DNA from: Ciceribacter lividus
Lineage (GTDB): Bacteria; Pseudomonadota; Alphaproteobacteria; Rhizobiales; Rhizobiaceae
NCBI RefSeq assembly: GCF_003337715.1
Contig: NZ_QPIX01000009.1
Span: 1-64,000, forward strand
Direction of reading: 5' to 3'
Length of the DNA stretch: 64,000 bases
Shown here one piece after another: positions 1 to 64,000 of this stretch. How positions within the stretch are numbered: position 1 is the first letter of the stretch; each line of letters begins with the position of its first letter. A program made the position numbers and the translations under genes. A model generated the notes under the pieces. That model saw only the letters and a list, made by a program, of their open reading frames with translations, did no database searches and was not told the DNA's origin.

Positions 1-62
1 GAAAGCAGCGAGGAAGTGGAAGCAGCGAGAAGGGCGGCGAATACTGCGGTGTAGGTCTTCAT
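1..62 (-). CDS. Small secreted Asp/Gly-rich protein, paralogue copy 1 (partial, cut by window edge)
   Basis: The minus strand reads a start at 62 followed by a signal-peptide sequence (MKTYTAVFAALLAASTSSLL) identical over these residues to the N-terminus of the complete gene at 379-705. The GGAGG ribosome site and about 90 bp of upstream DNA are also nearly identical between the copies, so this is the 5' end of a tandem paralogue whose remainder lies left of the window. Its function is unknown. It is presumably exported like its neighbour. Confidence 0.75.
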   Translation of the reverse strand, partial: MKTYTAVFAALLAASTSSLL

Positions 63-110
63 TGGTCAGTCCTCCGTGTTGAAGATGGGATCATGTATAC
101 TCAACGCTGA

Positions 111-148
111 CTGACGGATGCCTGACCGGCACCTGACGGGAAACTGAC
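111..148 (-). promoter_or_regulatory. Four 11-bp-phased GTCAG repeats upstream of copy 1
   Basis: On the plus strand CTGAC begins at 111, 122, 133 and 144, exactly 11 bp apart; on the coding (minus) strand this is GTCAG four times. A TATACAT sequence lies between the array and the gene start and may be the -10. Tandem half-sites at about one helical turn are typical of OmpR/PhoB-family response regulators. Which regulator binds here is inference; ChvI is one candidate in rhizobia. Confidence 0.55.
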
Positions 149-378
149 AGGGGAAGAAAAGTGGAAGAAGGAAAGGTCGGCACCACGATGGCGCAGGTGT
201 GACGGCGGCACTTCTGCGACGGGCCGGCGTCGCGGTCTTTTCCGACCGCGAGATCGATGCGCGCGTGGCACGCATCGCCGAAGGCACTTGATCGCCCGTC
301 GGCGGCCATATCAAGGAGATGCCAGACATGCGAAGGGCGGCGTTGCCGCCGCCCTGATCAGCTCCGGGGGTGTCCGGA

Positions 379-705
379 TCAATCGTCGTTGTCGCCGCCA
401 CCGTTGTGGTCGCTGCCCCCGTCATGGCCGCTGTCGTTGCCGCTGTCGTGGCCGGCACCGTTGTCGTTCTCGCCGCGGCCGTTGTCGTCATTGCCGTTGC
501 GTTCGTTGCGCTCGCGGTTACGGTCGGTGTCGCCGGCCGTGCCGTTGTCGTCGTTCGACTGGTCGCCCCGTGCGGACGAGGAAGAATCGTGGCCGAGGCA
601 CTGGGCGACGGTGGAGCACTTTTCGGTGGCCATGGCCGGGGCGGAAAGCAACGAGGAAGTGGAAGCGGCGAGAAGGGCGGCGAATACTGCGGTGTAGGTC
701 TTCAT
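379..705 (-). CDS. Small secreted Asp/Asn/Gly-rich protein, copy 2
   Basis: This 108-residue protein has a clear Sec signal peptide (residues 1-26, cleavage after APAMA). A short segment with two cysteines (TEKCSTVAQC) follows, and then a low-complexity tail rich in Asp, Asn, Gly, His and Arg up to the C-terminus. The acidic Asp/Gly tail suggests cation or calcium binding at the cell surface, but no family is recognised. A strong GGAGG site lies just upstream of the ATG at 705. The promoter carries the same GTCAG array as the partial copy at 1-62, so the two are tandem paralogues under the same control. A GC-rich hairpin (334-355) without a T-tract follows the stop. Confidence 0.65.
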   Translation of the reverse strand: MKTYTAVFAALLAASTSSLLSAPAMATEKCSTVAQCLGHDSSSSARGDQSNDDNGTAGDTDRNRERNERNGNDDNGRGENDNGAGHDSGNDSGHDGGSDHNGGGDNDD

Positions 706-753
706 TGGTCAGTCCTCCGTGTTGAAGATGGGATTATGTATATTCAACACTGG

Positions 754-791
754 CTGACGGATGCCTGACCGGTACCTGACGGGAAACTGAC
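754..791 (-). promoter_or_regulatory. Four 11-bp-phased GTCAG repeats upstream of copy 2
   Basis: CTGAC on the plus strand starts at 754, 765, 776 and 787, again exactly 11 bp apart. The spacers between repeats are nearly the same as in the copy at 111-148. A TATACAT element sits closer to the gene, as in the other copy. The array is most likely the operator of a two-component regulator of the OmpR/PhoB type. Confidence 0.55.
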
Positions 792-820
792 GGGGACAAG
801 AAAAGCGTCCCGCAACGAAA

Positions 821-846
821 AAGCCGCCGGATCGCTCCGGCGGCTT
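821..846 (-). terminator. Terminator of the outer-membrane protein gene
   Basis: Arms of 11 bp (AAGCCGCCGGA and its complement) enclose a 4-base loop. On the minus strand the hairpin is followed by a short T-rich stretch (TTTTTCG), as expected for a Rho-independent terminator serving the gene at 874-1644. Confidence 0.75.
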
Positions 847-873
847 TCGGTAGGTGCTCCGCCTGCTACGCGG

Positions 874-1644
874 CTATTGCAGCGAATAGCGGAAGCCGAG
901 CTTGATGTCGTGGGACGTGATGTCCTTGAAGTGCATCGGCTCGTTGACCACCGAGCCGTCATAGGCCTTGAGATCGCCGGTCTTGGCGTCTCCGAGGTTC
1001 ATGTAGGAATAGCCGAGATCGAGGGTCATGCGATCGGTGACCTGATAGGCGAGCCCCGCGTGGAGCGCCCAGGCGAAGTTCCAGGTCGAGGCCGTATCAC
1101 CGTAGGAGACGCCCGCCGTCGGAACGTTGACGTCCTGGAAGTGGGAGATCGTGTTCCGCGACGCGCCGATACCGGCGCCGACATAGGGTGTGATGCCGTA
1201 CCAGTGGCCGATGTCGACATAGGCGTTCGCCATCAGCAGCCATTCCGATTTCGTGCCGGCATAGTCGTTGGTCGCGTCCCATACGGTGCCCCCCGCGCCC
1301 GTGTGGCCGTAGCGGTCGAGCGCCGAGAAGCTCGCGTCCCCGCGATATTCGACGAAGGCGTCGGCGCGCAGCCAGTCGTTGAACTGGTAGCCGACGCCGA
1401 TGCCGGCGAGCGGCGCGCTGTCGAAGCCGCCTTCGTCAAGAAACTCGTGAAACTCCACGTCGTTGAAGAGCGTGTGCTGCAGGCTGCCGAGCTGCTGGTT
1501 GCTCATGCCGAGGTGGCCGCGCAGGTAGAAGCCGCCGAATGCGGGCGCGACCGGATCCGGGCCGGGGTCGACATAAAGGTCAGCAGCAAAAGCCGACGTA
1601 CTTGCGAAGAGCATTGCTGCAAATGCTATGGGCAATCTGGTCAT
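874..1644 (-). CDS. Outer-membrane beta-barrel protein (Omp25/OmpA-barrel-like)
   Basis: This 256-residue protein has an N-terminal signal peptide (MTRLPIAFAAMLFASTSAFA, cleavage before ADLY). The mature part alternates aromatic and glycine residues in amphipathic strands, for example FYLRGHLGMS, GIGVGYQFNDWLRADAFVEYRG and LGFRYSL near the end, typical of an eight-stranded porin-like barrel of the rhizobial Omp25/RopB type. The C-terminus (KLGFRYSLQ) resembles a closing strand. It sits alone between two terminators. The upstream region is rich in TTAA boxes, suggesting cell-cycle (CtrA) control. Function is probably structural or envelope-protective; the exact subfamily is not resolved. Confidence 0.8.
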   Translation of the reverse strand: MTRLPIAFAAMLFASTSAFAADLYVDPGPDPVAPAFGGFYLRGHLGMSNQQLGSLQHTLFNDVEFHEFLDEGGFDSAPLAGIGVGYQFNDWLRADAFVEYRGDASFSALDRYGHTGAGGTVWDATNDYAGTKSEWLLMANAYVDIGHWYGITPYVGAGIGASRNTISHFQDVNVPTAGVSYGDTASTWNFAWALHAGLAYQVTDRMTLDLGYSYMNLGDAKTGDLKAYDGSVVNEPMHFKDITSHDIKLGFRYSLQ

Positions 1645-1725
1645 CTGTTGTTACTCCGCGCACCTTCTTTGGCCGTAGGGATCGGCGCTGCGTGCTTGTA
1701 TGGACCGGATGATCGCAAATCGGAG

Positions 1726-1770
1726 TTAACACGACATTAAGCGTACTCGTTAACTCTAGTACTTAACCAT
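1726..1770 (-). promoter_or_regulatory. TTAA-box cluster, CtrA-like site upstream of the beta-barrel gene
   Basis: TTAA occurs at 1726-1729 and 1737-1740 with exactly 7 bases between, matching the CtrA consensus TTAA-N7-TTAA. Further TTAA elements lie at 1750-1753 and 1763-1766, the last inside TTAACCAT. The cluster begins about 80 bp upstream of the start at 1644. Binding is inferred from the motif alone. Confidence 0.5.
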
Positions 1771-1830
1771 ACTTTTTAGGAGTTTTTACTGTGGACGACC
1801 CTGCCGGGTGTGACGGCCCGCACTATCGGC

Positions 1831-1857
1831 AAAGAAAATGCCGGCCCGAGGCCGGCA
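1831..1857 (-). terminator. Terminator of the chemoreceptor gene
   Basis: TGCCGGCC (1839-1846) pairs with GGCCGGCA (1850-1857) around a 3-base loop. The minus-strand continuation (1838 down to 1831) reads TTTTCTTT. It lies just past the stop of the gene at 1892-4213. Confidence 0.75.
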
Positions 1858-1891
1858 CTATAGTGTTGCTCTGGATTTGCCGCGGTAGAGG

Positions 1892-4213
1892 TCAGCCGGC
1901 GCGGCGCATCGCGTCGTGTCCGTATCGGTCGTCGGCTGGCCGCCCGGACTGGGCGAGCTGGAACTGGCCGAGCCGCTGGTCCATCTCCACCGCCTCGGAG
2001 GCGAGGCGATGGATGGCGGCGGTCGTTTCCTCAACCATGGCTGCATTCTGCTGCGTCATGATGTCGATCTGACCGACGGAGCTGTTGATCTCGACCAGCG
2101 TCTGCGCTTCCTCGCGGGTCGATTCCATGATCTCGCCGATCTGCCCGTTGATCGCGACGACGTGGGCACCGATACCCTCCAGTGCCGAGCCGGCCTTTTC
2201 CACGAGCGAGACACCGTTCGCCACCTCGCTCGTCGATTTCGCAAGCAGGCTCGCGATCTCCTTGGCGGCGGCGGCCGAACGCTGGGCGAGCTCACGCACT
2301 TCCTGGGCGACGACTGCGAAGCCCTTGCCGCTTTCGCCGGCACGCGCCGCCTCGACGCCTGCATTGAGCGCCAGAAGGTTGGTCTGGAAAGCGATCTCGT
2401 CGATGACGCCGATGATCTGGTTGATCTGTTGCGAGGACGTCTGGATCGCCTCCATCGCCGCGATCGTGTCGCGCATGATGTGGCCGGAATGCTCGGTGTC
2501 GTTCTTGGCGTTGCGGGCGAGCCGCTCGGCGTCCTCGGCGCGGGCGATCTGCGTCTTCACGGCGTCGGTGATCGCCTTGATCGCGCTTGCCGTCTCGGTG
2601 ATCGCAGCCGCCTGACGCTCGGTGCGGGCGGCGAGCTGATCGGCGCCGGCACGCATTTCTTCGGAACCCTCGCGGACGGCGACGGAGTTTCCGCCGATGC
2701 CCGAGAGCGTCTGGCTCAAGGTCGACAGCGCCTTGTTGAAGTTGTGGCGCAGGCCTTCGAGGTCCTGCGGGAATGCCTGGGAGATCTGGAAGGCAAGATC
2801 GCCGCTGGCAAGCCGGTCGAGGCCCTCGTCCAGCGCTTCCACAACCGCCTGCAGCGTGCGGGCCTCGGCTTCGCGCTCGGCAAAGCGCTGGCGGCGCTCG
2901 GCTTCGGACTTTTCGCGGTTTTCCTCGCTCACGGCCTCCAGCCGATGCTGTTCGATGAGTGCCGTGCGGAAGCGTTCGAGCGCACGCGCCATGGTTCCGA
3001 TCTCGTCCTTGCGCTCCTGGTTACCGACCACGTCATCGAGCTTGCCATTCGCAACATCGCCGGTCACGGTTGCAAGCTTGGCGAGCGGCGCGAACAGGCG
3101 GCGGGTGAGAACGCCGGTTGCGACCGCCATGACGGCGAGTGCGGCAACGGCGATCGCCGTCAGGATGCCGGCAATCTCGAGGGAGCCGGCATTGAGTTCG
3201 GAAAGACCGATGCTCTCGACCACCAGGAAACCGTGTTCTCCGAAGGAGATCGGTCGGGCATAGGCACGGGCGGTATCCCCGTCGCGGTCGAAATCGGCGA
3301 TGACGGTGTCGGTGGCAGCCATGGCATCGGCGGTGAAACCGAAGGGAGCGGCGGAGATGTCGGCAAGATGACCGTCCTGCGAAAGCGCGATGCCGGTTCC
3401 GTCGGAGGAAAGGATCGCCGAACGCTCCCCGCTCTCGGCGCTGATGCCCTTGGAGAGGATGCCGGCGACGGCGCTTTCCTTGAGCTGGAAGAGGATCGCG
3501 CCCTTGAAGGCACCGAACTTGACGACCGGCACTGCGAAATAGATGTCCGGCGAGGACGGATCAGCACCGACGACAAGCCCGGAGAAGCGCGTAGGAGCTG
3601 CATCCTCCGTCGCGCCGGCTGCGGCTTCCGCGCCGGCGGCAAAGGCGCGGCCGATGCCGGACGCCTGGAAGTCGCCGGTCGTCACGTTTTCGGCAAACGA
3701 GCGGTCCTTCTTGTAGGAATAGACGATGTTGCCGGTCTGGTCGGCGATCAGCAGGTCACGGAACTGTGTGTCTGCGAGCAAGCCGGCGACCTCGGCCTGG
3801 GTCTTTTCATGCGCCCCGTAGTAGAAGCCACTCGGACCCTCGGGCTTCAGGAGCTTCTCGCGCTCGTTCGCGGGGTTCGGGTTCTTGTCGACGAAGACCG
3901 AGCGCAGTTCCGCATGGGCATCGCCCGAGTTTTTCACGATCGTGTTCCAGCCGCTCTTCAGCGAGGTCACCGCCTGCTGCAGGCTTTCGATCTTGGCGAT
4001 CGAGGTCGCCTGGTTCTCCATCTGCGTGAGCTGTTCCTTCAGCATGTCGCCGCGGAAGGTGAGCGTGCTCTCCATCGCATGATAGGTCTGGCGACCGAAA
4101 ATGCTGCTCGACGTGTAATAGGCAAGAACGTTCAGCACGCCGACCGACGCCGCCGTGAGCAGAAGAAAGATACCAATGACTTTCGAGGACAGTGAATTGA
4201 ACCGGTAATGCAT
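1892..4213 (-). CDS. Methyl-accepting chemotaxis protein
   Basis: This is a transmembrane chemoreceptor of about 773 residues, counted from the ATG at 4213 ([12 protein letters not shown]). That start places the first membrane helix at about residues 10-35; the frame is open 13 codons further upstream. A large periplasmic sensory region of about 300 residues follows, then a second helix near 345-370, a HAMP domain, and the conserved signalling tip [20 protein letters not shown]. The C-terminus (DAMRRAG) lacks the CheR/CheB-tethering pentapeptide seen in the other receptor of this window. A CtrA-like box lies upstream. The ligand is unknown. Confidence 0.9.
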
Positions 4214-4335
4214 AACTCTATCCAGCCTTCCCGCTTCGCGCCTTTGCGGCACGGTTCCCCTTGATACGGCCCGTCGACGCGCGGATGAGCGCGGTGCCAG
4301 ACGGACCGTGATGCTCTACCCTTGGGAAGGTTTAT

Positions 4336-4350
4336 TTAAACACCGGTTAA
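4336..4350 (-). promoter_or_regulatory. CtrA-like box upstream of the chemoreceptor gene
   Basis: TTAA at 4336-4339 and TTAA at 4347-4350 are separated by exactly 7 bases, matching TTAA-N7-TTAA. The site is about 120 bp upstream of the start at 4213. CtrA control of motility and chemotaxis genes is established in alphaproteobacteria; binding here is inference. Confidence 0.45.
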
Positions 4351-4433
4351 TTTGAGGGGCTACATCTCGCAAAAGCGCTGAAAAGCCGGTGAAAATACCC
4401 TTGGTGACGATAAATCGTGCGCGCCGCCAGTCG

Positions 4434-5435
4434 TCACTGGACCGGCCTCATCACCCCTGAGAAGCCACTGAAAAGCTCGATCGACCGGAGCCGCGCCTCG
4501 ACATCGTGGACCGGCGTCGAGATGATGAGTTCGTCGGCGCCCGTCTCGTCGAGGAAACGGGAGAGCTTCTCTTCGGCGGTCGAGGCCGCGCCGACCACTG
4601 CATAGCGAAGGGTGTGCTCGACGCCCATCCGCTCGACGTCGGACCAGAGCCCGTTCATCGTCTCGACCGGACGGGGGAACGGCCGGCGGACGTTGCGCCT
4701 CAGATTGACGAACTGCTGTTGCGCCGACGTGAAGAGATGCCGCGCCTCGGCGTCGGTATCGGCCGCGACCGCTATGACGCCGACCATCACATGGGGCTGC
4801 TGCAACTGCTCCGACGGTTCGAAGCGCTCGCGGTAGATTGCGATCGCTTCCATCAGCTGGTCCGGCGCGAAATGCGAGGCGAAGGCGTAAGGCAGGCCGA
4901 GCGCGGCGGCGAGATGGGCGCTGTAAAGGCTGGAGCCGAGAAGCCAGAGGGGCACATTGCTGTTGTTGCCGGGCACCGCGATCACTGCCTGCTCCTCCTG
5001 CCGGGGGCCCAGCAGCCGCTGCAGGTCGATGATGTCGCGCGGAAAGCTGTCGGCGGAGGCTTCGAGGTTGCGGCGCAGGGCGCGCGCCGTGCGCATGTCG
5101 GTGCCCGGCGCCCGGCCGAGGCCGAGGTCGACGCGGCCGGGAAAGAGCGCCTCCAGCGTACCGAACTGCTCGGCGATCACGAGCGGCGAGTGATTGGGCA
5201 GCATGACACCGCCGGACCCGATGCGGATGCGCGAGGTCGCCGCCCCGACATGCGCAATGACGATCGACGTGGCGGCGCTCGCGATCCCCGGCATGCCGTG
5301 ATGTTCCGCGAGCCAGAAGCGGTTGTAGCCTGAGGCCTCGGCCGTCTGCGCCATCCGCCGTGACGCGTCCAACGCCTCGCCGACGGTGTGTCCCTCGGCG
5401 ATCGGTGAAAGGTCGAGGATCGAAAAAGGTATCAT
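4434..5435 (-). CDS. LLM-class flavin-dependent oxidoreductase (bacterial luciferase-like)
   Basis: The start at 5435 ([15 protein letters not shown]) is preceded by an AGGGG site and gives 333 residues, the usual family length; an open extension upstream of it is probably not translated. Recognisable features are [11 protein letters not shown] (about 40-50) and the stretch [20 protein letters not shown] near 83-102, both typical of the YhbW/MsnO8 branch of TIM-barrel FMN monooxygenases. It probably uses reduced flavin and O2. The substrate is unknown and the gene has no clear operon partner. Confidence 0.85.
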
Positions 5436-5549
5436 CGGCAGCCCCTGCGTCTCGTTCTCTCGTGGTCGGAAAACTCTATTTAGAAAGCCGGAGTGTGATT
5501 GCCAGTCTGGTGTCGCCCCGACGCCGATCACGATCCCTTGTTGTTGAAT

Positions 5550-5564
5550 GTTTTTGTTTTGTTC
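5550..5564 (+). promoter_or_regulatory. Near-consensus LexA (SOS) box upstream of ruvC
   Basis: GTTT (5550-5553), seven bases, then GTTC (5561-5564) differs at one position from the alphaproteobacterial LexA consensus GTTC-N7-GTTC. It lies 45 bp before the ruvC start in an AT-rich stretch. DNA-damage control of the ruv operon is expected from family knowledge; the assignment of this site is inference. Confidence 0.45.
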
Positions 5565-5608
5565 ACATTTTGCTGGCAAACCCTCCGGGAGACGGAATAG
5601 GGTGAACC

Positions 5609-6121
5609 ATGCAAAGTGCGATTCGCATCATCGGTATCGATCCGGGCCTCAGGCGCACCGGCTGGGGCGTCATCGAGACGCTCGGCAACAGCCTGCGTTT
5701 CGTCGCCTCCGGCACCGTGACCTCGGACGGAGACATGGATCTCGCCTCGCGCCTCTGCCAGCTGCATGACGGACTTGCCGAGATCGTCCATTCCTACAAG
5801 CCCGACGAGGCGGCGGTCGAACAGACCTTCGTGAACAAGGACGCGGTCGCGACGCTGAAGCTCGGCCAGGCGCGCGGCGTTGCCATGCTGGTTCCGGCCC
5901 GCGCCGGCCTGCCGGTATCCGAGTATGCACCCAACGCGGTGAAGAAGTCAGTGATCGGCGTCGGCCACGGCGAAAAGCAGCAGATCCACATGATGCTGAA
6001 GATCCTGATGCCGAAGGCCGAGTTCAAGGGCAACGACGCCGCCGACGCGCTGGCGATCGCCATCTGCCACGCCCACAATCGCGGCGGCGAGCGGATGCGC
6101 AGGGTTCTCGCCACCGGTTGA
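5609..6121 (+). CDS. ruvC: Crossover junction endodeoxyribonuclease RuvC
   Basis: RuvC resolves Holliday junctions during recombinational repair. The 170-residue protein begins [13 protein letters not shown]. The four catalytic acidic residues fall at D11, E71, D143 and D146, with the same spacing as in the E. coli enzyme (GIDPG, AVEQ and GNDAADA motifs). The start is preceded by AGGGTG. It heads ruvC-ruvA-(toxin-antitoxin)-ruvB with only 34 bp to ruvA, so it is co-transcribed with ruvA. A LexA-like box lies upstream. Confidence 0.97.
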
Positions 6122-6155
6122 CAATTCGCCCCCACCACCCGACGGACCACACTTC

Positions 6156-6773
6156 ATGATCGGCAAGCTCAAAGGCACCATCGAGGAAATCGGCAGCGAC
6201 TACGCCCTGATCGACGTCCACGGCGTCTGCTACATCGCCCACTGCTCCTCGCGCACGCTCTCGAAGCTCGGTTCAGCCGGCGAGGCGGCCGTGCTCTTCA
6301 TCGAGACCTATGTCCGGGAGGACCAGCTGAAGCTCTTCGGCTTCCTGACCGCACTGGAACGGGAATGGTTCAACCTGCTGCAGAGCGTGCAGGGCGTGGG
6401 CACCAAGGTCGCGCTCGCCGTCCTCTCCACCCTCACCCCGTCCGAACTCGCCAACGCGATCGCGTTGCAGGACAAGACGTCGATTTCGCGTGCGCCGGGC
6501 GTCGGGCCGAAGGTCGCGGTGCGCATCGTCACCGAGCTCAAGAACAAGGCACCCGCCTTCGCCGGCGACGCGGCCGGCACGATCGGCCTGAAGCAGGAGC
6601 TCGGCGAAGGCGTCGCCCCTGCCCCGGTCTCCGACGCCGTCTCGGCGCTCACCAATCTCGGCTATTCGCGCGAACAAGCCGCAAATGCCGTGGCAGCGGC
6701 GCTCAAGAATGCCGGCGAAGGCGCCGACAGCGCCAAGCTCATCCGGCTGGGGCTGAAGGAGCTGTCGCGGTGA
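6156..6773 (+). CDS. ruvA: Holliday junction branch migration protein RuvA
   Basis: RuvA forms the tetramer that clamps the four-way junction and recruits RuvB. The 205-residue protein starts [13 protein letters not shown] with the OB-fold domain I. It carries helix-hairpin-helix motifs in domain II ([13 protein letters not shown] and [13 protein letters not shown]) and ends with the RuvB-contacting domain III ([19 protein letters not shown]). It lies 34 bp after ruvC. Unusually, ruvB does not follow directly: a two-gene toxin-antitoxin module begins 64 bp after its stop. Confidence 0.97.
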
Positions 6774-6777
6774 GAAT

Positions 6778-6805
6778 TTGATACCCGGCATCTTACTGGT
6801 ACTAT
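6778..6805 (+). promoter_or_regulatory. Putative sigma-70 promoter of the toxin-antitoxin module
   Basis: TTGATA (6778-6783) and TACTAT (6800-6805) are separated by 16 bp and lie between the ruvA stop and the antitoxin start. This gives the module a promoter of its own inside the ruv operon, and it could also feed ruvB. It is identified by motif only. Confidence 0.45.
6781..6791. repeat. 11-bp direct repeat, left copy
   Basis: ATACCCGGCAT occurs here, 7 bp after the ruvA stop, and again at 7491-7501 at the end of the toxin gene. The two copies bracket the toxin-antitoxin module. Confidence 0.6.
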
Positions 6806-6837
6806 TGCCGCAAGAACACCGAGCCGGAGGGCGAGAG

Positions 6838-7122
6838 ATGGGCGCATTGACGACGATGACCTCGAAAGGACAGCTCACGATCCCGAAGGACGTGCGCGAC
6901 CAGTTGAACCTCGCTCCGGGCACCCGCTTCTACGTGACGGTGCGTAACGGGCAGGTGGTGGCCACCCCGAAGAACAAGAAACTGGCCGATCTCGCGGGCG
7001 TTCTGGGCAAGCCTCCATTTGGTGCGGGCATGACCGCCGAGGATATGGACGAGGCGATCATGGATGCCGCCGCCGAGGATGACGCGCGGATCACGCGGGA
7101 ATGGCACGAAGGCCGGAAATGA
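6838..7122 (+). CDS. AbrB/MazE-fold antitoxin (SpoVT-AbrB DNA-binding domain)
   Basis: This 94-residue protein starts at the ATG at 6838, which has a GGAGG site upstream. Its first 45 residues ([19 protein letters not shown], then GTRFYVTV) form the swapped-hairpin AbrB domain that binds DNA and autoregulates such modules. The C-terminal half ([20 protein letters not shown]) is the flexible acidic tail that would mask the toxin. The stop overlaps the toxin start as ATGA, indicating translational coupling. The module sits between ruvA and ruvB, an uncommon place. Confidence 0.85.
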
Positions 7123-7517
7123 TCGGCGTCGATACGAATATCCTGTTGCGCCTGGTCGTCATCGACGATCCGGAGCAGAACGAGAGGGCTCGTCGTTTCC
7201 TCTCCGAGCGCTCGGCCGGGGACCCTGCCTATATCAGCGGCATTGTCCTGGCCGAACTGGTATGGGTCCTGCGCAGAAGGCTGGGCTATCAGCAGCCGCA
7301 GATCGCCGAGCTGCTGCTGTCTCTCCTTGCGTCGGAGGACGTTGTGATGGAAAACGCCGAGGAACTCGGCCTGCTGCTTTCGGAGGAAAATCCGCCGGTG
7401 GACACGCTCGCCGACAACCTGGTCGCTTGGGCCGCAATGAGGGCCGGCTGCAGCAAAGTCGTCACCTTCGACCGAAAGGCCGCAAAGATAATACCCGGCA
7501 TGGAACTTCTCGCATGA
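7119..7517 (+). CDS. PIN-domain ribonuclease toxin (VapC-like)
   Basis: This 132-residue PIN-domain protein is probably a VapC-type RNase that cleaves tRNA or other RNA when the antitoxin is lost. Starting at 7119 ([12 protein letters not shown]), the conserved acidic residues are D5, E46 (LAELVW), D95 or D99 (VDTLADN) and D118 (TFDRKA), so the Mg-binding site looks complete. The start overlaps the antitoxin stop (ATGA) and the stop overlaps the ruvB start (ATGA), so toxin and ruvB translation are probably coupled. The 3' end contains the second copy of an 11-bp repeat. Confidence 0.87.
7491..7501. repeat. 11-bp direct repeat, right copy
   Basis: ATACCCGGCAT lies inside the toxin's C-terminal codons, 12 bp before the ruvB start. 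It matches the copy at 6781-6791. Confidence 0.6.
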
Positions 7518-8554
7518 GCACCCCGAATCCCATCCTCTCCCCCGACAAGCGCGGCGAGGACATCGACGCCACCCTGCGCCCGCAGTCACTCGACGAGTTC
7601 ACCGGCCAGGCCGAGGCGCGGGCGAACCTGAAGATCTTCATCGAGGCGGCGAAGGGACGCGGCGAGGCGCTCGACCACGTGCTGTTCGTCGGTCCGCCCG
7701 GCCTCGGCAAGACGACGCTCGCCCAGATCATGGCGAAGGAGCTCGGCGTCAATTTCCGCTCGACCTCCGGTCCGGTCATCGCCAAGGCGGGCGATCTCGC
7801 CGCCCTGCTCACCAATCTCGAGGAGCGCGACGTCCTCTTCATCGACGAAATCCACCGCCTCAACCCGGCGGTCGAGGAAATCCTCTATCCGGCGATGGAG
7901 GATTTCCAGCTCGACCTCATCATCGGCGAGGGCCCGGCCGCCCGCTCGGTCAAGATCGACCTTTCGAAATTCACTCTCGTCGCAGCCACCACCCGTCTCG
8001 GCCTGCTGACGACGCCGCTGCGCGACCGCTTCGGCATTCCGGTGCGGCTCTCCTTCTACACGGTCGAGGAACTCGAAAGCATCGTCCGGCGCGGCGCCCG
8101 GCTGATGGGGCTCGGCATGACGGACGAAGGCGCCCGCGAGATCGCCCGTCGCGCCCGCGGCACGCCGCGCATCGCCGGCCGGCTGCTCCGCCGCGTGCGC
8201 GACTTTGCCGAAGTGGCCCGCGCCGACGCCGTCACCCGCGAGATCGCCGACGAGGCGCTGACCCGGCTTCTGGTCGACAATATGGGCCTCGACCAGCTCG
8301 ACAAACGCTATCTCAACATGATCGCGGTGAATTTCGGCGGCGGCCCGGTCGGCATCGAGACGATCGCCGCGGGCTTGTCCGAACCGCGCGACGCAATCGA
8401 GGACATCATCGAGCCCTACATGATCCAGCAGGGCTTCATCCAGCGCACGCCGCGCGGGCGCGTGCTGACGGCAACGGCGTGGAAGCACCTCGGCATGCAG
8501 CCACCGAAGGACCTCGAGGCCGCGCAGTTCCGGCTGACGCTGGAGGACGAATAG
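7514..8554 (+). CDS. ruvB: Holliday junction branch migration DNA helicase RuvB
   Basis: RuvB is the hexameric AAA+ motor that drives branch migration with RuvA. The start at 7514 ([16 protein letters not shown]) gives 346 residues, the normal length. Visible motifs are Walker [10 protein letters not shown] (about 59-67), Walker B LFIDEIHR, sensor I AATTRLG, the arginine-finger region [11 protein letters not shown] and a C-terminal winged helix ([11 protein letters not shown]). Its ATG overlaps the stop of the upstream toxin gene. It would be expressed from the ruvC promoter and possibly from the promoter inside the toxin-antitoxin module. Confidence 0.97.
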
Positions 8555-8582
8555 TCCGATCACAGACGAAGGGAGTGCAGCG

Positions 8583-9149
8583 ATGGACGACCTGACCGAC
8601 CCCACCCGCGTCTTCCGCAAGCTCGCGCGCAACAATGCGCTCGCCAACTGGCGGCTGCATACGGCCTGCGCGCGCCTGCAGCCGGGCGAGCTGGAAGCGG
8701 CGCGCACCAGCTTCTTTCCCTCGATCCTCAAGACCCTCAACCATATCCTCGTCGTCGACTGGTTCTACGTCGATGCGCTCGAAGGCGGGACGCTGGGGCC
8801 GAAGGCCTGGGAGGACGAGGAACCGTTCCACGACCTGTCGGCGCTGGTCGCCGCGCAGACGGCCGTCGACCGGCGGCTTCTCGATTTCTGCGACCGGCTG
8901 AAAGCTGGCGATCTCGCGCGGGTGGTCGCCGTTCATCGCGGTAACCGCGTGCAGCACGACCGCTGCGACGACATCCTGAGCCACCTCTTCCAGCACCAGA
9001 CCCATCACCGCGGGCAGGTCCATGCCATGCTCGCCGGAACCACCGTGAAGCCGCCGCAGCTCGACGAGTTCATCGTCGGCGACGATGCGGCGGCACGGCG
9101 GGACGCCATGGCGGCCTTCGGCTGGACCGAAGCCGAGCTGATGCGCTGA
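8583..9149 (+). CDS. DinB-family protein
   Basis: This 188-residue protein belongs to the DinB/YfiT four-helix-bundle family, often metal-binding and thiol-dependent in function. Candidate metal ligands are the histidine in LNHILVVDWFY near residue 55 and the C-terminal cluster HQTHHRGQVHAML near 138-150. It follows ruvB by 28 bp on the same strand and may be co-transcribed. No specific substrate can be deduced. Confidence 0.8.
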   Translation: MDDLTDPTRVFRKLARNNALANWRLHTACARLQPGELEAARTSFFPSILKTLNHILVVDWFYVDALEGGTLGPKAWEDEEPFHDLSALVAAQTAVDRRLLDFCDRLKAGDLARVVAVHRGNRVQHDRCDDILSHLFQHQTHHRGQVHAMLAGTTVKPPQLDEFIVGDDAAARRDAMAAFGWTEAELMR

Positions 9150-9171
9150 GGGCGAAAAACCGCTCCGGACC

Positions 9172-10062
9172 TCAGCCGGCGTCCTGCCCGGCGAGGCTGC
9201 CGATCGTCGCCTCGAACAACGCCCGCCCGCCCGGCTGCCAGCCGAGCGCCCGGATGCGGTCCGTCGCCATCTCCCCGATCCCGGCATGATCGGCCGCCTC
9301 CGGCAATGGATGGGGACAGCCGACGAGCGCTCCGTAGAGCGAAATGAGGTCGCGGCGGTCGACGACGATGTCGGAGACGTTGAAGGACTGCGCCGCGACC
9401 TTCGAGGCGTCCGCCTGCAGCATGAGTGTCACCGCGCGGCCGACATCGCGGCCGTGCACCTCGGTGCCGGCGCGGGCGGCGACCGGCCGGCCGGCGCGAT
9501 AGTCCGCGAAGAGGCCGTCCCACTTGTTCGGCCGGAGATCGCCGTAGACGCCGGTGAGCCGCAAACTCGTGCCTGCAAATCCCGGCGCGGAAAGGTCGGA
9601 CAAGGCCCGCTCGGCGGTCAGCTTGACCTCGCCGTAGAGGCTTTCGGGCGCGAGCACCATATCCTCCCGGAACGGCGCAGGCTGGCGGCAGCCGTCATAG
9701 ACCGCACGGCTCGACAGGAAGACGCAGCGCCGCAGCCCGGCCGTCTTCGCCGCCTCGAAGAGCGCCACCGTGCCGTCGAGATTGCGCCGCCGGAAGCCGG
9801 CCGGGTCGCTCCCCTCGCCGCCGCGATACTTTCCGGGCAGGTGGTCGAAGGCGGCGTGGACGAAATGGTAGACGTCGTCGAAGGCGGTCGCGTGATCCTC
9901 CTGCGGATCGAGGGAGAGCGGCCGGAACCCGACCGGACGGGAGAAATGACCCGGCGGCGGCGCCTGGCGGCCGGCGACGACGACCACGTATCCGGCAGCA
10001 AGAAGTTCCTCGACGACATAGCGCCCGACGAGGCCGGTTGCGCCGGACACCAGAACCTTCAT
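9172..10062 (-). CDS. sqdC: SqdC-like NAD(P)-dependent reductase/epimerase of sulfolipid operon
   Basis: The start at 10062 follows a GGAGG site and overlaps the stop of sqdD as ATGA, giving 296 residues. The N-terminus VLVSGATGLVGRYVVEELL is a Rossmann nucleotide-binding fold of the extended short-chain dehydrogenase family; a YGEVK motif matches the catalytic Tyr-x-x-x-Lys. In the sqdBDC operon known from Rhodobacter, sqdC encodes a reductase-like protein that affects sulfoquinovosyl diacylglycerol synthesis, though its exact step is unsettled. The assignment rests mainly on gene order with sqdB and sqdD. Confidence 0.78.
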   Translation of the reverse strand: MKVLVSGATGLVGRYVVEELLAAGYVVVVAGRQAPPPGHFSRPVGFRPLSLDPQEDHATAFDDVYHFVHAAFDHLPGKYRGGEGSDPAGFRRRNLDGTVALFEAAKTAGLRRCVFLSSRAVYDGCRQPAPFREDMVLAPESLYGEVKLTAERALSDLSAPGFAGTSLRLTGVYGDLRPNKWDGLFADYRAGRPVAARAGTEVHGRDVGRAVTLMLQADASKVAAQSFNVSDIVVDRRDLISLYGALVGCPHPLPEAADHAGIGEMATDRIRALGWQPGGRALFEATIGSLAGQDAG

Positions 10063-10931
10063 GCGACCTCCGCCCGCGCGGGATCGGGAAGGGCCGCAAG
10101 GTCGGGGATGCCATCGCCGGTGCGATAGGCGTGCCAGAGATCGATCAGCGGCCGGAGCGCGGCGCTCTTCGGATGATCGGCCTCCCACGGCTTCTCATAC
10201 TGATAGTGGAGGACGGAGATCGCCTTCCAGTCCCACAGCTCCGGCAGGTTGAACCAGACGTATTGCAGCATGTTCATGAAGACCGGCAGGCCGTGCCAGT
10301 CCGGAAAGAACGCTTCGAGGAAGGTCTGGTCCGTCCGCCGCCAGAAGACGTTCGGCTGGTCGAGCCTGCGCAGCATGGCCTCAAAGGTCAGCAGCGACGG
10401 CCGGGCGACGAAGACGCCGGAATTCAGCCGGTGGAAGTCCGCAAGGCTCTCGTAGACGTTCGGCGCTGCGGAGAATTCAGGGTATTCGAACATCCGGTCG
10501 ATGTTCTTGAGGACGATGGCGTCGGCATCGATGAAGATGCAGGCGCGGTAGTCGATGAGCTGCCAGAGCCGGAGCTTGCAGAAATTGTCGAGCGGTGTGT
10601 GGAAGGACGGCTTGCGCCCCTTGGTAAAGGGCGCATCCGCATGCAGCCGCCCGCGGGCATGCCGCTCGTTGAAGGCATCGGAGAGCGGCAGGTGCTCGAC
10701 CTCGACCAGCCGGCAGTCGAGCGCCTCCAGCGACGCAAGATCGGCCGCCCCGACGGCTTCGGTGTGGAGAACGACGATGTCGGCGCGGCTGCCGGAGAGG
10801 CGGATCGAGCGGGCGAGCGCCACAGCCCCCATGGCATAGTCGGCATTGGTCACCAGCGTGACATAGGCTTCCCGCGAGCGGGCCGCCGTTGCGGAGCGGA
10901 TGCCCCGCAGGGTTTCGCTGCCCATCATCAT
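10059..10931 (-). CDS. sqdD: SqdD-like glycosyltransferase (family 8, glycogenin-like)
   Basis: This 290-residue protein is probably the transferase moving sulfoquinovose from UDP to diacylglycerol in sulfolipid synthesis. It has a GT8 fold: YVTLVTNADYAMGAVALARSI at the N-terminus, the metal-binding DxD motif in FIDADAIVL (about 145), LNSGVFVARP, and a C-terminal HYQYEKPW resembling the glycogenin-type HxxxxKPW. It starts with three consecutive ATG codons (10931, 10928, 10925); the first overlaps the sqdB stop as ATGA. Gene order sqdB-sqdD-sqdC matches the known operon. Confidence 0.85.
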   Translation of the reverse strand: MMMGSETLRGIRSATAARSREAYVTLVTNADYAMGAVALARSIRLSGSRADIVVLHTEAVGAADLASLEALDCRLVEVEHLPLSDAFNERHARGRLHADAPFTKGRKPSFHTPLDNFCKLRLWQLIDYRACIFIDADAIVLKNIDRMFEYPEFSAAPNVYESLADFHRLNSGVFVARPSLLTFEAMLRRLDQPNVFWRRTDQTFLEAFFPDWHGLPVFMNMLQYVWFNLPELWDWKAISVLHYQYEKPWEADHPKSAALRPLIDLWHAYRTGDGIPDLAALPDPARAEVA

Positions 10932-12148
10932 GAGACGGACTTCAGCTTCTTGCCTTCGGGATCGCGGTTGATCGTCTTGGCGATGTCCTTCGTCCAGGCC
11001 GAGACGGCCGGCACGCGCGAACGGTCGACGCGGTAGGCGAACTTCTTCGCCACCTCGACAATCTCGTCGAGCAACCCGCCCTCAAGCGTCGTCGGTTCGA
11101 GCCCGAGGCCGAGGAACTTGTCGTTCTTGACGATCAGGTCGTTCTCCGGCGCCTCCTTGCGCGGATTGGGAAGCCAGGCGATCTCCGAACCGGTCATGCC
11201 GGCGATCATCTCGGCGAGGTCGCGCACCCGGTGCGTCTCGGTCATCTGGTTGAAGATTTCGACCCGAGATCCGCGCGCCGGCGGATTGTTGAGGGCGATC
11301 TCGATGCAGCGAACCGAATCCTGGATGTGAATGAAGGCGCGCGTCTGCCCGCCGGTGCCGTGCACCGTCAGCGGATAGCCGATCGCCGCCTGTATCAGGA
11401 AGCGGTTGAGCACCGTGCCGTAGTCGCCGTCATAATCGAAACGGTTGACGAGCTGCGGATGGCGCCGCGTCTGCTCGGTGTGCGTGCCCCAGACGATCCC
11501 CTGGTGAAGATCGGTGATCCTGAGCGCGTCGTTCTTCGCGTAGAACTGGAAGAGAAGCTGATCCAGGCACTTGGTCATGTGGTAGATCGAGCCGGGATTG
11601 GCGGGATAGAGGATCTCCTGGGCGACCGTCTCGCCGGAGGTCGTCTCCACCCCGACCGGGAGATAGCCCTCGGGGATCGCCGCGCCCACGGTCGAATAGC
11701 CGTAGACCCCCATGGTACCGAGATGCACGAGATGAGCGTCGAGGTTGAGCTCGACCAGCGCATTCAGCAGATTGTGAGTCGCGTTGATGTTGTTGTTGAC
11801 GGTGTAGTTCTTGTGGCGGTCGCTCTTCATGGAGTAAGGCGCTGCCCGCTGTTCGGCGAAATGGATGATCGCATCCGGCCGGTATTCGGCGAGCCAGTTC
11901 TTCAGGAGCTCGTAGTCGCGGGCGAGATCGATGAGGTGGAAATGGATGCGACGCCCGGTTTCCGCATGCCAGACACGGGTGCGCTCCTGGATGGAATCCA
12001 TCGGCGTCAGCGACTGGACGCCGAGTTCGGTATCGATCCAGCGGCGGGAGAGATTGTCGAGAATGTGGATGTCGTGGCCGGCATCGGAAAGATGCAAGGA
12101 CGTCGGCCAGCCGACAAAACCATCACCGCCCATAACTGCTATTCGCAT
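10928..12148 (-). CDS. sqdB: UDP-sulfoquinovose synthase SqdB
   Basis: SqdB converts UDP-glucose plus sulfite to UDP-sulfoquinovose, the head-group donor of the sulfolipid SQDG. Starting at 12148 (MRIAVMGGDGFVGWPTSLHL) it has 406 residues. Recognisable features are the GGDGFVGW nucleotide-binding loop, HFAEQRAAPYSM, a threonine in LGTMGVYGY, the YHMTK Tyr-x-x-x-Lys pair, and GIVWGTHTEQTRRHPQL, all characteristic of SqdB rather than other epimerases. It is the first gene of the minus-strand sqdBDC operon and is divergent from ybgC across a 122-bp gap. Confidence 0.95.
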   Translation of the reverse strand: MRIAVMGGDGFVGWPTSLHLSDAGHDIHILDNLSRRWIDTELGVQSLTPMDSIQERTRVWHAETGRRIHFHLIDLARDYELLKNWLAEYRPDAIIHFAEQRAAPYSMKSDRHKNYTVNNNINATHNLLNALVELNLDAHLVHLGTMGVYGYSTVGAAIPEGYLPVGVETTSGETVAQEILYPANPGSIYHMTKCLDQLLFQFYAKNDALRITDLHQGIVWGTHTEQTRRHPQLVNRFDYDGDYGTVLNRFLIQAAIGYPLTVHGTGGQTRAFIHIQDSVRCIEIALNNPPARGSRVEIFNQMTETHRVRDLAEMIAGMTGSEIAWLPNPRKEAPENDLIVKNDKFLGLGLEPTTLEGGLLDEIVEVAKKFAYRVDRSRVPAVSAWTKDIAKTINRDPEGKKLKSVS

Positions 12149-12270
12149 GGTATCGACTCCTGTGCCCGTTGAGCTCGATTTCTGATAATGCCCATTTGTG
12201 ACAGAACTACAATGCCGGCGATCGGGCTCCACAAAACCCCAGACTATTGAGAGTGCAAAGGGATAAAACG

Positions 12271-12732
12271 TTGACGAACAAAGCGATTTCCATATGCGGC
12301 GAGCTCGTCGAAACCGGCCATCGCCTGCTCCAGCGGGTCTATTACGAAGACACGGATTTCTCGGGGCTGATCTATCACGCCCGCTATCTGCACTTCCTGG
12401 AGCGCGGCCGCACCGACTATCTGCGCTGCCTCGGCGTCGAGCAGAGCGCCCTTCTGGGGATCGATGACGAGGGCCTCGTTTTCGTGGTTCACCGGATGGA
12501 GATCGACTTCAAGAGCCCGGCGCGCATGGACGACGTGCTGGAGATTTTGACGACGACGGTGAAGGCGGGCGGCGCCAAGATGGTGCTGGACCAGGAGATC
12601 CGCCGCGGCGAGCAGCTGCTGATCGCGGCGAAGGTGACGATTGCCGTCGTCAACCGGCTCGGGCGCCCGCGCCGCCTGCCGGAGACGCTCGCGACACAGT
12701 TTCTCACATCGAGCGCACAAGCGCCGCGCTAA
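12271..12732 (+). CDS. ybgC: Tol-Pal-associated acyl-CoA thioesterase YbgC
   Basis: This is a hotdog-fold acyl-CoA thioesterase that leads the tol-pal cluster. The motif LLQRVYYEDTDFSGLIYHARYL carries the catalytic Asp of the YbgC family. No ATG fits; TTG at 12271 was chosen because AAAGGGA lies 7 bp upstream, giving 153 residues beginning MTNKAISICGELVETG. Upstream in-frame TTG (12247) and GTG (12253) are alternatives. A TTAACCAT element lies in the gap before tolQ. Confidence 0.9.
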   Translation: MTNKAISICGELVETGHRLLQRVYYEDTDFSGLIYHARYLHFLERGRTDYLRCLGVEQSALLGIDDEGLVFVVHRMEIDFKSPARMDDVLEILTTTVKAGGAKMVLDQEIRRGEQLLIAAKVTIAVVNRLGRPRRLPETLATQFLTSSAQAPR

Positions 12733-12926
12733 CGATGTTTTAACCATATCGATGCTTACTGGCAGCGTGCAGATTTGTGCGACGCACGCCTTCGTTTGAC
12801 CAAAATTGAACGCAACAAGGCGTTCTGGGAGCTTGAAGCGGATGGCGACCGGACTCCTTGATAGGCAAGCAATCTTGAACCGCCCGGTCTCGTGCCGGGC
12901 GTTTGGATTTCGGGGATTACAAAGCG

Positions 12927-13646
12927 ATGGAAGCAGTTGATTTGGCGGCAGCGACGCAGGACGTGAGCCTCTGGAGCCTGTTCATACAGGCGGGCTTCGT
13001 GGTGAAACTGGTCATGCTGGGGCTGCTCTCCGCCTCGGTCTGGACCTGGGCGATCGTCATCGACAAGACGATGAGCTACACGAGGGCACGGCGACAGTTC
13101 GACCAGTTCGAGCAGGTGTTCTGGTCGGGCCAGTCGCTCGAGGAACTCTACCGGACCCTCGCCGAGCGCAACAATACCGGCCTCGGCGCGATCTTCGTCG
13201 CCGCCATGCGGGAGTGGAAGAAGAGTTTCGAGCGCGGCGCCCGTTCGCCGATCGGCCTGCAGATGCGTATCGACCGCGCGATGGATGTGACGCTTGCGCG
13301 TGAATCCGAGCAGCTCGAAGCGCGCCTCGGTTCGCTCGCCACCATCGGCTCGGCCGCGCCCTTCGTCGGCCTCTTCGGAACCGTCGTCGGTATCATGACC
13401 TCGTTCCAGGCGATCGCCGGGTCGAAATCGACCAATCTCGCCGTCGTCGCCCCGGGTATCGCCGAAGCGCTGCTCGCGACCGCGATCGGCCTCGTCGCCG
13501 CTATTCCCGCGGTTATCGCCTACAACCGCTTCTCCGGCGACGCCGGCAAGCTGACGGCCCGCATGGAAGGTTTCGCCGACGAATTCTCGGCCATCCTCTC
13601 GCGCCAGATCGACGAGAAGCTGCAACCGCGTCAGGCCGCCCAGTAA
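12927..13646 (+). CDS. tolQ: Tol-Pal system inner-membrane protein TolQ
   Basis: TolQ, with TolR, forms the proton-driven motor that energises TolA during outer-membrane constriction at division. The ATG at 12927 gives 239 residues. Three membrane segments are visible: about 20-45 (FVVKLVMLGLLSASVWTWAIV), about 135-165 (LATIGSAAPFVGLFGTVVGIM) and about 180-200 (EALLATAIGLVAAIPAVIAY). The threonines in GTVVGIMTSF and ATAIGL are the expected channel residues. tolR follows by 26 bp. Confidence 0.96.
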   Translation: MEAVDLAAATQDVSLWSLFIQAGFVVKLVMLGLLSASVWTWAIVIDKTMSYTRARRQFDQFEQVFWSGQSLEELYRTLAERNNTGLGAIFVAAMREWKKSFERGARSPIGLQMRIDRAMDVTLARESEQLEARLGSLATIGSAAPFVGLFGTVVGIMTSFQAIAGSKSTNLAVVAPGIAEALLATAIGLVAAIPAVIAYNRFSGDAGKLTARMEGFADEFSAILSRQIDEKLQPRQAAQ

Positions 13647-13672
13647 GGGCGGCCGGTTACGGAGACTGACCG

Positions 13673-14131
13673 ATGGCAATGTCTGTTGGATCGAATGGCG
13701 GTGGCGGCGGTCGCCGCGGCTCGCGTCGTGGCGGCGGCAAGAAGAAGCCGATGAGCGACATCAACGTGACGCCGCTCGTCGACGTCATGCTCGTGTTGCT
13801 GATCATCTTCATGGTGGCTGCGCCGATGATGACGGTCGGCGTGCCGATCGACCTGCCGGAAACCCAGGCGAAGGCGATGAACGCCGACACCCAGCCGATC
13901 ACCATTTCGGTCAACCCGGCGGGCGAGGTCTACCTGCAGGAAACCCCGATCGCGATCGACGAGGTCGTCGCCAAGCTGCAGGCAATCGCCACCACCGGCT
14001 ACAACGAACGCATCTACGTGCGCGGCGACACTGCCGCCGCCTACGGCACCGTGATGAAGGTGATGGCCCGCATTTCCGCGGCCGGTTACAAGAACATCGG
14101 CCTCGTGACGCTGCAAGAACAGGAAAAGTGA
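13673..14131 (+). CDS. tolR: Tol-Pal system protein TolR
   Basis: This 152-residue ExbD-family protein has one membrane helix (VDVMLVLLIIFMVAAPMM, about 38-55) that carries the essential proton-channel Asp in PLVDVMLVLLIIF. The N-terminus is unusually rich in Gly, Arg and Lys (residues 6-26) before MSDINVTPL. The periplasmic domain (RGDTAAAYGTVMKVMARISAAGY) is standard. It lies between tolQ and tolA with short spacers. Confidence 0.96.
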   Translation: MAMSVGSNGGGGGRRGSRRGGGKKKPMSDINVTPLVDVMLVLLIIFMVAAPMMTVGVPIDLPETQAKAMNADTQPITISVNPAGEVYLQETPIAIDEVVAKLQAIATTGYNERIYVRGDTAAAYGTVMKVMARISAAGYKNIGLVTLQEQEK

Positions 14132-14140
14132 TCGGACGCT

Positions 14141-15247
14141 ATGAAAGGCAGTCTCATCACATCGGCCGTCCTGCATGTGCTGGCGCTGGTCTTGGCGCTG
14201 GTCACCATCAGCGCGCCTCAGTCCTTCGACGTCGCCGACGTCGAGGCGCTGCCGGTCGACATCGTGCCGATCGAGGAGATCACGCAGATCCAGCAAGGCG
14301 ACAAGAAGGCTCCGGTCGCCGAGAAGTCCGCCCCCGTCCCGACCCAGAAGCCGGCCTCGGTCGAGAACGCCGAAAACCTCGGCGACAACAAGGTCGACCT
14401 GAAATCGGTGCCGACCCCGAACGCCAAGCCGAACAATGCCGAATCCTCCGCCGCGCCGGAAAAGGTCGAGAAGGTCCAGCCGAAGCAGGACGACGTGACC
14501 AACGACGTCCAGGACATCATCAAGGAAGACACGGCGACCAATCCTTCGACCGAAGTCGCCAAGGCCGAGCCGCCGAGCGAGGCGAAGCCCGAGCCGGCAC
14601 CAGAAGCGAAGCCGGAAGCCAAGCCTGAGGAAACGGCGGCCGAAGAAATCCCGCTGCCGGAAAGCGTGCCTCTGCCGGCCGCAAAGCCGAAACCGGAAAA
14701 GCCGAAGCCCGCCGAGAAACCGGCCGAGAAAAAGCCGGCCGAGACCCAGACGGCGAAGGCTCCGGACAAGAAGAAGGCCGACAAGAACCAGGAGTCGGCG
14801 AAATCCAAGTCGTCGAAAGAAAGCGATTTCAACGCCGACGAGATCGCAGCCCTCTTGAACAAGAACGATCCGACGGCCGGCGGCGCCAAGGCGTCCCAGG
14901 ACAAGGCAGCGTTCGGCGGCAAGAAGACCACCGGCGGCTCGAAGCTCAGCCAGAGCGAGATGGACGCCCTCAAAGGCGTGATCCAGAACAACTGGTCTTT
15001 CATTCCCGGCCTCGCCGGAATGGAGGGCATGGTCATCCGGGTGAAGTTCCGGCTCGATGAATCCGGCAACCTGATCGGAGATCCGGAGGTCACCGCCAGC
15101 GGCGGCGAAGCCTCCACGCAGCAGGTCATGATGGCGAGTGCACGGCGTGCGGTCCTGCGCTCGGCGCCCTTCACCAATCTTCCACCCGACAAATATGACG
15201 CCTGGTCGGAGGTCATCGTGAACTTCGACCCCAGCGAAATGATGTAA
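14141..15247 (+). CDS. tolA: Tol-Pal system protein TolA
   Basis: TolA spans the periplasm and links the TolQR motor to Pal and TolB. The 368-residue protein has an N-terminal membrane anchor (SAVLHVLALVLALVTI, about 6-21). A long Lys/Pro/Ala/Glu-rich rod occupies about 50-260, with repeats such as KPEPAPEAKPEAKPEE. A C-terminal TonB-like domain (about 270-368) contains WSFIPGLAGMEGMVIRVKF and ends VIVNFDPSEMM. The 10-bp gap after tolR and 22-bp gap before tolB indicate one operon. Confidence 0.94.
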   Translation: MKGSLITSAVLHVLALVLALVTISAPQSFDVADVEALPVDIVPIEEITQIQQGDKKAPVAEKSAPVPTQKPASVENAENLGDNKVDLKSVPTPNAKPNNAESSAAPEKVEKVQPKQDDVTNDVQDIIKEDTATNPSTEVAKAEPPSEAKPEPAPEAKPEAKPEETAAEEIPLPESVPLPAAKPKPEKPKPAEKPAEKKPAETQTAKAPDKKKADKNQESAKSKSSKESDFNADEIAALLNKNDPTAGGAKASQDKAAFGGKKTTGGSKLSQSEMDALKGVIQNNWSFIPGLAGMEGMVIRVKFRLDESGNLIGDPEVTASGGEASTQQVMMASARRAVLRSAPFTNLPPDKYDAWSEVIVNFDPSEMM

Positions 15248-15268
15248 AAAGCTAAAGGCCTGAAACGA

Positions 15269-16576
15269 ATGATGAAGCTCAATCTTCTTCGATATCTGGC
15301 GGTGATCGTCGGCCTTGCCGGCGCCTTCGCGACGCCGGCGAACGCGCTCGTCGAGATCAACATCAACAAGGGCAATGTCGAACCGCTGCCGATCGCGGTC
15401 ACCGACTTCGTGTCGGGTGACGACATCGGCGCCCGGATATCCCAGGTAATCGAGGCGGACCTGAAACGCTCGGGGCTGTTCGCCCCGGTCAACCGCCAGG
15501 CCTTCATCGAAAAGGTCTCCAACCCGGACAAGGCTCCGCGCTTCGAGGACTGGAAGGTCGTCAACGCCCAGGCGCTCGTCGTCGGCCGGATCAACAAGGA
15601 AGGCGACGGTCGTCTTCGCGCCGAGTTCCGCCTGTGGGACACCTTCGCCGGCCAGCAGATGACGGGCCAGCAGTTCTTCACCCAGCCGGAGAACTGGCGC
15701 CGTGTCGCCCACATCATCGCCGACGCGATCTATGAGCGCATCACCGGCGAGAAGGGCTACTTCGACACCCGCGTCGTCTTCGTTTCCGAAAGCGGCACCA
15801 AGGCCGACCGCAAGCGCCAGCTCGCGATCATGGACCAGGACGGCGCCAACGTCCGCATGCTCACCAACACCAAGGACATCGTGCTGACGCCGCGCTTCTC
15901 GCCGAGCCGCCAGGAAGTGACCTACATGTCCTTCGAAGGCCAGCAGCCGCGCGTCTACCTCCTGCAGCTCGAAACCGGGCAGCGCGAGGTCGTCGGCAAC
16001 TTCCCCGGCATGACCTTCAGCCCGCGCTTCTCGCCCGACGGCCAGCGGGTCATCATGAGCCTGCAGCAGGACGGCAACGCCAACATCTACACGATGGACC
16101 TGCGCTCGCGCACGACGACGAGGCTCACCAACACCGCGGCGATCGACACCTCGCCGTCCTATTCCCCGGACGGGGCGCGGATCGTCTTCGAAAGCGACCG
16201 TGGCGGCCGCCAGCAGCTCTACGTCATGAATGCGGACGGCTCCGGCCAGAACCGCATCTCCTTCGGCGACGGCTCCTATTCGACGCCGGTCTGGTCGCCG
16301 CGCGGCGACCTCATCGCCTTCACCAAGCAGTCGGGCGGCAAGTTCTCGATCGGCGTGATGAAGCCCGACGGTTCCGGCGAACGCATCCTGACGACCGGCT
16401 TCCACAACGAGGGCCCGACCTGGGCGCCGAACGGCCGCGTCATCATGTTCTTCCGTCAGGCCGCCGGCGCCGGCGGGCCGCAGCTCTACTCGATCGACCT
16501 CACCGGCTACAACGAGCAGATGATCCCGACGCCGACCTACGCCTCGGACCCGGCCTGGTCGCCTCTCCTCGAATGA
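15269..16576 (+). CDS. tolB: Tol-Pal system beta-propeller protein TolB
   Basis: This 435-residue periplasmic protein has a signal peptide ([20 protein letters not shown], cleavage near NALVEI). An N-terminal domain of about 150 residues precedes a six-bladed WD-like propeller whose blades repeat sequences such as [34 protein letters not shown] and [17 protein letters not shown]. TolB binds Pal through the propeller. A perfect terminator palindrome starts within the stop codon, so the ybgC-tolQRAB transcript can end here. Confidence 0.96.
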
Positions 16577-16598
16577 GGCGCAATTGCGCCTCTTTCTT
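16575..16598 (+). terminator. Terminator after tolB
   Basis: The 18-bp perfect palindrome GAGGCGCAATTGCGCCTC (16575-16592) is followed by TTTCTT. It begins inside the tolB stop codon and separates tolB from pal. Confidence 0.75.
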
Positions 16599-16733
16599 GC
16601 CGCAAAGTGCTGCAAATCAGGCACTTTCAGCGGTTCTTTAGGACTTTGCTAACCATGTTCCTTCGATGCCGGTTAACCTAGAACGGTTAGAGTCCGGCAA
16701 CCCTAACCGAAGACATTCAAGGAGAGACCGGCG

Positions 16734-17270
16734 ATGAGCCGTACTTACGTTCCGGCCACGAGCCGCATGCAGAAACTCGCGAGCAATCCCGCCATCGTCG
16801 CGCTGGCCCTCACGCTTGCCCTCGCCGGCTGCGCCTCGAAGAAGAACCTTCCGAACAGCGCCTCCGACCTCGGCCTCGGCGCGGGCGGAGCGGGCACCCC
16901 CGGTTCGCAGCAGGACTTCACCGTGAACGTCGGCGACCGCATCTTCTTCGACACCGACAGCTCGTCGATCCGTGCCGACGCCCAGCAGACGCTCGACCGC
17001 CAGGCCCAGTGGCTGATGAAGTATCCGCAGTACGCGATCACCATCGAAGGCCATGCCGACGAACGCGGCACCCGCGAATACAACCTGGCACTCGGCGCCC
17101 GCCGTGCCGCCACGACCCGCGACTACCTCGCCTCGCGCGGCGTTCCGGCGAACCGCATGAAGACCATCTCCTACGGCAAGGAACGTCCGGTCGCCGTCTG
17201 CGACGATATCTCCTGCTGGTCGCAGAACCGCCGCGCGGTCACCGTGCTCGGCGGCGGCGCCGGCCTCTGA
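16734..17270 (+). CDS. pal: Peptidoglycan-associated lipoprotein Pal
   Basis: This 178-residue outer-membrane lipoprotein anchors the outer membrane to peptidoglycan and is the partner of TolB. The lipobox LAGC puts the acylated cysteine at about residue 32. After a flexible linker, the OmpA-like domain (about 60-175) includes RIFFDTDSSSI, ITIEGHADERGTREYNLALG and the C-terminal QNRRAV. A good site (GGAGAG) precedes the ATG at 16734. A 158-bp gap containing a terminator and a small inverted repeat (CGGTTAG/CTAACCG, 16684-16709) separates it from tolB, so it may have its own promoter. Confidence 0.95.
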   Translation: MSRTYVPATSRMQKLASNPAIVALALTLALAGCASKKNLPNSASDLGLGAGGAGTPGSQQDFTVNVGDRIFFDTDSSSIRADAQQTLDRQAQWLMKYPQYAITIEGHADERGTREYNLALGARRAATTRDYLASRGVPANRMKTISYGKERPVAVCDDISCWSQNRRAVTVLGGGAGL

Positions 17271-17294
17271 GAACAAGCATTCCGACCGATTATC

Positions 17295-17331
17295 GAAGGC
17301 GACTCCCGCAAGGGGGCCGCCTTCAGTCTTT
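17295..17331 (+). terminator. Terminator after pal
   Basis: GAAGGCG (17295-17301) pairs with CGCCTTC (17318-17324), with an inner CCC/GGG pairing, and is followed by AGTCTTTT. Confidence 0.65.
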
Positions 17332-17436
17332 TCTCCATACTTTGGCCGAACTTCGGTTGCTTTTTACCCGCGATTGGAAAGAATCGGCTGTCCGCGCCGG
17401 CGTGCGCGAGGATCAGATCGAAACAGGAAACTTGAC

Positions 17437-18408
17437 ATGAAACGACTTGCCATGGCCGCGATGCTCGCGACGGTCTCGCTGGGGGGACTGTACGGCACCG
17501 CGAGCTCCATGCAGCTTATGCCGGGTATCGGTTCGTCGGCGGCGCAGGCACCGGCGAGCACCAATGCGCGGCGGCCGGTCGTGCTCGCCCAGAGCAACGA
17601 CGCCTCCGTTCGCGTACTCCAGCTCGAAGAAGAGATCCGCACCTTGAACGGCCGGGTCGAGGAAATGAGCTACCAGCTCCTGCAGATGCAGGAGCAGATC
17701 CGCAAGTTCCAGGAAGACAACGAGTTCCGCTTCCAGGAACTGGAAAAATCGAAGTCGACCAAGAGCGGGGCACTCGACGCCCCGGTCAAGAGCGGCGCGC
17801 AGCAGGACGAGGTCGCCCGCGTCATCACCACCGAGCCCCCGGCATCCGCCGGGGACCCCTCGGGCGCACAGCTCGGCACGCCGGAACAGACCCTCGGCTC
17901 GATCGAGCTCGATTCGAGCGGCATGCCCGTCTCCGCATCGATCAACACCAGCGCGCAAGGCGGCACGAACCTGCCCGGCGTCGAAACGCCCGCCGGCACG
18001 GGCTCGGCGCAAGTCGCCTCGCTCGGCAGCGAGTCCGACGTCTACCAGAGTGCCTACGGCCATGTGCTTTCCGGCGACTACGGCCTCGCCGAGAACGAAT
18101 TCAACGATTTCCTGAGCCGCTATCCGCAGAGCCGCAAGGCCGCCGATGCTCACTTCTGGCTGGGCGAAGCACAGTATTCGCAGGGCAAGTACAACGAGTC
18201 CGCCAAGACGTTCCTGAACGCGCACCAGGCCTACAGCTCGTCGCCGAAGGCGCCGGAAATGCTGCTGAAGCTCGGTATGTCGCTCGCCGCCCTCGACAAC
18301 ACCGAGACCGCCTGCGCCACCCTCAAGGAAGTGACGCGCCGCTATCCGAAGGCCTCGCGCGCCGTGGTCAACAAGGTTGCGACCGAACAGAAGCGCCTGA
18401 GCTGCTGA
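17437..18408 (+). CDS. cpoB: Cell division coordinator CpoB (YbgF)
   Basis: CpoB is a periplasmic protein that coordinates Tol-driven constriction with peptidoglycan synthesis. From the ATG at 17437 it has 323 residues: a signal peptide (KRLAMAAMLATVSLGGLYG), a coiled-coil trimerisation region at about 55-105 (LQLEEEIRTLNGRVEEMSYQ), a low-complexity linker, and C-terminal TPR repeats from about 200 (YQSAYGHVLSGDYGLAENEF and AHFWLGEAQYSQGKY). It lies in its usual place after pal. Confidence 0.93.
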   Translation: MKRLAMAAMLATVSLGGLYGTASSMQLMPGIGSSAAQAPASTNARRPVVLAQSNDASVRVLQLEEEIRTLNGRVEEMSYQLLQMQEQIRKFQEDNEFRFQELEKSKSTKSGALDAPVKSGAQQDEVARVITTEPPASAGDPSGAQLGTPEQTLGSIELDSSGMPVSASINTSAQGGTNLPGVETPAGTGSAQVASLGSESDVYQSAYGHVLSGDYGLAENEFNDFLSRYPQSRKAADAHFWLGEAQYSQGKYNESAKTFLNAHQAYSSSPKAPEMLLKLGMSLAALDNTETACATLKEVTRRYPKASRAVVNKVATEQKRLSC

Positions 18409-18421
18409 CGCGGCCGTCGCG

Positions 18422-19750
18422 ATGGACGCGCCTGCAGACACCCTGCTCCAAGCAGAGACCTCGCCCGAAGACGCCGTTTCGGATGTCCTGAGGTCGCTCG
18501 CAAAGCCCTCCCGCATCCTGGTCGCGATCTCCGGCGGCAGCGATTCCACCGGCCTTCTCCTTGCCCTGCATCAGGCCATCGCCGCAGGCGCACACACCCA
18601 CACCCTTCTCGCCGCGACGATCGACCATGCGCTGAGGCCGGAATCTTCCGGCGAAGCAGCACGCGTCGCCGAATTCTGCCGCGACCTCGGCATTCCGCAC
18701 GAAACCCGCCGCTGGCGCGGAGAGAAGCCCTCGACCGGCATTTCCGCCGCCGCGCGGGAAGCCCGCTACCATCTCCTCGCCGATGTCGCCGCCGAGCTTC
18801 GCGCCGATCTTCTCGTGACCGGCCACACTGCCGACGACCAGGCGGAGACGATCGCCATGCGCACGGCACGCGCGCCCTCACCCCACGGTCTTGCCGGCAT
18901 GGCCCCGGCCACCCTCTACGACCGCCGGCTCTGGATCGTGCGCCCCTTCCTCGCCGTCCGGCGCGTGGCGATCCGTGCCTTCCTGACACGGAACGGCTTC
19001 GGCTGGATCGATGACCCGAGCAATCTCAACCCCGCCTATGAGCGCGTCCGCACCCGCATGGCGATCGAGGGGACGCCGCCGGCCTTCGACCCAGACGCCG
19101 CGATCGGCCGCACCCGCCTCTCCGGCGCGGCGGCAGGCCTTCTGCACGCCACTGCAACGGTCCGGCACGAGACCATCGTCCGGCTCGCGCCCGAAGCGCT
19201 CGAAGCCGAACCGGCGGTGCTGCGCCATGCGCTGGCCTTCCTGCTCGCCGTCCTCGGCGGCCGACCGTACCTGCCGGCAGGCGACCAGATGGCCCGGGTC
19301 GCCGCCTTCGCGCTTGCGCCCGGACACGGTCGCATGACGGTTGCGCGCACGCTTGTCTGGAAGCGGAGCGACGGCCTCTATCTGATGCGGGAGGACCGCA
19401 GCCTGCCGCAGTTGACGCTCGCTCCAGGGAGAACCGCTCTCTGGGACGACCGCTTCCTTGTTACGAATGGCGGCGCAGAGGAGGTCCGTATCGGTCCCGG
19501 GCCGAACCTGCCGGTCGGCGACGATGACCGGTCTGTCCCCCGCACGCTTGCGCGTCACCGGGCGCGGGTTCTGCCGCATGTCATCTCCCCGGAGGGCGGT
19601 GCGCCCGTCGCGGCCGCCAAAGTGGAGACCCTGTCGGTCGAGCCGGTGCTCGCCCCCTTCGATCATTTTCTGCCGGTTTTCGATCTCGCCGTCGCCGAGG
19701 TTCTTGCCGAACTCTTCGGCAGATCCCGGTATCCTGTTGCGCCGATTTAG
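18422..19750 (+). CDS. tilS: tRNA(Ile)-lysidine synthase TilS
   Basis: TilS converts C34 of the CAU-anticodon tRNA-Ile to lysidine so that it reads AUA. The 442-residue protein carries the PP-loop ATPase motif SGGSDS at residues 37-42 and the family motifs TIDHALRPES and VTGHTADDQAET. The C-terminal part is poorly conserved, as is usual. It starts 13 bp after cpoB and precedes ftsH, the standard alphaproteobacterial order. Confidence 0.93.
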   Translation: MDAPADTLLQAETSPEDAVSDVLRSLAKPSRILVAISGGSDSTGLLLALHQAIAAGAHTHTLLAATIDHALRPESSGEAARVAEFCRDLGIPHETRRWRGEKPSTGISAAAREARYHLLADVAAELRADLLVTGHTADDQAETIAMRTARAPSPHGLAGMAPATLYDRRLWIVRPFLAVRRVAIRAFLTRNGFGWIDDPSNLNPAYERVRTRMAIEGTPPAFDPDAAIGRTRLSGAAAGLLHATATVRHETIVRLAPEALEAEPAVLRHALAFLLAVLGGRPYLPAGDQMARVAAFALAPGHGRMTVARTLVWKRSDGLYLMREDRSLPQLTLAPGRTALWDDRFLVTNGGAEEVRIGPGPNLPVGDDDRSVPRTLARHRARVLPHVISPEGGAPVAAAKVETLSVEPVLAPFDHFLPVFDLAVAEVLAELFGRSRYPVAPI

Positions 19751-19875
19751 GTCTTGTTGACGGAAAACGCATTCGTGACATCGGTTTTCCTTGGCAAGGC
19801 GGCACCGCAATCCTATGTTAACGGGTAATCATACCGGCCGCAGGCAATGCAGGCTGTTTCTGTTCGGGGAGTTCA

Positions 19876-21813
<1,938 letters not shown>

Positions 21814-21845
21814 CCCCTCCCCGCAGGCACAGCTGCAGGAACACG

Positions 21846-21880
21846 GGACCGCCGCTCGAAAGACCGGCGGTCCTTTTCGT
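21846..21880 (+). terminator. Terminator after ftsH
   Basis: GGACCGCCG (21846-21854) pairs with CGGCGGTCC (21865-21873) and is followed by TTTTCGTTT. Confidence 0.8.
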
Positions 21881-22051
21881 TTCCGGTAACAGGATATATT
21901 GGACATTGACGCGAATTTACGTGCCGTTTCGCGCGTTTTGTGGCATGAGCAGCCCGAGAGGGTGCCGCGCCCTCGTGCCCCGTCTGCGCGCAGCCGCGAG
22001 GCGGAACCTGAGACCGCGCGCGGCGCCGCCAACGCATTTTCGGGAGTACAC

Positions 22052-23407
22052 ATGTCACGTCGCTATTTCGGTACGGACGGTATCCGCGGACAGTCCAACA
22101 TCTTTCCGATGACACCGGATCTCGCCATGCGGGTCGGCATTGCCGTCGGCACGATCTTTCGCCGCGGCCATCACCGGCACCGCGTGGTGATCGGCAAGGA
22201 TACGCGCCTTTCCGGCTACATGCTCGAGAACGCCCTCGTCGCGGGATTCACCGCCGCCGGCCTCGACGTCTTCCTGCTCGGACCGATCCCGACCCCCGCG
22301 GTCGCCATGCTGACCCGCTCGCTGCGCGCCGATATCGGCGTCATGATCTCCGCCTCGCACAATCCCTTCGCCGACAACGGCATCAAGCTCTTCGGCCCGG
22401 ACGGCTACAAGCTTTCCGACGAAATCGAACAGCAGATCGAGGATCTGCTGGACAAGGACATCTATGCGCAGCTCGCGCCGGCGAAGGAGATCGGCCGCGC
22501 CAAGCGCGTCGACGGCGACATCTATCGCTATATCGAGTTCGTCAAGCGTACCCTGCCCCGTGACGTCACCCTGCACGGCCTCAGGATCGCCATCGACTGC
22601 GCCAATGGCGCCGCCTACAAGGTGGCGCCCGCCGCGCTCTGGGAACTCGGCGCCGAGGTGATCACCATCGGCAACGAGCCGAACGGCACCAACATCAATC
22701 TCGATTGCGGCTCGACCCATCCTTCCGCCCTGCAGAAGAAGGTCCATGAGGTGCGCGCCGACATTGGCATCGCGCTCGACGGTGACGCCGACCGCGTCAT
22801 CATCGTCGACGAGAACGGCGCCATCGTCGACGGCGACCAGCTGATGGCGGTGATTGCCGAGACCTGGGCCAACGACCAGACCCTGAAGGGCAGCGGCATC
22901 GTCGCCACGGTGATGTCCAATCTCGGGCTCGAACGCTTCCTCAACGGCAAGGGGTTGAGCCTCGCCCGCACCAAGGTCGGCGACCGCTATGTCGTCGAAT
23001 ACATGCGCCAGCACGACTACAATGTGGGCGGCGAGCAGTCGGGCCACATCGTGCTCTCCGACTTCGGCACCACCGGCGACGGCACCATTGCGGCGCTGCA
23101 GATTCTCGCCTGCGTCAAGCGCACCGGCAAGACGGTGAGCGAAATCTGCCACCGCTTCGATCCCGTACCGCAGCTCCTGCGCAACGTTCGTATCTCCGGC
23201 GGCAAGCCGCTCGAGGACAAGACGGTGAAGCAGGCGATTGCCGACGCCGAAAGTGAGCTCGCCAAGAACGGCCGCTTGGTGATCCGCCCCTCCGGCACCG
23301 AACCGCTGATCCGCGTGATGGCGGAAGGCGACGACCGCGGCCAGATCGAGCGCATCGTCAACGACCTCGTCGGCGTGATCGGCAGCGCGCGCGGCGCAGC
23401 GGCGTAG
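22052..23407 (+). CDS. glmM: Phosphoglucosamine mutase GlmM
   Basis: GlmM interconverts glucosamine-6-phosphate and glucosamine-1-phosphate for UDP-GlcNAc, and so feeds peptidoglycan and lipid A synthesis. The start at 22052 ([16 protein letters not shown]) has GGGAG upstream and gives 451 residues; the frame is open for 51 more codons upstream but these look non-native. The phosphoserine loop is [12 protein letters not shown], the metal loop DGDADR, the sugar loop GGEQSGH and the phosphate-binding [12 protein letters not shown]. It follows the ftsH terminator. Confidence 0.96.
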
Positions 23408-23425
23408 TTCTCGTCTCGGGCATTC

Positions 23426-23536
23426 AGCCCCTCATCCGCCTGCCGGCACCTTCTCCCCGCAAGCGGGGAGAAGGCCAAATGCCGCAAGGTCTCCGTCCCC
23501 TCTCCCCGCGAGCGGGGAGAGGGGACGGGTGACGGG
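23426..23536. repeat. RIME-like intergenic palindromic repeat
   Basis: About 110 bp containing two perfect hairpins: arms of 12 bp at 23449-23460/23463-23474 (CCTTCTCCCCGC and complement, loop AA) and arms of 13 bp at 23497-23509/23512-23524 (CCCCTCTCCCCGC and complement, loop GA). The layout, with CCCTCATCCG flanking, resembles the rhizobial intergenic mosaic element RIME1. It lies between convergent glmM and yebC. Confidence 0.75.
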
Positions 23537-23561
23537 CGCATCTCCATTCCTGGACAAGAAA

Positions 23562-23594
23562 AGGCCCGGCTGCGCGAGCAACCGGGCCTCTTTT
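23562..23594. terminator. Bidirectional terminator between glmM and yebC
   Basis: AGGCCCGG (23562-23569) pairs with CCGGGCCT (23582-23589). The plus strand continues CTTTTAT and the minus strand CTTTTCTTG, so it can serve both convergent genes. Confidence 0.75.
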
Positions 23595-23611
23595 ATGTGG
23601 TGACTCGACGA

Positions 23612-24358
23612 TCAGGCCGAGAGCTTGGCCATGACCTCGTCGGAAACTTCGAAGTTCGAGTAGACGTTCTGCACGTCGTCGTCGTCTTCCAGCGTGTCGA
23701 TGAGCTTCATCAGCGACTGCGCCTTCTCCTCGTCGACTTCGATCGTGTTCTGCGGCTTCCAGATCGCCTTGACGGATTCGGCTTCGCCGAGGGCGGTTTC
23801 CAGCGCCTTCGAGACTTCGTTGATGTCCTCGAAGCCGCAGTAGATCGTGTGGCCGTCCTCGTCGGTGACGACGTCTTCGGCACCGGCCTCGATCGCCGCT
23901 TCCATCACCTTGTCGGCATCGCCGACGGAAAGCTTGTAGGTGATTTCACCGACATGGTCGAAAGAGAAGGAAACCGAGCCGGTTTCGCCGAGCGCGCCGC
24001 CGGCCTTGGAGAAGGTGGAGCGCACGGAAGAGGCGGTGCGGTTGCGGTTGTCGGTCAGGGTCTCGACGATGACGGCAACGCCACCCGGACCATAGCCCTC
24101 GTATCGGATCGCGTCATAGGTTTCGGCATCGGCGCCCGATGCCTTCTTGATCGCGCGTTCGATGTTGTCCTTCGGCATCGACTGCGCCTTGGCGTTCTGA
24201 ACAGCCAGGCGAAGCGCCGCATTCATCGTCGGATCGGGCAGACCGGTCTTTGCGGCAACGGTGATTTCGCGCGCGAGCTTGGAGAACATTTTCGACCGCA
24301 CGGCATCCTGACGGCCCTTGCGGTGCATGATGTTTTTGAACTGTGAATGGCCAGCCAT
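23612..24358 (-). CDS. yebC: YebC/PmpR-family protein
   Basis: This 248-residue protein starts at 24358 ([19 protein letters not shown]). The characteristic N-terminus and the internal [15 protein letters not shown] and [13 protein letters not shown] motifs identify the YebC family. It was long annotated as a DNA-binding regulator; some members are now known to relieve ribosome stalling at proline stretches. In many bacteria it neighbours ruvC; here it is about 18 kb away on the opposite strand. The open frame continues upstream without a plausible start. Confidence 0.95.
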
Positions 24359-24507
24359 GGCACCCCTGATCACACTTATTGTTGGGAATGGCGCCTTATA
24401 AGAGCGAAAACCGCCCGGTTCAAGTGCGGCAGGGCCATTTCCGCCATGGGGGCCGTTCGGGCGGCGGGCAGTTGCGAGGGGGCCGCCCGGCGGCGGCCCC
24501 CTGAGGA

Positions 24508-26046
24508 TCAGGCGACGGGCGACAATGCCTCTCGCCGCACGAGCCCGCGGATTGCCTGCTCCTCCGCCGTGAAGGCGGGGTGGGAGACGGCGCCGAAGGC
24601 GGCGGCAGCACCCCGCGCCCGCCCGACCCCGTCGGGGAGCGCATCCGTGCCGTCGAGGCGGAAGGAGACCGCCGAAAGCGGACCGAAGAGCAGCGCCCGC
24701 TCGAGATCCGGCCGCGCGGAAAGGTCCGGCTCGACCCCGGCATTGCGCGCGAAGCCGAGCGCGGCGACATGCATCGGCAGTGACGGGGACCCGGCCCGCA
24801 TGGCCTTCGCCCGCGCGACACCTTCCGCCATCTCCGCCTGCGACGGCATCGGCACGATCCCGGCGAAACAATAGCTGATCCAACGTGCCTGTAGCTCCAG
24901 CACCGGCAGATAGGGGCCGACGAGATCGTAGAGGCCGAGGAAGGCCAGTCCCGGCAGGTCGGGGTGGAAGGTCTGGTCGTGGAGGTCCATGTGGACGTCA
25001 TCGAGGCCGAGCGTCGCGGCCGTCGCGGCATCGAGGAAGGGCAGAGACAGGCGATAGCCGGTCCCGAGAATGATGCCGTCGAACTCGCCCCGGCGTCCGC
25101 CGCGGAACAGGACGCGGTTACCGTCGATCTCCTCGATCCACGGCATGACCGCGATGCGCCCCTCCGCCACCGCCGGCAGGAACTGCTGCGACTGGGTGAC
25201 GCCCGCCGCGAAGATGTCGTCGTCGGGGGCCGGCGCGCCAAACTGGGCCGGATTGCCGGCGACGGCGAGCACCTTGGCCCGCAGCCCCGCGGCGAGCTCC
25301 GGCGGCGGCAGCACACCGCCGAGAAGCGCTGCGGCACGATTGAACATGACGTGCTCGGTCGGCACACCGGAAATCAGTTTCGGCAGGACATAGCGCTGGC
25401 GGCGATTGGCGACCGTGACCCGCGCGCCGCCATAGGCGAGCTCCGAGGCGATTTCGAGCGCACTGATGGAGCAGCCGGCGACGAGCACATGGCGGCCGCG
25501 ATAGCGTTCGACGCCGTTATACTGGGCGGAGTGGATGGCACCGAGCGATCCGGAAAAGCGGGAAAGCCCCTCGATCTCGGGGACGGACGGCGTACCGCAG
25601 CGGCCAGTCGCCACCACGACCCGCCGGAAGACTTCCGAGCGCTCGCGTCCGCCGCTCGCCGAGCGGATGAGCCAGCTGCCGCCGGCCGCAGGTTCGAGGC
25701 TCTCCACCCGTGTCGACAGCCGCAGCGTCGGCAACAGTCCCGAGACGAAGGCATAGCGCTCGAGATAGTCGAGCATCTCGTCCTGGGTGAGATAGGTCGC
25801 GCTGCCGGGCGCGTGGTCGAGATCAGAAAAGGCGGTCATGATCCGGCTGGTGTTGGTGCGCATCCCCGGCCAGACGGCACTCGTCGCGGAGGTCGAGTTC
25901 CACTGGCCGCCCAACCGGGCGGACGCCTCGAAGATGACCGGCTCGAGCCCGTGGGCCGCGAGCCACTTCGCCGCGGCAAGTCCGCCCGGTCCGGCGCCGA
26001 TCACGGCGACACAATTGTCGGGCATCACTGTCGTTTGCTGTTGCAC
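24508..26046 (-). CDS. Flavin-containing monooxygenase-like FAD/NAD(P) oxidoreductase
   Basis: GTG at 26046 was chosen because AAGGAG lies 6 bp upstream, giving 512 residues. The FAD motif GAGPGG is near residue 16, followed by [11 protein letters not shown] and the NADPH-side stretch [20 protein letters not shown] variant of the FMO fingerprint ([15 protein letters not shown]) is present. It probably inserts oxygen into a soft nucleophile or a ketone. The gene is divergent from two PNPOx-fold genes across 139 bp that contain short direct repeats, suggesting a shared cassette. The substrate is unknown. Confidence 0.82.
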
Positions 26047-26072
26047 TTTGCTCTCCTTCAATCGCTGGGAGC

Positions 26073-26143
26073 CTTGCTAATAGGCGCTTCGACGGCGGCC
26101 GTTTCCTAAAAGCTTGCTAAGCCGGGCGGGGGGAATCCTAAAA
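26073..26143. promoter_or_regulatory. Direct repeats in the divergent promoter region
   Basis: CTTGCTAA occurs at 26073-26080 and 26113-26120; TCCTAAAA occurs at 26104-26111 and 26136-26143 (32 bp apart, about three helical turns). They lie between the divergent monooxygenase and PNPOx genes and may be operator sites, possibly for the GAF/winged-helix protein encoded alongside. Confidence 0.35.
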
Positions 26144-26185
26144 CTTCTCCTGCTGCGCTATGCATGTCGAAAGAGGAGAGATTTC

Positions 26186-26653
26186 ATGCTGGACCACGAA
26201 CTGGCGGCCTTCATCGAAAGCCCGGTGATGCAGATCATCGGGACGGCCGATGCCGACCGTCGCCCGGAGGTCGGCCGCGGCGTCGGCGCATGGCCGCTCG
26301 ACGGGCGCCGGATGGCGATCGTCGTCTCCGCCTGGCAGTGGCCCGGCACGGTCGCCAACCTGCAGGACAACGGAATGATTGCCGCAACCTTCTCGCGCCC
26401 CTCCGACTATGTGACCTACCAGATCAAGGGCAGGGCGGAGGTGCGGGAGGCCGCCGCGGACGAGATCGAGCGCTCGGAACGCTACATGGTCGCCATGGTC
26501 TCCGCGCTGATGCGCCTCGGGATTGCGCCGGACATCATCGCCCCCTGGCTCACTCACCGCGACGCGCGGCTGGTGACGGTCGACGTCGCCTCGGTCTTCG
26601 TGCAGACGCCGGGTGCGAAGGCCGGCTCGAAGCTCCGGAGTGCGACGACATGA
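26186..26653 (+). CDS. Pyridoxamine 5'-phosphate oxidase-fold (FMN-binding split-barrel) protein
   Basis: This 155-residue protein starts at 26186 with a GAGGAG site upstream. The fold is indicated by MQIIGTADADRRPEVGRGVGAWPLDGRR (first strands) and TVANLQDNGMIAATFSRPSDYVTYQIKG. Such small split-barrel proteins bind FMN, F420 or heme; this one is not a true PNPOx. Its stop overlaps the next start as ATGA, so the two PNPOx-fold proteins are translationally coupled. Confidence 0.78.
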   Translation: MLDHELAAFIESPVMQIIGTADADRRPEVGRGVGAWPLDGRRMAIVVSAWQWPGTVANLQDNGMIAATFSRPSDYVTYQIKGRAEVREAAADEIERSERYMVAMVSALMRLGIAPDIIAPWLTHRDARLVTVDVASVFVQTPGAKAGSKLRSATT

Positions 26654-27981
26654 CGATGACCCTTCGCGACCTCGAAGCGTGTTTCGAGGGCGTCATTCCC
26701 TCGATCATCGCCACCGCCGACGCCGAAGGCGTACCGAACATTTCCTATCTCTCCCACGTGTCGATGGTCGATGACGAACACGTGGCGCTCTCCAACCAGT
26801 TCTTCGCCAAGACCGCCGCCAACATCCGCCTCAACCCGAAAGCGACCCTCGTCGTGGTCGACGGCCTGACGGGCGCGCAGTCCCGCCTGCATCTCGCCTT
26901 CGCCTACACGCTGGAGGAAGGGGTCCTCTTCGACCGGCTTGCGCAGGAGGTCGCCGCCGGCGGCGCGCAGGTGGGCTTAAGCGACGTCATGCGGCTGCGC
27001 TGCGTCGACGTCTTCCGTGTCGTCGCCATCGAAGCCGTCCCCTCGCCGGTCGAAGTGGCCGCCGCTTCCGCGCGCATGCGGCCGGACCGGCTTGCCGCGG
27101 CGGAGAGAATAGTCGCGGCCATCGCCGCGGCGACGGATGCGGGCGGTGTGGTCGACGCCCTGCTCGGCGGAATCGCCGGGCATCTCGGCTTCGACCATGC
27201 GCTCCTCTTCCAGAGCTATGGCGAGAAGGCGCAGATCACCGCGATCGGCAGCACCGGCTATGTGCCCTCGGGCATCGGTGCCGAGGTGCCGTTCGGTGAG
27301 GGCTTGATCGGATCGGCGGCGGCGAGCGGCAGGATCGTCAAGGTCAGCGACATGAGCCGCATCCGCCGCTTTGGTTCGGCGGTTCGCCACTCCTCGCCGG
27401 ACGAAAACCGCACGCGCGAGATCGTGCTGCCGGGCATGGCCGAGGCGATGAGCCAGATCGCCGTGCCGCTCGTCGTCCAGGGACATGTCGAGGGCGTCCT
27501 CTTCGTCGAGAGCGGGAGGCGTCTCGCTTTCACCCGCGAGGACGAGGCAGCGCTCTCGATCGTCGCCCGGCAGGCGGCGGTGTCGCTCGCACTCTGCGAA
27601 CGCATGTCCTTCGACCCGGAGGCCGCCTTCCCGGCCGATGCGGCACCTGCCGCCGGCGGCAGCCGGATCGATGTCGCCCATCACCCCTTCGACGACAGCG
27701 TCTTCATCAACGGCGATTATGTGATCAAGGGCGTCGCCGGGCGGCTGCTGGTACACATGCTCGGCCAGTATCTCGACGGCGGTCGCCGGGAGTTCACCAA
27801 TCGCGAGATCCGTCTCGACACGAGCCTCCGCCTGCCCGACTACAAGGACAACCTCGAAACCCGACTTCTGCTGCTGCGGCGACGGCTCGACGAGAAACAC
27901 CTGCCGATCCGCCTCCTGCAGCTCGGCCGCGGCAAGATCGGGCTGGCCGTCGAGGGCGAGGTTCGCCTTACTCGCCGGTAG
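26650..27981 (+). CDS. PNPOx-fold + GAF + winged-helix-like fusion protein
   Basis: This 443-residue fusion has three parts. Residues about 1-140 form a second split-barrel domain (PSIIATADAEGVPNISYLSHVSMV). Residues about 160-315 form a GAF sensory domain (ERIVAAIAAATDAGGVVDAL, then FGEGLIGSAAASGRIVKVSD and IAVPLVVQGHVEGVLFVESG). A C-terminal region of about 95 residues (ETRLLLLRRRLDEKHLPIRL, then GRGKIGLAV) looks like an OmpR-type winged helix. It starts with ATG overlapping the upstream stop. It could be a redox- or ligand-sensing regulator of the divergent monooxygenase; that role is inference. Confidence 0.75.
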   Translation: MTMTLRDLEACFEGVIPSIIATADAEGVPNISYLSHVSMVDDEHVALSNQFFAKTAANIRLNPKATLVVVDGLTGAQSRLHLAFAYTLEEGVLFDRLAQEVAAGGAQVGLSDVMRLRCVDVFRVVAIEAVPSPVEVAAASARMRPDRLAAAERIVAAIAAATDAGGVVDALLGGIAGHLGFDHALLFQSYGEKAQITAIGSTGYVPSGIGAEVPFGEGLIGSAAASGRIVKVSDMSRIRRFGSAVRHSSPDENRTREIVLPGMAEAMSQIAVPLVVQGHVEGVLFVESGRRLAFTREDEAALSIVARQAAVSLALCERMSFDPEAAFPADAAPAAGGSRIDVAHHPFDDSVFINGDYVIKGVAGRLLVHMLGQYLDGGRREFTNREIRLDTSLRLPDYKDNLETRLLLLRRRLDEKHLPIRLLQLGRGKIGLAVEGEVRLTRR

Positions 27982-27989
27982 AGCGAGCC

Positions 27990-28811
27990 TCAGACGCCCT
28001 TCAACACGAGGATCAGCGGCTTTTGCGGCAGCGTGGCCATGGAGACGGTGACGGCGGCGTTGTCGGAAATTTTCCAGTCGAAGCTCTGGTCGAACATCGC
28101 GAGGAAATCGGAAATCGGCGGACCGCGGCGATGCATCGGCAGGACCAAGGCCGAGCGGAGCCGCTTCACCGTCCGGCTCATGCTGTCGGCGCCCATGGTG
28201 AGACCGCCGTCGACGGGAACCATGACGACGTCGAGCCGCCCGATCTCGGCGAAGTGCCCGTCCGTCAGCTCGTGGTGCAGGTGCCCGAGATGGCCGATGC
28301 AGAGCCCCGCGACCTCGAAGATGAAGATCGAATTGCCGTTCACCTCGAAGCCGCCGAAGCTGCGGATGTCGGTGGAGACGTTGCGGATATAGGCGTCGCC
28401 GACCACGACGCGATGCACCGCCTTTTCGCCGGGCGTGTCGCTCCATCCGTGCAGGACGTTGGCGATCGCCGGGTCCGGCGCGAGCGTGTAGTGGCTCGAA
28501 TGCGCCTTGTTCATCGTCACCACGTCCGGCAGGCGCGGCGAGCGCAGCCAGCCGTTATAGTCCGTCGCGATCGAGATCCCGCCGGGCGTCTTGATGAGGA
28601 AGGTCGAATGGCCGAGATAGGTGATCGTCACGTCGCGGTCGGCAGCGGCCAACTGGAGCGAGGGGGAAGCATCGAAGCGCACGAAACTAGCCTTCGGCAG
28701 GGCATCGGCGACAAGCTGGCATTCGCTGACCGGCGAGCGCTCTTCCCCGGCGCCGGCGGCGCCCGCGGCAAGGATCAGGGAAATGAACGCTATGACAAGT
28801 CGCAGCATCAT
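27990..28811 (-). CDS. Exported MBL-fold metallo-hydrolase (UlaG-like)
   Basis: This 273-residue protein has a signal peptide (MMLRLVIAFISLILAAGAAG). The metallo-beta-lactamase-like fold is suggested by VTITYLGHSTFLIKTPGGISIATDY, MNKAHSSHYT and HLGHLHHELT. The canonical HxHxDH motif appears as NKAHSSHYT, so the metal site departs from consensus. The C-terminal MVPVDGGLTMG and LPMHRRGP are typical of the UlaG/YtkL branch. The substrate is unknown. It converges with the GAF fusion gene with 8 bp between. Confidence 0.75.
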   Translation of the reverse strand: MMLRLVIAFISLILAAGAAGAGEERSPVSECQLVADALPKASFVRFDASPSLQLAAADRDVTITYLGHSTFLIKTPGGISIATDYNGWLRSPRLPDVVTMNKAHSSHYTLAPDPAIANVLHGWSDTPGEKAVHRVVVGDAYIRNVSTDIRSFGGFEVNGNSIFIFEVAGLCIGHLGHLHHELTDGHFAEIGRLDVVMVPVDGGLTMGADSMSRTVKRLRSALVLPMHRRGPPISDFLAMFDQSFDWKISDNAAVTVSMATLPQKPLILVLKGV

Positions 28812-28912
28812 GCCGGCCCCGCACCATCCATCCGATGGTGCAGGATGGGACAGGACGGCGGCGCGGTAAAGCCGGAGAGGCTCACATTTGCGTTAGAGCC
28901 GCCGCAGCGGGC

Positions 28913-29737
28913 TTACCGCCAGAAGTCCGGGATCGTCTCGGTGAGCCGCGGCCCGATCCTGAGCGGCGCAATCCTCTCGGCGAGGCCCGTCCGGTCGGAA
29001 ATCTCGACGCCGACGCCGCAGATCGTCGCCGGACCGTGGGCCGCCTCGAAGCGCCCCTTCGGCATCTTCGAGATGAAGCGGTTGAGCGGCTCTTCCTTGT
29101 CCATGCCGAGCGAGGAGTCGTAATCGCCGCACATGCCGGCATCCGACATATAGGCGGTGCCGCCGTTCAGGATCTGGTGGTCGGCGGTCGGCACGTGCGT
29201 ATGGGTGCCGACGACGAAGCTCGCGCGACCGTCGACGAAGTGGCCGAAGCACTGCTTCTCGCTGGTCGCCTCGGCGTGGAAATCGAAGACGATGGCGTCG
29301 GCCTGCTCGCCGAGCGGACAGGCAGACAGGATCGCCTCCGCCGAGGTGAAGGGATCGTCGAGCTCCGGATGCATGAAGACCCGCCCCATGATGTTGGCGA
29401 CGAGCACGCGCGCGCCGTTGCGGGCGTAGAAGACGCCCGAGCCCTTGCCCGGCGTCCCCGACGGATAGTTGGCCGGCCGCAGGAACTGGTCGTGGCGCTC
29501 ACAGAAGGAGACGGCCTCCTTCTGGTCCCACACGTGGTTGCCGGTGGTCACGACATCGGCGCCGGCATTGATGGTTTCGAGGTAGATGTCCTCGGTGATG
29601 CCGAACCCGCCGGCGGCGTTCTCGCCGTTGACCACGACGAAGTCGAGCTTCAGGTCGGAAATCAGGCCGGGAAGCCGCTCCCAGACCGCCGTCCGTCCGG
29701 TCTTGCCGACCATGTCACCGAGAAAAAGCAACCGCAT
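28913..29737 (-). CDS. YmdB-family metallophosphoesterase (TIGR00282)
   Basis: This 274-residue protein starts MRLLFLGDMVGKTGRTAVWE. The metal-binding motifs are GDMVGK, VVVNGENAAGGFGI, TTGNHVWD and VGTHTHVPTAD, diagnostic of the YmdB family; members have 2',3'-cyclic nucleotide phosphodiesterase activity and influence biofilm or RNA turnover in Bacillus. It follows the formyl-THF cyclo-ligase gene by 18 bp on the same strand and is likely co-transcribed with it. Confidence 0.92.
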   Translation of the reverse strand: MRLLFLGDMVGKTGRTAVWERLPGLISDLKLDFVVVNGENAAGGFGITEDIYLETINAGADVVTTGNHVWDQKEAVSFCERHDQFLRPANYPSGTPGKGSGVFYARNGARVLVANIMGRVFMHPELDDPFTSAEAILSACPLGEQADAIVFDFHAEATSEKQCFGHFVDGRASFVVGTHTHVPTADHQILNGGTAYMSDAGMCGDYDSSLGMDKEEPLNRFISKMPKGRFEAAHGPATICGVGVEISDRTGLAERIAPLRIGPRLTETIPDFWR

Positions 29738-29755
29738 TCACGTATCCAGTCATCA

Positions 29756-30331
29756 TCATCCAAAAGTCCGCAAGCCATTCTCCGTCACCACGGCTTCCAG
29801 CCGGACGTCGTGCGGTTCGAAGGGGACATGTGCCACTTCCTGGCAGGCGAATGCAATGCCGATCAGCCGGGGATCACGCCCTTTTTGCCGCAATCGCGCG
29901 ATCGCACGGTCGTAGTGGCCGGCGCCGTAGCCGATGCGATGGCCGCGGCCGTCGAAGGCGGCAAGCGGCACCAGGAGAATGTCGGGATCGAGTTCCGCCG
30001 CCTCCGGCCCCGGCCCGCGGGTGCCGAAGCCGGTCGAGACGAGCTCGGCAGCGGGCAAGAGCTCGCGGAAGACGATGGTCTCACGGTCGAGCACCACCGG
30101 CAGGCAAAGACGCGCGCCCCGCTCCCGCAGCCGCGCCATCAGCGGACGGATGTCGGCCTCCGATCGGATTGGGAAAAAGCCGGAAACGATCGCTCCCGGC
30201 TCAAACGCCAGCGCCTCTCCGAAAGCGGCGATCGCCAGGCTGTATTCGATCCGCGTCTCGGTGGGGATCTGGTCCCGCAATTCGAGCCGTTCCTTGCGCA
30301 ACTGCGCCTTCATCGCCGCTTGTCCCGTCAT
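29756..30331 (-). CDS. 5-formyltetrahydrofolate cyclo-ligase (YgfA)
   Basis: This enzyme converts 5-formyl-THF to 5,10-methenyl-THF with ATP, recycling the stored folate. The 191-residue protein starts MTGQAAMKAQLRKERLELRD with AGGAAG upstream. Conserved parts are VSGFFPIRSEADIRPLM, VPLAAFDGRGHRIGYGAGHYDR and the C-terminal IGIAFACQEVAHVPFEPHDV. In many proteobacteria it directly follows zapA and the 6S RNA gene; here those lie about 5.8 kb away on the same strand, with other genes between. Confidence 0.92.
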   Translation of the reverse strand: MTGQAAMKAQLRKERLELRDQIPTETRIEYSLAIAAFGEALAFEPGAIVSGFFPIRSEADIRPLMARLRERGARLCLPVVLDRETIVFRELLPAAELVSTGFGTRGPGPEAAELDPDILLVPLAAFDGRGHRIGYGAGHYDRAIARLRQKGRDPRLIGIAFACQEVAHVPFEPHDVRLEAVVTENGLRTFG

Positions 30332-30484
30332 TCCGTCTTCCTGCCTTGCCGTCGCGGCACATTAGCCGGCGCGCGCGCCTTTGCAAGCCGTTGCCGCCCC
30401 ATCGGTGGCACCGATAATTGCCGCTCGCAACGGTTGAGGAATGCGCTAACATGCAGACCGTTTCAGCCAGCGCGCGAGGTCTGC

Positions 30485-31729
30485 ATGTTCCTGCTTTCCC
30501 ATATGCTGAAGTCATTCATCAAGAAGGGCCGGCTGACGGTCATCGACGCCGACGGCAAGCGGCACGTCTTCGGCGGCATGCAGGATGGCCCGCAGGTGAC
30601 GATGCGGCTGACCGATCCGAAGCTCTACCGCAGTCTCGTCTTCAAGGCGGAGCTCGTCGCCGGCGAAGCCTACATGGACGGCACCATGCGGTTCGAGGAG
30701 GGTTCGACACTGCGCGACTTCCTGATGCTGTTTTCGATCAACCGGCTGTCGCTCGGCTCCTATCCGATCCAGAAGGTCATCCGCGCCGTGCGCATGCGGT
30801 TCCGCAAGCGCGAGCAGTCGAACCGCAAGGGCCAGGCACAGCAGAACGTCGCCCACCACTACGATCTCGGCAACGACTTCTACAAACTCTTCCTCGACGA
30901 GAACATGCTCTATTCCTGCGCCTACTTCCGCGAACCGGAGGAGACGCTGGAACAGGCGCAGCGCAACAAGCTGAGGCTGCTCGCGGCCAAGCTCAACCTG
31001 AAGCCCGGCATGAAGGTGCTCGATATCGGCTGCGGCTGGGGCGATCTCGCGCTCTACCTCGCCCGGCTGGAGGACGTTTCGGTCGTCGGCGTGACGCTGT
31101 CGAAGGAACAGCACGCGCTCGCGACCAAGAGGGCCGCCGATGCCGGCCTTGCGGGCCGCGTCCGCTTCGAACTCAAAGACTATCGCGATGTGACGGAAAC
31201 GTTCGACCGTATCGTCTCGGTCGGCATGTTCGAGCATGTCGGTGTGCAGCACTATGACGAGTTCTTCAGGAAGCTGAACGCTCTGATGCCGGACGACGGT
31301 GTCGCCCTCATCCATTCGATCGGCCACATGAGCCCGCCCGGCACGACGAGCCCGTGGCTGCGCAAGTACATCTTCCCCGGCGGCTATTCGCCGGCCCTGT
31401 CGGAAGTGGTCTCCGTCACCGAGCGGAACAGCCTGTGGGTCACCGACATCGAAGTTCTGCGCGTGCATTACGCGACCACGCTCGCCCACTGGTGCCGGCG
31501 CTTCGAGGCGAACCGCGACAAGGTCGTCGCCATGTATGACGAGCGCTTCGCCCGCATGTGGGAATTCTACCTGATCAGTTGCGAGATGATGTTCCGCGCC
31601 GGCAGCCAGATGGTCTTCCACCTGCAGCTGTCGCGCAAGCGCGATGCGGTGCCGATCGTGCGGGACTATGTGACCGACAAGCAGCGCGCCTATATCGAAC
31701 GTGAGAGGGAATTGGATCTGCGGGTGTGA
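30485..31729 (+). CDS. cfa: Cyclopropane-fatty-acyl-phospholipid synthase family protein
   Basis: This SAM-dependent enzyme transfers a methylene group to unsaturated phospholipid acyl chains, usually under acid or stationary-phase stress. The start at 30485 (MFLLSHMLKSFIKKGRLTVID) has GAGG upstream and gives 414 residues. The SAM motif VLDIGCGWGDLALYLA is near 178-193. Other family motifs are AHHYDLGNDFYKLFLDENM, YSCAYF and HSIGHMSPPGTTSPW. Rhizobia often carry more than one paralogue, so the exact one (cfa1, cfa2) is not assigned. It lies at the left end of a mixed accessory-looking stretch. Confidence 0.9.
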   Translation: MFLLSHMLKSFIKKGRLTVIDADGKRHVFGGMQDGPQVTMRLTDPKLYRSLVFKAELVAGEAYMDGTMRFEEGSTLRDFLMLFSINRLSLGSYPIQKVIRAVRMRFRKREQSNRKGQAQQNVAHHYDLGNDFYKLFLDENMLYSCAYFREPEETLEQAQRNKLRLLAAKLNLKPGMKVLDIGCGWGDLALYLARLEDVSVVGVTLSKEQHALATKRAADAGLAGRVRFELKDYRDVTETFDRIVSVGMFEHVGVQHYDEFFRKLNALMPDDGVALIHSIGHMSPPGTTSPWLRKYIFPGGYSPALSEVVSVTERNSLWVTDIEVLRVHYATTLAHWCRRFEANRDKVVAMYDERFARMWEFYLISCEMMFRAGSQMVFHLQLSRKRDAVPIVRDYVTDKQRAYIERERELDLRV

Positions 31730-31733
31730 CCGC

Positions 31734-32372
31734 TCAGAGGCCGCCCCACTCGCGCACCATGGCGGCCATCACGCCGGCCGCGTCGCTCCCGTCGGCCTCG
31801 AGCCCTTCGGCAACGCCGCGGCGATCGGCCTCGCTGCGGTTCTGGCTAACCTTCCACTTGCCTTCGATGCCGGTGATCTGCACCTCGATGCCGACAATGC
31901 CCTTCAGCTGGACGGAGATGAAGTCGTCGGGCGCATCCCCGACGGCCCACGGGATCATGCGTTTGCTTTCATGGCCGTCGGTCAGCCGGCCCACCTGTGC
32001 CCTCAGCCACTGGCTGTCCTCGATCACCCGGACCGTGCCCCGCACCTGGACGATGGCATAGTTCCAGGTGGGCACGACCTTGCCGGTCTCGCGCTTCGTC
32101 TCGTACCAGGACGGGGTGATGTAGTGATCGGCGCCCTGGAAGACGATGAGAACCTCCGCGCCGCCGGAAAGCGCCCGCCATTGCGGATTGGCTTTCGCCA
32201 TATGCGCCTGAAGCGTGCCCAGCCCCTCCTCCGTCTTCACCAGCCGGAAGGGGATCGGATTGGCGAGAAGCCCACCCTCTCCGGACGAAATCAGAAGCCC
32301 GAGCGGATGGCTCCGGATCAGGGCATGCTGGACCTCGCGACGATCCTCGCGATGATGCGGCGGCTGGTACAT
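31734..32372 (-). CDS. PaiB-like FMN-binding negative transcriptional regulator
   Basis: This 212-residue protein starts at 32372 (MYQPPHHREDRREVQHALIR) with GGAG upstream. The N-terminus, HPLGLLISSGEGGLLANPIPF, HYITPSWYETKRETGKVVPTW and the C-terminal GIEVQITGIEGKWKVSQNR are typical of the PaiB family, split-barrel proteins linked to sporulation and protease control in Bacillus but of unknown role elsewhere. It converges with cfa, only 4 bp between stops. A decayed copy of its first codons seems present near 34664-34694. Confidence 0.88.
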   Translation of the reverse strand: MYQPPHHREDRREVQHALIRSHPLGLLISSGEGGLLANPIPFRLVKTEEGLGTLQAHMAKANPQWRALSGGAEVLIVFQGADHYITPSWYETKRETGKVVPTWNYAIVQVRGTVRVIEDSQWLRAQVGRLTDGHESKRMIPWAVGDAPDDFISVQLKGIVGIEVQITGIEGKWKVSQNRSEADRRGVAEGLEADGSDAAGVMAAMVREWGGL

Positions 32373-32629
32373 GGGAACTCTCCGGGGTGCAGACGGAACG
32401 GCCCAATTAGGCAGCAGGGTCATTGCGGGTCAAGACCACCGCCTGCCGCGAAGCCGCGGCGCGAAACAGGGGACCGAAGACCTCTCCGCCCCCTTGATCG
32501 AGAAGGAACTCGCGCACGTCGCATTTTCTTGCATCCGTCAAATTCCATTTTGGATTTGCCCGGACAACCAAGGGTTAACCCCAAGGCTTTAGACTGACGT
32601 GAAAGCCAACCTCCAAGGGGCACGTCTAC

Positions 32630-34636
32630 ATGAAGATCTTTTCGCGCTTCGGCATCACGAAAACGATTACCGTGACGACGGTGATCATCCTGGTCGCGTC
32701 GCTCGGCGCGGTCTCCTGGGTTATCTCCAACAGCATCGAGAACCGCATCCAGGAACAGGCCATCGCCGGCCAGAACGCCAGCCTGCGGACGGCGGCCACC
32801 TTCATCGAACGCGATCTCCCCGGAACCAAGGTGACCTGGGGGAAAGACGGCAATGTCGCGCGGATCGAGATGGAATCGATCCCGACGGATTTTACGGATC
32901 ACACCATGATCGACACGATCGGCCGCATGACCGGCCAGACCGCGACGATCTTCGCCTGGGATCCGCAGAGCAAGGACTTCTGGCGCCGTACCACCAACAT
33001 CATCAAGCCGGACGGAAACCGTGCCGTCGGCACGGCACTCGGCCAGAAGGGCGCCGTCTATCCCTTCGTGACAAAGGGGCAGGTCTATCGCGGCGAGGCC
33101 GTGATCCTGGAAACGCCCTACTACACCATCTACCAGCCGATCTTCTCGCCGACCGGCGACGTTCTCGGCATCCTCTATGCCGGTGTCCGCAAAGCTGAGA
33201 TCAACAGCATCGCGGCCGAGATGACTTACGCGATCGGGATCACGGCACTGATCGTTCTGGCGATCGCCGCAACCCTCATCGCCCTGCTGGTCCGCCGTAT
33301 CGTCGGTGCCCTGCCTCGCCTCACCGCGGTTGCCGACAGTCTCGCCTCCGGGCATCTCGACGCCGCCGTGCCGGATCAGGATCTCAAGAACGAGATCGGC
33401 GCCCTTGCGCGCGCCATCAACGTGTTCCGTGAAAGCGCGATCCAGAAGATCGAGATCGAACGCGAGGCTGCCGATGCCACAGCCCGCAGCGAACGCGAAC
33501 GCCAGGAACGCGAACTGGCCAAGGTCGAAGACGCGCGCGCCGTTCAGGACGCCATCGAAGTTCTCGCCGGTTCTCTTCAGAAACTGAGCGACGGCGACCT
33601 GACGGTCCGCATCGAACGCTCCTTTGCCGGCAACCTTGACAGGCTCCGCGTCGATTTCAACAATTCGGTCGAAAAGCTCGCCGGTACCATGGCGGAACTG
33701 CGGGCCGAAACCGCTGGCATCGAGGCGAGCTCCGCAGAGATGCGCTCCGCGACCGACGACCTGTCGAAGCGGACCGAACAGCAGGCGGCATCGCTCGAAG
33801 AAACCTCGGCCGCGCTAGAGGAGATCACCTCGACCGTCCGCGGCTCTTCGGCCAAGGCCGACGACGCGGCAAACATGGCGATCAAGGCGCGCCAGAGCAC
33901 CGAAAACTCCAGCAAGGTCGTCTCCGATGCCATCGAAGCCATGGGCCGCATCGAGCAGGCGTCGAGCGAAATCTCCAAGATCATCAACGTCATCGACGAG
34001 ATCGCTTTCCAGACGAACCTGCTGGCGCTCAACGCCGGTGTCGAGGCGGCCCGTGCAGGTGAAGCCGGCAAGGGGTTTGCCGTCGTCGCGCAGGAGGTCC
34101 GCGAACTGGCTCAGCGTTCCGCCAACGCCGCGAAGGACATCAAGGTCCTGATCAACAGATCCGGCGAAGCGGTCGCCGGTGGCGTGTCGCTCGTGCAGCA
34201 GACGGGTGCGGCGCTCGGCGAGATCTCGAACCAGGTGGCGGTGATCAACGAGCATATCTCCGCGATCGCCTCCGCGTCCCGCGAGCAATCAACCGCGCTC
34301 AACGAGATCAACAGCTCCGTCAACCATATGGACCAGTTCACGCAGAAGAATGCGGCAATGGTAGAGGAGGCGACGGCAGTCACGCACCGTCTCGCCGACA
34401 GTGCACGCAGTCTCGCCGGCCTCGTCTCGCAGTTCCGCATGAGCGACCGCGGCGTGAGCGCTCCCGCCTATCAGTCCGTCGGGCAGGCGCCGCGCGCCGC
34501 GACCCCACGTCCGGCGTCGGCCCAGGCACGACCGGTCGCCTCTCCGGCGCGCAAGATGGTCGGAAGCCTCGCCAAGGCTTTCGGCGGCGGCAACACCGCT
34601 CCGGCGACATCGCAGGACAGCTGGGAAGAATTCTGA
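32630..34636 (+). CDS. Methyl-accepting chemotaxis protein with Cache sensor and C-terminal pentapeptide
   Basis: This 668-residue chemoreceptor has a membrane helix at about 11-33 and a single periplasmic Cache domain at about 40-190 (TATIFAWDPQSKDFWRRTTN, then GNRAVGTAL). A second helix spans 200-222, followed by HAMP and a signalling domain with tip [20 protein letters not shown]. It ends SWEEF, a WxxF-type pentapeptide that tethers CheR/CheB, so it is probably a high-abundance-type receptor. Cache domains of this type often bind small carboxylates; the ligand here is unknown. Confidence 0.92.
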   Translation: MKIFSRFGITKTITVTTVIILVASLGAVSWVISNSIENRIQEQAIAGQNASLRTAATFIERDLPGTKVTWGKDGNVARIEMESIPTDFTDHTMIDTIGRMTGQTATIFAWDPQSKDFWRRTTNIIKPDGNRAVGTALGQKGAVYPFVTKGQVYRGEAVILETPYYTIYQPIFSPTGDVLGILYAGVRKAEINSIAAEMTYAIGITALIVLAIAATLIALLVRRIVGALPRLTAVADSLASGHLDAAVPDQDLKNEIGALARAINVFRESAIQKIEIEREAADATARSERERQERELAKVEDARAVQDAIEVLAGSLQKLSDGDLTVRIERSFAGNLDRLRVDFNNSVEKLAGTMAELRAETAGIEASSAEMRSATDDLSKRTEQQAASLEETSAALEEITSTVRGSSAKADDAANMAIKARQSTENSSKVVSDAIEAMGRIEQASSEISKIINVIDEIAFQTNLLALNAGVEAARAGEAGKGFAVVAQEVRELAQRSANAAKDIKVLINRSGEAVAGGVSLVQQTGAALGEISNQVAVINEHISAIASASREQSTALNEINSSVNHMDQFTQKNAAMVEEATAVTHRLADSARSLAGLVSQFRMSDRGVSAPAYQSVGQAPRAATPRPASAQARPVASPARKMVGSLAKAFGGGNTAPATSQDSWEEF

Positions 34637-34661
34637 CCAGTTCGGGCATCCACAAGCACAA

Positions 34662-34694
34662 AGCCGTCGCGAATGATCGCGGCGGCTGGTACAT
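34662..34694 (-). pseudogene. Possible relic of a paiB 5' end, overlapping a hairpin
   Basis: On the minus strand from 34694 the sequence ATGTACCAGCCGCCGC repeats exactly the first 16 bases of the PaiB gene at 32372. Similarity continues for about 15 bases with three single-base gaps, then stops. The same DNA forms a hairpin (34662-34671 with 34678-34687, one mismatch) without a T-tract, which may end the chemoreceptor transcript. The relic call is tentative. Confidence 0.3.
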
Positions 34695-34905
34695 GAATGG
34701 GGCGATCCTCGAATGCTGCGGTCGGCCGGCATTTGACGCGGCAGGATTTCTCCCGTCAACCCCGGCGGGTTTGCTGCTTCAATTCCAGTGAGATAGAACA
34801 GCGACCGGTTCTTCTCACGCTGCACAGTATGTCTGGTTCATTCTCACGGACTGCGGAGGGATCAATGGAGCCAAAAACAACGCGCGGGTCGGGTGGCTAG
34901 ATTAA

Positions 34906-35412
34906 GTGTTGAGAACTCTGCTGCGAGCAACTGTTCTGGCCGCCATCCTGATGGTCGCAGCCTTCGGCTATTTCACCAAATCATGGCAATATCCGCAGAG
35001 CCTGGCCGAGGCCGTCTGCGCGGGCAACGTTGTCGGTGCTTTCAGAAGGCTTCACGCGGGCGACCTGCCGGACTCGACTGATTCCGCATGGCCTTATGAT
35101 GGCAGGGCAATGTTCCTGGCGATCGACAATACCGGATGCCCGAAACCGATGGCATTCGGCCTCGTCGACTTGCTGCATTTCTATGGAGCAGATGTGAACC
35201 AGACGACAACTTCCGGCTACACCCTTTTGATGCTGGCGGCGGGCGAGGGAAACGAATTCCTAGCCCGGAGACTAATCCGTTGGGGCGCTCGCGTGGACGA
35301 ACAAGACAGCACCGGCCAGACCGCTCTCATGTACGCGGCCAATTCGGGTCATGGAGACATCGCGCGCTTGCTGATCGAGAGTGGAGCAGACGCCGCCATC
35401 GAGAGTAAATGA
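34906..35412 (+). CDS. Ankyrin-repeat protein, probably truncated by an in-frame stop
   Basis: This 168-residue protein starts at GTG 34906 (TTG 34909 is an alternative; no strong ribosome site). It has an N-terminal membrane anchor (LLRATVLAAILMVAAFGYF) and ankyrin repeats from about residue 90 (TTSGYTLLMLAAGEGNEFLA, then DSTGQTALMYAANSGHGDIA). It stops at TGA 35410, but the same frame continues for 15 codons as DRTALNLRRGLIEAE to TGA 35458, which resembles the start of the next ankyrin repeat. A single TGG-to-TGA change would explain this. The lower G+C hints at transfer. Confidence 0.7.
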   Translation: MLRTLLRATVLAAILMVAAFGYFTKSWQYPQSLAEAVCAGNVVGAFRRLHAGDLPDSTDSAWPYDGRAMFLAIDNTGCPKPMAFGLVDLLHFYGADVNQTTTSGYTLLMLAAGEGNEFLARRLIRWGARVDEQDSTGQTALMYAANSGHGDIARLLIESGADAAIESK

Positions 35413-35561
35413 GATAGGACTGCGCTCAATCTGCGCCGTGGACTCATCGAGGCGGAGTGATCGAGTTGGATGGAGGAAGCGGACGTTCGGGCTGAACCCT
35501 CATCACCATCATTGTGAAGCCTAAAACAACATCAAAGACGCAGTAACGTCGGGAGCGGACA

Positions 35562-36041
35562 ATGGCACAGGCGAACGAAAAATGGCTTGAAATTGCCAAG
35601 ATCCCTCTGCCTGAGCGACTGTCCCTGCGGAGCATAGCGGCTTCGAACCTAGGTAACGTTGCCGAGAGCCGGATTCGCGATGGCTATACGCAAGAAGAGA
35701 TAGAGGCCGGTGTGGATATGCTCGACCCGGTCGAGCGTCTTCAACAATGGGAACCCGTCAACCCGAGAAGCGTAGCGCTGACCATGTGTCTTACCATCGG
35801 TTGGGATGACAACCCAGGAGCCGACGATTTCCACGTCCATGTCGTCACCAACGACCTCAGATCTCATCTGCCCCGCCGATCCAGTGCATGGCTGTTTGTC
35901 GATGTCTTTGACTGGAGAGATGTGCTGTCCAGCTTTCTCAATATCTTGAGGAAATGCGAGCGGTCGACGTGGGAGGAAAGCCTTGTTGAACTCAGAAAGC
36001 GCTTCGCTTGGGAGTATGAGCGAACGAGCGAGTTTCGCTAG
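35562..36041 (+). CDS. Imm8-like immunity protein candidate
   Basis: This 159-residue protein has no signal peptide. The C-terminal half (CLTIGWDDNPGADDFHVHVV, then VFDWRDVLSSFLNILRKCER, W and ELRKRFAWEYERTSEF) resembles the polymorphic-toxin immunity family Imm8, which has a similar strand-helix pattern and a terminal W-E motif. No toxin gene is nearby, so it would be an orphan. Codon use is less G+C-rich than in the backbone genes, consistent with acquisition. The family call is by eye and uncertain. Confidence 0.5.
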   Translation: MAQANEKWLEIAKIPLPERLSLRSIAASNLGNVAESRIRDGYTQEEIEAGVDMLDPVERLQQWEPVNPRSVALTMCLTIGWDDNPGADDFHVHVVTNDLRSHLPRRSSAWLFVDVFDWRDVLSSFLNILRKCERSTWEESLVELRKRFAWEYERTSEFR

Positions 36042-36165
36042 GATAAGTTCGATCGGTTGTTCCGGTCATGACCAGACCAGTTTGCATCCATCCCATCGCG
36101 GTTCGGCCGCCAACCATCGTTCTTCCGAGAAAAAGTGCGATCCACGGCAACCGATGGAGTTTTTA

Positions 36166-36301
36166 CGATCCTGGGCGCCTACAAAAGTAGGTGGGCGCCG
36201 TGTGTCCAAGCCCACGGGCCTGGCCAGGGACAGCTCCCTCTGGATCGAGTATGGCCCCAGGGATTGTGGTTTCCTGTCGTGAGGCGCAGACCGCGATCCC
36301 T
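36166..36301 (-). ncRNA. ssrS: 6S RNA (SsrS)
   Basis: On the minus strand just downstream of zapA the DNA can fold into the 6S pattern. The 5' end (GATC...CTG...CGCCT from about 36299) can pair with the 3' end (AGGCG..CAG-GATC ending about 36168). A central unpaired region lies between, and the terminal arm is GGGGCC...AGGGA-GCTG-TCCCT...GGCC. A TTATAT element at 36304-36309 is placed as a -10. 6S RNA binds and sequesters the housekeeping RNA polymerase. The position after zapA is the usual one in proteobacteria. Ends are approximate. Confidence 0.7.
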
Positions 36302-36359
36302 GATATAAGGTGAAATGCCCCGCCGCGCCAGTGGTCACCTTGTCAAAAAGGTCCGGGAC

Positions 36360-36746
36360 TCAGCTTTCCTGCGCCGCCGCGCTCGATGGGCGCGCCGTCA
36401 GCTTGCGGGTGATCGAATTGAGCCGCTCCGCGAGCTCAGTGATGGTCGCGGCGAGCAGTTCTTCCTTGCGCTGGTTTCCCGCGGCCGCCGTATCGCGGCC
36501 CTCGCGCAGGCTCGCAAGCTCGCGCTCCATCTCGGCGAGCTTGCGGTTCGTCTCCGAAAGCTCGTCCATCACCATGATCCCGGCCATGACGGTGATCCGC
36601 AGATCGCCGATCTCGCCGAATTGCGACTTCAGATGCGAGACGTAGTTGTCGAACCGGGTCGCAAGCTCGACGAGATGCGCCTCCTGGCCCTCCTCGCAGG
36701 CCATGCGGTAGGCTTTCCCGTCGATTGTCACCGTTACCTGTGCCAT
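36360..36746 (-). CDS. zapA: Cell division protein ZapA
   Basis: ZapA binds and bundles FtsZ filaments at mid-cell. The 128-residue protein starts MAQVTVTIDGKAYRMACEEGQEAHL, the characteristic N-terminal domain. Conserved RFDNYVSHLKSQFGEIGDLR and a coiled-coil region (about 60-115) follow. It is longer than the E. coli protein because of a variable tail. It is preceded by a DUF4164 gene 39 bp upstream and followed by the 6S RNA gene on the same strand. Confidence 0.9.
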   Translation of the reverse strand: MAQVTVTIDGKAYRMACEEGQEAHLVELATRFDNYVSHLKSQFGEIGDLRITVMAGIMVMDELSETNRKLAEMERELASLREGRDTAAAGNQRKEELLAATITELAERLNSITRKLTARPSSAAAQES

Positions 36747-36785
36747 ATGCCCTTCCGCATACCGAGACCACGCATCCGTCGACCG

Positions 36786-37058
36786 TCAGCGGTCGAGCAC
36801 GGCCCGTATCGTTTCCATCGCCGTCACCAGCCGCCGCGATACCTCGCGATTGACTTCCTCGAGCCGGTTGGCGCGAAACTCCGACTGGTCGAGTTCCTGG
36901 GCGAGCCGGGCGCGGTCGGCATGGACGCGCTTGACCTCGCTTTCGACCTCTGCGTTCTCGCGCTGGGCCTCGAAACGCATGTCGACGGCGTTCTCCAGGC
37001 CCGAAATCGCCTGTCGCAGGGCGCCGAGCGCCGCCTCAACCGTGTTGTCCGTCGACAT
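36786..37058 (-). CDS. DUF4164 coiled-coil protein
   Basis: This 90-residue, wholly helical acidic protein (MSTDNTVEAALGALRQAISG, then EVESEVKRVHADRARLAQEL) has heptad-like Leu/Ala spacing. It matches the DUF4164 family, which sits next to zapA in rhizobia. A role in division with ZapA is inferred from its position only. It is divergent from tkt across 343 bp. Confidence 0.8.
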   Translation of the reverse strand: MSTDNTVEAALGALRQAISGLENAVDMRFEAQRENAEVESEVKRVHADRARLAQELDQSEFRANRLEEVNREVSRRLVTAMETIRAVLDR

Positions 37059-37305
37059 TGCTTGTCCCGGCCTTCCGAAAAAAGTCCACCGAATCGGACA
37101 CCGAAGCCCGCCATCGTGTTTCTTCGACAGTATTCGCTTGTGTTGCCACCCGTCAATAAAACCGGAGAGGCACGGATTCGCCTATCCTGTGGACGAGGCA
37201 GAAATGCCGCGCGAACGACAACCGAACCCGCCCGGCACGGCGCACCGACCATGTTCCGGCAAGGCGAAATCTCGGCGGATCGGAACCGCAGACCCTGCGG
37301 ATTTA

Positions 37306-37333
37306 TTGACTCGCGCGCCTCACCTGCTATGGA
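37306..37333 (+). promoter_or_regulatory. Putative tkt promoter in the 37059-37401 intergenic region
   Basis: TTGACT (37306-37311) and TATGGA (37328-37333) are 16 bp apart, about 70 bp before the tkt start. The rest of this 343-bp divergent gap shows no gene or recognised RNA. Confidence 0.4.
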
Positions 37334-37401
37334 TCACCCGCCTTCAGGCGGTCCGCGGCAGGTGCGGACATCCCCAGTGACTCGGAACAAGCGGAAAAAC
37401 G

Positions 37402-39384
37402 ATGATTTCTCCCGAAAAACACAACCGGATGGCAAATGCGATCCGATTTCTTGCCATGGACGCAGTCGAGAAGGCCAATTCCGGCCACCCCGGCATGCCG
37501 ATGGGAACCGCCGACGTCGCGACCGTCCTCTTTACCCGCTTCCTGAAGTTCGATCCGAAGAACCCGCTCTGGCCCGACCGCGACCGCTTCGTGCTTTCCG
37601 CCGGCCACGGCTCCATGCTCCTCTATAGCCTCCTCTATCTGACCGGCTACGAGGACATGACCATCGAGGACATCAAGCAGTTCCGCCAGCTGGGTGCGAA
37701 GACCGCCGGCCACCCGGAATACGGCCACGCCTCAGGCATCGAGACGACGACCGGGCCGCTCGGCCAGGGGATTGCCAACGCCGTCGGCATGGCGATCGCC
37801 GAAAAGAAGCTCGCCACCGAGTTCGGCGCCGAACTGATGGAACACTATACCTACGTGATCGCCGGCGACGGCTGCCTCATGGAAGGCATCAGCCAGGAAG
37901 CGATCACACTCGCCGGCCACCTGAAGCTCAACAAGCTCATCGTTCTCTGGGACGACAACGGCATCTCGATCGACGGCGCGATCTCGCTTGCCGACTCGAC
38001 CGACCAGCACGCGCGCTTCCGCGCCTCGGGCTGGAACACGCTTTCCGTCGACGGCCATGATCCGGAAGCGATCGCCGCGGCGCTCGAGGAAGCCCGCAAG
38101 TCCGACAAGCCGACGATGATCGCCTGCAAGACCGTGATCGGCTACGGCGCGCCGAACAAGGCCGGCACCCACAAGGTCCACGGCTCGCCGCTCGGCGCCG
38201 ACGAGATCGCCGCCGCCCGCAAGGCGCTCGGCTGGGGCGAGGAAGCCTTCACCATCCCCGCCGACGTACTCGACGCCTGGCGTCTCGCCGGCCTGCGCTC
38301 CACCAAGGCCCGCAAGGACTGGGAGGAACGCCTCGCCGCGGCGGATGCCGACAAGCGGGCGGAATTCACCCGACGCTTCGCCGGCGACCTGCCGGGCAAT
38401 TTCGACGCGACGATCGACGCCTACAAGAAGAAGCTCGCCGAAACGAAGCCGACGGTCGCGACCCGCAAGGCCTCCGAGGACGCGCTCGAAGTCATCAACG
38501 GCGTGCTTTCGGAAACGATCGGCGGCTCCGCCGACCTGACCGGTTCGAACAACACCAAGACCAGCCAGACCAAGTCGATCACCCCGACCGACTTCTCCGG
38601 CCGCTACATCCATTACGGCATCCGCGAGCACGGCATGGCCGCCGCCATGAACGGCATCGCGCTGCACGGCGGCCTGATCCCCTATTCCGGTGGCTTCCTG
38701 ATCTTCTCGGACTACTGCCGTCCGTCGATCCGCCTTGCCGCCCTCATGGGCATCCGCGTCATCCACGTGCTCACCCACGACTCGATCGGTCTCGGCGAAG
38801 ACGGCCCGACCCATCAGCCGGTCGAGCACATGGCGGCGCTGCGCGCCATTCCGAACCTGCTGATGTTCCGTCCGGCGGATGCGACCGAGACGGCCGAGTG
38901 CTGGCAGATCGCGCTCGAACAGAAGCACCGCCCGTCGGGCCTGGCGTTGACGCGCCAGAACCTCGTCGCGGCGCGCACGGAGTATGAAGAGAAGAACCTC
39001 TGCGCCAGCGGCGCCTACGAACTCGTATCGGCAAGCGACGCGAAGGTCTCGATCTTCGCCTCAGGCTCGGAAGTCGAGATCGCGCTGAAGGCCCAGGCCG
39101 AACTGACCGGCAAGGGCATCCCCGCCCGCGTCGTCTCGGTCCCCTGCTTCGAGCTCTTCGCCGAACAGCCGGAAGCCTACCGCGAGGCGATCATCGGCAA
39201 TGCGCCGGTGAAGATCGGCGTCGAAGCCGGCATCCGTCAGGGCTGGGACGCCATCATCGGCTCCGACGGCGTCTTCATCGGCATGTCCTCCTTCGGCGCC
39301 TCCGGCCCGTACAAGGAGCTCTACAAGCACTTCGGCATCACCGCCGAAGCCGTGGTTGCCGCCGCCGAAGCCCGGCTTGGCTAA
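37402..39384 (+). CDS. tkt: Transketolase
   Basis: Transketolase is a thiamine-diphosphate enzyme of the pentose phosphate and Calvin-type carbon shuffling pathways. The 660-residue protein starts [20 protein letters not shown]. It shows [14 protein letters not shown], the ThDP motif [13 protein letters not shown] followed by [11 protein letters not shown], and [17 protein letters not shown] in the pyrimidine domain. It heads the tkt-gap-(antiporter)-pgk-fba cluster typical of rhizobia. Confidence 0.96.
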
Positions 39385-39394
39385 CGTCAAATTG

Positions 39395-39422
39395 TCGCAG
39401 GGCGATTGCCAACGCCCTGCGA
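39395..39422 (+). terminator. Hairpin between tkt and gap
   Basis: TCGCAGGGCG (39395-39404) pairs perfectly with CGCCCTGCGA (39413-39422). No strong T-tract follows, so it may be a weak terminator or an mRNA-stabilising hairpin that adjusts tkt and gap levels. Confidence 0.5.
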
Positions 39423-39463
39423 TCCATTAGTTTCGAATTCTTTTCTACAGGGGAGTGAACGCC

Positions 39464-40474
39464 ATGACTCTTAAAGTTGCCATCAACGGCTTCGGCCGTA
39501 TCGGCCGCAACGTGCTGCGCGCCATCGTCGAGTCCGGTCGCACCGACATCGAAGTGGTCGCGATCAACGATCTCGGCCCGGTCGAAACCAACGCCCACCT
39601 TCTGCGCTACGACTCGATCCACGGCAAGTTCCCGGCCGATGTGAAGGTCGAAGGCGACACGATCATCGTCGGCGGTGGCAAGCCCATCAAGGTCACGGCG
39701 ATCAAGGATCCGGCGACGCTTCCGCACAAGGAACTCGGCGTCGACATCGCCATGGAATGCACCGGCATCTTCACCGCGCGCGACAAGGCGGCCGCCCACC
39801 TGACCGCCGGCGCCAAGCGCGTCATCGTGTCGGCTCCGGCCGATGGCGCCGACCTGACCGTCGTCTTCGGCGTCAACCACGACAAGCTGACCAAGGATCA
39901 CCTGGTCATCTCCAACGCCTCCTGCACCACCAACTGCCTGGTGCCGGTCGTCAAGACGCTCGACGACGCCGTCGGCATCGACCACGGCTTCATGACCACG
40001 ATCCACTCCTACACCGGTGACCAGCCGACGCTCGACACCATGCACAAGGACCTGTACCGCGCCCGCGCCGCAGCCCTGTCCATGATCCCGACCTCGACCG
40101 GCGCCGCCAAGGCCGTCGGCCTGGTCCTGCCGCACCTGAAGGGCAAGCTGGACGGCACCTCGATCCGCGTGCCGACCCCGAACGTCTCGGTCGTCGACTT
40201 CAAGTTCGTCGCCAAGAAGAACACCACCGCCCAGGAAATCAACGACGCCATCAAGGCAGCTTCGAACGGCGCGCTGAAGGGCATTCTCGGCTACACCGAG
40301 GAGCCGCTGGTCTCGCGCGACTTCAACCACGACAGCCACTCGTCGATCTTCGCGATCGACCAGACCAAGGTGCTCGAAGGCAACTTCGTCCGTATCCTCA
40401 CCTGGTACGACAACGAATGGGGCTTCTCCAACCGCATGTCCGACACGGCGGTCGCCCTCGGCAAGCTCATCTGA
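39464..40474 (+). CDS. gap: Glyceraldehyde-3-phosphate dehydrogenase, type I
   Basis: The start at 39464 ([20 protein letters not shown]) has GGGGAG 8 bp upstream and gives 336 residues; an upstream GTG at 39455 is less likely. The NAD fold GFGRIGRN and the catalytic cysteine motif [12 protein letters not shown] (about 148-159) are intact, as is [12 protein letters not shown] at the C-terminus. The enzyme works in glycolysis and gluconeogenesis. The hairpin after tkt may partly separate the two transcripts. Confidence 0.97.
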
Positions 40475-40503
40475 GCGATCGACCCAACGATTGTCCTCGA
40501 AGA

Positions 40504-40535
40504 GGCGGGCCGGGATACCGGTCCGCCTTTCATTT
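40504..40535 (+). terminator. Terminator after gap
   Basis: GGCGGGCCGG (40504-40513) pairs with CCGGTCCGCC (40518-40527) with one mismatch, followed by TTTCATTTTT. Confidence 0.7.
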
Positions 40536-40745
40536 TTCCCGCTCCCGCCCTACTCTGATCACGATTGCGGGCGACAAGTGCGGTTCTCGTCTTTCGGCAG
40601 TCCTGCCAGATCGTTCCCAGCCCTGCACCGACCCCGACACCGGGGCGGAAAGCGTTATCGTCGCTTTCGCGCTACGCCCGCGGGTCCGGTATGATCGGCA
40701 GGCGCGGGACGAGACGGTGAGAGCGGCGACGATGGGGATGAGCAG

Positions 40746-42554
40746 GTGGACGAATTCTATGCGATGACGCTGGTGGGCACGGCGCTGGTCCTCCTGGCGG
40801 CGTTTTCGAGCCTGCTCGCCTTCCGCTTCGGCGCTCCCCTCCTCCTGCTCTTCCTGCTGATCGGGCTCGTGACCGGTGTCGACGGTCTCGGCATCGACTT
40901 TTCCAACAATTCGCTCGCCTACGCGCTCGGCTCCGTGGCACTCGCAATCATCCTGTTCGATTCCGGCTACGGGACCTCCCTGCAGTCGTTCAGGCTGTCG
41001 GCGACGCCGGCGCTGCTGCTCTCGACCGTGGGCGTCCTGATCACCGCCTGCCTGTTCGGCGCACTCGCGCACCTGCTGCTCGACTTCTCCTTCCTTGAAG
41101 GGGCATTGCTCGGCTCGATCGTCGCCTCGACCGACGCGGCGGCGGTGTTCTTCCTGCTGCGCATCGGCGGCATCAACATCCGCGACCGGGTGCGCTCGAC
41201 GCTTGAGGTCGAGTCCGGCACGAACGATCCCATGGCGATCTTTCTCACCATGGCGCTGGTGCAGCTGCTGTCGACCGGCAAGGGCTATGCCGGCTTCGAC
41301 ATGGCGCTCCTGCGCCTCTTCGTCGAGCAGATGGGGCTCGGGCTCGCGCTCGGGCTGATCGGCGGCGCGATCATCGTCTTCGTGCTGAAACGGATTTCCA
41401 TCGAACGGGGGCTCGCGCCGATCTTCATGCTGACGATGGCCCTCCTCGTCTTCTCCTACACGGGCGCGGTCGGCGGCAGCGGCTTCCTCGCCGTCTACGT
41501 GGCCGGCATCTACGCCGGCAGCCAGAAGATCCCCGCCCGCGGCTCGATCACCCGCTTCCAGGACGGCATGACCTGGCTTGCCCAGATCGTCATGTTCCTC
41601 GTGCTCGGCTTGCTCGCGACCCCCTCGCAGTTTCCACAGATCCTGCTGCCGGCAGTCATCCTCGGCCTGTTCCTGGTCTTCGTGGCGCGTCCGCTCGCCG
41701 TCTGGCTCTGCCTCCTGCCGTTCGACTACACCCAGCGCGAAACCGGCTTCATCGCCTGGGTCGGCCTGCGCGGCGCGGTCTCGATCCTGCTTGCGATCCT
41801 GCCGATCCTCGGTGGCCTGGAAGGCGGGCAGGTCTACTTCAACGCGGCCTTCATCGTCGTGATGATCTCGCTGCTCCTGCAGGGCTGGACGATCAAGCCC
41901 GTCGCCCGAAAGCTCGGGCTCATCATCCCGCCGCGCATCGGCGCGATCGACAAGCTGGAGCTCGACCTGCCGGGCGCCGCCAACCACGAACTGCTCGCCT
42001 ACCGCGTCGTCGCCGACAGCCCGGTCCTGCGCGGAGAGCGCATTCCGCGCTGGGCCATGCCGTCGCTCGTGATCCGCGACGGCAAGTCGATGCGCTACCA
42101 GTATGCCGGCCGGCTCAGGGAGAACGACCAGGTCTATCTCTTCATCGCGCCCGGCTATTCGCGCCTGCTCGACCGCCTCTTCGCCAGCAAGGCGCCGGTG
42201 GACGAGAACGACAGCGAGTTCTTCGGCATGTTCGCGATCGCGCCGTCGACCCGCGTCGACAATCTCGACCAGGCCTACGGACCATTGCTCGTGAACGAGG
42301 CGGAGCGCGCCATCACCGTCGCCGAGCTGATCGAACAGCGCCTCGGCGGCAGGGCGGACTATGCCGATCGCGTCCGCCTCGGCACCATCGTCCTCATCGT
42401 CCGCGACATCGACGAGACGGGACATATCGCCTCGGTCGGCGTTTCGCTGGAGCCGGTGGCGCCGGCCACCAAACTGCCGATCTTCCTCAATCTTCGGGAG
42501 ATTGCCCACGCGCTGCGCGACTATCTCCGCAAGATCCGCAAGGCGGCCGAGTGA
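40746..42554 (+). CDS. Potassium/proton antiporter (CvrA/NhaP2-like, CPA1)
   Basis: This membrane protein of about 602 residues has roughly 12 hydrophobic helices over the first 390 residues. The ion-site stretches are [33 protein letters not shown] and [18 protein letters not shown] cytoplasmic C-terminal half carries a TrkA-C-like segment (about 405-490) and a CorC/HlyC-like end. The architecture matches NhaP2/CvrA K+/H+ antiporters. The start is GTG 40746 or ATG 40764. It lies between gap and pgk without an obvious metabolic link. Confidence 0.87.
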
Positions 42555-42651
42555 ATTTTGCCCCGCCCTCGCCTTGCGTCGCGGGTCAGGCGTAGTAATG
42601 TCCGGCCCTCACGTTTTAGAACCCAAAGAGACTGGAGGGACGGGTATAACC

Positions 42652-43854
42652 ATGGCGGCTTTCAAGACACTCGACGATCTGACCGACATTGCCGGCAAGC
42701 GCGTACTGGTCCGTGTGGACCTCAACGTTCCGGTGACGGACGGAAAGGTCAGCGATACCACCCGCATCGAGCGCGTGGCGCCCACCATTCACGAGCTTTC
42801 GGAAAAGGGTGCGAAGGTCATCCTGCTCGCCCATTTCGGCCGGCCGAAGGGTGAGCCGGTCGCCGACATGTCGCTCTCCCTGATCGCACCGGCCGTCGAG
42901 GAAGTGCTGGACCAGAGCGTCGCCTTCGCCTCCGACTGCATCGGCGCGCCGGCTGCCGACGCCATCGCAAAGATGAACAACGGCGACGTCCTGCTGCTCG
43001 AAAACACCCGTTTCCACAAGGGCGAGGAAAAGAACACGCCTGAATTCACCGCCGAACTCGCGAAGAACGGCGACATCTATGTGAACGACGCCTTCTCCGC
43101 CGCCCATCGCGCCCACGCCTCGACGGAAGGCCTCGCTCACCACCTGCCGGCCTATGCAGGCCGCACCATGCAGGCCGAGCTCGAAGCGCTCGAAAAGGGC
43201 CTCGGTCAGCCGGCCCGTCCGGTCGTCGCGATCGTCGGCGGCGCCAAGGTCTCGACCAAGATCGACCTCCTGATGAACCTCGTGAAGAAGGTCGACGCAC
43301 TCGTCATCGGCGGCGGCATGGCCAACACCTTCCTCGCCGCCAATGGCACCAATGTCGGCAAGTCGCTCTGCGAGCACGACCTCGCCGACACCGCAAAGCA
43401 GATCATGCTTGAAGCTGCGACCGCCGGCTGCGCCATCGTCCTGCCGTCCGACGGCGTTGTCGCCCGCGAGTTCAAGGCCGGCGCCGAGAACGAGACCGTC
43501 GACATCAGCGCCATCCCGGCCGATGCCATGGTCCTCGACGTCGGGCCGAAGTCGGTCGAGGCGGTCAATGCCTGGATCAGCCGCGCCGCCACCCTCGTCT
43601 GGAACGGCCCGCTCGGTGCCTTCGAGATCGCGCCCTTCGACAAGGCGACCGTTGCGGCCGCCCGCCATGCGGCCGACCGCACCCGCGAGGGCAAGCTGGT
43701 CTCGGTCGCCGGCGGTGGCGACACCGTCTCGGCGCTGAACCATGCCGGCGTTGCCGACGACTTCACCTATGTCTCGACGGCCGGCGGTGCCTTCCTTGAA
43801 TGGATGGAAGGCAAGGAACTGCCGGGCGTGGCAGTCCTCTCCAGGACGGCCTGA
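42652..43854 (+). CDS. pgk: Phosphoglycerate kinase
   Basis: The start at 42652 ([20 protein letters not shown]) has GGAGG upstream and gives 400 residues. Diagnostic motifs are [33 protein letters not shown] and the C-terminal [12 protein letters not shown]. It makes or uses ATP in the three-carbon part of glycolysis/gluconeogenesis. The frame is open upstream within the end of the antiporter gene, but translation from there is unlikely. Confidence 0.97.
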
Positions 43855-43939
43855 CCGCCTCATATGCGATCGGGGGCGGCGCGGATCGTCCACATTCCCG
43901 CGCCGCCGTCACATCCCGTTTAAAGATTTCAGTTATTTT

Positions 43940-43966
43940 AAACGATTGAAATAATTTCAATCGTTT
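43940..43966. promoter_or_regulatory. Perfect 27-bp palindrome upstream of fba (putative operator)
   Basis: The arms AAACGATTGAAAT (43940-43952) and its exact complement (43954-43966) flank one central base. The neighbouring TTTCAATC is partly repeated to the right. It lies about 195 bp before the fba start in an AT-rich 307-bp gap that otherwise holds no gene. The absence of a T-run and the odd symmetry fit a regulator-binding site better than a terminator. A LacI-type carbon regulator is one candidate. Confidence 0.55.
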
Positions 43967-44161
43967 CAATCAATTAGACCGGGATTTGCCTTTAGGGAAA
44001 CTTCTGTTATCGGCCAGTTGCAGCCCCGGAGGAAAGGCGAAATAGCCGAACATCTTAGCGATATCGATCCGGGATTGATGAATTCGGCGTTGCCGATTGG
44101 TCGTAACATCAACGAACCTACGTGAGCGCGTGTCGCGCCATTATAGGGATAGGAGTGAGAT

Positions 44162-45058
44162 ATGGTGGACGCGAAGATGTTGAACAAGATCACCTCTGCA
44201 CCCGGCTTCATTGCGGCGCTGGATCAAAGCGGTGGTTCAACACCCAAAGCGTTGAGCCTTTACGGCATTTCCGAGTCCGAGTACCAGGGCGACGAGGCGA
44301 TGTTCCGCCTGATGCATGCCATGCGCGTCCGCATCATGAGCGCGCCCGCCTTCACCGGCGACAAGGTGATCGGCGCCATCCTGTTCGAGCGGACCATGGA
44401 CGGCGACGTCGATGGTGAGCCCGTTCCGTCCTATCTCTGGGAAAAGCGCGGCGTGGTGCCCTTCCTCAAGATCGACAAGGGCCTCGAAGCCGAACAGAAC
44501 GGCGTTCAGATGATGAAGGCCATGCCGGATCTCGACTCCCTCCTCATCCGCGGTCGCGAAAAGGGCATATTCGGCACCAAGATGCGCTCGGTGATCGGTC
44601 ATGCCGACAAGGCCGGGATTGCCGCCGTCGTGAAGCAGCAGTTCGAAGTGGCACGCCAGATCATCGGTCAGGGCCTCGTCCCGATCGTCGAGCCCGAAGT
44701 CTCCATCAAGAGCCCGACCAAGGTCGAGGCCGAAACCATTCTTCGTGACGAGATCGCCGCCCAGCTCGACAAGCTTCCGGCAGGTGAAGCCGTCATGCTG
44801 AAGCTGACGATCCCGACGACCGCCGATTTCTACGCGCCTCTGGTCGCCCACAAGTCGGTCGTCCGCGTCGTCGCCCTCTCCGGCGGCTACACCACGGCGG
44901 ACGCCTGCGAAAAGCTCAGCCACAACCACGGCATGATCGCGAGCTTCTCGCGCGCACTGACGGAAAAGCTGCGCGTCTCGATGAGCGAAGCAGAGTTCGA
45001 CGCGAGCCTCACCGAAACGATCGACCAGATCTACGCCGCGAGCGTCAACAAGGCCTGA
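44162..45058 (+). CDS. fba: Class I fructose-bisphosphate aldolase
   Basis: This 298-residue Schiff-base aldolase cleaves or forms fructose-1,6-bisphosphate. The start MVDAKMLNKITSAPGFIAALDQSGGS has AGGAG upstream. VPFLKIDKGLEAEQNG and VEPEVSIKSP with a downstream MLKLTIP supply the lysines of the class I site. It is the last gene of the carbon cluster, has a long regulatory leader with a palindrome, and ends at a clear terminator. Confidence 0.95.
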   Translation: MVDAKMLNKITSAPGFIAALDQSGGSTPKALSLYGISESEYQGDEAMFRLMHAMRVRIMSAPAFTGDKVIGAILFERTMDGDVDGEPVPSYLWEKRGVVPFLKIDKGLEAEQNGVQMMKAMPDLDSLLIRGREKGIFGTKMRSVIGHADKAGIAAVVKQQFEVARQIIGQGLVPIVEPEVSIKSPTKVEAETILRDEIAAQLDKLPAGEAVMLKLTIPTTADFYAPLVAHKSVVRVVALSGGYTTADACEKLSHNHGMIASFSRALTEKLRVSMSEAEFDASLTETIDQIYAASVNKA

Positions 45059-45090
45059 TGCGGCCCGCCTCTTTGTCACGATGACACGAA

Positions 45091-45115
45091 AGCCCGGCCC
45101 TCGCCGGGCTTTTTC
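45091..45115 (+). terminator. Terminator after fba
   Basis: AGCCCGGC (45091-45098) pairs with GCCGGGCT (45103-45110), followed by TTTTCG. Confidence 0.85.
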
Positions 45116-45157
45116 GTTATAGGTACGGCTGGGGATCATGATCAGGGAGTATCAGCC

Positions 45158-46069
45158 ATGCGGGAATGTCCGTTCGTCACCGTCGACGTCTTCACCGAAC
45201 ACCGCTTTCGCGGCAATCCGCTCGCCGTCATCCTGGACGGCAGCGAGTTGACGACCGAAGAGATGCAACGGATCGCGACCGAGTTCGGCTATTCGGAGAC
45301 CACCTTCCTGCTGCCGCCGGAAGAGATCGATAACACCGCGCAGGTGCGGATCTTCACGCCGACCACCGAAGTTCCCTTCGCCGGCCACCCGAATGTCGGC
45401 ACTGCCTTCGTGGTCGGGCGGATGGGCCGGATTTTCGGCCAGTCCGTCGGCGAGGCGTTGCGCTTCGAGGAGAAGGCGGGCCTCGTCACTGTCACGCTCC
45501 GTAGACTGGGCGATGCCGTGCGCGGGGCGACGATCCGGGCACCGCAGCCGCTTTCGGTCGGCGCCCAGGTTCCGGTGCCACTTCTCGCCCGCGCGGCAGG
45601 CCTCTCCCCGCACGACATCGTCGCCGACCGGCATGCGCCCTCGTTCGCCTCGGTCGGTCTCAAATTCATCGTCGCTGAACTCGCCGATCTCGACGCGCTT
45701 GGCCGTGCCAAACCGAACGTCGAGACGTTGGAGGAGATGTGCTCCACCTTCGCCGCCGAGGAGAGCGATTGCCCGCTCTTCCTCTACACCCGGCTCGACG
45801 GCGAGCACATCCGCGCGCGCATGTTCGCGCCGCTCGACAACGTGCCGGAGGACCCGGCGACCGGCAGCGCATCCGCCGCCCTTGGCGCGCTTCTGACCTC
45901 GCTGGAGCCGGCGGACCACGGACATTTCCGCTTCCTGATCGAACAGGGCGTCGAGATGGGGCGCCCAAGCCACATCCACGTCGCGACGGAAAAGCGGGAT
46001 GGCCACGTCCACACCGTCGATATCTCCGGCGAGTGCGTCGAGGTGATGCGCGGCACGATCTCGATCTGA
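45158..46069 (+). CDS. PhzF-family isomerase/epimerase
   Basis: This 303-residue protein has the two-domain diaminopimelate-epimerase-like fold. Typical motifs are FVTVDVFTEHRFRGNPLAVI with the Asn-Pro pair, FGYSETTFLLPP with the likely catalytic Glu, FTPTTEVPFAGHPNVGTAFV, and DPATGSASAALGALL in the second half. PhzF catalyses an isomerisation in phenazine synthesis; most genomic homologues, including this one, have no known substrate. No phenazine genes are nearby. Confidence 0.9.
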   Translation: MRECPFVTVDVFTEHRFRGNPLAVILDGSELTTEEMQRIATEFGYSETTFLLPPEEIDNTAQVRIFTPTTEVPFAGHPNVGTAFVVGRMGRIFGQSVGEALRFEEKAGLVTVTLRRLGDAVRGATIRAPQPLSVGAQVPVPLLARAAGLSPHDIVADRHAPSFASVGLKFIVAELADLDALGRAKPNVETLEEMCSTFAAEESDCPLFLYTRLDGEHIRARMFAPLDNVPEDPATGSASAALGALLTSLEPADHGHFRFLIEQGVEMGRPSHIHVATEKRDGHVHTVDISGECVEVMRGTISI

Positions 46070-46073
46070 CCCG

Positions 46074-46229
46074 TCAGGGACGGACGAGAAGCACGACGGA
46101 CCAGATCACGAAGGCGAGAACGGCCAGCTTCCAGAAGTCGCCGCGTTTGCGCAGCCCGGGAACCCCGAGCGGCTTGATGAGTTGCACGACCATGGCGAGG
46201 ATCAGGAATATGGCGATCGCTTTGGTCAT
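46074..46229 (-). CDS. 51-residue two-helix membrane protein
   Basis: This short minus-strand gene starts at ATG 46229 with AAGGAC upstream. It encodes two hydrophobic segments: residues 4-18 (AIAIFLILAMVVQLI) and 33-49 (WKLAVLAFVIWSVVLLV), joined by a basic loop with PGLRKRGDF. The stop at 46074 is 4 bp from the PhzF stop. The coherent ribosome site and membrane pattern argue for a real gene. The family and function are unknown. Confidence 0.65.
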   Translation of the reverse strand: MTKAIAIFLILAMVVQLIKPLGVPGLRKRGDFWKLAVLAFVIWSVVLLVRP

Positions 46230-46395
46230 TGCAGGTCCTTGCGGAAGAATCGGAGAAGCGTCATATGGCGGACACCTTTGCCTCCCAATGACGCCGCTGC
46301 AAGGTGGGACTGATCTTTGACACGCTCGTCTTGCAATCTGTGACGTTTCAGTCGACCTCTAGTGAGCTTCGAATAGAAAGCTGCGAATCGCACCC

Positions 46396-47679
46396 ATGCG
46401 CCGTAACTTGCTGCCCGTCCTCGCCCTCCTCCTGGGCACCCTGTTCCTCTTCCTCGGCAACGGTCTTCACGGCCTGCTGCTGCCCGTGCGCGGCTCCGCC
46501 GAGGGCTATTCCAACGAAGTCCTCGGCCTGCTCGGCACCTCCTGGGCCACCGGCTTCGTGCTCGGCTGCTTCTTCGCACCGAAGGTGGTCATGCGCGTCG
46601 GCCATGTGCGCGCCTTCTCGAGCTTCATCTCGCTGATCGCGATCATCGCGCTCCTGACCGGCATCCAGGTCGACCAGTTCTGGTGGGTGGCGCTGAGAGC
46701 CGTGACCGGCTTCTGCACGGCCGGCACTTCGATGATCATCGAAAGCTGGCTGAACGAGCGGGCGACCAACGAGAGCCGCGGCATGATCTTCTCCTTCTAC
46801 ATCTCGATCACGCTGATCGGGGTCGTGGGCGGACAGATGCTGGTGCCGCTCGGCGATCCGTCGACCACCGTCCTCTTCATGTTCTGCGGCATCTTCTACT
46901 GTCTCGCCATGCTGCCGACGACGCTGTCGACGGCGGCGACGCCGCAGCCGCTGAAATCGGTCAGCCTCGACCTGCGCAGCCTCTACCGCAACTCGCCGAT
47001 CTCCTTCGTCGGCATCCTGCTGATCGGCATCGCCAACGGCGCCTACGGCACGCTCGGCGCCGTCTTCGGCGCGCGCGCCGGGCTGTCGTCGGGAACGATC
47101 GCCGTGATGATGAGCCTCACCATCTTCGTCGGTGCGATCATGCAGTTTCCGGCCGGCAAGCTCTCCGACACCACCGACCGCCGCTACGTGCTCGCGGCGC
47201 TCTCGGGCGTCGCTGCTGTCGCCGCCGTGATCCTGGCGCTCGTCCAGCCGCATGATGCCTATGTGCTGATCGGCTTCGTCGCGCTTTACGGCGCCGCCGC
47301 CAACGCGCTCTATCCGATCGCGGTGGCGCATGCGAACGACTTCGCCCGCTCCGACGACTTCGTGAAGGTCTCCGGCGGCCTTCTGCTGCTCTTCGGCATC
47401 GGCACGATCATCGGCCCCACGCTCGGCGGCCCAGTGATGACCAGGCTCGGCCCCTACGCCCTCTTTGCCGTGACCGCCGTGTCGCACGGGCTCCTGACCA
47501 CCTATGCCATCTATCGCAGCCGCTTGCGCGCGGCCGTGCCCGCGGAGGAACGCGACTACGTGCCGAAGATCCCCGTGGGCGCGGCGCCGACGAGTACGCC
47601 GGAAAGCCTCAGTCTCGACCCCCGTGCCGCGCCGCTCGCCGACGTGGCGGAGGCCGAAGTTGCAAGCCAGGAGGAATAG
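46396..47679 (+). CDS. MFS transporter (YcaD-like)
   Basis: This 427-residue major facilitator has about 12 hydrophobic helices. Landmarks are the N-terminal LLPVLALLLGTLFLFLGNGL, the loop motif GFVLGCFFAPKVVMRVGHVR, TGFCTAGTSMIIESWLNERA and, in the second half, FPAGKLSDTTDRRYVLA. The layout resembles the YcaD subfamily, whose substrates are not established. A small DUF1192 gene follows after 3 bp and is probably co-transcribed. Confidence 0.88.
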   Translation: MRRNLLPVLALLLGTLFLFLGNGLHGLLLPVRGSAEGYSNEVLGLLGTSWATGFVLGCFFAPKVVMRVGHVRAFSSFISLIAIIALLTGIQVDQFWWVALRAVTGFCTAGTSMIIESWLNERATNESRGMIFSFYISITLIGVVGGQMLVPLGDPSTTVLFMFCGIFYCLAMLPTTLSTAATPQPLKSVSLDLRSLYRNSPISFVGILLIGIANGAYGTLGAVFGARAGLSSGTIAVMMSLTIFVGAIMQFPAGKLSDTTDRRYVLAALSGVAAVAAVILALVQPHDAYVLIGFVALYGAAANALYPIAVAHANDFARSDDFVKVSGGLLLLFGIGTIIGPTLGGPVMTRLGPYALFAVTAVSHGLLTTYAIYRSRLRAAVPAEERDYVPKIPVGAAPTSTPESLSLDPRAAPLADVAEAEVASQEE

Positions 47680-47682
47680 GCC

Positions 47683-47880
47683 ATGAGCATGAGCGACGAC
47701 GAACGCCCGAAGAAGAAGACGGTGCACGAGATCGGTTCCGATCTCTCGATGCTTTCCGCCGACGAACTGACCGCGCGCATCGGCCTCCTCGAAGAGGAGA
47801 TCGCCCGTCTCGATGCCGAGCGGCAGCGCAAGCAGGCCGGAAAGCTCGCTGCAGAAAGTCTGTTCCGCCCGAAAGTATAG
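47683..47880 (+). CDS. DUF1192-family small protein
   Basis: This 65-residue acidic helical protein (MSMSDDERPKKKTVHEIGSD, then LSADELTARIGLLEEEIARL) belongs to the DUF1192 family, which is common in rhizobia. The sequence ends in SLFRPKV. It is translated immediately after the MFS gene. Function is unknown. Confidence 0.85.
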   Translation: MSMSDDERPKKKTVHEIGSDLSMLSADELTARIGLLEEEIARLDAERQRKQAGKLAAESLFRPKV

Positions 47881-47940
47881 AGACCGGCTGCCCGACGTAT
47901 CTCCATCTGTCGCAAGGAACAACACTTCTGAGGCAAGCGG

Positions 47941-47956
47941 TTAACCATTCATTAAC
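47941..47956. promoter_or_regulatory. CtrA-like box upstream of a putative small RNA
   Basis: TTAA (47941-47944), seven bases, TTAAC (47952-47956) matches the full CtrA consensus TTAA-N7-TTAAC. It precedes the small-RNA candidate and, further on, the RcdA-like gene. Confidence 0.55.
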
Positions 47957-47979
47957 GCTTTTTCGTTAGTGTAATTGTC

Positions 47980-48078
47980 ATCCAGAGCTTCTGGATTCAG
48001 GCAGTTTCTCCTCATGGCGAATAGGTCTGATTTTCTCCCTGTTTTACCTTGAGAGCCGCTTTCGCGGCTCTTTTTTTG
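47980..48078 (+). ncRNA. Putative small RNA ending in a Rho-independent terminator
   Basis: The 368-bp gap 47881-48248 has no protein gene. It contains a small hairpin (CCAGA-GCT-TCTGG, about 47982-47994) and pyrimidine-rich unpaired segments (TTTCTCCTC and TTTTCTCCC) complementary to ribosome-binding sites. A strong terminator follows: AGAGCCGC (48052-48059), loop, GCGGCTCT (48064-48071), then seven T. The upstream MFS-DUF1192 unit could also use this terminator, so the RNA is a candidate. The start is not fixed and no known family is assigned. Confidence 0.45.
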
Positions 48079-48112
48079 ACGTTTTGATGGGTGCCCGGCA
48101 AAACTGTGGGAA

Positions 48113-48127
48113 TTAACCTTTCCTTAA
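48113..48127. promoter_or_regulatory. CtrA-like box upstream of the RcdA-like gene
   Basis: TTAA (48113-48116), seven bases, TTAA (48124-48127) is a second exact TTAA-N7-TTAA, 121 bp before the RcdA-like start and 35 bp after the preceding terminator, in promoter position. Confidence 0.55.
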
Positions 48128-48248
48128 GATTTGCCTTGCGCGTTTAAGGTATTGATAGCATCGTGACTCCATAAGAGCCGGAAAGCATCCTTCGGGGATG
48201 AAACAAGACGCGGCCGCGAGAGTTTTGCGTAAGACAGGGGTAATGACG

Positions 48249-48764
48249 ATGTCGGAAGTCGGCGTGAATACGATCAGCTTTGCGGGTCGCGCTGCGACCT
48301 CGAACCAGTTCAAGACGATCTATTCGGAAGGAATGGGGCTGGTGGAAGAGACCGCCGCCTATCTCGACGGCCCCGGCCGCTCCGCCGCCAAGGTCCTGCC
48401 GCGCATGGCCTCCGTGCTCTACGCAGCCGAATCGATGCGGCTGACCACCCGGCTGATGCAGATGGCCTCGTGGCTGCTTCTGCAGCGCGCCGTCAACAAC
48501 GGCGAGATGAGCCGCGACCAGGTGATGTCAGAGAAGAGCAAGGTCCGCCTTGACGGTTTCAACGTCGACAAGGCGGCTCCCGGCTGGAACGATCTGCCGG
48601 AAGCCTTCCGCGATCTCGTCGAGCGCTCGCTGCGCCTGCAGAACCGCATCGCACTGCTCGACCGCGAGATCTATCGCCCGGCGGAAGCGGCGGTCGTTCC
48701 GGACAACGAAAACAGCGTCAAGGCCCAGCTCGACCTGCTGCGGACCGCCTTCAGCGGCAACTGA
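48249..48764 (+). CDS. rcdA: DUF1465 family protein, RcdA-like adaptor of CtrA degradation
   Basis: This 171-residue helical protein belongs to DUF1465, the family of Caulobacter RcdA, which helps deliver the cell-cycle regulator CtrA to ClpXP. ATG 48249 was preferred over 48243 because AGGGG then sits 8 bp upstream. The conserved core is SEGMGLVEETAAYLDGPGRS, then MRLTTRLMQMASWLLLQRAV and FRDLVERSLRLQNRIALLDR. A CtrA-like box lies upstream, which suggests a feedback loop. The family call is by sequence memory. Confidence 0.78.
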   Translation: MSEVGVNTISFAGRAATSNQFKTIYSEGMGLVEETAAYLDGPGRSAAKVLPRMASVLYAAESMRLTTRLMQMASWLLLQRAVNNGEMSRDQVMSEKSKVRLDGFNVDKAAPGWNDLPEAFRDLVERSLRLQNRIALLDREIYRPAEAAVVPDNENSVKAQLDLLRTAFSGN

Positions 48765-48792
48765 CCGACGCGACACGCCACGCTTCACGGTA

Positions 48793-48825
48793 TCCCGGCA
48801 GGCACCGCCTCGCCGGGATTTTTCG
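48793..48825 (+). terminator. Terminator after the RcdA-like gene
   Basis: TCCCGGC (48793-48799) pairs with GCCGGGA (48812-48818), followed by TTTTTCGTTT. Confidence 0.75.
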
Positions 48826-48876
48826 TTTCCGCAGCCCCGTACGACGCACGGCCTCGACGCCGGGACGGCAAACGCG

Positions 48877-48900
48877 AAAAGCCCGGCACGAGGCCGGGCT
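48877..48900 (-). terminator. Terminator of rpmE
   Basis: AGCCCGGC (48880-48887) pairs with GCCGGGCT (48893-48900). On the minus strand the hairpin is followed by TTTTCGCG. Confidence 0.75.
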
Positions 48901-48930
48901 TTGAAAACGGAAGCAGAAGCTTCGAAGCGA

Positions 48931-49152
48931 TTAGAGGCCGAGGCCGCCGAAACGCTTGTTGAACTTCGAGAGACGACCGCCGCGGTCCATGAGCTGCTGG
49001 TTGCCGCCCGTCCAGGCCGGATGGGACTTCGGGTCGATTTCGAGGTTCATGACAGCGCCTTCCGAACCCCAGGTCGAACGGGTTTCGTATTCGGTGCCGT
49101 CGGTCATGACCACCTTGATCATGTGGTATTCGGGATGGATGTCAGCCTTCAT
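48931..49152 (-). CDS. rpmE: 50S ribosomal protein L31 (zinc-independent form)
   Basis: This 73-residue protein starts [20 protein letters not shown] and contains [20 protein letters not shown] followed by [21 protein letters not shown], diagnostic of L31. The CxxC zinc motif of the cysteine-containing form is absent, so it is the C-minus type. It is a monocistronic gene between convergent and divergent neighbours with its own terminator. Confidence 0.97.
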
Positions 49153-49344
49153 AACGATCTTCCTGCTGTGCCGGAGGAACCGAAAAGCCGCGTTTGCATC
49201 TTCGGAACCTATTTAATAAATGAAGCCGTAGTCCCGATCAGGCCACGGCTTCCCAATTCGATGCCGTGCCTATACATGAAGGGCGCAAGGATAACAAGAG
49301 CCCCAAGCGCAGGAGCGCGAAGGGCGAACGGGAGAAATGCCAAG

Positions 49345-51147
49345 GTGTCCGAGGTGACCGAGTCCGAGTCGAAAAAGCGACGTTCGTTGAAGCCGCTTGG
49401 CGGGCTCCTGCCCTACCTGAAACGCTATCGGGGCATGGTTGCGGCCGCCCTCTTCTTCCTGGCGCTTGCCGCGGGAACGACGCTGGCACTACCGCTTGCC
49501 GTCCGCCGGATGATCGATCACGGCTTCAGCGGCGCCGATCGTGGCTTCATCAACAGCTATTTCGGCATGCTGGTCGTCATGGCGGTGCTGCTCGCGGTCG
49601 CCAGCGCCATGCGCTACTATTACGTCATCTCGATCGGTGAACGGGTGGTTTCCGACCTCCGGCGTGCCGTCTTCGAGCATGTGACCCGGCTTTCGCCCTC
49701 CTTCTTCGACGTCAACCAGTCCGGCGAGATCGTCTCGCGGCTGACCGCGGACACCACGCAGATCAAGTCGGCGGTCGGCGCGAGCGCGTCGCTGGCACTT
49801 CGAAACTCGATCCTCTGTCTCGGCGCCGTGGGCATGATGATCTACACCAGCCCGCGGCTCTCGGTTCTCGTCCTCATCGCCATACCGGTGATCGTATTTC
49901 CGCTGGTCGGCTTCGGCCGGTCGGTGCGCAAGCGGTCCCGCGCGGCGCAGGATACGCTCGCCGCCGCCACCGCCTATGCGAGCGAGACGATCGGCGCGAC
50001 GCGCACGCTGCAGGCCTTCAACGGCGAGGCGATCGCGACCGCCCGCTACGGCGACGCGGTGGAGAGCGCCTACGCAGCCGCCCGCACGGCGATTCGCTCT
50101 CGCGCCTTCCTGACCGGCTTTGCGATCACCCTCGTCTTCGGCAGCGTCGTCGCGGTTCTCTGGTACGGTGCGCAGAGCGTGCTCGCCGGAACGCTGAGCG
50201 CAGGCACGCTCGGCCAGTTCCTGCTCTATTCGGTGATCGCCGCCGGCGCGCTCGGATCGCTCTCGGAAGTCTGGGGCGAACTCGCCCAGGCCGGCGGTGC
50301 CGCCGAACGGCTGATGGAGCTGCTGCACGAGGAACCGGCAATCGCCGCGCCCGCCTCGCCCAAGGCGCTTCCCGAACCGGCGACCGGCCGGGTGGAATTC
50401 GATAACATCCATTTCTCCTATCCGAGCCATCCGGGCCGCTCGGCGCTGAAGGGTCTGAGCTTCAAGGTCGAGCCGGGTGAGACGGTGGCAATCGTCGGCC
50501 CGTCGGGTGCCGGCAAGAGCACCGTCTTCTCGCTGATGCTGCGCTTCTACGATCCGGTGAGCGGCACGGTCAGGTTCGACGGCCTCGACGTTCGCGAGGT
50601 CGCACCCGACGCGCTGCGCGCCCGCATCGCCATCGTCCCGCAGGACGTCACGATCTTCGCCTCGTCGATCCACGACAACATCGCCTTCGGCGCACCGAAC
50701 GCGAGCCGCGCCGATGTGATCGCCGCGGCCGAGGCCGCTCAGGCGCGTGAGTTCATCGACAGGCTGGAGAAGGGTTTCGACACCCAGGTCGGCGAACGCG
50801 GCATCACGCTTTCCGGCGGCCAGCGCCAACGGATCGCGATCGCCCGCGCCCTGCTGAAGAACGCACCGCTGCTGCTGCTCGACGAGGCGACCTCGGCACT
50901 CGACGCCGAAAGCGAGACGCTGGTCCAGAAGGCTCTCGACGGCCTGATGCAGAACCGCACGACGATCGTCATCGCCCACCGGCTCGCGACCGTGCTCAAG
51001 GCCGACCGCATCCTTGTGCTCGATGGCGGCCGGATCGCCGAGGAAGGCACACACCAGAGCCTCATCCGCCAGGGTGGCCTCTATGCGAAGCTCGCCCGCC
51101 TGCAGTTCGAGACCGGTGCCCACGACCTGAGCGCCGCCGCCAAATAG
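49345..51147 (+). CDS. ABC exporter, fused permease-ATPase
   Basis: GTG 49345 (reading MSEVTESESKKRRSLKPLGG) gives 600 residues, the normal half-transporter length; GGGAG lies about 10 bp upstream. Six membrane helices lie in about 30-310, followed by the ATPase domain with Walker A GPSGAGKST (about 385-393), Q-loop IVPQDVTIFA, signature LSGGQRQR, Walker B LLLLDEATSALD and H-loop IAHRLATV. The type is the MsbA/multidrug-lipid exporter family, working as a homodimer. The substrate is unknown. Confidence 0.93.
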   Translation: MSEVTESESKKRRSLKPLGGLLPYLKRYRGMVAAALFFLALAAGTTLALPLAVRRMIDHGFSGADRGFINSYFGMLVVMAVLLAVASAMRYYYVISIGERVVSDLRRAVFEHVTRLSPSFFDVNQSGEIVSRLTADTTQIKSAVGASASLALRNSILCLGAVGMMIYTSPRLSVLVLIAIPVIVFPLVGFGRSVRKRSRAAQDTLAAATAYASETIGATRTLQAFNGEAIATARYGDAVESAYAAARTAIRSRAFLTGFAITLVFGSVVAVLWYGAQSVLAGTLSAGTLGQFLLYSVIAAGALGSLSEVWGELAQAGGAAERLMELLHEEPAIAAPASPKALPEPATGRVEFDNIHFSYPSHPGRSALKGLSFKVEPGETVAIVGPSGAGKSTVFSLMLRFYDPVSGTVRFDGLDVREVAPDALRARIAIVPQDVTIFASSIHDNIAFGAPNASRADVIAAAEAAQAREFIDRLEKGFDTQVGERGITLSGGQRQRIAIARALLKNAPLLLLDEATSALDAESETLVQKALDGLMQNRTTIVIAHRLATVLKADRILVLDGGRIAEEGTHQSLIRQGGLYAKLARLQFETGAHDLSAAAK

Positions 51148-51166
51148 CGGCGGCTCCGCGCCGCCG

Positions 51167-52810
51167 TCAGGCGCCGACCGCGCGCCCGGCAACGCGACCG
51201 GAAAACAGGCAGCCGCCGAGGAAGGTGCCCTCGAGCGCGTTATAGCCGTGCATGCCGCCACCGCCGAAGCCGGAGACCTCACCCGCAGCATAGAGGCCGG
51301 GGACCGGCTCGTCGCCGGCGCCGAGCACGCGTGCATGGAGGTCAGTGTGCAGCCCGCCGAGCGTCTTGCGCGTCAGCACGTGCAGCCGCACCCCGATCAG
51401 CGGCCCGGCCTTCGGGTCGAGGAGCCGGTGCGGCTTCGCGGTGCGCATAAACCTGTCGCCGAGATATTTGCGGGCGCCGTGGATCGCGGTGATCTGGGCA
51501 TCCTTGTTGAACGGATTGTCGAGTTCCCGGTCACGGGCCTCGATCTGCGCGCGGACATGCTGCAAGCCGAGACGGTGTTCGCCGGTCAACTCGTTCATGC
51601 CGGCGACGAGATCCTCGAGATTGTCGCGGACAACGAAATCCTCGCCCTTGTCCATGAAGGCTTGCACCGGCCCCGGCGGATTGCGGCCAAGACGAGAGAG
51701 AAGGAGGCGGATGTCCTTGCCGGTCAAATCCGGGTTCTGCTCGGAGCCGGAGAGCGCGAACTCGCGCTTGATGATCGCCTTGGTCAGGATGAACCAGCTG
51801 TATTCATGACCACGCGCGCGGATCGCCTTCAGCGTCGCCAGCGTGTCGAAGCCCGGCATCGCCGGCGCCTGGAAGCGGTTGCCGTCGGCATCGCACCAGA
51901 AGGAGGACGGCCCGGGCAGGATGCGGATGCCGTGGTTCGGCCAGATGGGATCGTAGTTCCTGAGCCCTTCGGTATAGTGCCACATGCGGTCGCCGTTGAC
52001 GATGCGCCCGCCCGCGCTCTGGGCGATCGCGAGCATGCGGCCGTCGACATAGGCCGGCACGCCGGCGACCATCGATTTCGGCGCCGGGCCGAGCCGCTCC
52101 ACGGGCCAGTTCTTGCGCACGAGGTCGTGGTTACCGCCGATGCCGCCGGACGTGACGATCGCCGCGCCCGCACTGATCTCGAACTCGCCGACGGGATGGC
52201 GCGAACTTGCGCCTCCGCGCTGGATGGCGTCCGGCTTGAGGATCGTGCCCTGCGCGCCCGTGACGGCACCGTTGGTGACGATCAGCCGGTCGACCTGATG
52301 ACGGAAACGGAAAGTGAGACGGCCCGCGGCCTCTGCGGCACGAGCGCGGCGGACGAATGGCGCGATGACCGCCGGCCCCGTTCCCCAGGTGACGTGGAAG
52401 CGCGGCACGGAGTTGCCGTGGCCAGCGGCGAGCGAACCGCCGCGCTCGGCCCAGCCGACGACCGGAAACCAGCGCAGCCCCTGCCTGTGCAGCCAGTCAC
52501 GCTTTTCGCCGGCGGCAAATTGCAGATAGGCTTCGGCCCACAGCCGCGGCCAGTGGTCTTCCGGGCGGTCGAAACCGGCCGAGCCGAACCAGTCCTGCCG
52601 TGCCAGCTCGTAGCTGTCGCGAATGCGCATTCGCCGCTGTTCGGGACTGTCGACGAAGAAGAGACCGCCGAGCGACCAGAAGGCCTGGCCACCGAGGTTC
52701 TGCTCGCCCTCCTGATCGAGAATGCAGGTCCTGAGGCCGCGGTCCGCCGCCTCCGTCGCGGCGACGAGCCCGGCGAGCCCTCCCCCGATCACCAGTACAT
52801 CAAAGTCCAT
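51167..52810 (-). CDS. FAD-dependent dehydrogenase (succinate dehydrogenase/KsdD flavoprotein family)
   Basis: This 547-residue flavoprotein starts MDFDVLVIGGGLAGLVAATE with the FAD-binding GGGLAG. Other landmarks are QNLGGQAFWSLGGLFFVDSP, TSGGIGGNHDLVRKNWP and the C-terminal GLYAAGEVSGFGGGGMHGYN, typical of the FAD_binding_2 family. Such proteins oxidise or reduce carbon-carbon bonds (fumarate or 3-ketosteroid types); the substrate is not evident. It converges with the ABC exporter across 19 bp. Confidence 0.88.
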   Translation of the reverse strand: MDFDVLVIGGGLAGLVAATEAADRGLRTCILDQEGEQNLGGQAFWSLGGLFFVDSPEQRRMRIRDSYELARQDWFGSAGFDRPEDHWPRLWAEAYLQFAAGEKRDWLHRQGLRWFPVVGWAERGGSLAAGHGNSVPRFHVTWGTGPAVIAPFVRRARAAEAAGRLTFRFRHQVDRLIVTNGAVTGAQGTILKPDAIQRGGASSRHPVGEFEISAGAAIVTSGGIGGNHDLVRKNWPVERLGPAPKSMVAGVPAYVDGRMLAIAQSAGGRIVNGDRMWHYTEGLRNYDPIWPNHGIRILPGPSSFWCDADGNRFQAPAMPGFDTLATLKAIRARGHEYSWFILTKAIIKREFALSGSEQNPDLTGKDIRLLLSRLGRNPPGPVQAFMDKGEDFVVRDNLEDLVAGMNELTGEHRLGLQHVRAQIEARDRELDNPFNKDAQITAIHGARKYLGDRFMRTAKPHRLLDPKAGPLIGVRLHVLTRKTLGGLHTDLHARVLGAGDEPVPGLYAAGEVSGFGGGGMHGYNALEGTFLGGCLFSGRVAGRAVGA

Positions 52811-52893
52811 TATCTCCCCCTCCCGTACCCGTTTCTTACTTTTACGAACACGTAAGGGTTTGACAACCCTGCCCCTGTGGGGACAAGCGACTT

Positions 52894-52930
52894 ATACCAA
52901 GTCTCGGCGATATGAACCGAGGCTTGGTAT
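52894..52930. terminator. Hairpin between the MotB-like gene and the dehydrogenase gene
   Basis: The 14-bp arms at 52894-52907 and 52917-52930 (ATACCAAG..CTCGG type) pair with one mismatch. The hairpin touches the stop of the MotB-like gene. The T-tract is weak. Confidence 0.5.
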
Positions 52931-53961
52931 TATCGTTCGGTGAGCTTCAGCTCGATACGCCGGTTCTGCGAGCGCGCCTCCGGGCTGTCGCCCTCGGCGA
53001 TCGGCTGGAACTCGCCGAAGCCGGCGGCGACCAGCCGGTTGGACGGTACGCCGCGAGAAATCAGGAACTTCACCACCGCGATGGCGCGTGCCGAGGAGAG
53101 CTCCCAATTGTCGGCATAGCGGCCGGTGCCGAGCAGCGGCACGTTGTCGGTATGGCCGTCAACGCGCAGCACCCAGTTGATCTCCGCCGGGATTTCCTTG
53201 GCGAGATCGATGAGCGCCGTCGCGAGCTTGGCCATCTCCTGCTCGCCCTCCGGATTGAGGTCGCTGCTGCCGGACGGGAAGAGCACCTCCGACTGGAAGA
53301 CGAAGCGGTCGCCGACGATGCGGATGTTCTCGCGGTCGGAGAGAATTTCCCGCAGCCGGCCGAAGAAATCGGAACGGTAGCGGTTGAGCTCCTGGACGCG
53401 CTGGGCGAGCGCTACATTGAGGCGGCGTCCGAGATCGGCGATCTTTGCCTGCGACGTCTGATCTTTGGCTTCCGAGGCCTGCAGCGCCTGCTCGACGGCG
53501 GCGATCTGCGCCCGAAGTGCGGCGATCTGCTGGTTCAGCAGTTCGACCTGGCTCAGCGCCCTGGCGCTCACTTCCTTCTCCTGGTCGAGCTGCTGGTTGA
53601 GCGTGCCGATGCGGCTGTTTGCGGCTTCCGCCGAGCCGGCACCGCTTGCGAGAAGCTGCTGCAAGCGGCTGCGTTCGCTCTCGGATGCGGAAAGCGACGA
53701 CTGAAGGGTCGCGAGCGTGTCTTCGAGGTCCTGCTTGCCGCTCTTTTCCAGCGCGAGCAGCTCGGTCAGTTCCGCGATCTGGTTGTTCAGCCGGTTGAGC
53801 ACCTCGTCCTTGCCGGAGATTTCACGGCTCAGGATGAACTGCGCCAGCACGAAGACGGTGAGCAGGAACATGATGGCGAGAAGCAATGTCGACAGCGCAT
53901 CGACGAAGCCCGGCCAGTAGTCGACGCCCCGTTCCCGGCGGCGGTTGCGCGCTAGGGCCAT
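52930..53961 (-). CDS. MotB/OmpA-like protein with long coiled coil
   Basis: This 343-residue protein has an N-terminal membrane helix (VDALSTLLLAIMFLLTVFVLAQ, about 19-40) carrying the channel Asp of the MotB/TolR/ZorB type. A long coiled coil spans about 45-200 (LNRLNNQIAELTELLALEKS and similar heptads). The C-terminal OmpA-like peptidoglycan-binding domain (about 230-340) shows VLRVDGHTDNVPLLGTGRYA and QNRRIELKL. It begins 3 bp after its MotA-like partner. It is not the flagellar stator: no flagellar genes are nearby and the coiled coil is unusual. Confidence 0.85.
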   Translation of the reverse strand: MALARNRRRERGVDYWPGFVDALSTLLLAIMFLLTVFVLAQFILSREISGKDEVLNRLNNQIAELTELLALEKSGKQDLEDTLATLQSSLSASESERSRLQQLLASGAGSAEAANSRIGTLNQQLDQEKEVSARALSQVELLNQQIAALRAQIAAVEQALQASEAKDQTSQAKIADLGRRLNVALAQRVQELNRYRSDFFGRLREILSDRENIRIVGDRFVFQSEVLFPSGSSDLNPEGEQEMAKLATALIDLAKEIPAEINWVLRVDGHTDNVPLLGTGRYADNWELSSARAIAVVKFLISRGVPSNRLVAAGFGEFQPIAEGDSPEARSQNRRIELKLTER

Positions 53962-53964
53962 CGA

Positions 53965-54996
53965 TTACTCATCCCCGCCCATCTTGTCGTTCAGCCGTTC
54001 GAGCACCTTGCGCATGGCGCGGGCATCCTCCTGCTGCTGCTCGATCCAGTCGCGCAACATCTGCTGTTCGTTGCGCATGTTCTTGACGAGGCCCTGAATG
54101 CCCTCGGCGAGATTGGCGACGGCGGCGACGGAGCGCTCGCTGTTGGCGCCGGCCTGCTGCGTCATCAGCTTGTGCATCTGTCCGATCAGCCGCTTCATGT
54201 CGTCCGAGGAAACGGCAGGCGTCTCGGCGACCGTGAGATCGGAGCCGATGTCCGTCACCGACGAAAGCCAGTTTTCGAGTTCGGTGTAGAAGCGGTTCTG
54301 GGCGCGGCCGGCCTGCAGGTCGAGGAAGCCGAGGATGAGGGAGCCGGAAAGACCGAGCAGCGAGGATGAAAACGCCGTGCCCATGCCGCTCAGCGGTCCG
54401 CTGAGCCCGTTCTTCAGCGCCTGCAGCACGTCGGCGCTGTCGCCGGAAGACGGATCGAGCGACTGGATGACCGCGGTGATCGAGCCGATCGTGCCGAGCA
54501 AGCCCCAGAAGGTGCCGAGGAGGCCGAGAAAGACGAGAAGCCCGATCAGGTAGCGCGAGGTGTCGCGTGATTCGTCGAGTCGCGTGGCAATCGAATCAAG
54601 GATGGAGCGAAGCGAGGCGATCGAGATCGCCATGTCCCGACGGCTGCCGATCAGTGAGCGCACCGGTGCGAGCAGGCGCGGCTCGCGCCCGACCTTGTCG
54701 GCGCTGCCGGCGGCGAGGAAAGAATTGAACCACCGCACTTCCGGCCGCAACGCCAGGACATGATTGAAGACGAGGATGATCCCGACGGCGAGCACGCCGA
54801 GGATGAGCCCGTTCAGTCCGGGATTGGTCACGAAGGCCGCATGGGCCTGCCGGTAGAGGATCGCGATGATGAAACCCACAATGATCAGGAAGATCAGCAT
54901 GGTGGTGAAGAAGGGCATCGGGCTCGAGAGCTTGTGCTCGTAATTCCCCGTCCCCGTCTCGGCCGCTTCCAGGTCCGCCAGCTTCACTTTCACCAT
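53965..54996 (-). CDS. MotA/TolQ/ExbB-like membrane protein with long C-terminal helix
   Basis: This 343-residue protein has hydrophobic segments at about 28-48, 60-82, 146-170 and 200-225. The third and fourth (LIGLLVFLGLLGTFWGLLGT and GMGTAFSSSLLGLSGSLIL) match the MotA/TolQ proton-channel signature. The last 100 residues are a cytoplasmic helical tail (MKRLIGQMHKLMTQ, then NLAEGIQGLVKNMRNEQQML). With the MotB-like gene it forms a ZorAB-like ion-driven pair, but no ZorC/D/E effector is present. A role in the envelope is likely; the specific function is unknown. Confidence 0.85.
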   Translation of the reverse strand: MVKVKLADLEAAETGTGNYEHKLSSPMPFFTTMLIFLIIVGFIIAILYRQAHAAFVTNPGLNGLILGVLAVGIILVFNHVLALRPEVRWFNSFLAAGSADKVGREPRLLAPVRSLIGSRRDMAISIASLRSILDSIATRLDESRDTSRYLIGLLVFLGLLGTFWGLLGTIGSITAVIQSLDPSSGDSADVLQALKNGLSGPLSGMGTAFSSSLLGLSGSLILGFLDLQAGRAQNRFYTELENWLSSVTDIGSDLTVAETPAVSSDDMKRLIGQMHKLMTQQAGANSERSVAAVANLAEGIQGLVKNMRNEQQMLRDWIEQQQEDARAMRKVLERLNDKMGGDE

Positions 54997-55097
54997 ATCG
55001 TCCTCAGCCTCCCGGGATCTTGCAGCGGGAGGCTAGTGGAAAATTGAGACGAATTGAAGGGGCAAGCCGTCGCCGACCACAGCTCGGCGGAACAGCG

Positions 55098-55898
55098 TCA
55101 GGCTTTCGGCACCGGCCGGTTGATCACCTCGACCAGAGCCTTCTGGATGTATTCATTGCCGGCAACGACGGTGCCGGTCGAAAGCATCTCGGTTCCGCCG
55201 TCGACGTCACTGCTGAAGCCGCCCGCTTCGCGGATGAGGATCAGGCCGCCTGCGATGTCCCAGGCGTTGAGGTGGGTTTCCCAGTAGCCGTCAAAGCGGC
55301 CCGCCGCGACATAGGCGAGATCGAGGGCCGCAGAGCCCATGCGGCGCACGCCGGAGACTTCGCCCATCACATGCCGGAGTTCGACCAGGAACTTGCCGTG
55401 ATTGCTCTTGCCGAGATGCGGGATCCCGCAGGCGATGACACAGTCGGACAGCGCCTTGCGGGCGGCAACGCGGATACGTCGGTCGTTGAGGAAGGCGCCG
55501 CCGCCGCGCTCGGCGGTGAAGAGCTCGTCAGTCGCCGGATTGAAGACGACACCGGCGACGACTTCGCCGTTGCGTTCGAGCGCGATCGACACGGCGAACT
55601 GCGGAATGCCGTGGAGGAAGTTGGTGGTGCCGTCGAGCGGATCGACGAGCCAGCGATGGGAGCCGTCGGTGCCGATGATCTCCTCGCTCTCCTCGCCGAG
55701 GAAGCCGTAGGTCGGGCGCGCCTTCAACAGCTCTTCCCGGACGATCTTCTCGGCGCGGAAGTCTGCCTGCGAGACGAAGTCACCGGGCCCCTTCACCGAA
55801 ACCTGCAGGTTCTGCACCTCGCCGAAATCGCGTGCCAGCGACTTGCCGGCCTTGAGTGCGGCCTGAACCATGACATTGAGAAGAGCTGAACGGGCCAT
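55098..55898 (-). CDS. suhB: Inositol monophosphatase family protein SuhB
   Basis: This 266-residue Mg-dependent phosphatase has the lithium-sensitive fold: GDFVSQADFRAEKIVREEL, FLGEESEE, the metal site WLVDPLDGTTNFLHG (about 83-97) and WDIAGGLILIREAGG near the C-terminus. SuhB homologues also affect transcription antitermination at rRNA genes in E. coli. It lies upstream of the MotA/MotB-like pair on the same strand with a 101-bp gap. Confidence 0.92.
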   Translation of the reverse strand: MARSALLNVMVQAALKAGKSLARDFGEVQNLQVSVKGPGDFVSQADFRAEKIVREELLKARPTYGFLGEESEEIIGTDGSHRWLVDPLDGTTNFLHGIPQFAVSIALERNGEVVAGVVFNPATDELFTAERGGGAFLNDRRIRVAARKALSDCVIACGIPHLGKSNHGKFLVELRHVMGEVSGVRRMGSAALDLAYVAAGRFDGYWETHLNAWDIAGGLILIREAGGFSSDVDGGTEMLSTGTVVAGNEYIQKALVEVINRPVPKA

Positions 55899-56041
55899 TT
55901 CGATATTTTCCCTGAAATCTGCGGCGAGGCGCGCGGCTTCGGTGAGCGGCGGCGCATGAAGGATCGCGGAGCCGGTTCAAGACCACAAAAATCGCCCGAA
56001 TTCAAGGGGCTTTGCCTGTCTTCTCGGGCAAGCGGCGGCCT

Positions 56042-57310
56042 TCAGGAGACAGGCGGCACGAGAGTGACCGCCAAAGCGGCAAGCGAGGCAAGGATCGACG
56101 CACCCCAGACATGCAGGCTGAAAGCCCGGCCGGTAAGGGCCGAGGCATAGACCGCCTTGGCGGCAATGTTGGCGAACACTGCGATGCCAATCGCCTCCAC
56201 GGCCGTCTCCCGGGTAAGCGTCGGAAGCATGCCGGCGACCGCAACGGTCGCGGCATCGATATCCGCAAGCCCCGACAACCCTGCCGCAAGGATGAGGCCG
56301 GTCGCGCCGAAATAGGTTGCCGCGGCGCGCGCCAGAAAGGCGACGATCACGAGAAGCAGCGCCATCTTGGCGACCGCCGAAAGCTCGAACGGGTTCTGCG
56401 GCATGCGCGCACCGTCGCTCGGCGACGCGCGAGCGGCAAGCAGGAGTGCGTAAGCGGTCATCACGGAACCGCCCGCGGCGAGCGGCGGCAAGAGCGATGG
56501 CAGCAGCGAGGCGGCAAGCGTTCCGACGAGAAAGGCGGTACGGACAAGCGAAACCGCGCCGGCGGCAATGGCGCCGGCAGCGAGCGTGCGGCTGGATTCT
56601 TCGTCACGAGCCTGCCTGGCAAACGCGATCGTGGTGCCCGTCGACGAGACGAGACCACCGATGGCGCCGGCCAGCAGATCGCCGCGCGAGGGACCGAGAA
56701 TGCGCACCGCCACGTAGCCGACGAAGGAAATCGAGGCGAGCATGATGGCGACCAGGACGAGACTTGCCGGAGAGACGCCGCCGAACGGCCCGATCGGCTC
56801 TTCCGGAATGACCGGCAGGAGAACGAAGGTCATCGCAAGCAGGATCACCGCGGAACGCAATTCGACCCATTGCAGGCGCTGGATCGCCTGGTGGAGAAAC
56901 TGCTTGGCGGCGAGGATCGCAAGCAGCGCGACTCCGCCGGCCGAGGCGAGCGTCATGTCGCCGAGGACGGCGACGACGCCGAGGCCGAAGGTGAGCATGG
57001 CCGCGACAACCGAGGTGACGCTGAAGGACTTCGAGGCGATCGCCTCGCGCAGTTCGAAGACGGCAACCACGAGCGTCATCGCAACCAGGAAGCCCGTGAC
57101 GGCGATTCCCGATCCGGCAACACCCGGGGAAAGGTACTTCTCGACGAGGCCGGCGACGCCGCCGGTCATGCCGATCATCGTGAAGGTGCGGATGCCGGCT
57201 GCCCGGGCACCTTCCGGCTCGTCCTTGGCGCGCCAGTGGCGCTCGACGCCGACCGCCGCCCCGATCGCGATCGCCAGTCCAAGCCGCTGATAGAGTTCGA
57301 TCTCGTCCAT
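56042..57310 (-). CDS. MgtC/SapB-type membrane protein with DUF4010 domain
   Basis: The ATG at 57310 (MDEIELYQRLGLAIAIGAAV) has GGGGGAG upstream and gives 422 residues. The first 140 residues match the MgtC/SapB membrane domain (GVERHWRAKDEPEGARAAGI). The rest is the polytopic DUF4010 domain, ending LASLAALAVTLVPPVS, with about 12 hydrophobic segments in total. MgtC relates to Mg homeostasis and virulence, but the two-domain proteins are uncharacterised. Confidence 0.85.
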   Translation of the reverse strand: MDEIELYQRLGLAIAIGAAVGVERHWRAKDEPEGARAAGIRTFTMIGMTGGVAGLVEKYLSPGVAGSGIAVTGFLVAMTLVVAVFELREAIASKSFSVTSVVAAMLTFGLGVVAVLGDMTLASAGGVALLAILAAKQFLHQAIQRLQWVELRSAVILLAMTFVLLPVIPEEPIGPFGGVSPASLVLVAIMLASISFVGYVAVRILGPSRGDLLAGAIGGLVSSTGTTIAFARQARDEESSRTLAAGAIAAGAVSLVRTAFLVGTLAASLLPSLLPPLAAGGSVMTAYALLLAARASPSDGARMPQNPFELSAVAKMALLLVIVAFLARAAATYFGATGLILAAGLSGLADIDAATVAVAGMLPTLTRETAVEAIGIAVFANIAAKAVYASALTGRAFSLHVWGASILASLAALAVTLVPPVS

Positions 57311-57427
57311 CCACTCCCCCCGGCAGCGATGACGCGCCCGTCCGATTCGGAATGTTCGCATTCCGCCGCGGAGACCGCCAGAGAAAATGTCCGAATCCGC
57401 GCCCGCAGAGTGGGCTCGACCGGACGC

Positions 57428-58534
57428 TCAGCCGCGCCGGAACTTGTTCGCCGCCTCGATCGCCTTCTTCTGCTGCTCGTCGGTGAGGCCGAGATAGAAG
57501 TCCTCGAGCGCAGGGTCCTTGAGCCCGGCGCGGCGCGACAGCACGTACCACTTCGCCGCCTCGACCGGGTCGGGACGTGTGCCGAGCGCGTTGACGTAAA
57601 GATGGGCGAGACGGTTCTGTGCGACCACGTTGCCGCGCTTCGCGGCGAGACTCAGCCAGCGGAAGCCCTCGTCGTAGTTGCGCTCGCCGCCGATGCCGTT
57701 CACCAGCCAGATCCCCATGTCGAGCTGGGCGGTGTCGAAGCCGGCGCGCGCCGCCCTCAGCAGCCAGTAACGGGCCTTCGACTTCTTTTCCTCTGGAACA
57801 TCCCTGAGGGCGTTGTACACCTGCGCGACAGCGTATTGCGCGTCGGCGATCCCCTGTTCGGCGGATTTTTCGTAGAAGGGCAGCGCAAGCTTGAGCCCCT
57901 TCTCTCCGGGATTGTCTGAGACGAGCGTCTGCGCCCAGTTGAACTGTGCGGAGGCGTTGCCGGCCTCGGCGGCCTTGCGCATGTATTCGTCGGCCTTGGC
58001 CTTGTCGCGCGGGACATCGCGGCCCTCCATGAGGAGCAGCGCATACTTGAACATCGCCGCAGGATCACCGCCTGCCGCCGCCTGCCCGTACCAGAAGGCA
58101 GCGGCCTTCTCGTCGCGCTTCACCCCGAAACCGCGCGAGGTCATCTCGGCGATCAGTGTCTGCGCCGCCGGATCGCCGAGCTGCGCCCGCGGCAGTGCCT
58201 TGTCGATCGCTGTGAGATAGAGCCCGCGCTGGAAAGCGCCGTAGGCGTCGTCGACCGGTCCCTTGTATTCCGGTTCGGGCGGCAGGTCGGGAAGCGGCGC
58301 TCCCATGCGCTCGAAAAGGGTAAGCCCCCTGGCGGAGGAGCCCGCCCCGTCCTTGCCCGCACCGTTGCCGGAGGTCGGGCGGTCGCCGCGCTCCAGCGTG
58401 CCTGCGTCCGCGGGCAGCGGGCGGGTGAGCGCCTCATCCTTGCCCTGCGCCCGCACGGGCGCGGCATGGCCGCTCCAGAGCGCAATGGAGACGGACGAAA
58501 ACAGGATGCCGAGAGAATATCGAATGAACCGCAT
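57428..58534 (-). CDS. Exported Sel1-like repeat protein
   Basis: This 368-residue protein starts at ATG 58534 (MRFIRYSLGILFSSVSIALW), giving a signal peptide cleaved near APVRAQG. At least six Sel1/TPR-like repeats follow from about residue 95, for example AAAFWYGQAAAGGDPAAMFK, ADEYMRKAAEAGNASAQFNW and GFRWLSLAAKRGNVVAQNRL. Such repeats mediate protein contacts in the periplasm. An alternative TTG start at 58546 overlaps the ThiE-like stop. Confidence 0.83.
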   Translation of the reverse strand: MRFIRYSLGILFSSVSIALWSGHAAPVRAQGKDEALTRPLPADAGTLERGDRPTSGNGAGKDGAGSSARGLTLFERMGAPLPDLPPEPEYKGPVDDAYGAFQRGLYLTAIDKALPRAQLGDPAAQTLIAEMTSRGFGVKRDEKAAAFWYGQAAAGGDPAAMFKYALLLMEGRDVPRDKAKADEYMRKAAEAGNASAQFNWAQTLVSDNPGEKGLKLALPFYEKSAEQGIADAQYAVAQVYNALRDVPEEKKSKARYWLLRAARAGFDTAQLDMGIWLVNGIGGERNYDEGFRWLSLAAKRGNVVAQNRLAHLYVNALGTRPDPVEAAKWYVLSRRAGLKDPALEDFYLGLTDEQQKKAIEAANKFRRG

Positions 58535-58542
58535 GACGAGGT

Positions 58543-59196
58543 TCAATCTTCAAACCGTGGCGCTTTTTCGTCAAGGACCGCATTGACCGACGCGACCACG
58601 CTCGCAGCCTGGGCGGGATCGGCAAACACCGCCCTGCCGAGAGCGACGAATTCCACGCCGGTTTCGGCGACGGCGAGCGCCGAGGCGGGATCGTTGCCAC
58701 CCATGACCAGCACGGGAATTTCCACCATGGCCGCCCACCATTCGCCGAGGGCCAGGTTCTTCGAATGCGCCTCCGGCTTGATGTCGCCGTCGAGCCGACC
58801 GAAGAAGATGTAATCCGGCTGCACCTCGCCGATCTCGAGCGCGTGATGGCGATCCATCGCATTGCCGCCACCGACGATCAGCTTCGGCGCGTGCTTCTCC
58901 ACCGCTTCGGCGAGCGCGGCCGCATTGCCGGTGATGTGCAGGCCGTCGGCCTTGACGCGACCGGCGACCCGGCTGTTGTCGACAATGAGCGCAGCAGCAC
59001 CCGCCGCCTGGATGACGGGCACCAGCTTCTCCGCATGCTTCTGGAATGCCGTATCGTCGAGGTCGTATTGCGGCACGATGACGGAGGCGACGTCCCCGCC
59101 CCTCAGCGCGTCACCGACGATGCGGGCCTTTTCCTCCGCATCGGCGATGTCGGGCACGATCAGCACAAGGCGGCAGCGGTCTTCAGGTCCGGTCAT
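58543..59196 (-). CDS. Thiamine phosphate synthase-like protein
   Basis: This 217-residue TIM-barrel protein starts MTGPEDRCRLVLIVPDIADA. It matches the ThiE/TenI family through AALIVDNSRVAGRVKADGLHI, PDYIFFGRL, IPVLVMGGNDPASA and GVEFVALGRAVF. The usual ThiE diphosphate loop is partly altered, so it may be a diverged paralogue rather than the main thiamine enzyme. No other thi genes lie near. The Sel1 protein follows directly. Confidence 0.8.
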   Translation of the reverse strand: MTGPEDRCRLVLIVPDIADAEEKARIVGDALRGGDVASVIVPQYDLDDTAFQKHAEKLVPVIQAAGAAALIVDNSRVAGRVKADGLHITGNAAALAEAVEKHAPKLIVGGGNAMDRHHALEIGEVQPDYIFFGRLDGDIKPEAHSKNLALGEWWAAMVEIPVLVMGGNDPASALAVAETGVEFVALGRAVFADPAQAASVVASVNAVLDEKAPRFED

Positions 59197-59302
59197 CGGT
59201 CAATCCATTTTCGGCGAAATCTGTAGGGGGTGTCGAATTCCACCCTCGTCTTGTTCAAGTGAATCCGATAGACCGGTCTGGCCCAAGGATCAATGGAAAC
59301 AA

Positions 59303-60067
59303 ATGCTGCCCGACATACAGTTCTTCGCCGCCGCGATACCGGCCGTCGCCCTCGTCGGTCTTTCCAAGGGAGGCCTCGGCGGTGCGCTCGCCCTGATCGG
59401 CGTCCCGATGATGGCGCTCGTGGTGCCGCCGCTCCAGGCAGCGGCGATCTTCCTGCCGATCCTGCTCGTCATGGATGCGGTGGCGCTCTGGGCCTGGCGC
59501 AAGCACAACAACCGGCCGACGCTCTTTGCCATGCTGCCGGGCGCGGTCCTCGGCATCGCCGTCGCCTGGGCGACCTCGGCCTATGTCTCGGCGAACGCCA
59601 TGCGCCTCATCCTCGGCGGCATCGCCCTTCTCTTCGCCGTTCGCTACTTCGTCGAAACTTTCGGTCCGCGACGGCACGAGGAGCGGCCGGCCGCGCCCGA
59701 ACGCCCCGTCGCCGGCACCATCTGGGGCAGCCTGTCCGGCTATGCGAGCTTCGTCGCCCATGCCGGCGGCCCGCCCTTCCAGATCTACGTACTGCCCTTG
59801 AAACTCGACCCGCTGACCTATACCGGCACCAGCACGCGCTTCTTCGCGATCGTCAACGCCATCAAGGTCATCCCGTATTTTGCGCTCGGCAACCTCGACA
59901 GCACCAACCTCACCCTGTCGGCCACACTACTGCCGGTCGCCCTCGTCTCGACGCTGATCGGCGCCCGCATCGTCCGCTACCTGAAGCCCGCGGTGTTCTA
60001 CCCGCTGATGTATGGGATGGTGCTGGTCGCGGCAGGCAAACTCATCTGGGACGGACTGCAGTTCTAG
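59303..60067 (+). CDS. TauE/SafE-family sulfite or anion exporter
   Basis: This 254-residue membrane protein (start MLPDIQFFAAAIPAVALVGL) has 7-8 hydrophobic segments. It carries the family motifs GLSKGGLGGALALIGVPMMA near the N-terminus and SLSGYASFVAHAGGPPFQIY in the middle, an internal duplication typical of TauE/SafE. Such proteins export sulfite, sulfoacetate or other anions. No sulfonate genes are adjacent. Confidence 0.87.
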   Translation: MLPDIQFFAAAIPAVALVGLSKGGLGGALALIGVPMMALVVPPLQAAAIFLPILLVMDAVALWAWRKHNNRPTLFAMLPGAVLGIAVAWATSAYVSANAMRLILGGIALLFAVRYFVETFGPRRHEERPAAPERPVAGTIWGSLSGYASFVAHAGGPPFQIYVLPLKLDPLTYTGTSTRFFAIVNAIKVIPYFALGNLDSTNLTLSATLLPVALVSTLIGARIVRYLKPAVFYPLMYGMVLVAAGKLIWDGLQF

Positions 60068-60147
60068 GCCACCGAGAGCGAGCGCAAGGTTTGCTGCACT
60101 GCACATCTTGTCTTGCCCGACGGCCCCACTTGCCGTAGGTTGACGCC

Positions 60148-60408
60148 ATGTCGAACTCGGATCCTTTTGCAGCGATTGCCGACCCGAACCGGCGCCATCT
60201 CCTGGAGGAGCTTCGCCGAGCCCCCAGGACCGTCAACGATCTTGCCAAGGGCCTGCCGATCAGCCGGCCGGCCGTCTCCCAGCACCTGAAGGCCCTGCTG
60301 GACTGTGACCTCGTGACCGTCACCGCATCCGGCACCAGGCGTATCTACTCGGTGAACATTCCGGGCTTCAACCGGATGAACCTCTGGCTCGACCAGTTCT
60401 GGAACTGA
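60148..60408 (+). CDS. ArsR-family transcriptional regulator
   Basis: This 86-residue single winged helix (MSNSDPFAAIADPNRRHLLE, then VNDLAKGLPISRPAVSQHLK and ALLDCDLVTVTASGTRRIYS) lacks cysteines for metal sensing, so it is of the non-metal ArsR group. It is 80 bp after the exporter. The target is unknown. Confidence 0.9.
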   Translation: MSNSDPFAAIADPNRRHLLEELRRAPRTVNDLAKGLPISRPAVSQHLKALLDCDLVTVTASGTRRIYSVNIPGFNRMNLWLDQFWN

Positions 60409-60487
60409 CACCCGGTCCCCGTCCTTCGCAGTCGTTTGCCCTCGCCTCGCGCGTGTCGCCTTCCGGCAATACCTCTGACAACGAAAA

Positions 60488-60516
60488 GCCCCGAAAACCG
60501 CTCTGGTTTCCGGGGC
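60488..60516 (-). terminator. Terminator of the minus-strand YdcH gene
   Basis: GCCCCGAAAACC and its near complement GGTTTCCGGGGC form a hairpin with one mismatch. On the minus strand it is followed by TTTTCGT. Confidence 0.7.
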
Positions 60517-60589
60517 ATATAAGGATGATCGGAGAATTGTCTCTCAGCCGGGGCGGGTCCGACGGCCCACCCGGCGGGAACGAGAAATG

Positions 60590-60766
60590 TCAGTGTCGGG
60601 TGGACGACCTCAGACGTTCGATCTCGTCCTTGATGCGCAGCTTGTGCCGCTTGATCTCTGCGATTTCCTTGTCATCGACGGAGGGAGATGTAAGAGCAGT
60701 ATGAAGCCTCTCCTCAAGGGCTCCGTGCTTCTTTTCGAGCGATTCAAGATGAGCCTGAATGGTCAT
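60590..60766 (-). CDS. YdcH-family (DUF465) small protein
   Basis: This 58-residue helical protein starts at ATG 60766 with AAGGA upstream (MTIQAHLESLEKKHGALEER). The C-terminal EIAEIKRHKLRIKDEIERLR is the YdcH signature. It is divergent from a second YdcH gene at 60996. Function is unknown. Confidence 0.85.
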   Translation of the reverse strand: MTIQAHLESLEKKHGALEERLHTALTSPSVDDKEIAEIKRHKLRIKDEIERLRSSTRH

Positions 60767-60995
60767 TTGATGCGTCCTTCCTTTCGCCTGCCTCCAGCCG
60801 TCCACCGCTGGGGCCTCAGGCATTACGACAGCAGTGTGACACGAAGAATGTGTTTTGTCGAAGGCCAAAGCAGCGACTCCTCGCCGCAATTTCCGGATTA
60901 AGGATAACTTCCCGTTACCTGCATTTGGTGATAGGAGCTTGCGCGAATCTTCGGCGCAATCGACAAAGATACGAAGACGACATGGGGACACGAAC

Positions 60996-61199
60996 ATGCC
61001 CGATCAGGAACAGGCGGACATCAGGCTTCAGCTGGCAAGACTCCGCCAGGAGCATGAGGACTACGACGTTGCGATCAACGCGATGACGGCGACCGGATGC
61101 GACGTCCTGCGCATCCAGCGCATGAAGAAGAAGAAGCTTGTGATCAAGGACCGGATGAGCAAGCTCGAAGACCAGATCATTCCCAATATCATCGCCTGA
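60996..61199 (+). CDS. YdcH-family (DUF465) small protein, second copy
   Basis: This 67-residue protein starts at ATG 60996 ([20 protein letters not shown]) with GGGGA upstream. The C-terminal [20 protein letters not shown] matches DUF465. It stops 17 bp before purE and may be co-transcribed with it. It is only distantly similar to the divergent copy. Confidence 0.85.
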
Positions 61200-61216
61200 G
61201 AGAAAGGGCCACGACG

Positions 61217-61714
61217 ATGACCGAGGAGCGCCCTCCCGTCGCCATCATCATGGGAAGCCAATCCGACTGGGAAACCATGAAGAATGCCGCCGACACGCTG
61301 GACGCGCTCGGCGTCAGTTACGAGGCCCGCATCATCTCCGCTCACCGAACGCCGGACCGGCTGGTCGCCTTCGCCAAGGGTGCGCGTGACGAAGGGTTCA
61401 AGGTCATCATTGCAGGTGCCGGCGGCGCAGCACACCTGCCCGGCATGGCCGCGGCGATGACGCCGCTGCCCGTCTTCGGGGTTCCGGTCCAGTCGCGAGC
61501 CCTTTCCGGACAGGACAGCCTGCTGTCGATCGTCCAGATGCCGGCGGGCATCCCCGTCGGCACGCTCGCGATCGGCAGGGCCGGCGCGGTGAACGCCGCG
61601 CTGCTCGCCGCCGCCGTGCTGGCGCTCTTTGACGAAGATCTCGCCGACCGGCTCGACGAATGGCGCGAACGCCAGACCGCCACGGTCGCCGAATACCCCA
61701 TGGACGAAGCATGA
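61217..61714 (+). CDS. purE: N5-carboxyaminoimidazole ribonucleotide mutase PurE
   Basis: PurE carries out the mutase step N5-CAIR to CAIR in purine synthesis. The 165-residue protein has [13 protein letters not shown] (about 13-25), [12 protein letters not shown] and [20 protein letters not shown], the class I PurE motifs. Its stop overlaps the purK start as ATGA, coupling the pair. Confidence 0.96.
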
Positions 61715-62778
61715 GCGCCCGCACCATCGGCATCATCGGCGGCGGCCAGCTCGGCCGGATGCTGGCCATTGCCGCCTCCCGCCTGAATTTCCGCACGATC
61801 ATCCTCGAACCGCAGGCGGACTGTCCGGCCGCGCAGCTGGCAAACCGCCAGATCACGGCCGCCTATGCCGATCCGGTGGCGCTCGCCGAGCTTGCGGCCG
61901 ATTGCGACATCGTCACCTACGAATTCGAGAACGTTCCGGTCGAGGCCGCCGAGATGCTGGCCCGCAACGTTCCGGTCTATCCGCCGCCGAAGGCGCTCGA
62001 AGTGGCGCAGGACCGGCTGACGGAGAAGCGGTTCCTGAACGGCTGCGGTATCCCGACCGCGCGGTTCCATGCCGTCGACGATCAGGCGCAGCTCGAGGCG
62101 GCGCTTGCCGATTTCGGCGGATGCGGCGTCCTGAAGACCCGCCGCCTCGGCTATGACGGCAAGGGCCAGCGCGTCTTCCGTTCGGCGGACGAAAGCCCCG
62201 CCGGCGCCTTCGAAGCCTTGGGCGGCGTGCCGCTGATCCTCGAAAGCTTCGTTCCCTTCGAGCGCGAAATCTCGATCATCGCCGCCCGCGGGACTGACGG
62301 TGCGGTCGCCTGCTACGATCCGGCGGAGAACGTCCATCGTGACGGCATTCTCGACACCTCGACGCTGCCCGCCCGTATTTCCGACGCTACGGCGCAGGCC
62401 GCCCGCGACGCCGCGAAGAAGCTCCTCGATGCGCTGAACTATGTCGGCGTTGTCGGAATCGAGTTCTTCGTCCTGCCGGACGGCAGCCTCGTCGCCAACG
62501 AGATCGCGCCGAGGGTGCACAATTCCGGCCACTGGACGGAGGCGGCCTGCGTCGTCTCGCAGTTCGAGCAGCATATCCGGGCGATCGCCTCCCTGCCGCT
62601 CGGCGATCCTCGCCGCCACTCGGACTGCGTGATGACCAACCTCATCGGCGACGACATCCTGCAGGTACCCGACTGGCTTTCGCGCCCCGACGTGCTCGTC
62701 CATCTCTACGGAAAGACCGAGTCGCGGCCCGGCCGGAAGATGGGACACGTCACCGAATTGACGGCCGGACGCCGCTGA
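61711..62778 (+). CDS. purK: N5-carboxyaminoimidazole ribonucleotide synthase PurK
   Basis: PurK is an ATP-grasp enzyme that makes N5-CAIR from AIR, bicarbonate and ATP, feeding PurE. The 355-residue protein starts [20 protein letters not shown]. It has the [11 protein letters not shown] lysine loop, [15 protein letters not shown], and the C-terminal ATP-grasp [20 protein letters not shown] followed by NSGHWT. A terminator follows before rpmJ. Confidence 0.96.
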
Positions 62779-62826
62779 TAAGGCAGGAAAATCCGGCGCG
62801 GAGCGCTGGAAAACCGGTCCAACCGG

Positions 62827-62855
62827 TTGACACGAAGGGCTTTGTCGGGCTATTG
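62827..62855 (+). promoter_or_regulatory. Putative rpmJ promoter
   Basis: TTGACA (62827-62832) and CTATTG (62850-62855) are 17 bp apart. Transcription would begin about 62862, just before a terminator-like hairpin at 62874-62895 and about 90 bases before rpmJ. Confidence 0.45.
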
Positions 62856-62873
62856 GCCACCAACCCTAAAGGA

Positions 62874-62895
62874 GCGCGCCCCGCGGCGCGCTTTT
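62874..62895 (+). terminator. Hairpin terminator between purK and rpmJ
   Basis: GCGCGCC (62874-62880) pairs with GGCGCGC (62885-62891) around CCGC, followed by TTTT. It can end the purEK transcript, or act as an attenuator if the upstream promoter is the rpmJ promoter. Confidence 0.65.
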
Positions 62896-62954
62896 GATTG
62901 TTGAAGACAACGGGCGAATCGAAAGTTCCCCGGCAACCGTTGCGGATCAGGAAA

Positions 62955-63080
62955 ATGAAGATCAAGAATTCGCTGAAAGCGCTCAAGGCCCGTCATCGCG
63001 ATAACCGTCTGGTTCGCCGCAAGGGTCGCGTCTACATCATCAACAAGCAGAACCCGCGCTTCAAGGCCCGCCAGGGCTGA
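62955..63080 (+). CDS. rpmJ: 50S ribosomal protein L36 (zinc-independent form)
   Basis: This 41-residue basic protein starts at ATG 62955 ([20 protein letters not shown]) and ends [12 protein letters not shown]. It matches the alphaproteobacterial, cysteine-free form of L36. AGGA lies just upstream. An upstream in-frame start at 62898 is unlikely given the conserved N-terminus. Confidence 0.96.
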
Positions 63081-63206
63081 TCTGCGGGACGCGTCGCCGT
63101 CGCATGCCATCACCCGGGTTTGCCGGGTTGGATGGAGAGAAGCGACGACTGCGGCCTTCTCTTGATTTTGATTTGAAACATAGCGCAGGCGGTCTATCAT
63201 AACCGC

Positions 63207-63818
63207 ATGCGCTATTTTCGTTGCACGCTCATGATTGTGGGCCTCCTTGTCGCCTGCGGTCCGGCCCTCTCCCAGGACATCGGCCCCACCTCCACGGAGA
63301 ACGCGGCGACCGAGGCGCAGACGCTCGGTGACGAGTCGGTGAAGGACATCCAGTCGCTCCTGACCGACCTCAAGAGAGAGCGTGACCCGGAAGCGGCGAG
63401 CGAAATCGCCGCGGAGATCACCACCCACTGGAACACCTCCGGCAGCCCGACCATCGACCTCCTGATGCAGTGGGCGTCCGAAGCAATCAAGGAGAAGCGC
63501 AATCCGGCCGCGCTCGACTTCCTCGACCAGGCGATCACGCTGAAGCCGGACTTCGTCGGCGCATGGAACCAGCGCGCCACGCTCCACTACACCATGAACA
63601 ACTACAGCAAGGCGATGTCCGACATCGAGCATGTACTGGCGATCGAGCCGCGCCACTTCGGAGCGCTCGCCGGCATGGCCGCGATCCTTGCCGAGCGTGG
63701 CCGGGAGGAAATGTCGCTGAAGGCGTGGGAACGTTACCTCGAGATCTATCCGACCGACCGCGAAGCGCAGGACCTGGTAACGAAGCTCTCGGAGAAGCTC
63801 GCCGGCAGCCGAACGTGA
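63207..63818 (+). CDS. Exported TPR-repeat protein
   Basis: This 203-residue protein has an N-terminal signal sequence (MRYFRCTLMIVGLLVACGPA); the C in LVACGP could also suggest a lipoprotein. TPR-like repeats occupy about 95-190 (PAALDFLDQAITLKPDFVGA, YSKAMSDIEHVLAIEPRHFG and SLKAWERYLEIYPTDREAQD). The partner is unknown. Confidence 0.83.
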   Translation: MRYFRCTLMIVGLLVACGPALSQDIGPTSTENAATEAQTLGDESVKDIQSLLTDLKRERDPEAASEIAAEITTHWNTSGSPTIDLLMQWASEAIKEKRNPAALDFLDQAITLKPDFVGAWNQRATLHYTMNNYSKAMSDIEHVLAIEPRHFGALAGMAAILAERGREEMSLKAWERYLEIYPTDREAQDLVTKLSEKLAGSRT

Positions 63819-63918
63819 GTGTGCCTGCGTCGATCCGCATGCCCGGCGCCCCCCTGCCGAACCCCCTTTCCTCGATCCACAGCCTCTGACCCGGCCCCGA
63901 ACCTTCCGGATTCGAATC

Positions 63919-64000
63919 ATGCTCCTTTCCGCCCTCGCCTCCCTTGTCGGTCTCGCATCGCTCTCTGCCGCCGGCACCGCGCTGCGGGCCCGCGCGATCG
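63919..64000 (+). CDS. Start of an unidentified gene (partial, cut by window edge)
   Basis: ATG 63919 opens a frame that reaches the window edge (MLLSALASLVGLASLSAAGT...). The first 20 residues are hydrophobic, like a membrane anchor or signal peptide. The ribosome site is weak. Too little is visible to assign a family. Confidence 0.4.
   Translation, partial: MLLSALASLVGLASLSAAGTALRARAI

Follow-up and report, generated by a model that had tools for sequence, protein, structure and literature searches.

Organization of the Locus

The window, a 64,000-nucleotide stretch of Ciceribacter lividus DNA, contained a gap between a DUF1192 gene and the gene downstream of it, and the AT content of this gap was higher than that of the flanking genes (Table 1). 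The downstream gene, described as RcdA-like in the first-pass annotation, scored 212.1 bits against the NCBIfam equivalog NF051867 (cut-off 170), which identified it as rcdA. The start codon that fitted the relatives was at 48249 (or 48243), placing box 2 136 (or 130) nt 5′ of it. Among the matches listed, the closest named relatives by RcdA were the unclassified Rhizobiales isolate AFS003181, Rhizobium sp. RU36D and Ciceribacter. The genome also encoded CtrA (NF045991, 424 bits; cut-off 350).

The two exact TTAA-N7-TTAA sites reported earlier in the gap were confirmed and are termed box 1 and box 2. The 64-kb window had four such sites in all, and 100 dinucleotide-shuffled versions averaged 0.01. 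The other two were located at 1726–1740 and 4336–4350, and the first of these was surrounded by additional TTAAC half-sites. A simple scan of positions 47800–48300 for sigma-70-type promoters found none.

Table 1. Features in and around the gap between the DUF1192 gene and rcdA.
Feature	Position	Strand	Evidence or remark
6S RNA	36135–36295	−	RF00013, 73.2 bits; 12 kb from the sRNA, opposite strand
DUF1192 gene, 5′ neighbour of the gap	47683–47880	+	Pfam PF06698, 78.4 bits
Box 1, TTAACCATTCATTAA, CtrA-type site of the predicted sRNA promoter	47941–47955	+	Exact match; 5′ base at about −39
Putative −10 of the sRNA, TAGTGT (relatives often TATTAC-like)	47967–47972	+	Suggested by the conserved A at −12
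Predicted sRNA, ~98 nt, BjrC1505/SmelC671-like	47980–48077	+	Rfam RF02356, 36.7 bits; fold z −4.07; covariation
sRNA hairpin 1, AUCCAG/CUGGAU	47980–47996	+	Fold, covariation
sRNA hairpin 2, UCAGGC/GUCUGA, UCUCC in loop	47997–48030	+	Fold, pattern search in relatives
sRNA single-stranded core, UUUUCUCCCUGUUUUACCUU, anti-Shine-Dalgarno type	48031–48050	+	Core conservation
sRNA intrinsic terminator	48051–48077	+	Terminator scan, fold, covariation
Box 2, TTAACCTTTCCTTAA, upstream of rcdA	48113–48127	+	Exact match
rcdA leader segment just before the start codon, GTAAGACAGGGG	48229–48240	+	Complementary to sRNA core over 12 nt, two pairs G-U; putative function
rcdA (DUF1465), protease adaptor RcdA	48249–48764	+	NF051867, 212.1 bits; PF07323, 199.2 bits; alternative starts 48243, 48198

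Structure and Conservation of the Predicted sRNA

The candidate RNA of about 100 nt that had been proposed between the two boxes was supported as a predicted sRNA gene by its fold, by covariation and by a sub-threshold Rfam match. The predicted RNA at 47979–48077 folded at −36.5 kcal/mol (z = −4.07), and only one of 200 shuffled sequences folded as low. A single terminator-like site was detected at 48051–48072 and was followed by a T run, in agreement with the strong terminator noted before. The UCUCCUC and UCUCCC segments were both present: the loop of hairpin 2, itself partly paired, contained the former, and the latter was in the single-stranded stretch.

The close relatives, or Rhizobiaceae, referred to here were the best 80 of 546 loci, mostly from Rhizobium, Agrobacterium, Allorhizobium and Ciceribacter. 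Of 81 sequences, 80 contained CTCCCTGTTTTACC with no more than two differences, and the remaining one was incomplete. In a broader alignment, which took in 80 of the 92 sequences prepared, CUCCCUGU was invariant, the rows having mostly been chosen by a relaxed core pattern. Two-sided changes were observed at 16 of the 19 pairs in this alignment; the shuffle mean was 6.3 and none of 500 shuffles was as high, a control weakened by the kinship of the sequences. Paired cells made up 93.8% for the true structure and 36–51% for slid structures. The covariation counts of hairpin 2 were lowered because the Rhizobiaceae hairpin 2 was out of register in this alignment. Among the close relatives, hairpin 2 consisted of UCAGAC (32 sequences) or UCAGGC (20 sequences) with GUCUGA, so that the strict pattern fitted 52 of 81; 28 of the remaining 29 deviated from it somewhere, and one was incomplete.

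Relationship to Known RNA Families

The sRNA matched RF02356 (BjrC1505) over the full model with 36.7 bits (E = 3.8e-5), below the gathering score of 50 bits, and it possessed the structure, the CUCCCUGU core and the terminator of that family. In its own genus, 7 of 36 genomes (own included) matched RF02356 at E ≤ 0.001 and none at 50 bits, while the named relatives plainly carried the sRNA despite these weak scores. Five genomes of another genus in the same family scored 67–74 bits. The window sRNA is therefore related to RF02356 via intermediates, yet it is no member by the rule of Rfam. BjrC1505 resembled it in its place before rcdA in the order and in the layout of hairpin, hairpin, CUCCCUGU and terminator, but differed in hairpin 2 and in the core (UUUUCUCCC for GACGCCUCCC).

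In Sinorhizobium meliloti, SmelC671 (sm84) contains a long single-stranded domain with CUCCCUGU between variable hairpins, the last of which is the terminator; its relatives, including ReC71 in R. etli, are spread over Rhizobiaceae, Phyllobacteriaceae, Brucellaceae, Bradyrhizobiaceae and Methylobacteriaceae with extensive microsynteny (PMC3927594). The window sRNA shared with SmelC671 and ReC71 the single-stranded CUCCCUGU, the 3′ terminator and the broad distribution in Rhizobiales. SmelC671 is a single-copy gene of 100 nt at 2986421–2986520 (+) linked to nodule zone II, and the 6S RNA at 2972090–2972252 (−) is 14 kb from it (PMC7143759), just as the 6S RNA of the window was on the strand opposite to the sRNA at a distance of 12 kb. 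SmelC671 is probably the orthologue of the window sRNA, as judged by motif, length and 6S neighborhood, the two being compared by description rather than by sequence.

What distinguished the window sRNA was its predicted association with CtrA and its linkage to rcdA, a connection which is missing from the published descriptions of SmelC671 as far as these were available. Neither CtrA nor rcdA was found as a word in the accessible text of PMC3927594, and the promoter-motif field of SmelC671 is empty in the table of PMC7143759, as it is for several other sRNAs there. More broadly, a link between the BjrC1505/SmelC671 RNA family and CtrA, rcdA or the cell cycle was not encountered in the article texts searched, exclusive of supplements. 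The sRNA belongs to a known family, and the CtrA-type promoter is the newly recognized part.

Membership in three other families was rejected. The sRNA scored 25.1 bits against aR8/suhB (RF00519; gathering score 41), whose core 10-mer UUUCCUCCCU was absent from the window, UUUUCUCCCU being found instead. SorY (RF02651) was rejected at 16.4 bits against 111, and STnc130 also on the basis of its Rfam score.

Box 1 and the Predicted sRNA Promoter

Box 1 agreed exactly with the TTAA-N7-TTAA form of a full CtrA site, and its 5′ base was 39 nt from hairpin 1, where the start of transcription is predicted. Full CtrA sites of Caulobacter have their 5′ base near −35, and one at −39 was interpreted as activating (PMC4287350).

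The best site within 50 nt before the RNA was scored in 79 close-relative loci, exclusive of one with an incomplete upstream region. It matched at 8/8 in 49 loci, at 7/8 in 29 and at 6/8 in one, and shuffled controls gave 0.9% at 8/8 and 11.3% at 7/8. Order-wide, the count took in 54 of the 55 core-bearing loci, the other being incomplete, and yielded 23 at 8/8, 29 at 7/8 and two at 6/8 (controls: 0.9% at 8/8 and 11.4% at 7/8, or ~12% at 7–8/8). The box-bearing sequences are related by descent and so do not count as independent, and best-site scoring may choose a non-homologous place, for example at L113, L121 and L093. The 49 exact sites of the close relatives had 32 distinct spacers, which indicated that the half-sites were kept while the spacer drifted.

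Measured from its 5′ base, the box stood 38–40 nt before hairpin 1 in 69 of 78 close-relative loci and in 35 of 51 loci order-wide; at these, position −12 relative to the hairpin was an A in 97% of the 69 and 77% of the 35. The RF02356 consensus itself opens with UUuACggccuAUUaa, that is, TTTA-N7-TTAA, and the first ~45 positions of the model seem, by their sequence, to be promoter DNA (CtrA-type box plus −10) rather than transcript. Other regulators reading TTAA-rich sites may act at box 1.

Linkage to rcdA and Distribution

Among 219 genomes of the order, RF02356 matches were detected in 186 (158 over the cut-off) and RcdA in 194. Sixty genera were each represented by one genome, and in 55 of them the sRNA core preceded rcdA; the genera were drawn from the listed best-scoring RcdA matches and were thus RcdA-bearing by choice. 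Of the five genera in which the core pattern was not found upstream of rcdA, two had an RF02356 match inside the examined stretch after all and a third had one ~0.3 kb beyond it; the fourth genome had a match whose place was not listed, and the fifth was listed without a match. The linkage between the sRNA and rcdA is old.

The RF02356 search retrieved 30 loci, including that of the window, and rcdA was within the locus in 24. The other six had no rcdA within ~3 kb, although it may be out of view at three of them because their contigs were only 3.5–13 kb long. All six had a box at 7–8/8, 77–88 nt before the core. Two of the six were copies with a changed core in one and the same rcdA-less genome. 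Of the 20 genomes listed as lacking an RcdA match, seven had a match to RF02356. The sRNA, box included, occurred at a distance from rcdA and in genomes that lack this gene, which indicated that the sRNA is an independent gene.

A class-level search (192 genomes) yielded 21 further genomes with an RF02356 match beyond the order, at least one of them false: this match was a tRNA beside a terminator. A box at 7–8/8 was present in 17 of the 23 class-level loci, counted without a shuffle control in a 70-nt stretch, which was wider than that of the order-wide test. Of the other loci, four had no core by pattern, one was near a contig end, and one was misplaced by the pattern. Outside the order, several loci (L202, L203, L205, L223 and others) had RF02356-like RNAs with a GACGCCTCCCTGTT core and TTAA-N7-TTAA upstream. 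Genome G256 had two RF02356-like copies. Within the order, genome G043, rated 100% complete in ~310 contigs, had RcdA but neither an RF02356 match nor a response regulator above the CtrA cut-off; it is possible that CtrA and the sRNA were lost jointly in this single case.

Box 2 and the Possible Control of rcdA

Box 2 was present at 8/8 in all 79 close-relative loci, 168–181 nt from box 1 in 73 of them. Unlike box 1, it had only nine kinds of spacer in the 79 loci. The spacer being nearly fixed, the whole block appears to be conserved, perhaps for more than CtrA. In the close relatives, conservation extended beyond box 2 to the block TGTGGGaATTAACCyTTyyTTAAgAaacgnCTTGCGcaTTT (48105–48145), which a second regulator may bind. 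Order-wide, a site at 7–8/8 was found between the terminator and rcdA in 10 of 54 loci, compared with ~4% in shuffles; box 2 is present in some lineages of the order and is not general. The expected conservation of both boxes thus held throughout the order for box 1 (7–8/8 in 52 of 54 loci) and among the close relatives for box 2.

CtrA motifs before rcdA were predicted earlier in S. meliloti (PMC3616915) and in agrobacteria, where all three lineages had several rcdA start sites (PMC10469942). In contrast to the arrangement proposed here, these motifs were assigned to rcdA, and the sRNA was not mentioned in the available texts. In Caulobacter, CtrA directly activates rcdA (PMC4433202, PMC4287350). 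In S. meliloti, the rcdA promoter region was bound by CtrA in ChIP, and rcdA expression was unchanged on CtrA depletion; the accessible text neither specified the occupied box nor mentioned the sRNA (PMC4433202). A CtrA signal without an effect on rcdA might arise because CtrA serves the sRNA promoter (box 1). In Hyphomonas, rcdA was not regulated by CtrA, according to the available part of the report (PMC7200025).

Candidate Targets of the sRNA Core

A comparison limited to the leaders of rcdA, DUF1192, MFS and L31 showed the lowest mean duplex energy with the core for rcdA in the close relatives (−15.0 in 79 loci, compared with −11.3 in 78, −7.7 in 75 and −11.2 in 71, respectively); a window-wide ranking was dropped since a spurious longer ORF displaced rcdA in it. 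Runs of at least nine pairs occurred in 31 of 79 rcdA leaders, 3 of 78 for DUF1192, 8 of 75 for MFS and 3 of 71 for L31. For 32 non-redundant rcdA leaders, the observed mean of −15.2 was reached by none of 400 shuffled cores, nor by any of 400 with CTCCC kept; the leaders of close relatives are related by descent. Foreign cores paired about equally with the rcdA leaders of the close relatives (BjrC1505 −15.6, SorY −14.2, own −15.2). It is therefore the shared CUCCCUGUU that is matched, and the Shine-Dalgarno sequence may account for part of this match.

The wobble pattern derived from the rcdA site matched the window's genome 16 times, and its reversed control 10 times. One of the 16 was the sRNA gene itself, 12 were inside long open frames, and two had no downstream start; only the rcdA site preceded a gene start outside a long open frame. 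Pairing with the rcdA leader was poor in some clades (Ciceribacter and part of Rhizobium), and order-wide the core and the rcdA leader paired without excess (mean z −0.46; 2 of 54 below −2). Target prediction for the pyrimidine-rich core thus pointed to a complementary rcdA leader in the close relatives, and the order-wide comparison did not extend it. By sequence, rcdA mRNA was the best single candidate target seen in the close relatives, and we regard an action of the sRNA on it as rather unlikely. The ctrA leader was rejected as a direct target, its best duplex in the own genome (−13.6 kcal/mol) having nothing distinctive.

Proposed Regulation and Alternative Explanations

We consider it quite probable that the gap contains a CtrA-driven sRNA gene of the BjrC1505/SmelC671 kind. 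The observations behind this proposal are the sequence and its structure, their conservation, a promoter geometry that is predicted, the synteny and a ctrA gene in the genome; activation by CtrA is likely. Late in the cell cycle, CtrA in its phosphorylated form would occupy box 1 (about −39 to −25) and switch on transcription from about 47980, and the RNA would end at the terminator (48077). The exposed CUCCCUGU core, probably together with the loop of hairpin 2, would then pair with ribosome-binding sites, so that translation of the targets would fall. If in close relatives the core also pairs with the rcdA leader, active CtrA would lower the synthesis of its own proteolysis adaptor and so spare itself; the sign of such a loop would be opposite to that of CtrA driving its own degradation. 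We further speculated that the whole represents an ancient alphaproteobacterial module, in which an anti-Shine-Dalgarno sRNA transcribed under CtrA shuts off a group of mRNAs while CtrA is high, rcdA being one of them in Rhizobiaceae, and CtrA proteolysis is delayed until the sRNA decays; this wider proposal seems unlikely to hold as a whole.

The chances are about even that the sRNA is instead a general anti-Shine-Dalgarno regulator comparable to cuckoo, SorY and aR8, whose targets belong to metabolism or stress; CtrA would provide timing only, and rcdA would be a passive neighbor. This explanation agrees with the preferred one as regards CtrA and competes with it on the targets. The core resembles that of SorY (CCUCCCUGUUGGACUU) and, loosely, that of aR8/suhB in the Rfam alignments; in Caulobacter, a broad range of genes is repressed by SisA-D, whose 10-mer is similar (PMC12559287), pairing with rcdA was absent order-wide, and the sRNA occurred without rcdA. 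The linkage to rcdA in 55 of the 60 genera sampled and the CtrA-type site in promoter position argue against it. The circuit originally suggested, in which CtrA activates rcdA through box 2 as negative feedback on itself and the sRNA is a side product, is weakened by the S. meliloti and Hyphomonas data, by the scarcity of box 2 order-wide and by its nearly fixed spacer. It remains in keeping with the invariance of box 2 in close relatives, the ChIP signal in S. meliloti and the direct activation in Caulobacter, and we hold it to be doubtful.

Two further explanations would dispense with the sRNA or with CtrA. The segment could belong to the rcdA leader, or it could attenuate read-through from MFS-DUF1192, since both neighbors are on the same strand and the rcdA leader could also pair with the core in cis on a read-through transcript. 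The terminator, however, stands before rcdA, the RNA has its own predicted promoter, copies exist at a distance from rcdA as well as in genomes without it, and the likely S. meliloti orthologue is listed as a 100-nt sRNA (PMC7143759), so that this is improbable. That the boxes are chance AT-rich matches would be in line with the AT-rich gap, but the excess of sites in the window and a conservation above the shuffled controls already contradict it, and we give it hardly any credence.

Comparison with Other Regulatory RNAs

CtrA-linked non-coding RNAs have been described in Caulobacter, in which six non-coding RNAs are among the promoters with a CtrA motif (PMC4287350). With the locus described here, a widely conserved sRNA gains CtrA as a candidate input and rcdA as a candidate output. 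CcnA of Caulobacter is likewise a non-coding RNA with a CtrA box and is tied to CtrA control, the likeness being one of description and not of sequence; it differs in starting near the chromosome origin (position 182) and in acting on ctrA and gcrA, and its authors reported no clear homologue in S. meliloti. SisA-D and aR8/suhB (RF00519) resemble the window sRNA in having a single-stranded anti-Shine-Dalgarno core before the terminator, but they are linked to an FGase gene (PMC12559287) and their 10-mer UUUCCUCCCU has no exact match in the sRNA. SorY (RF02651) of Rhodobacter has CUCCCUGUU in common with the window sRNA and differs in its singlet-oxygen role, as taken from the family name.
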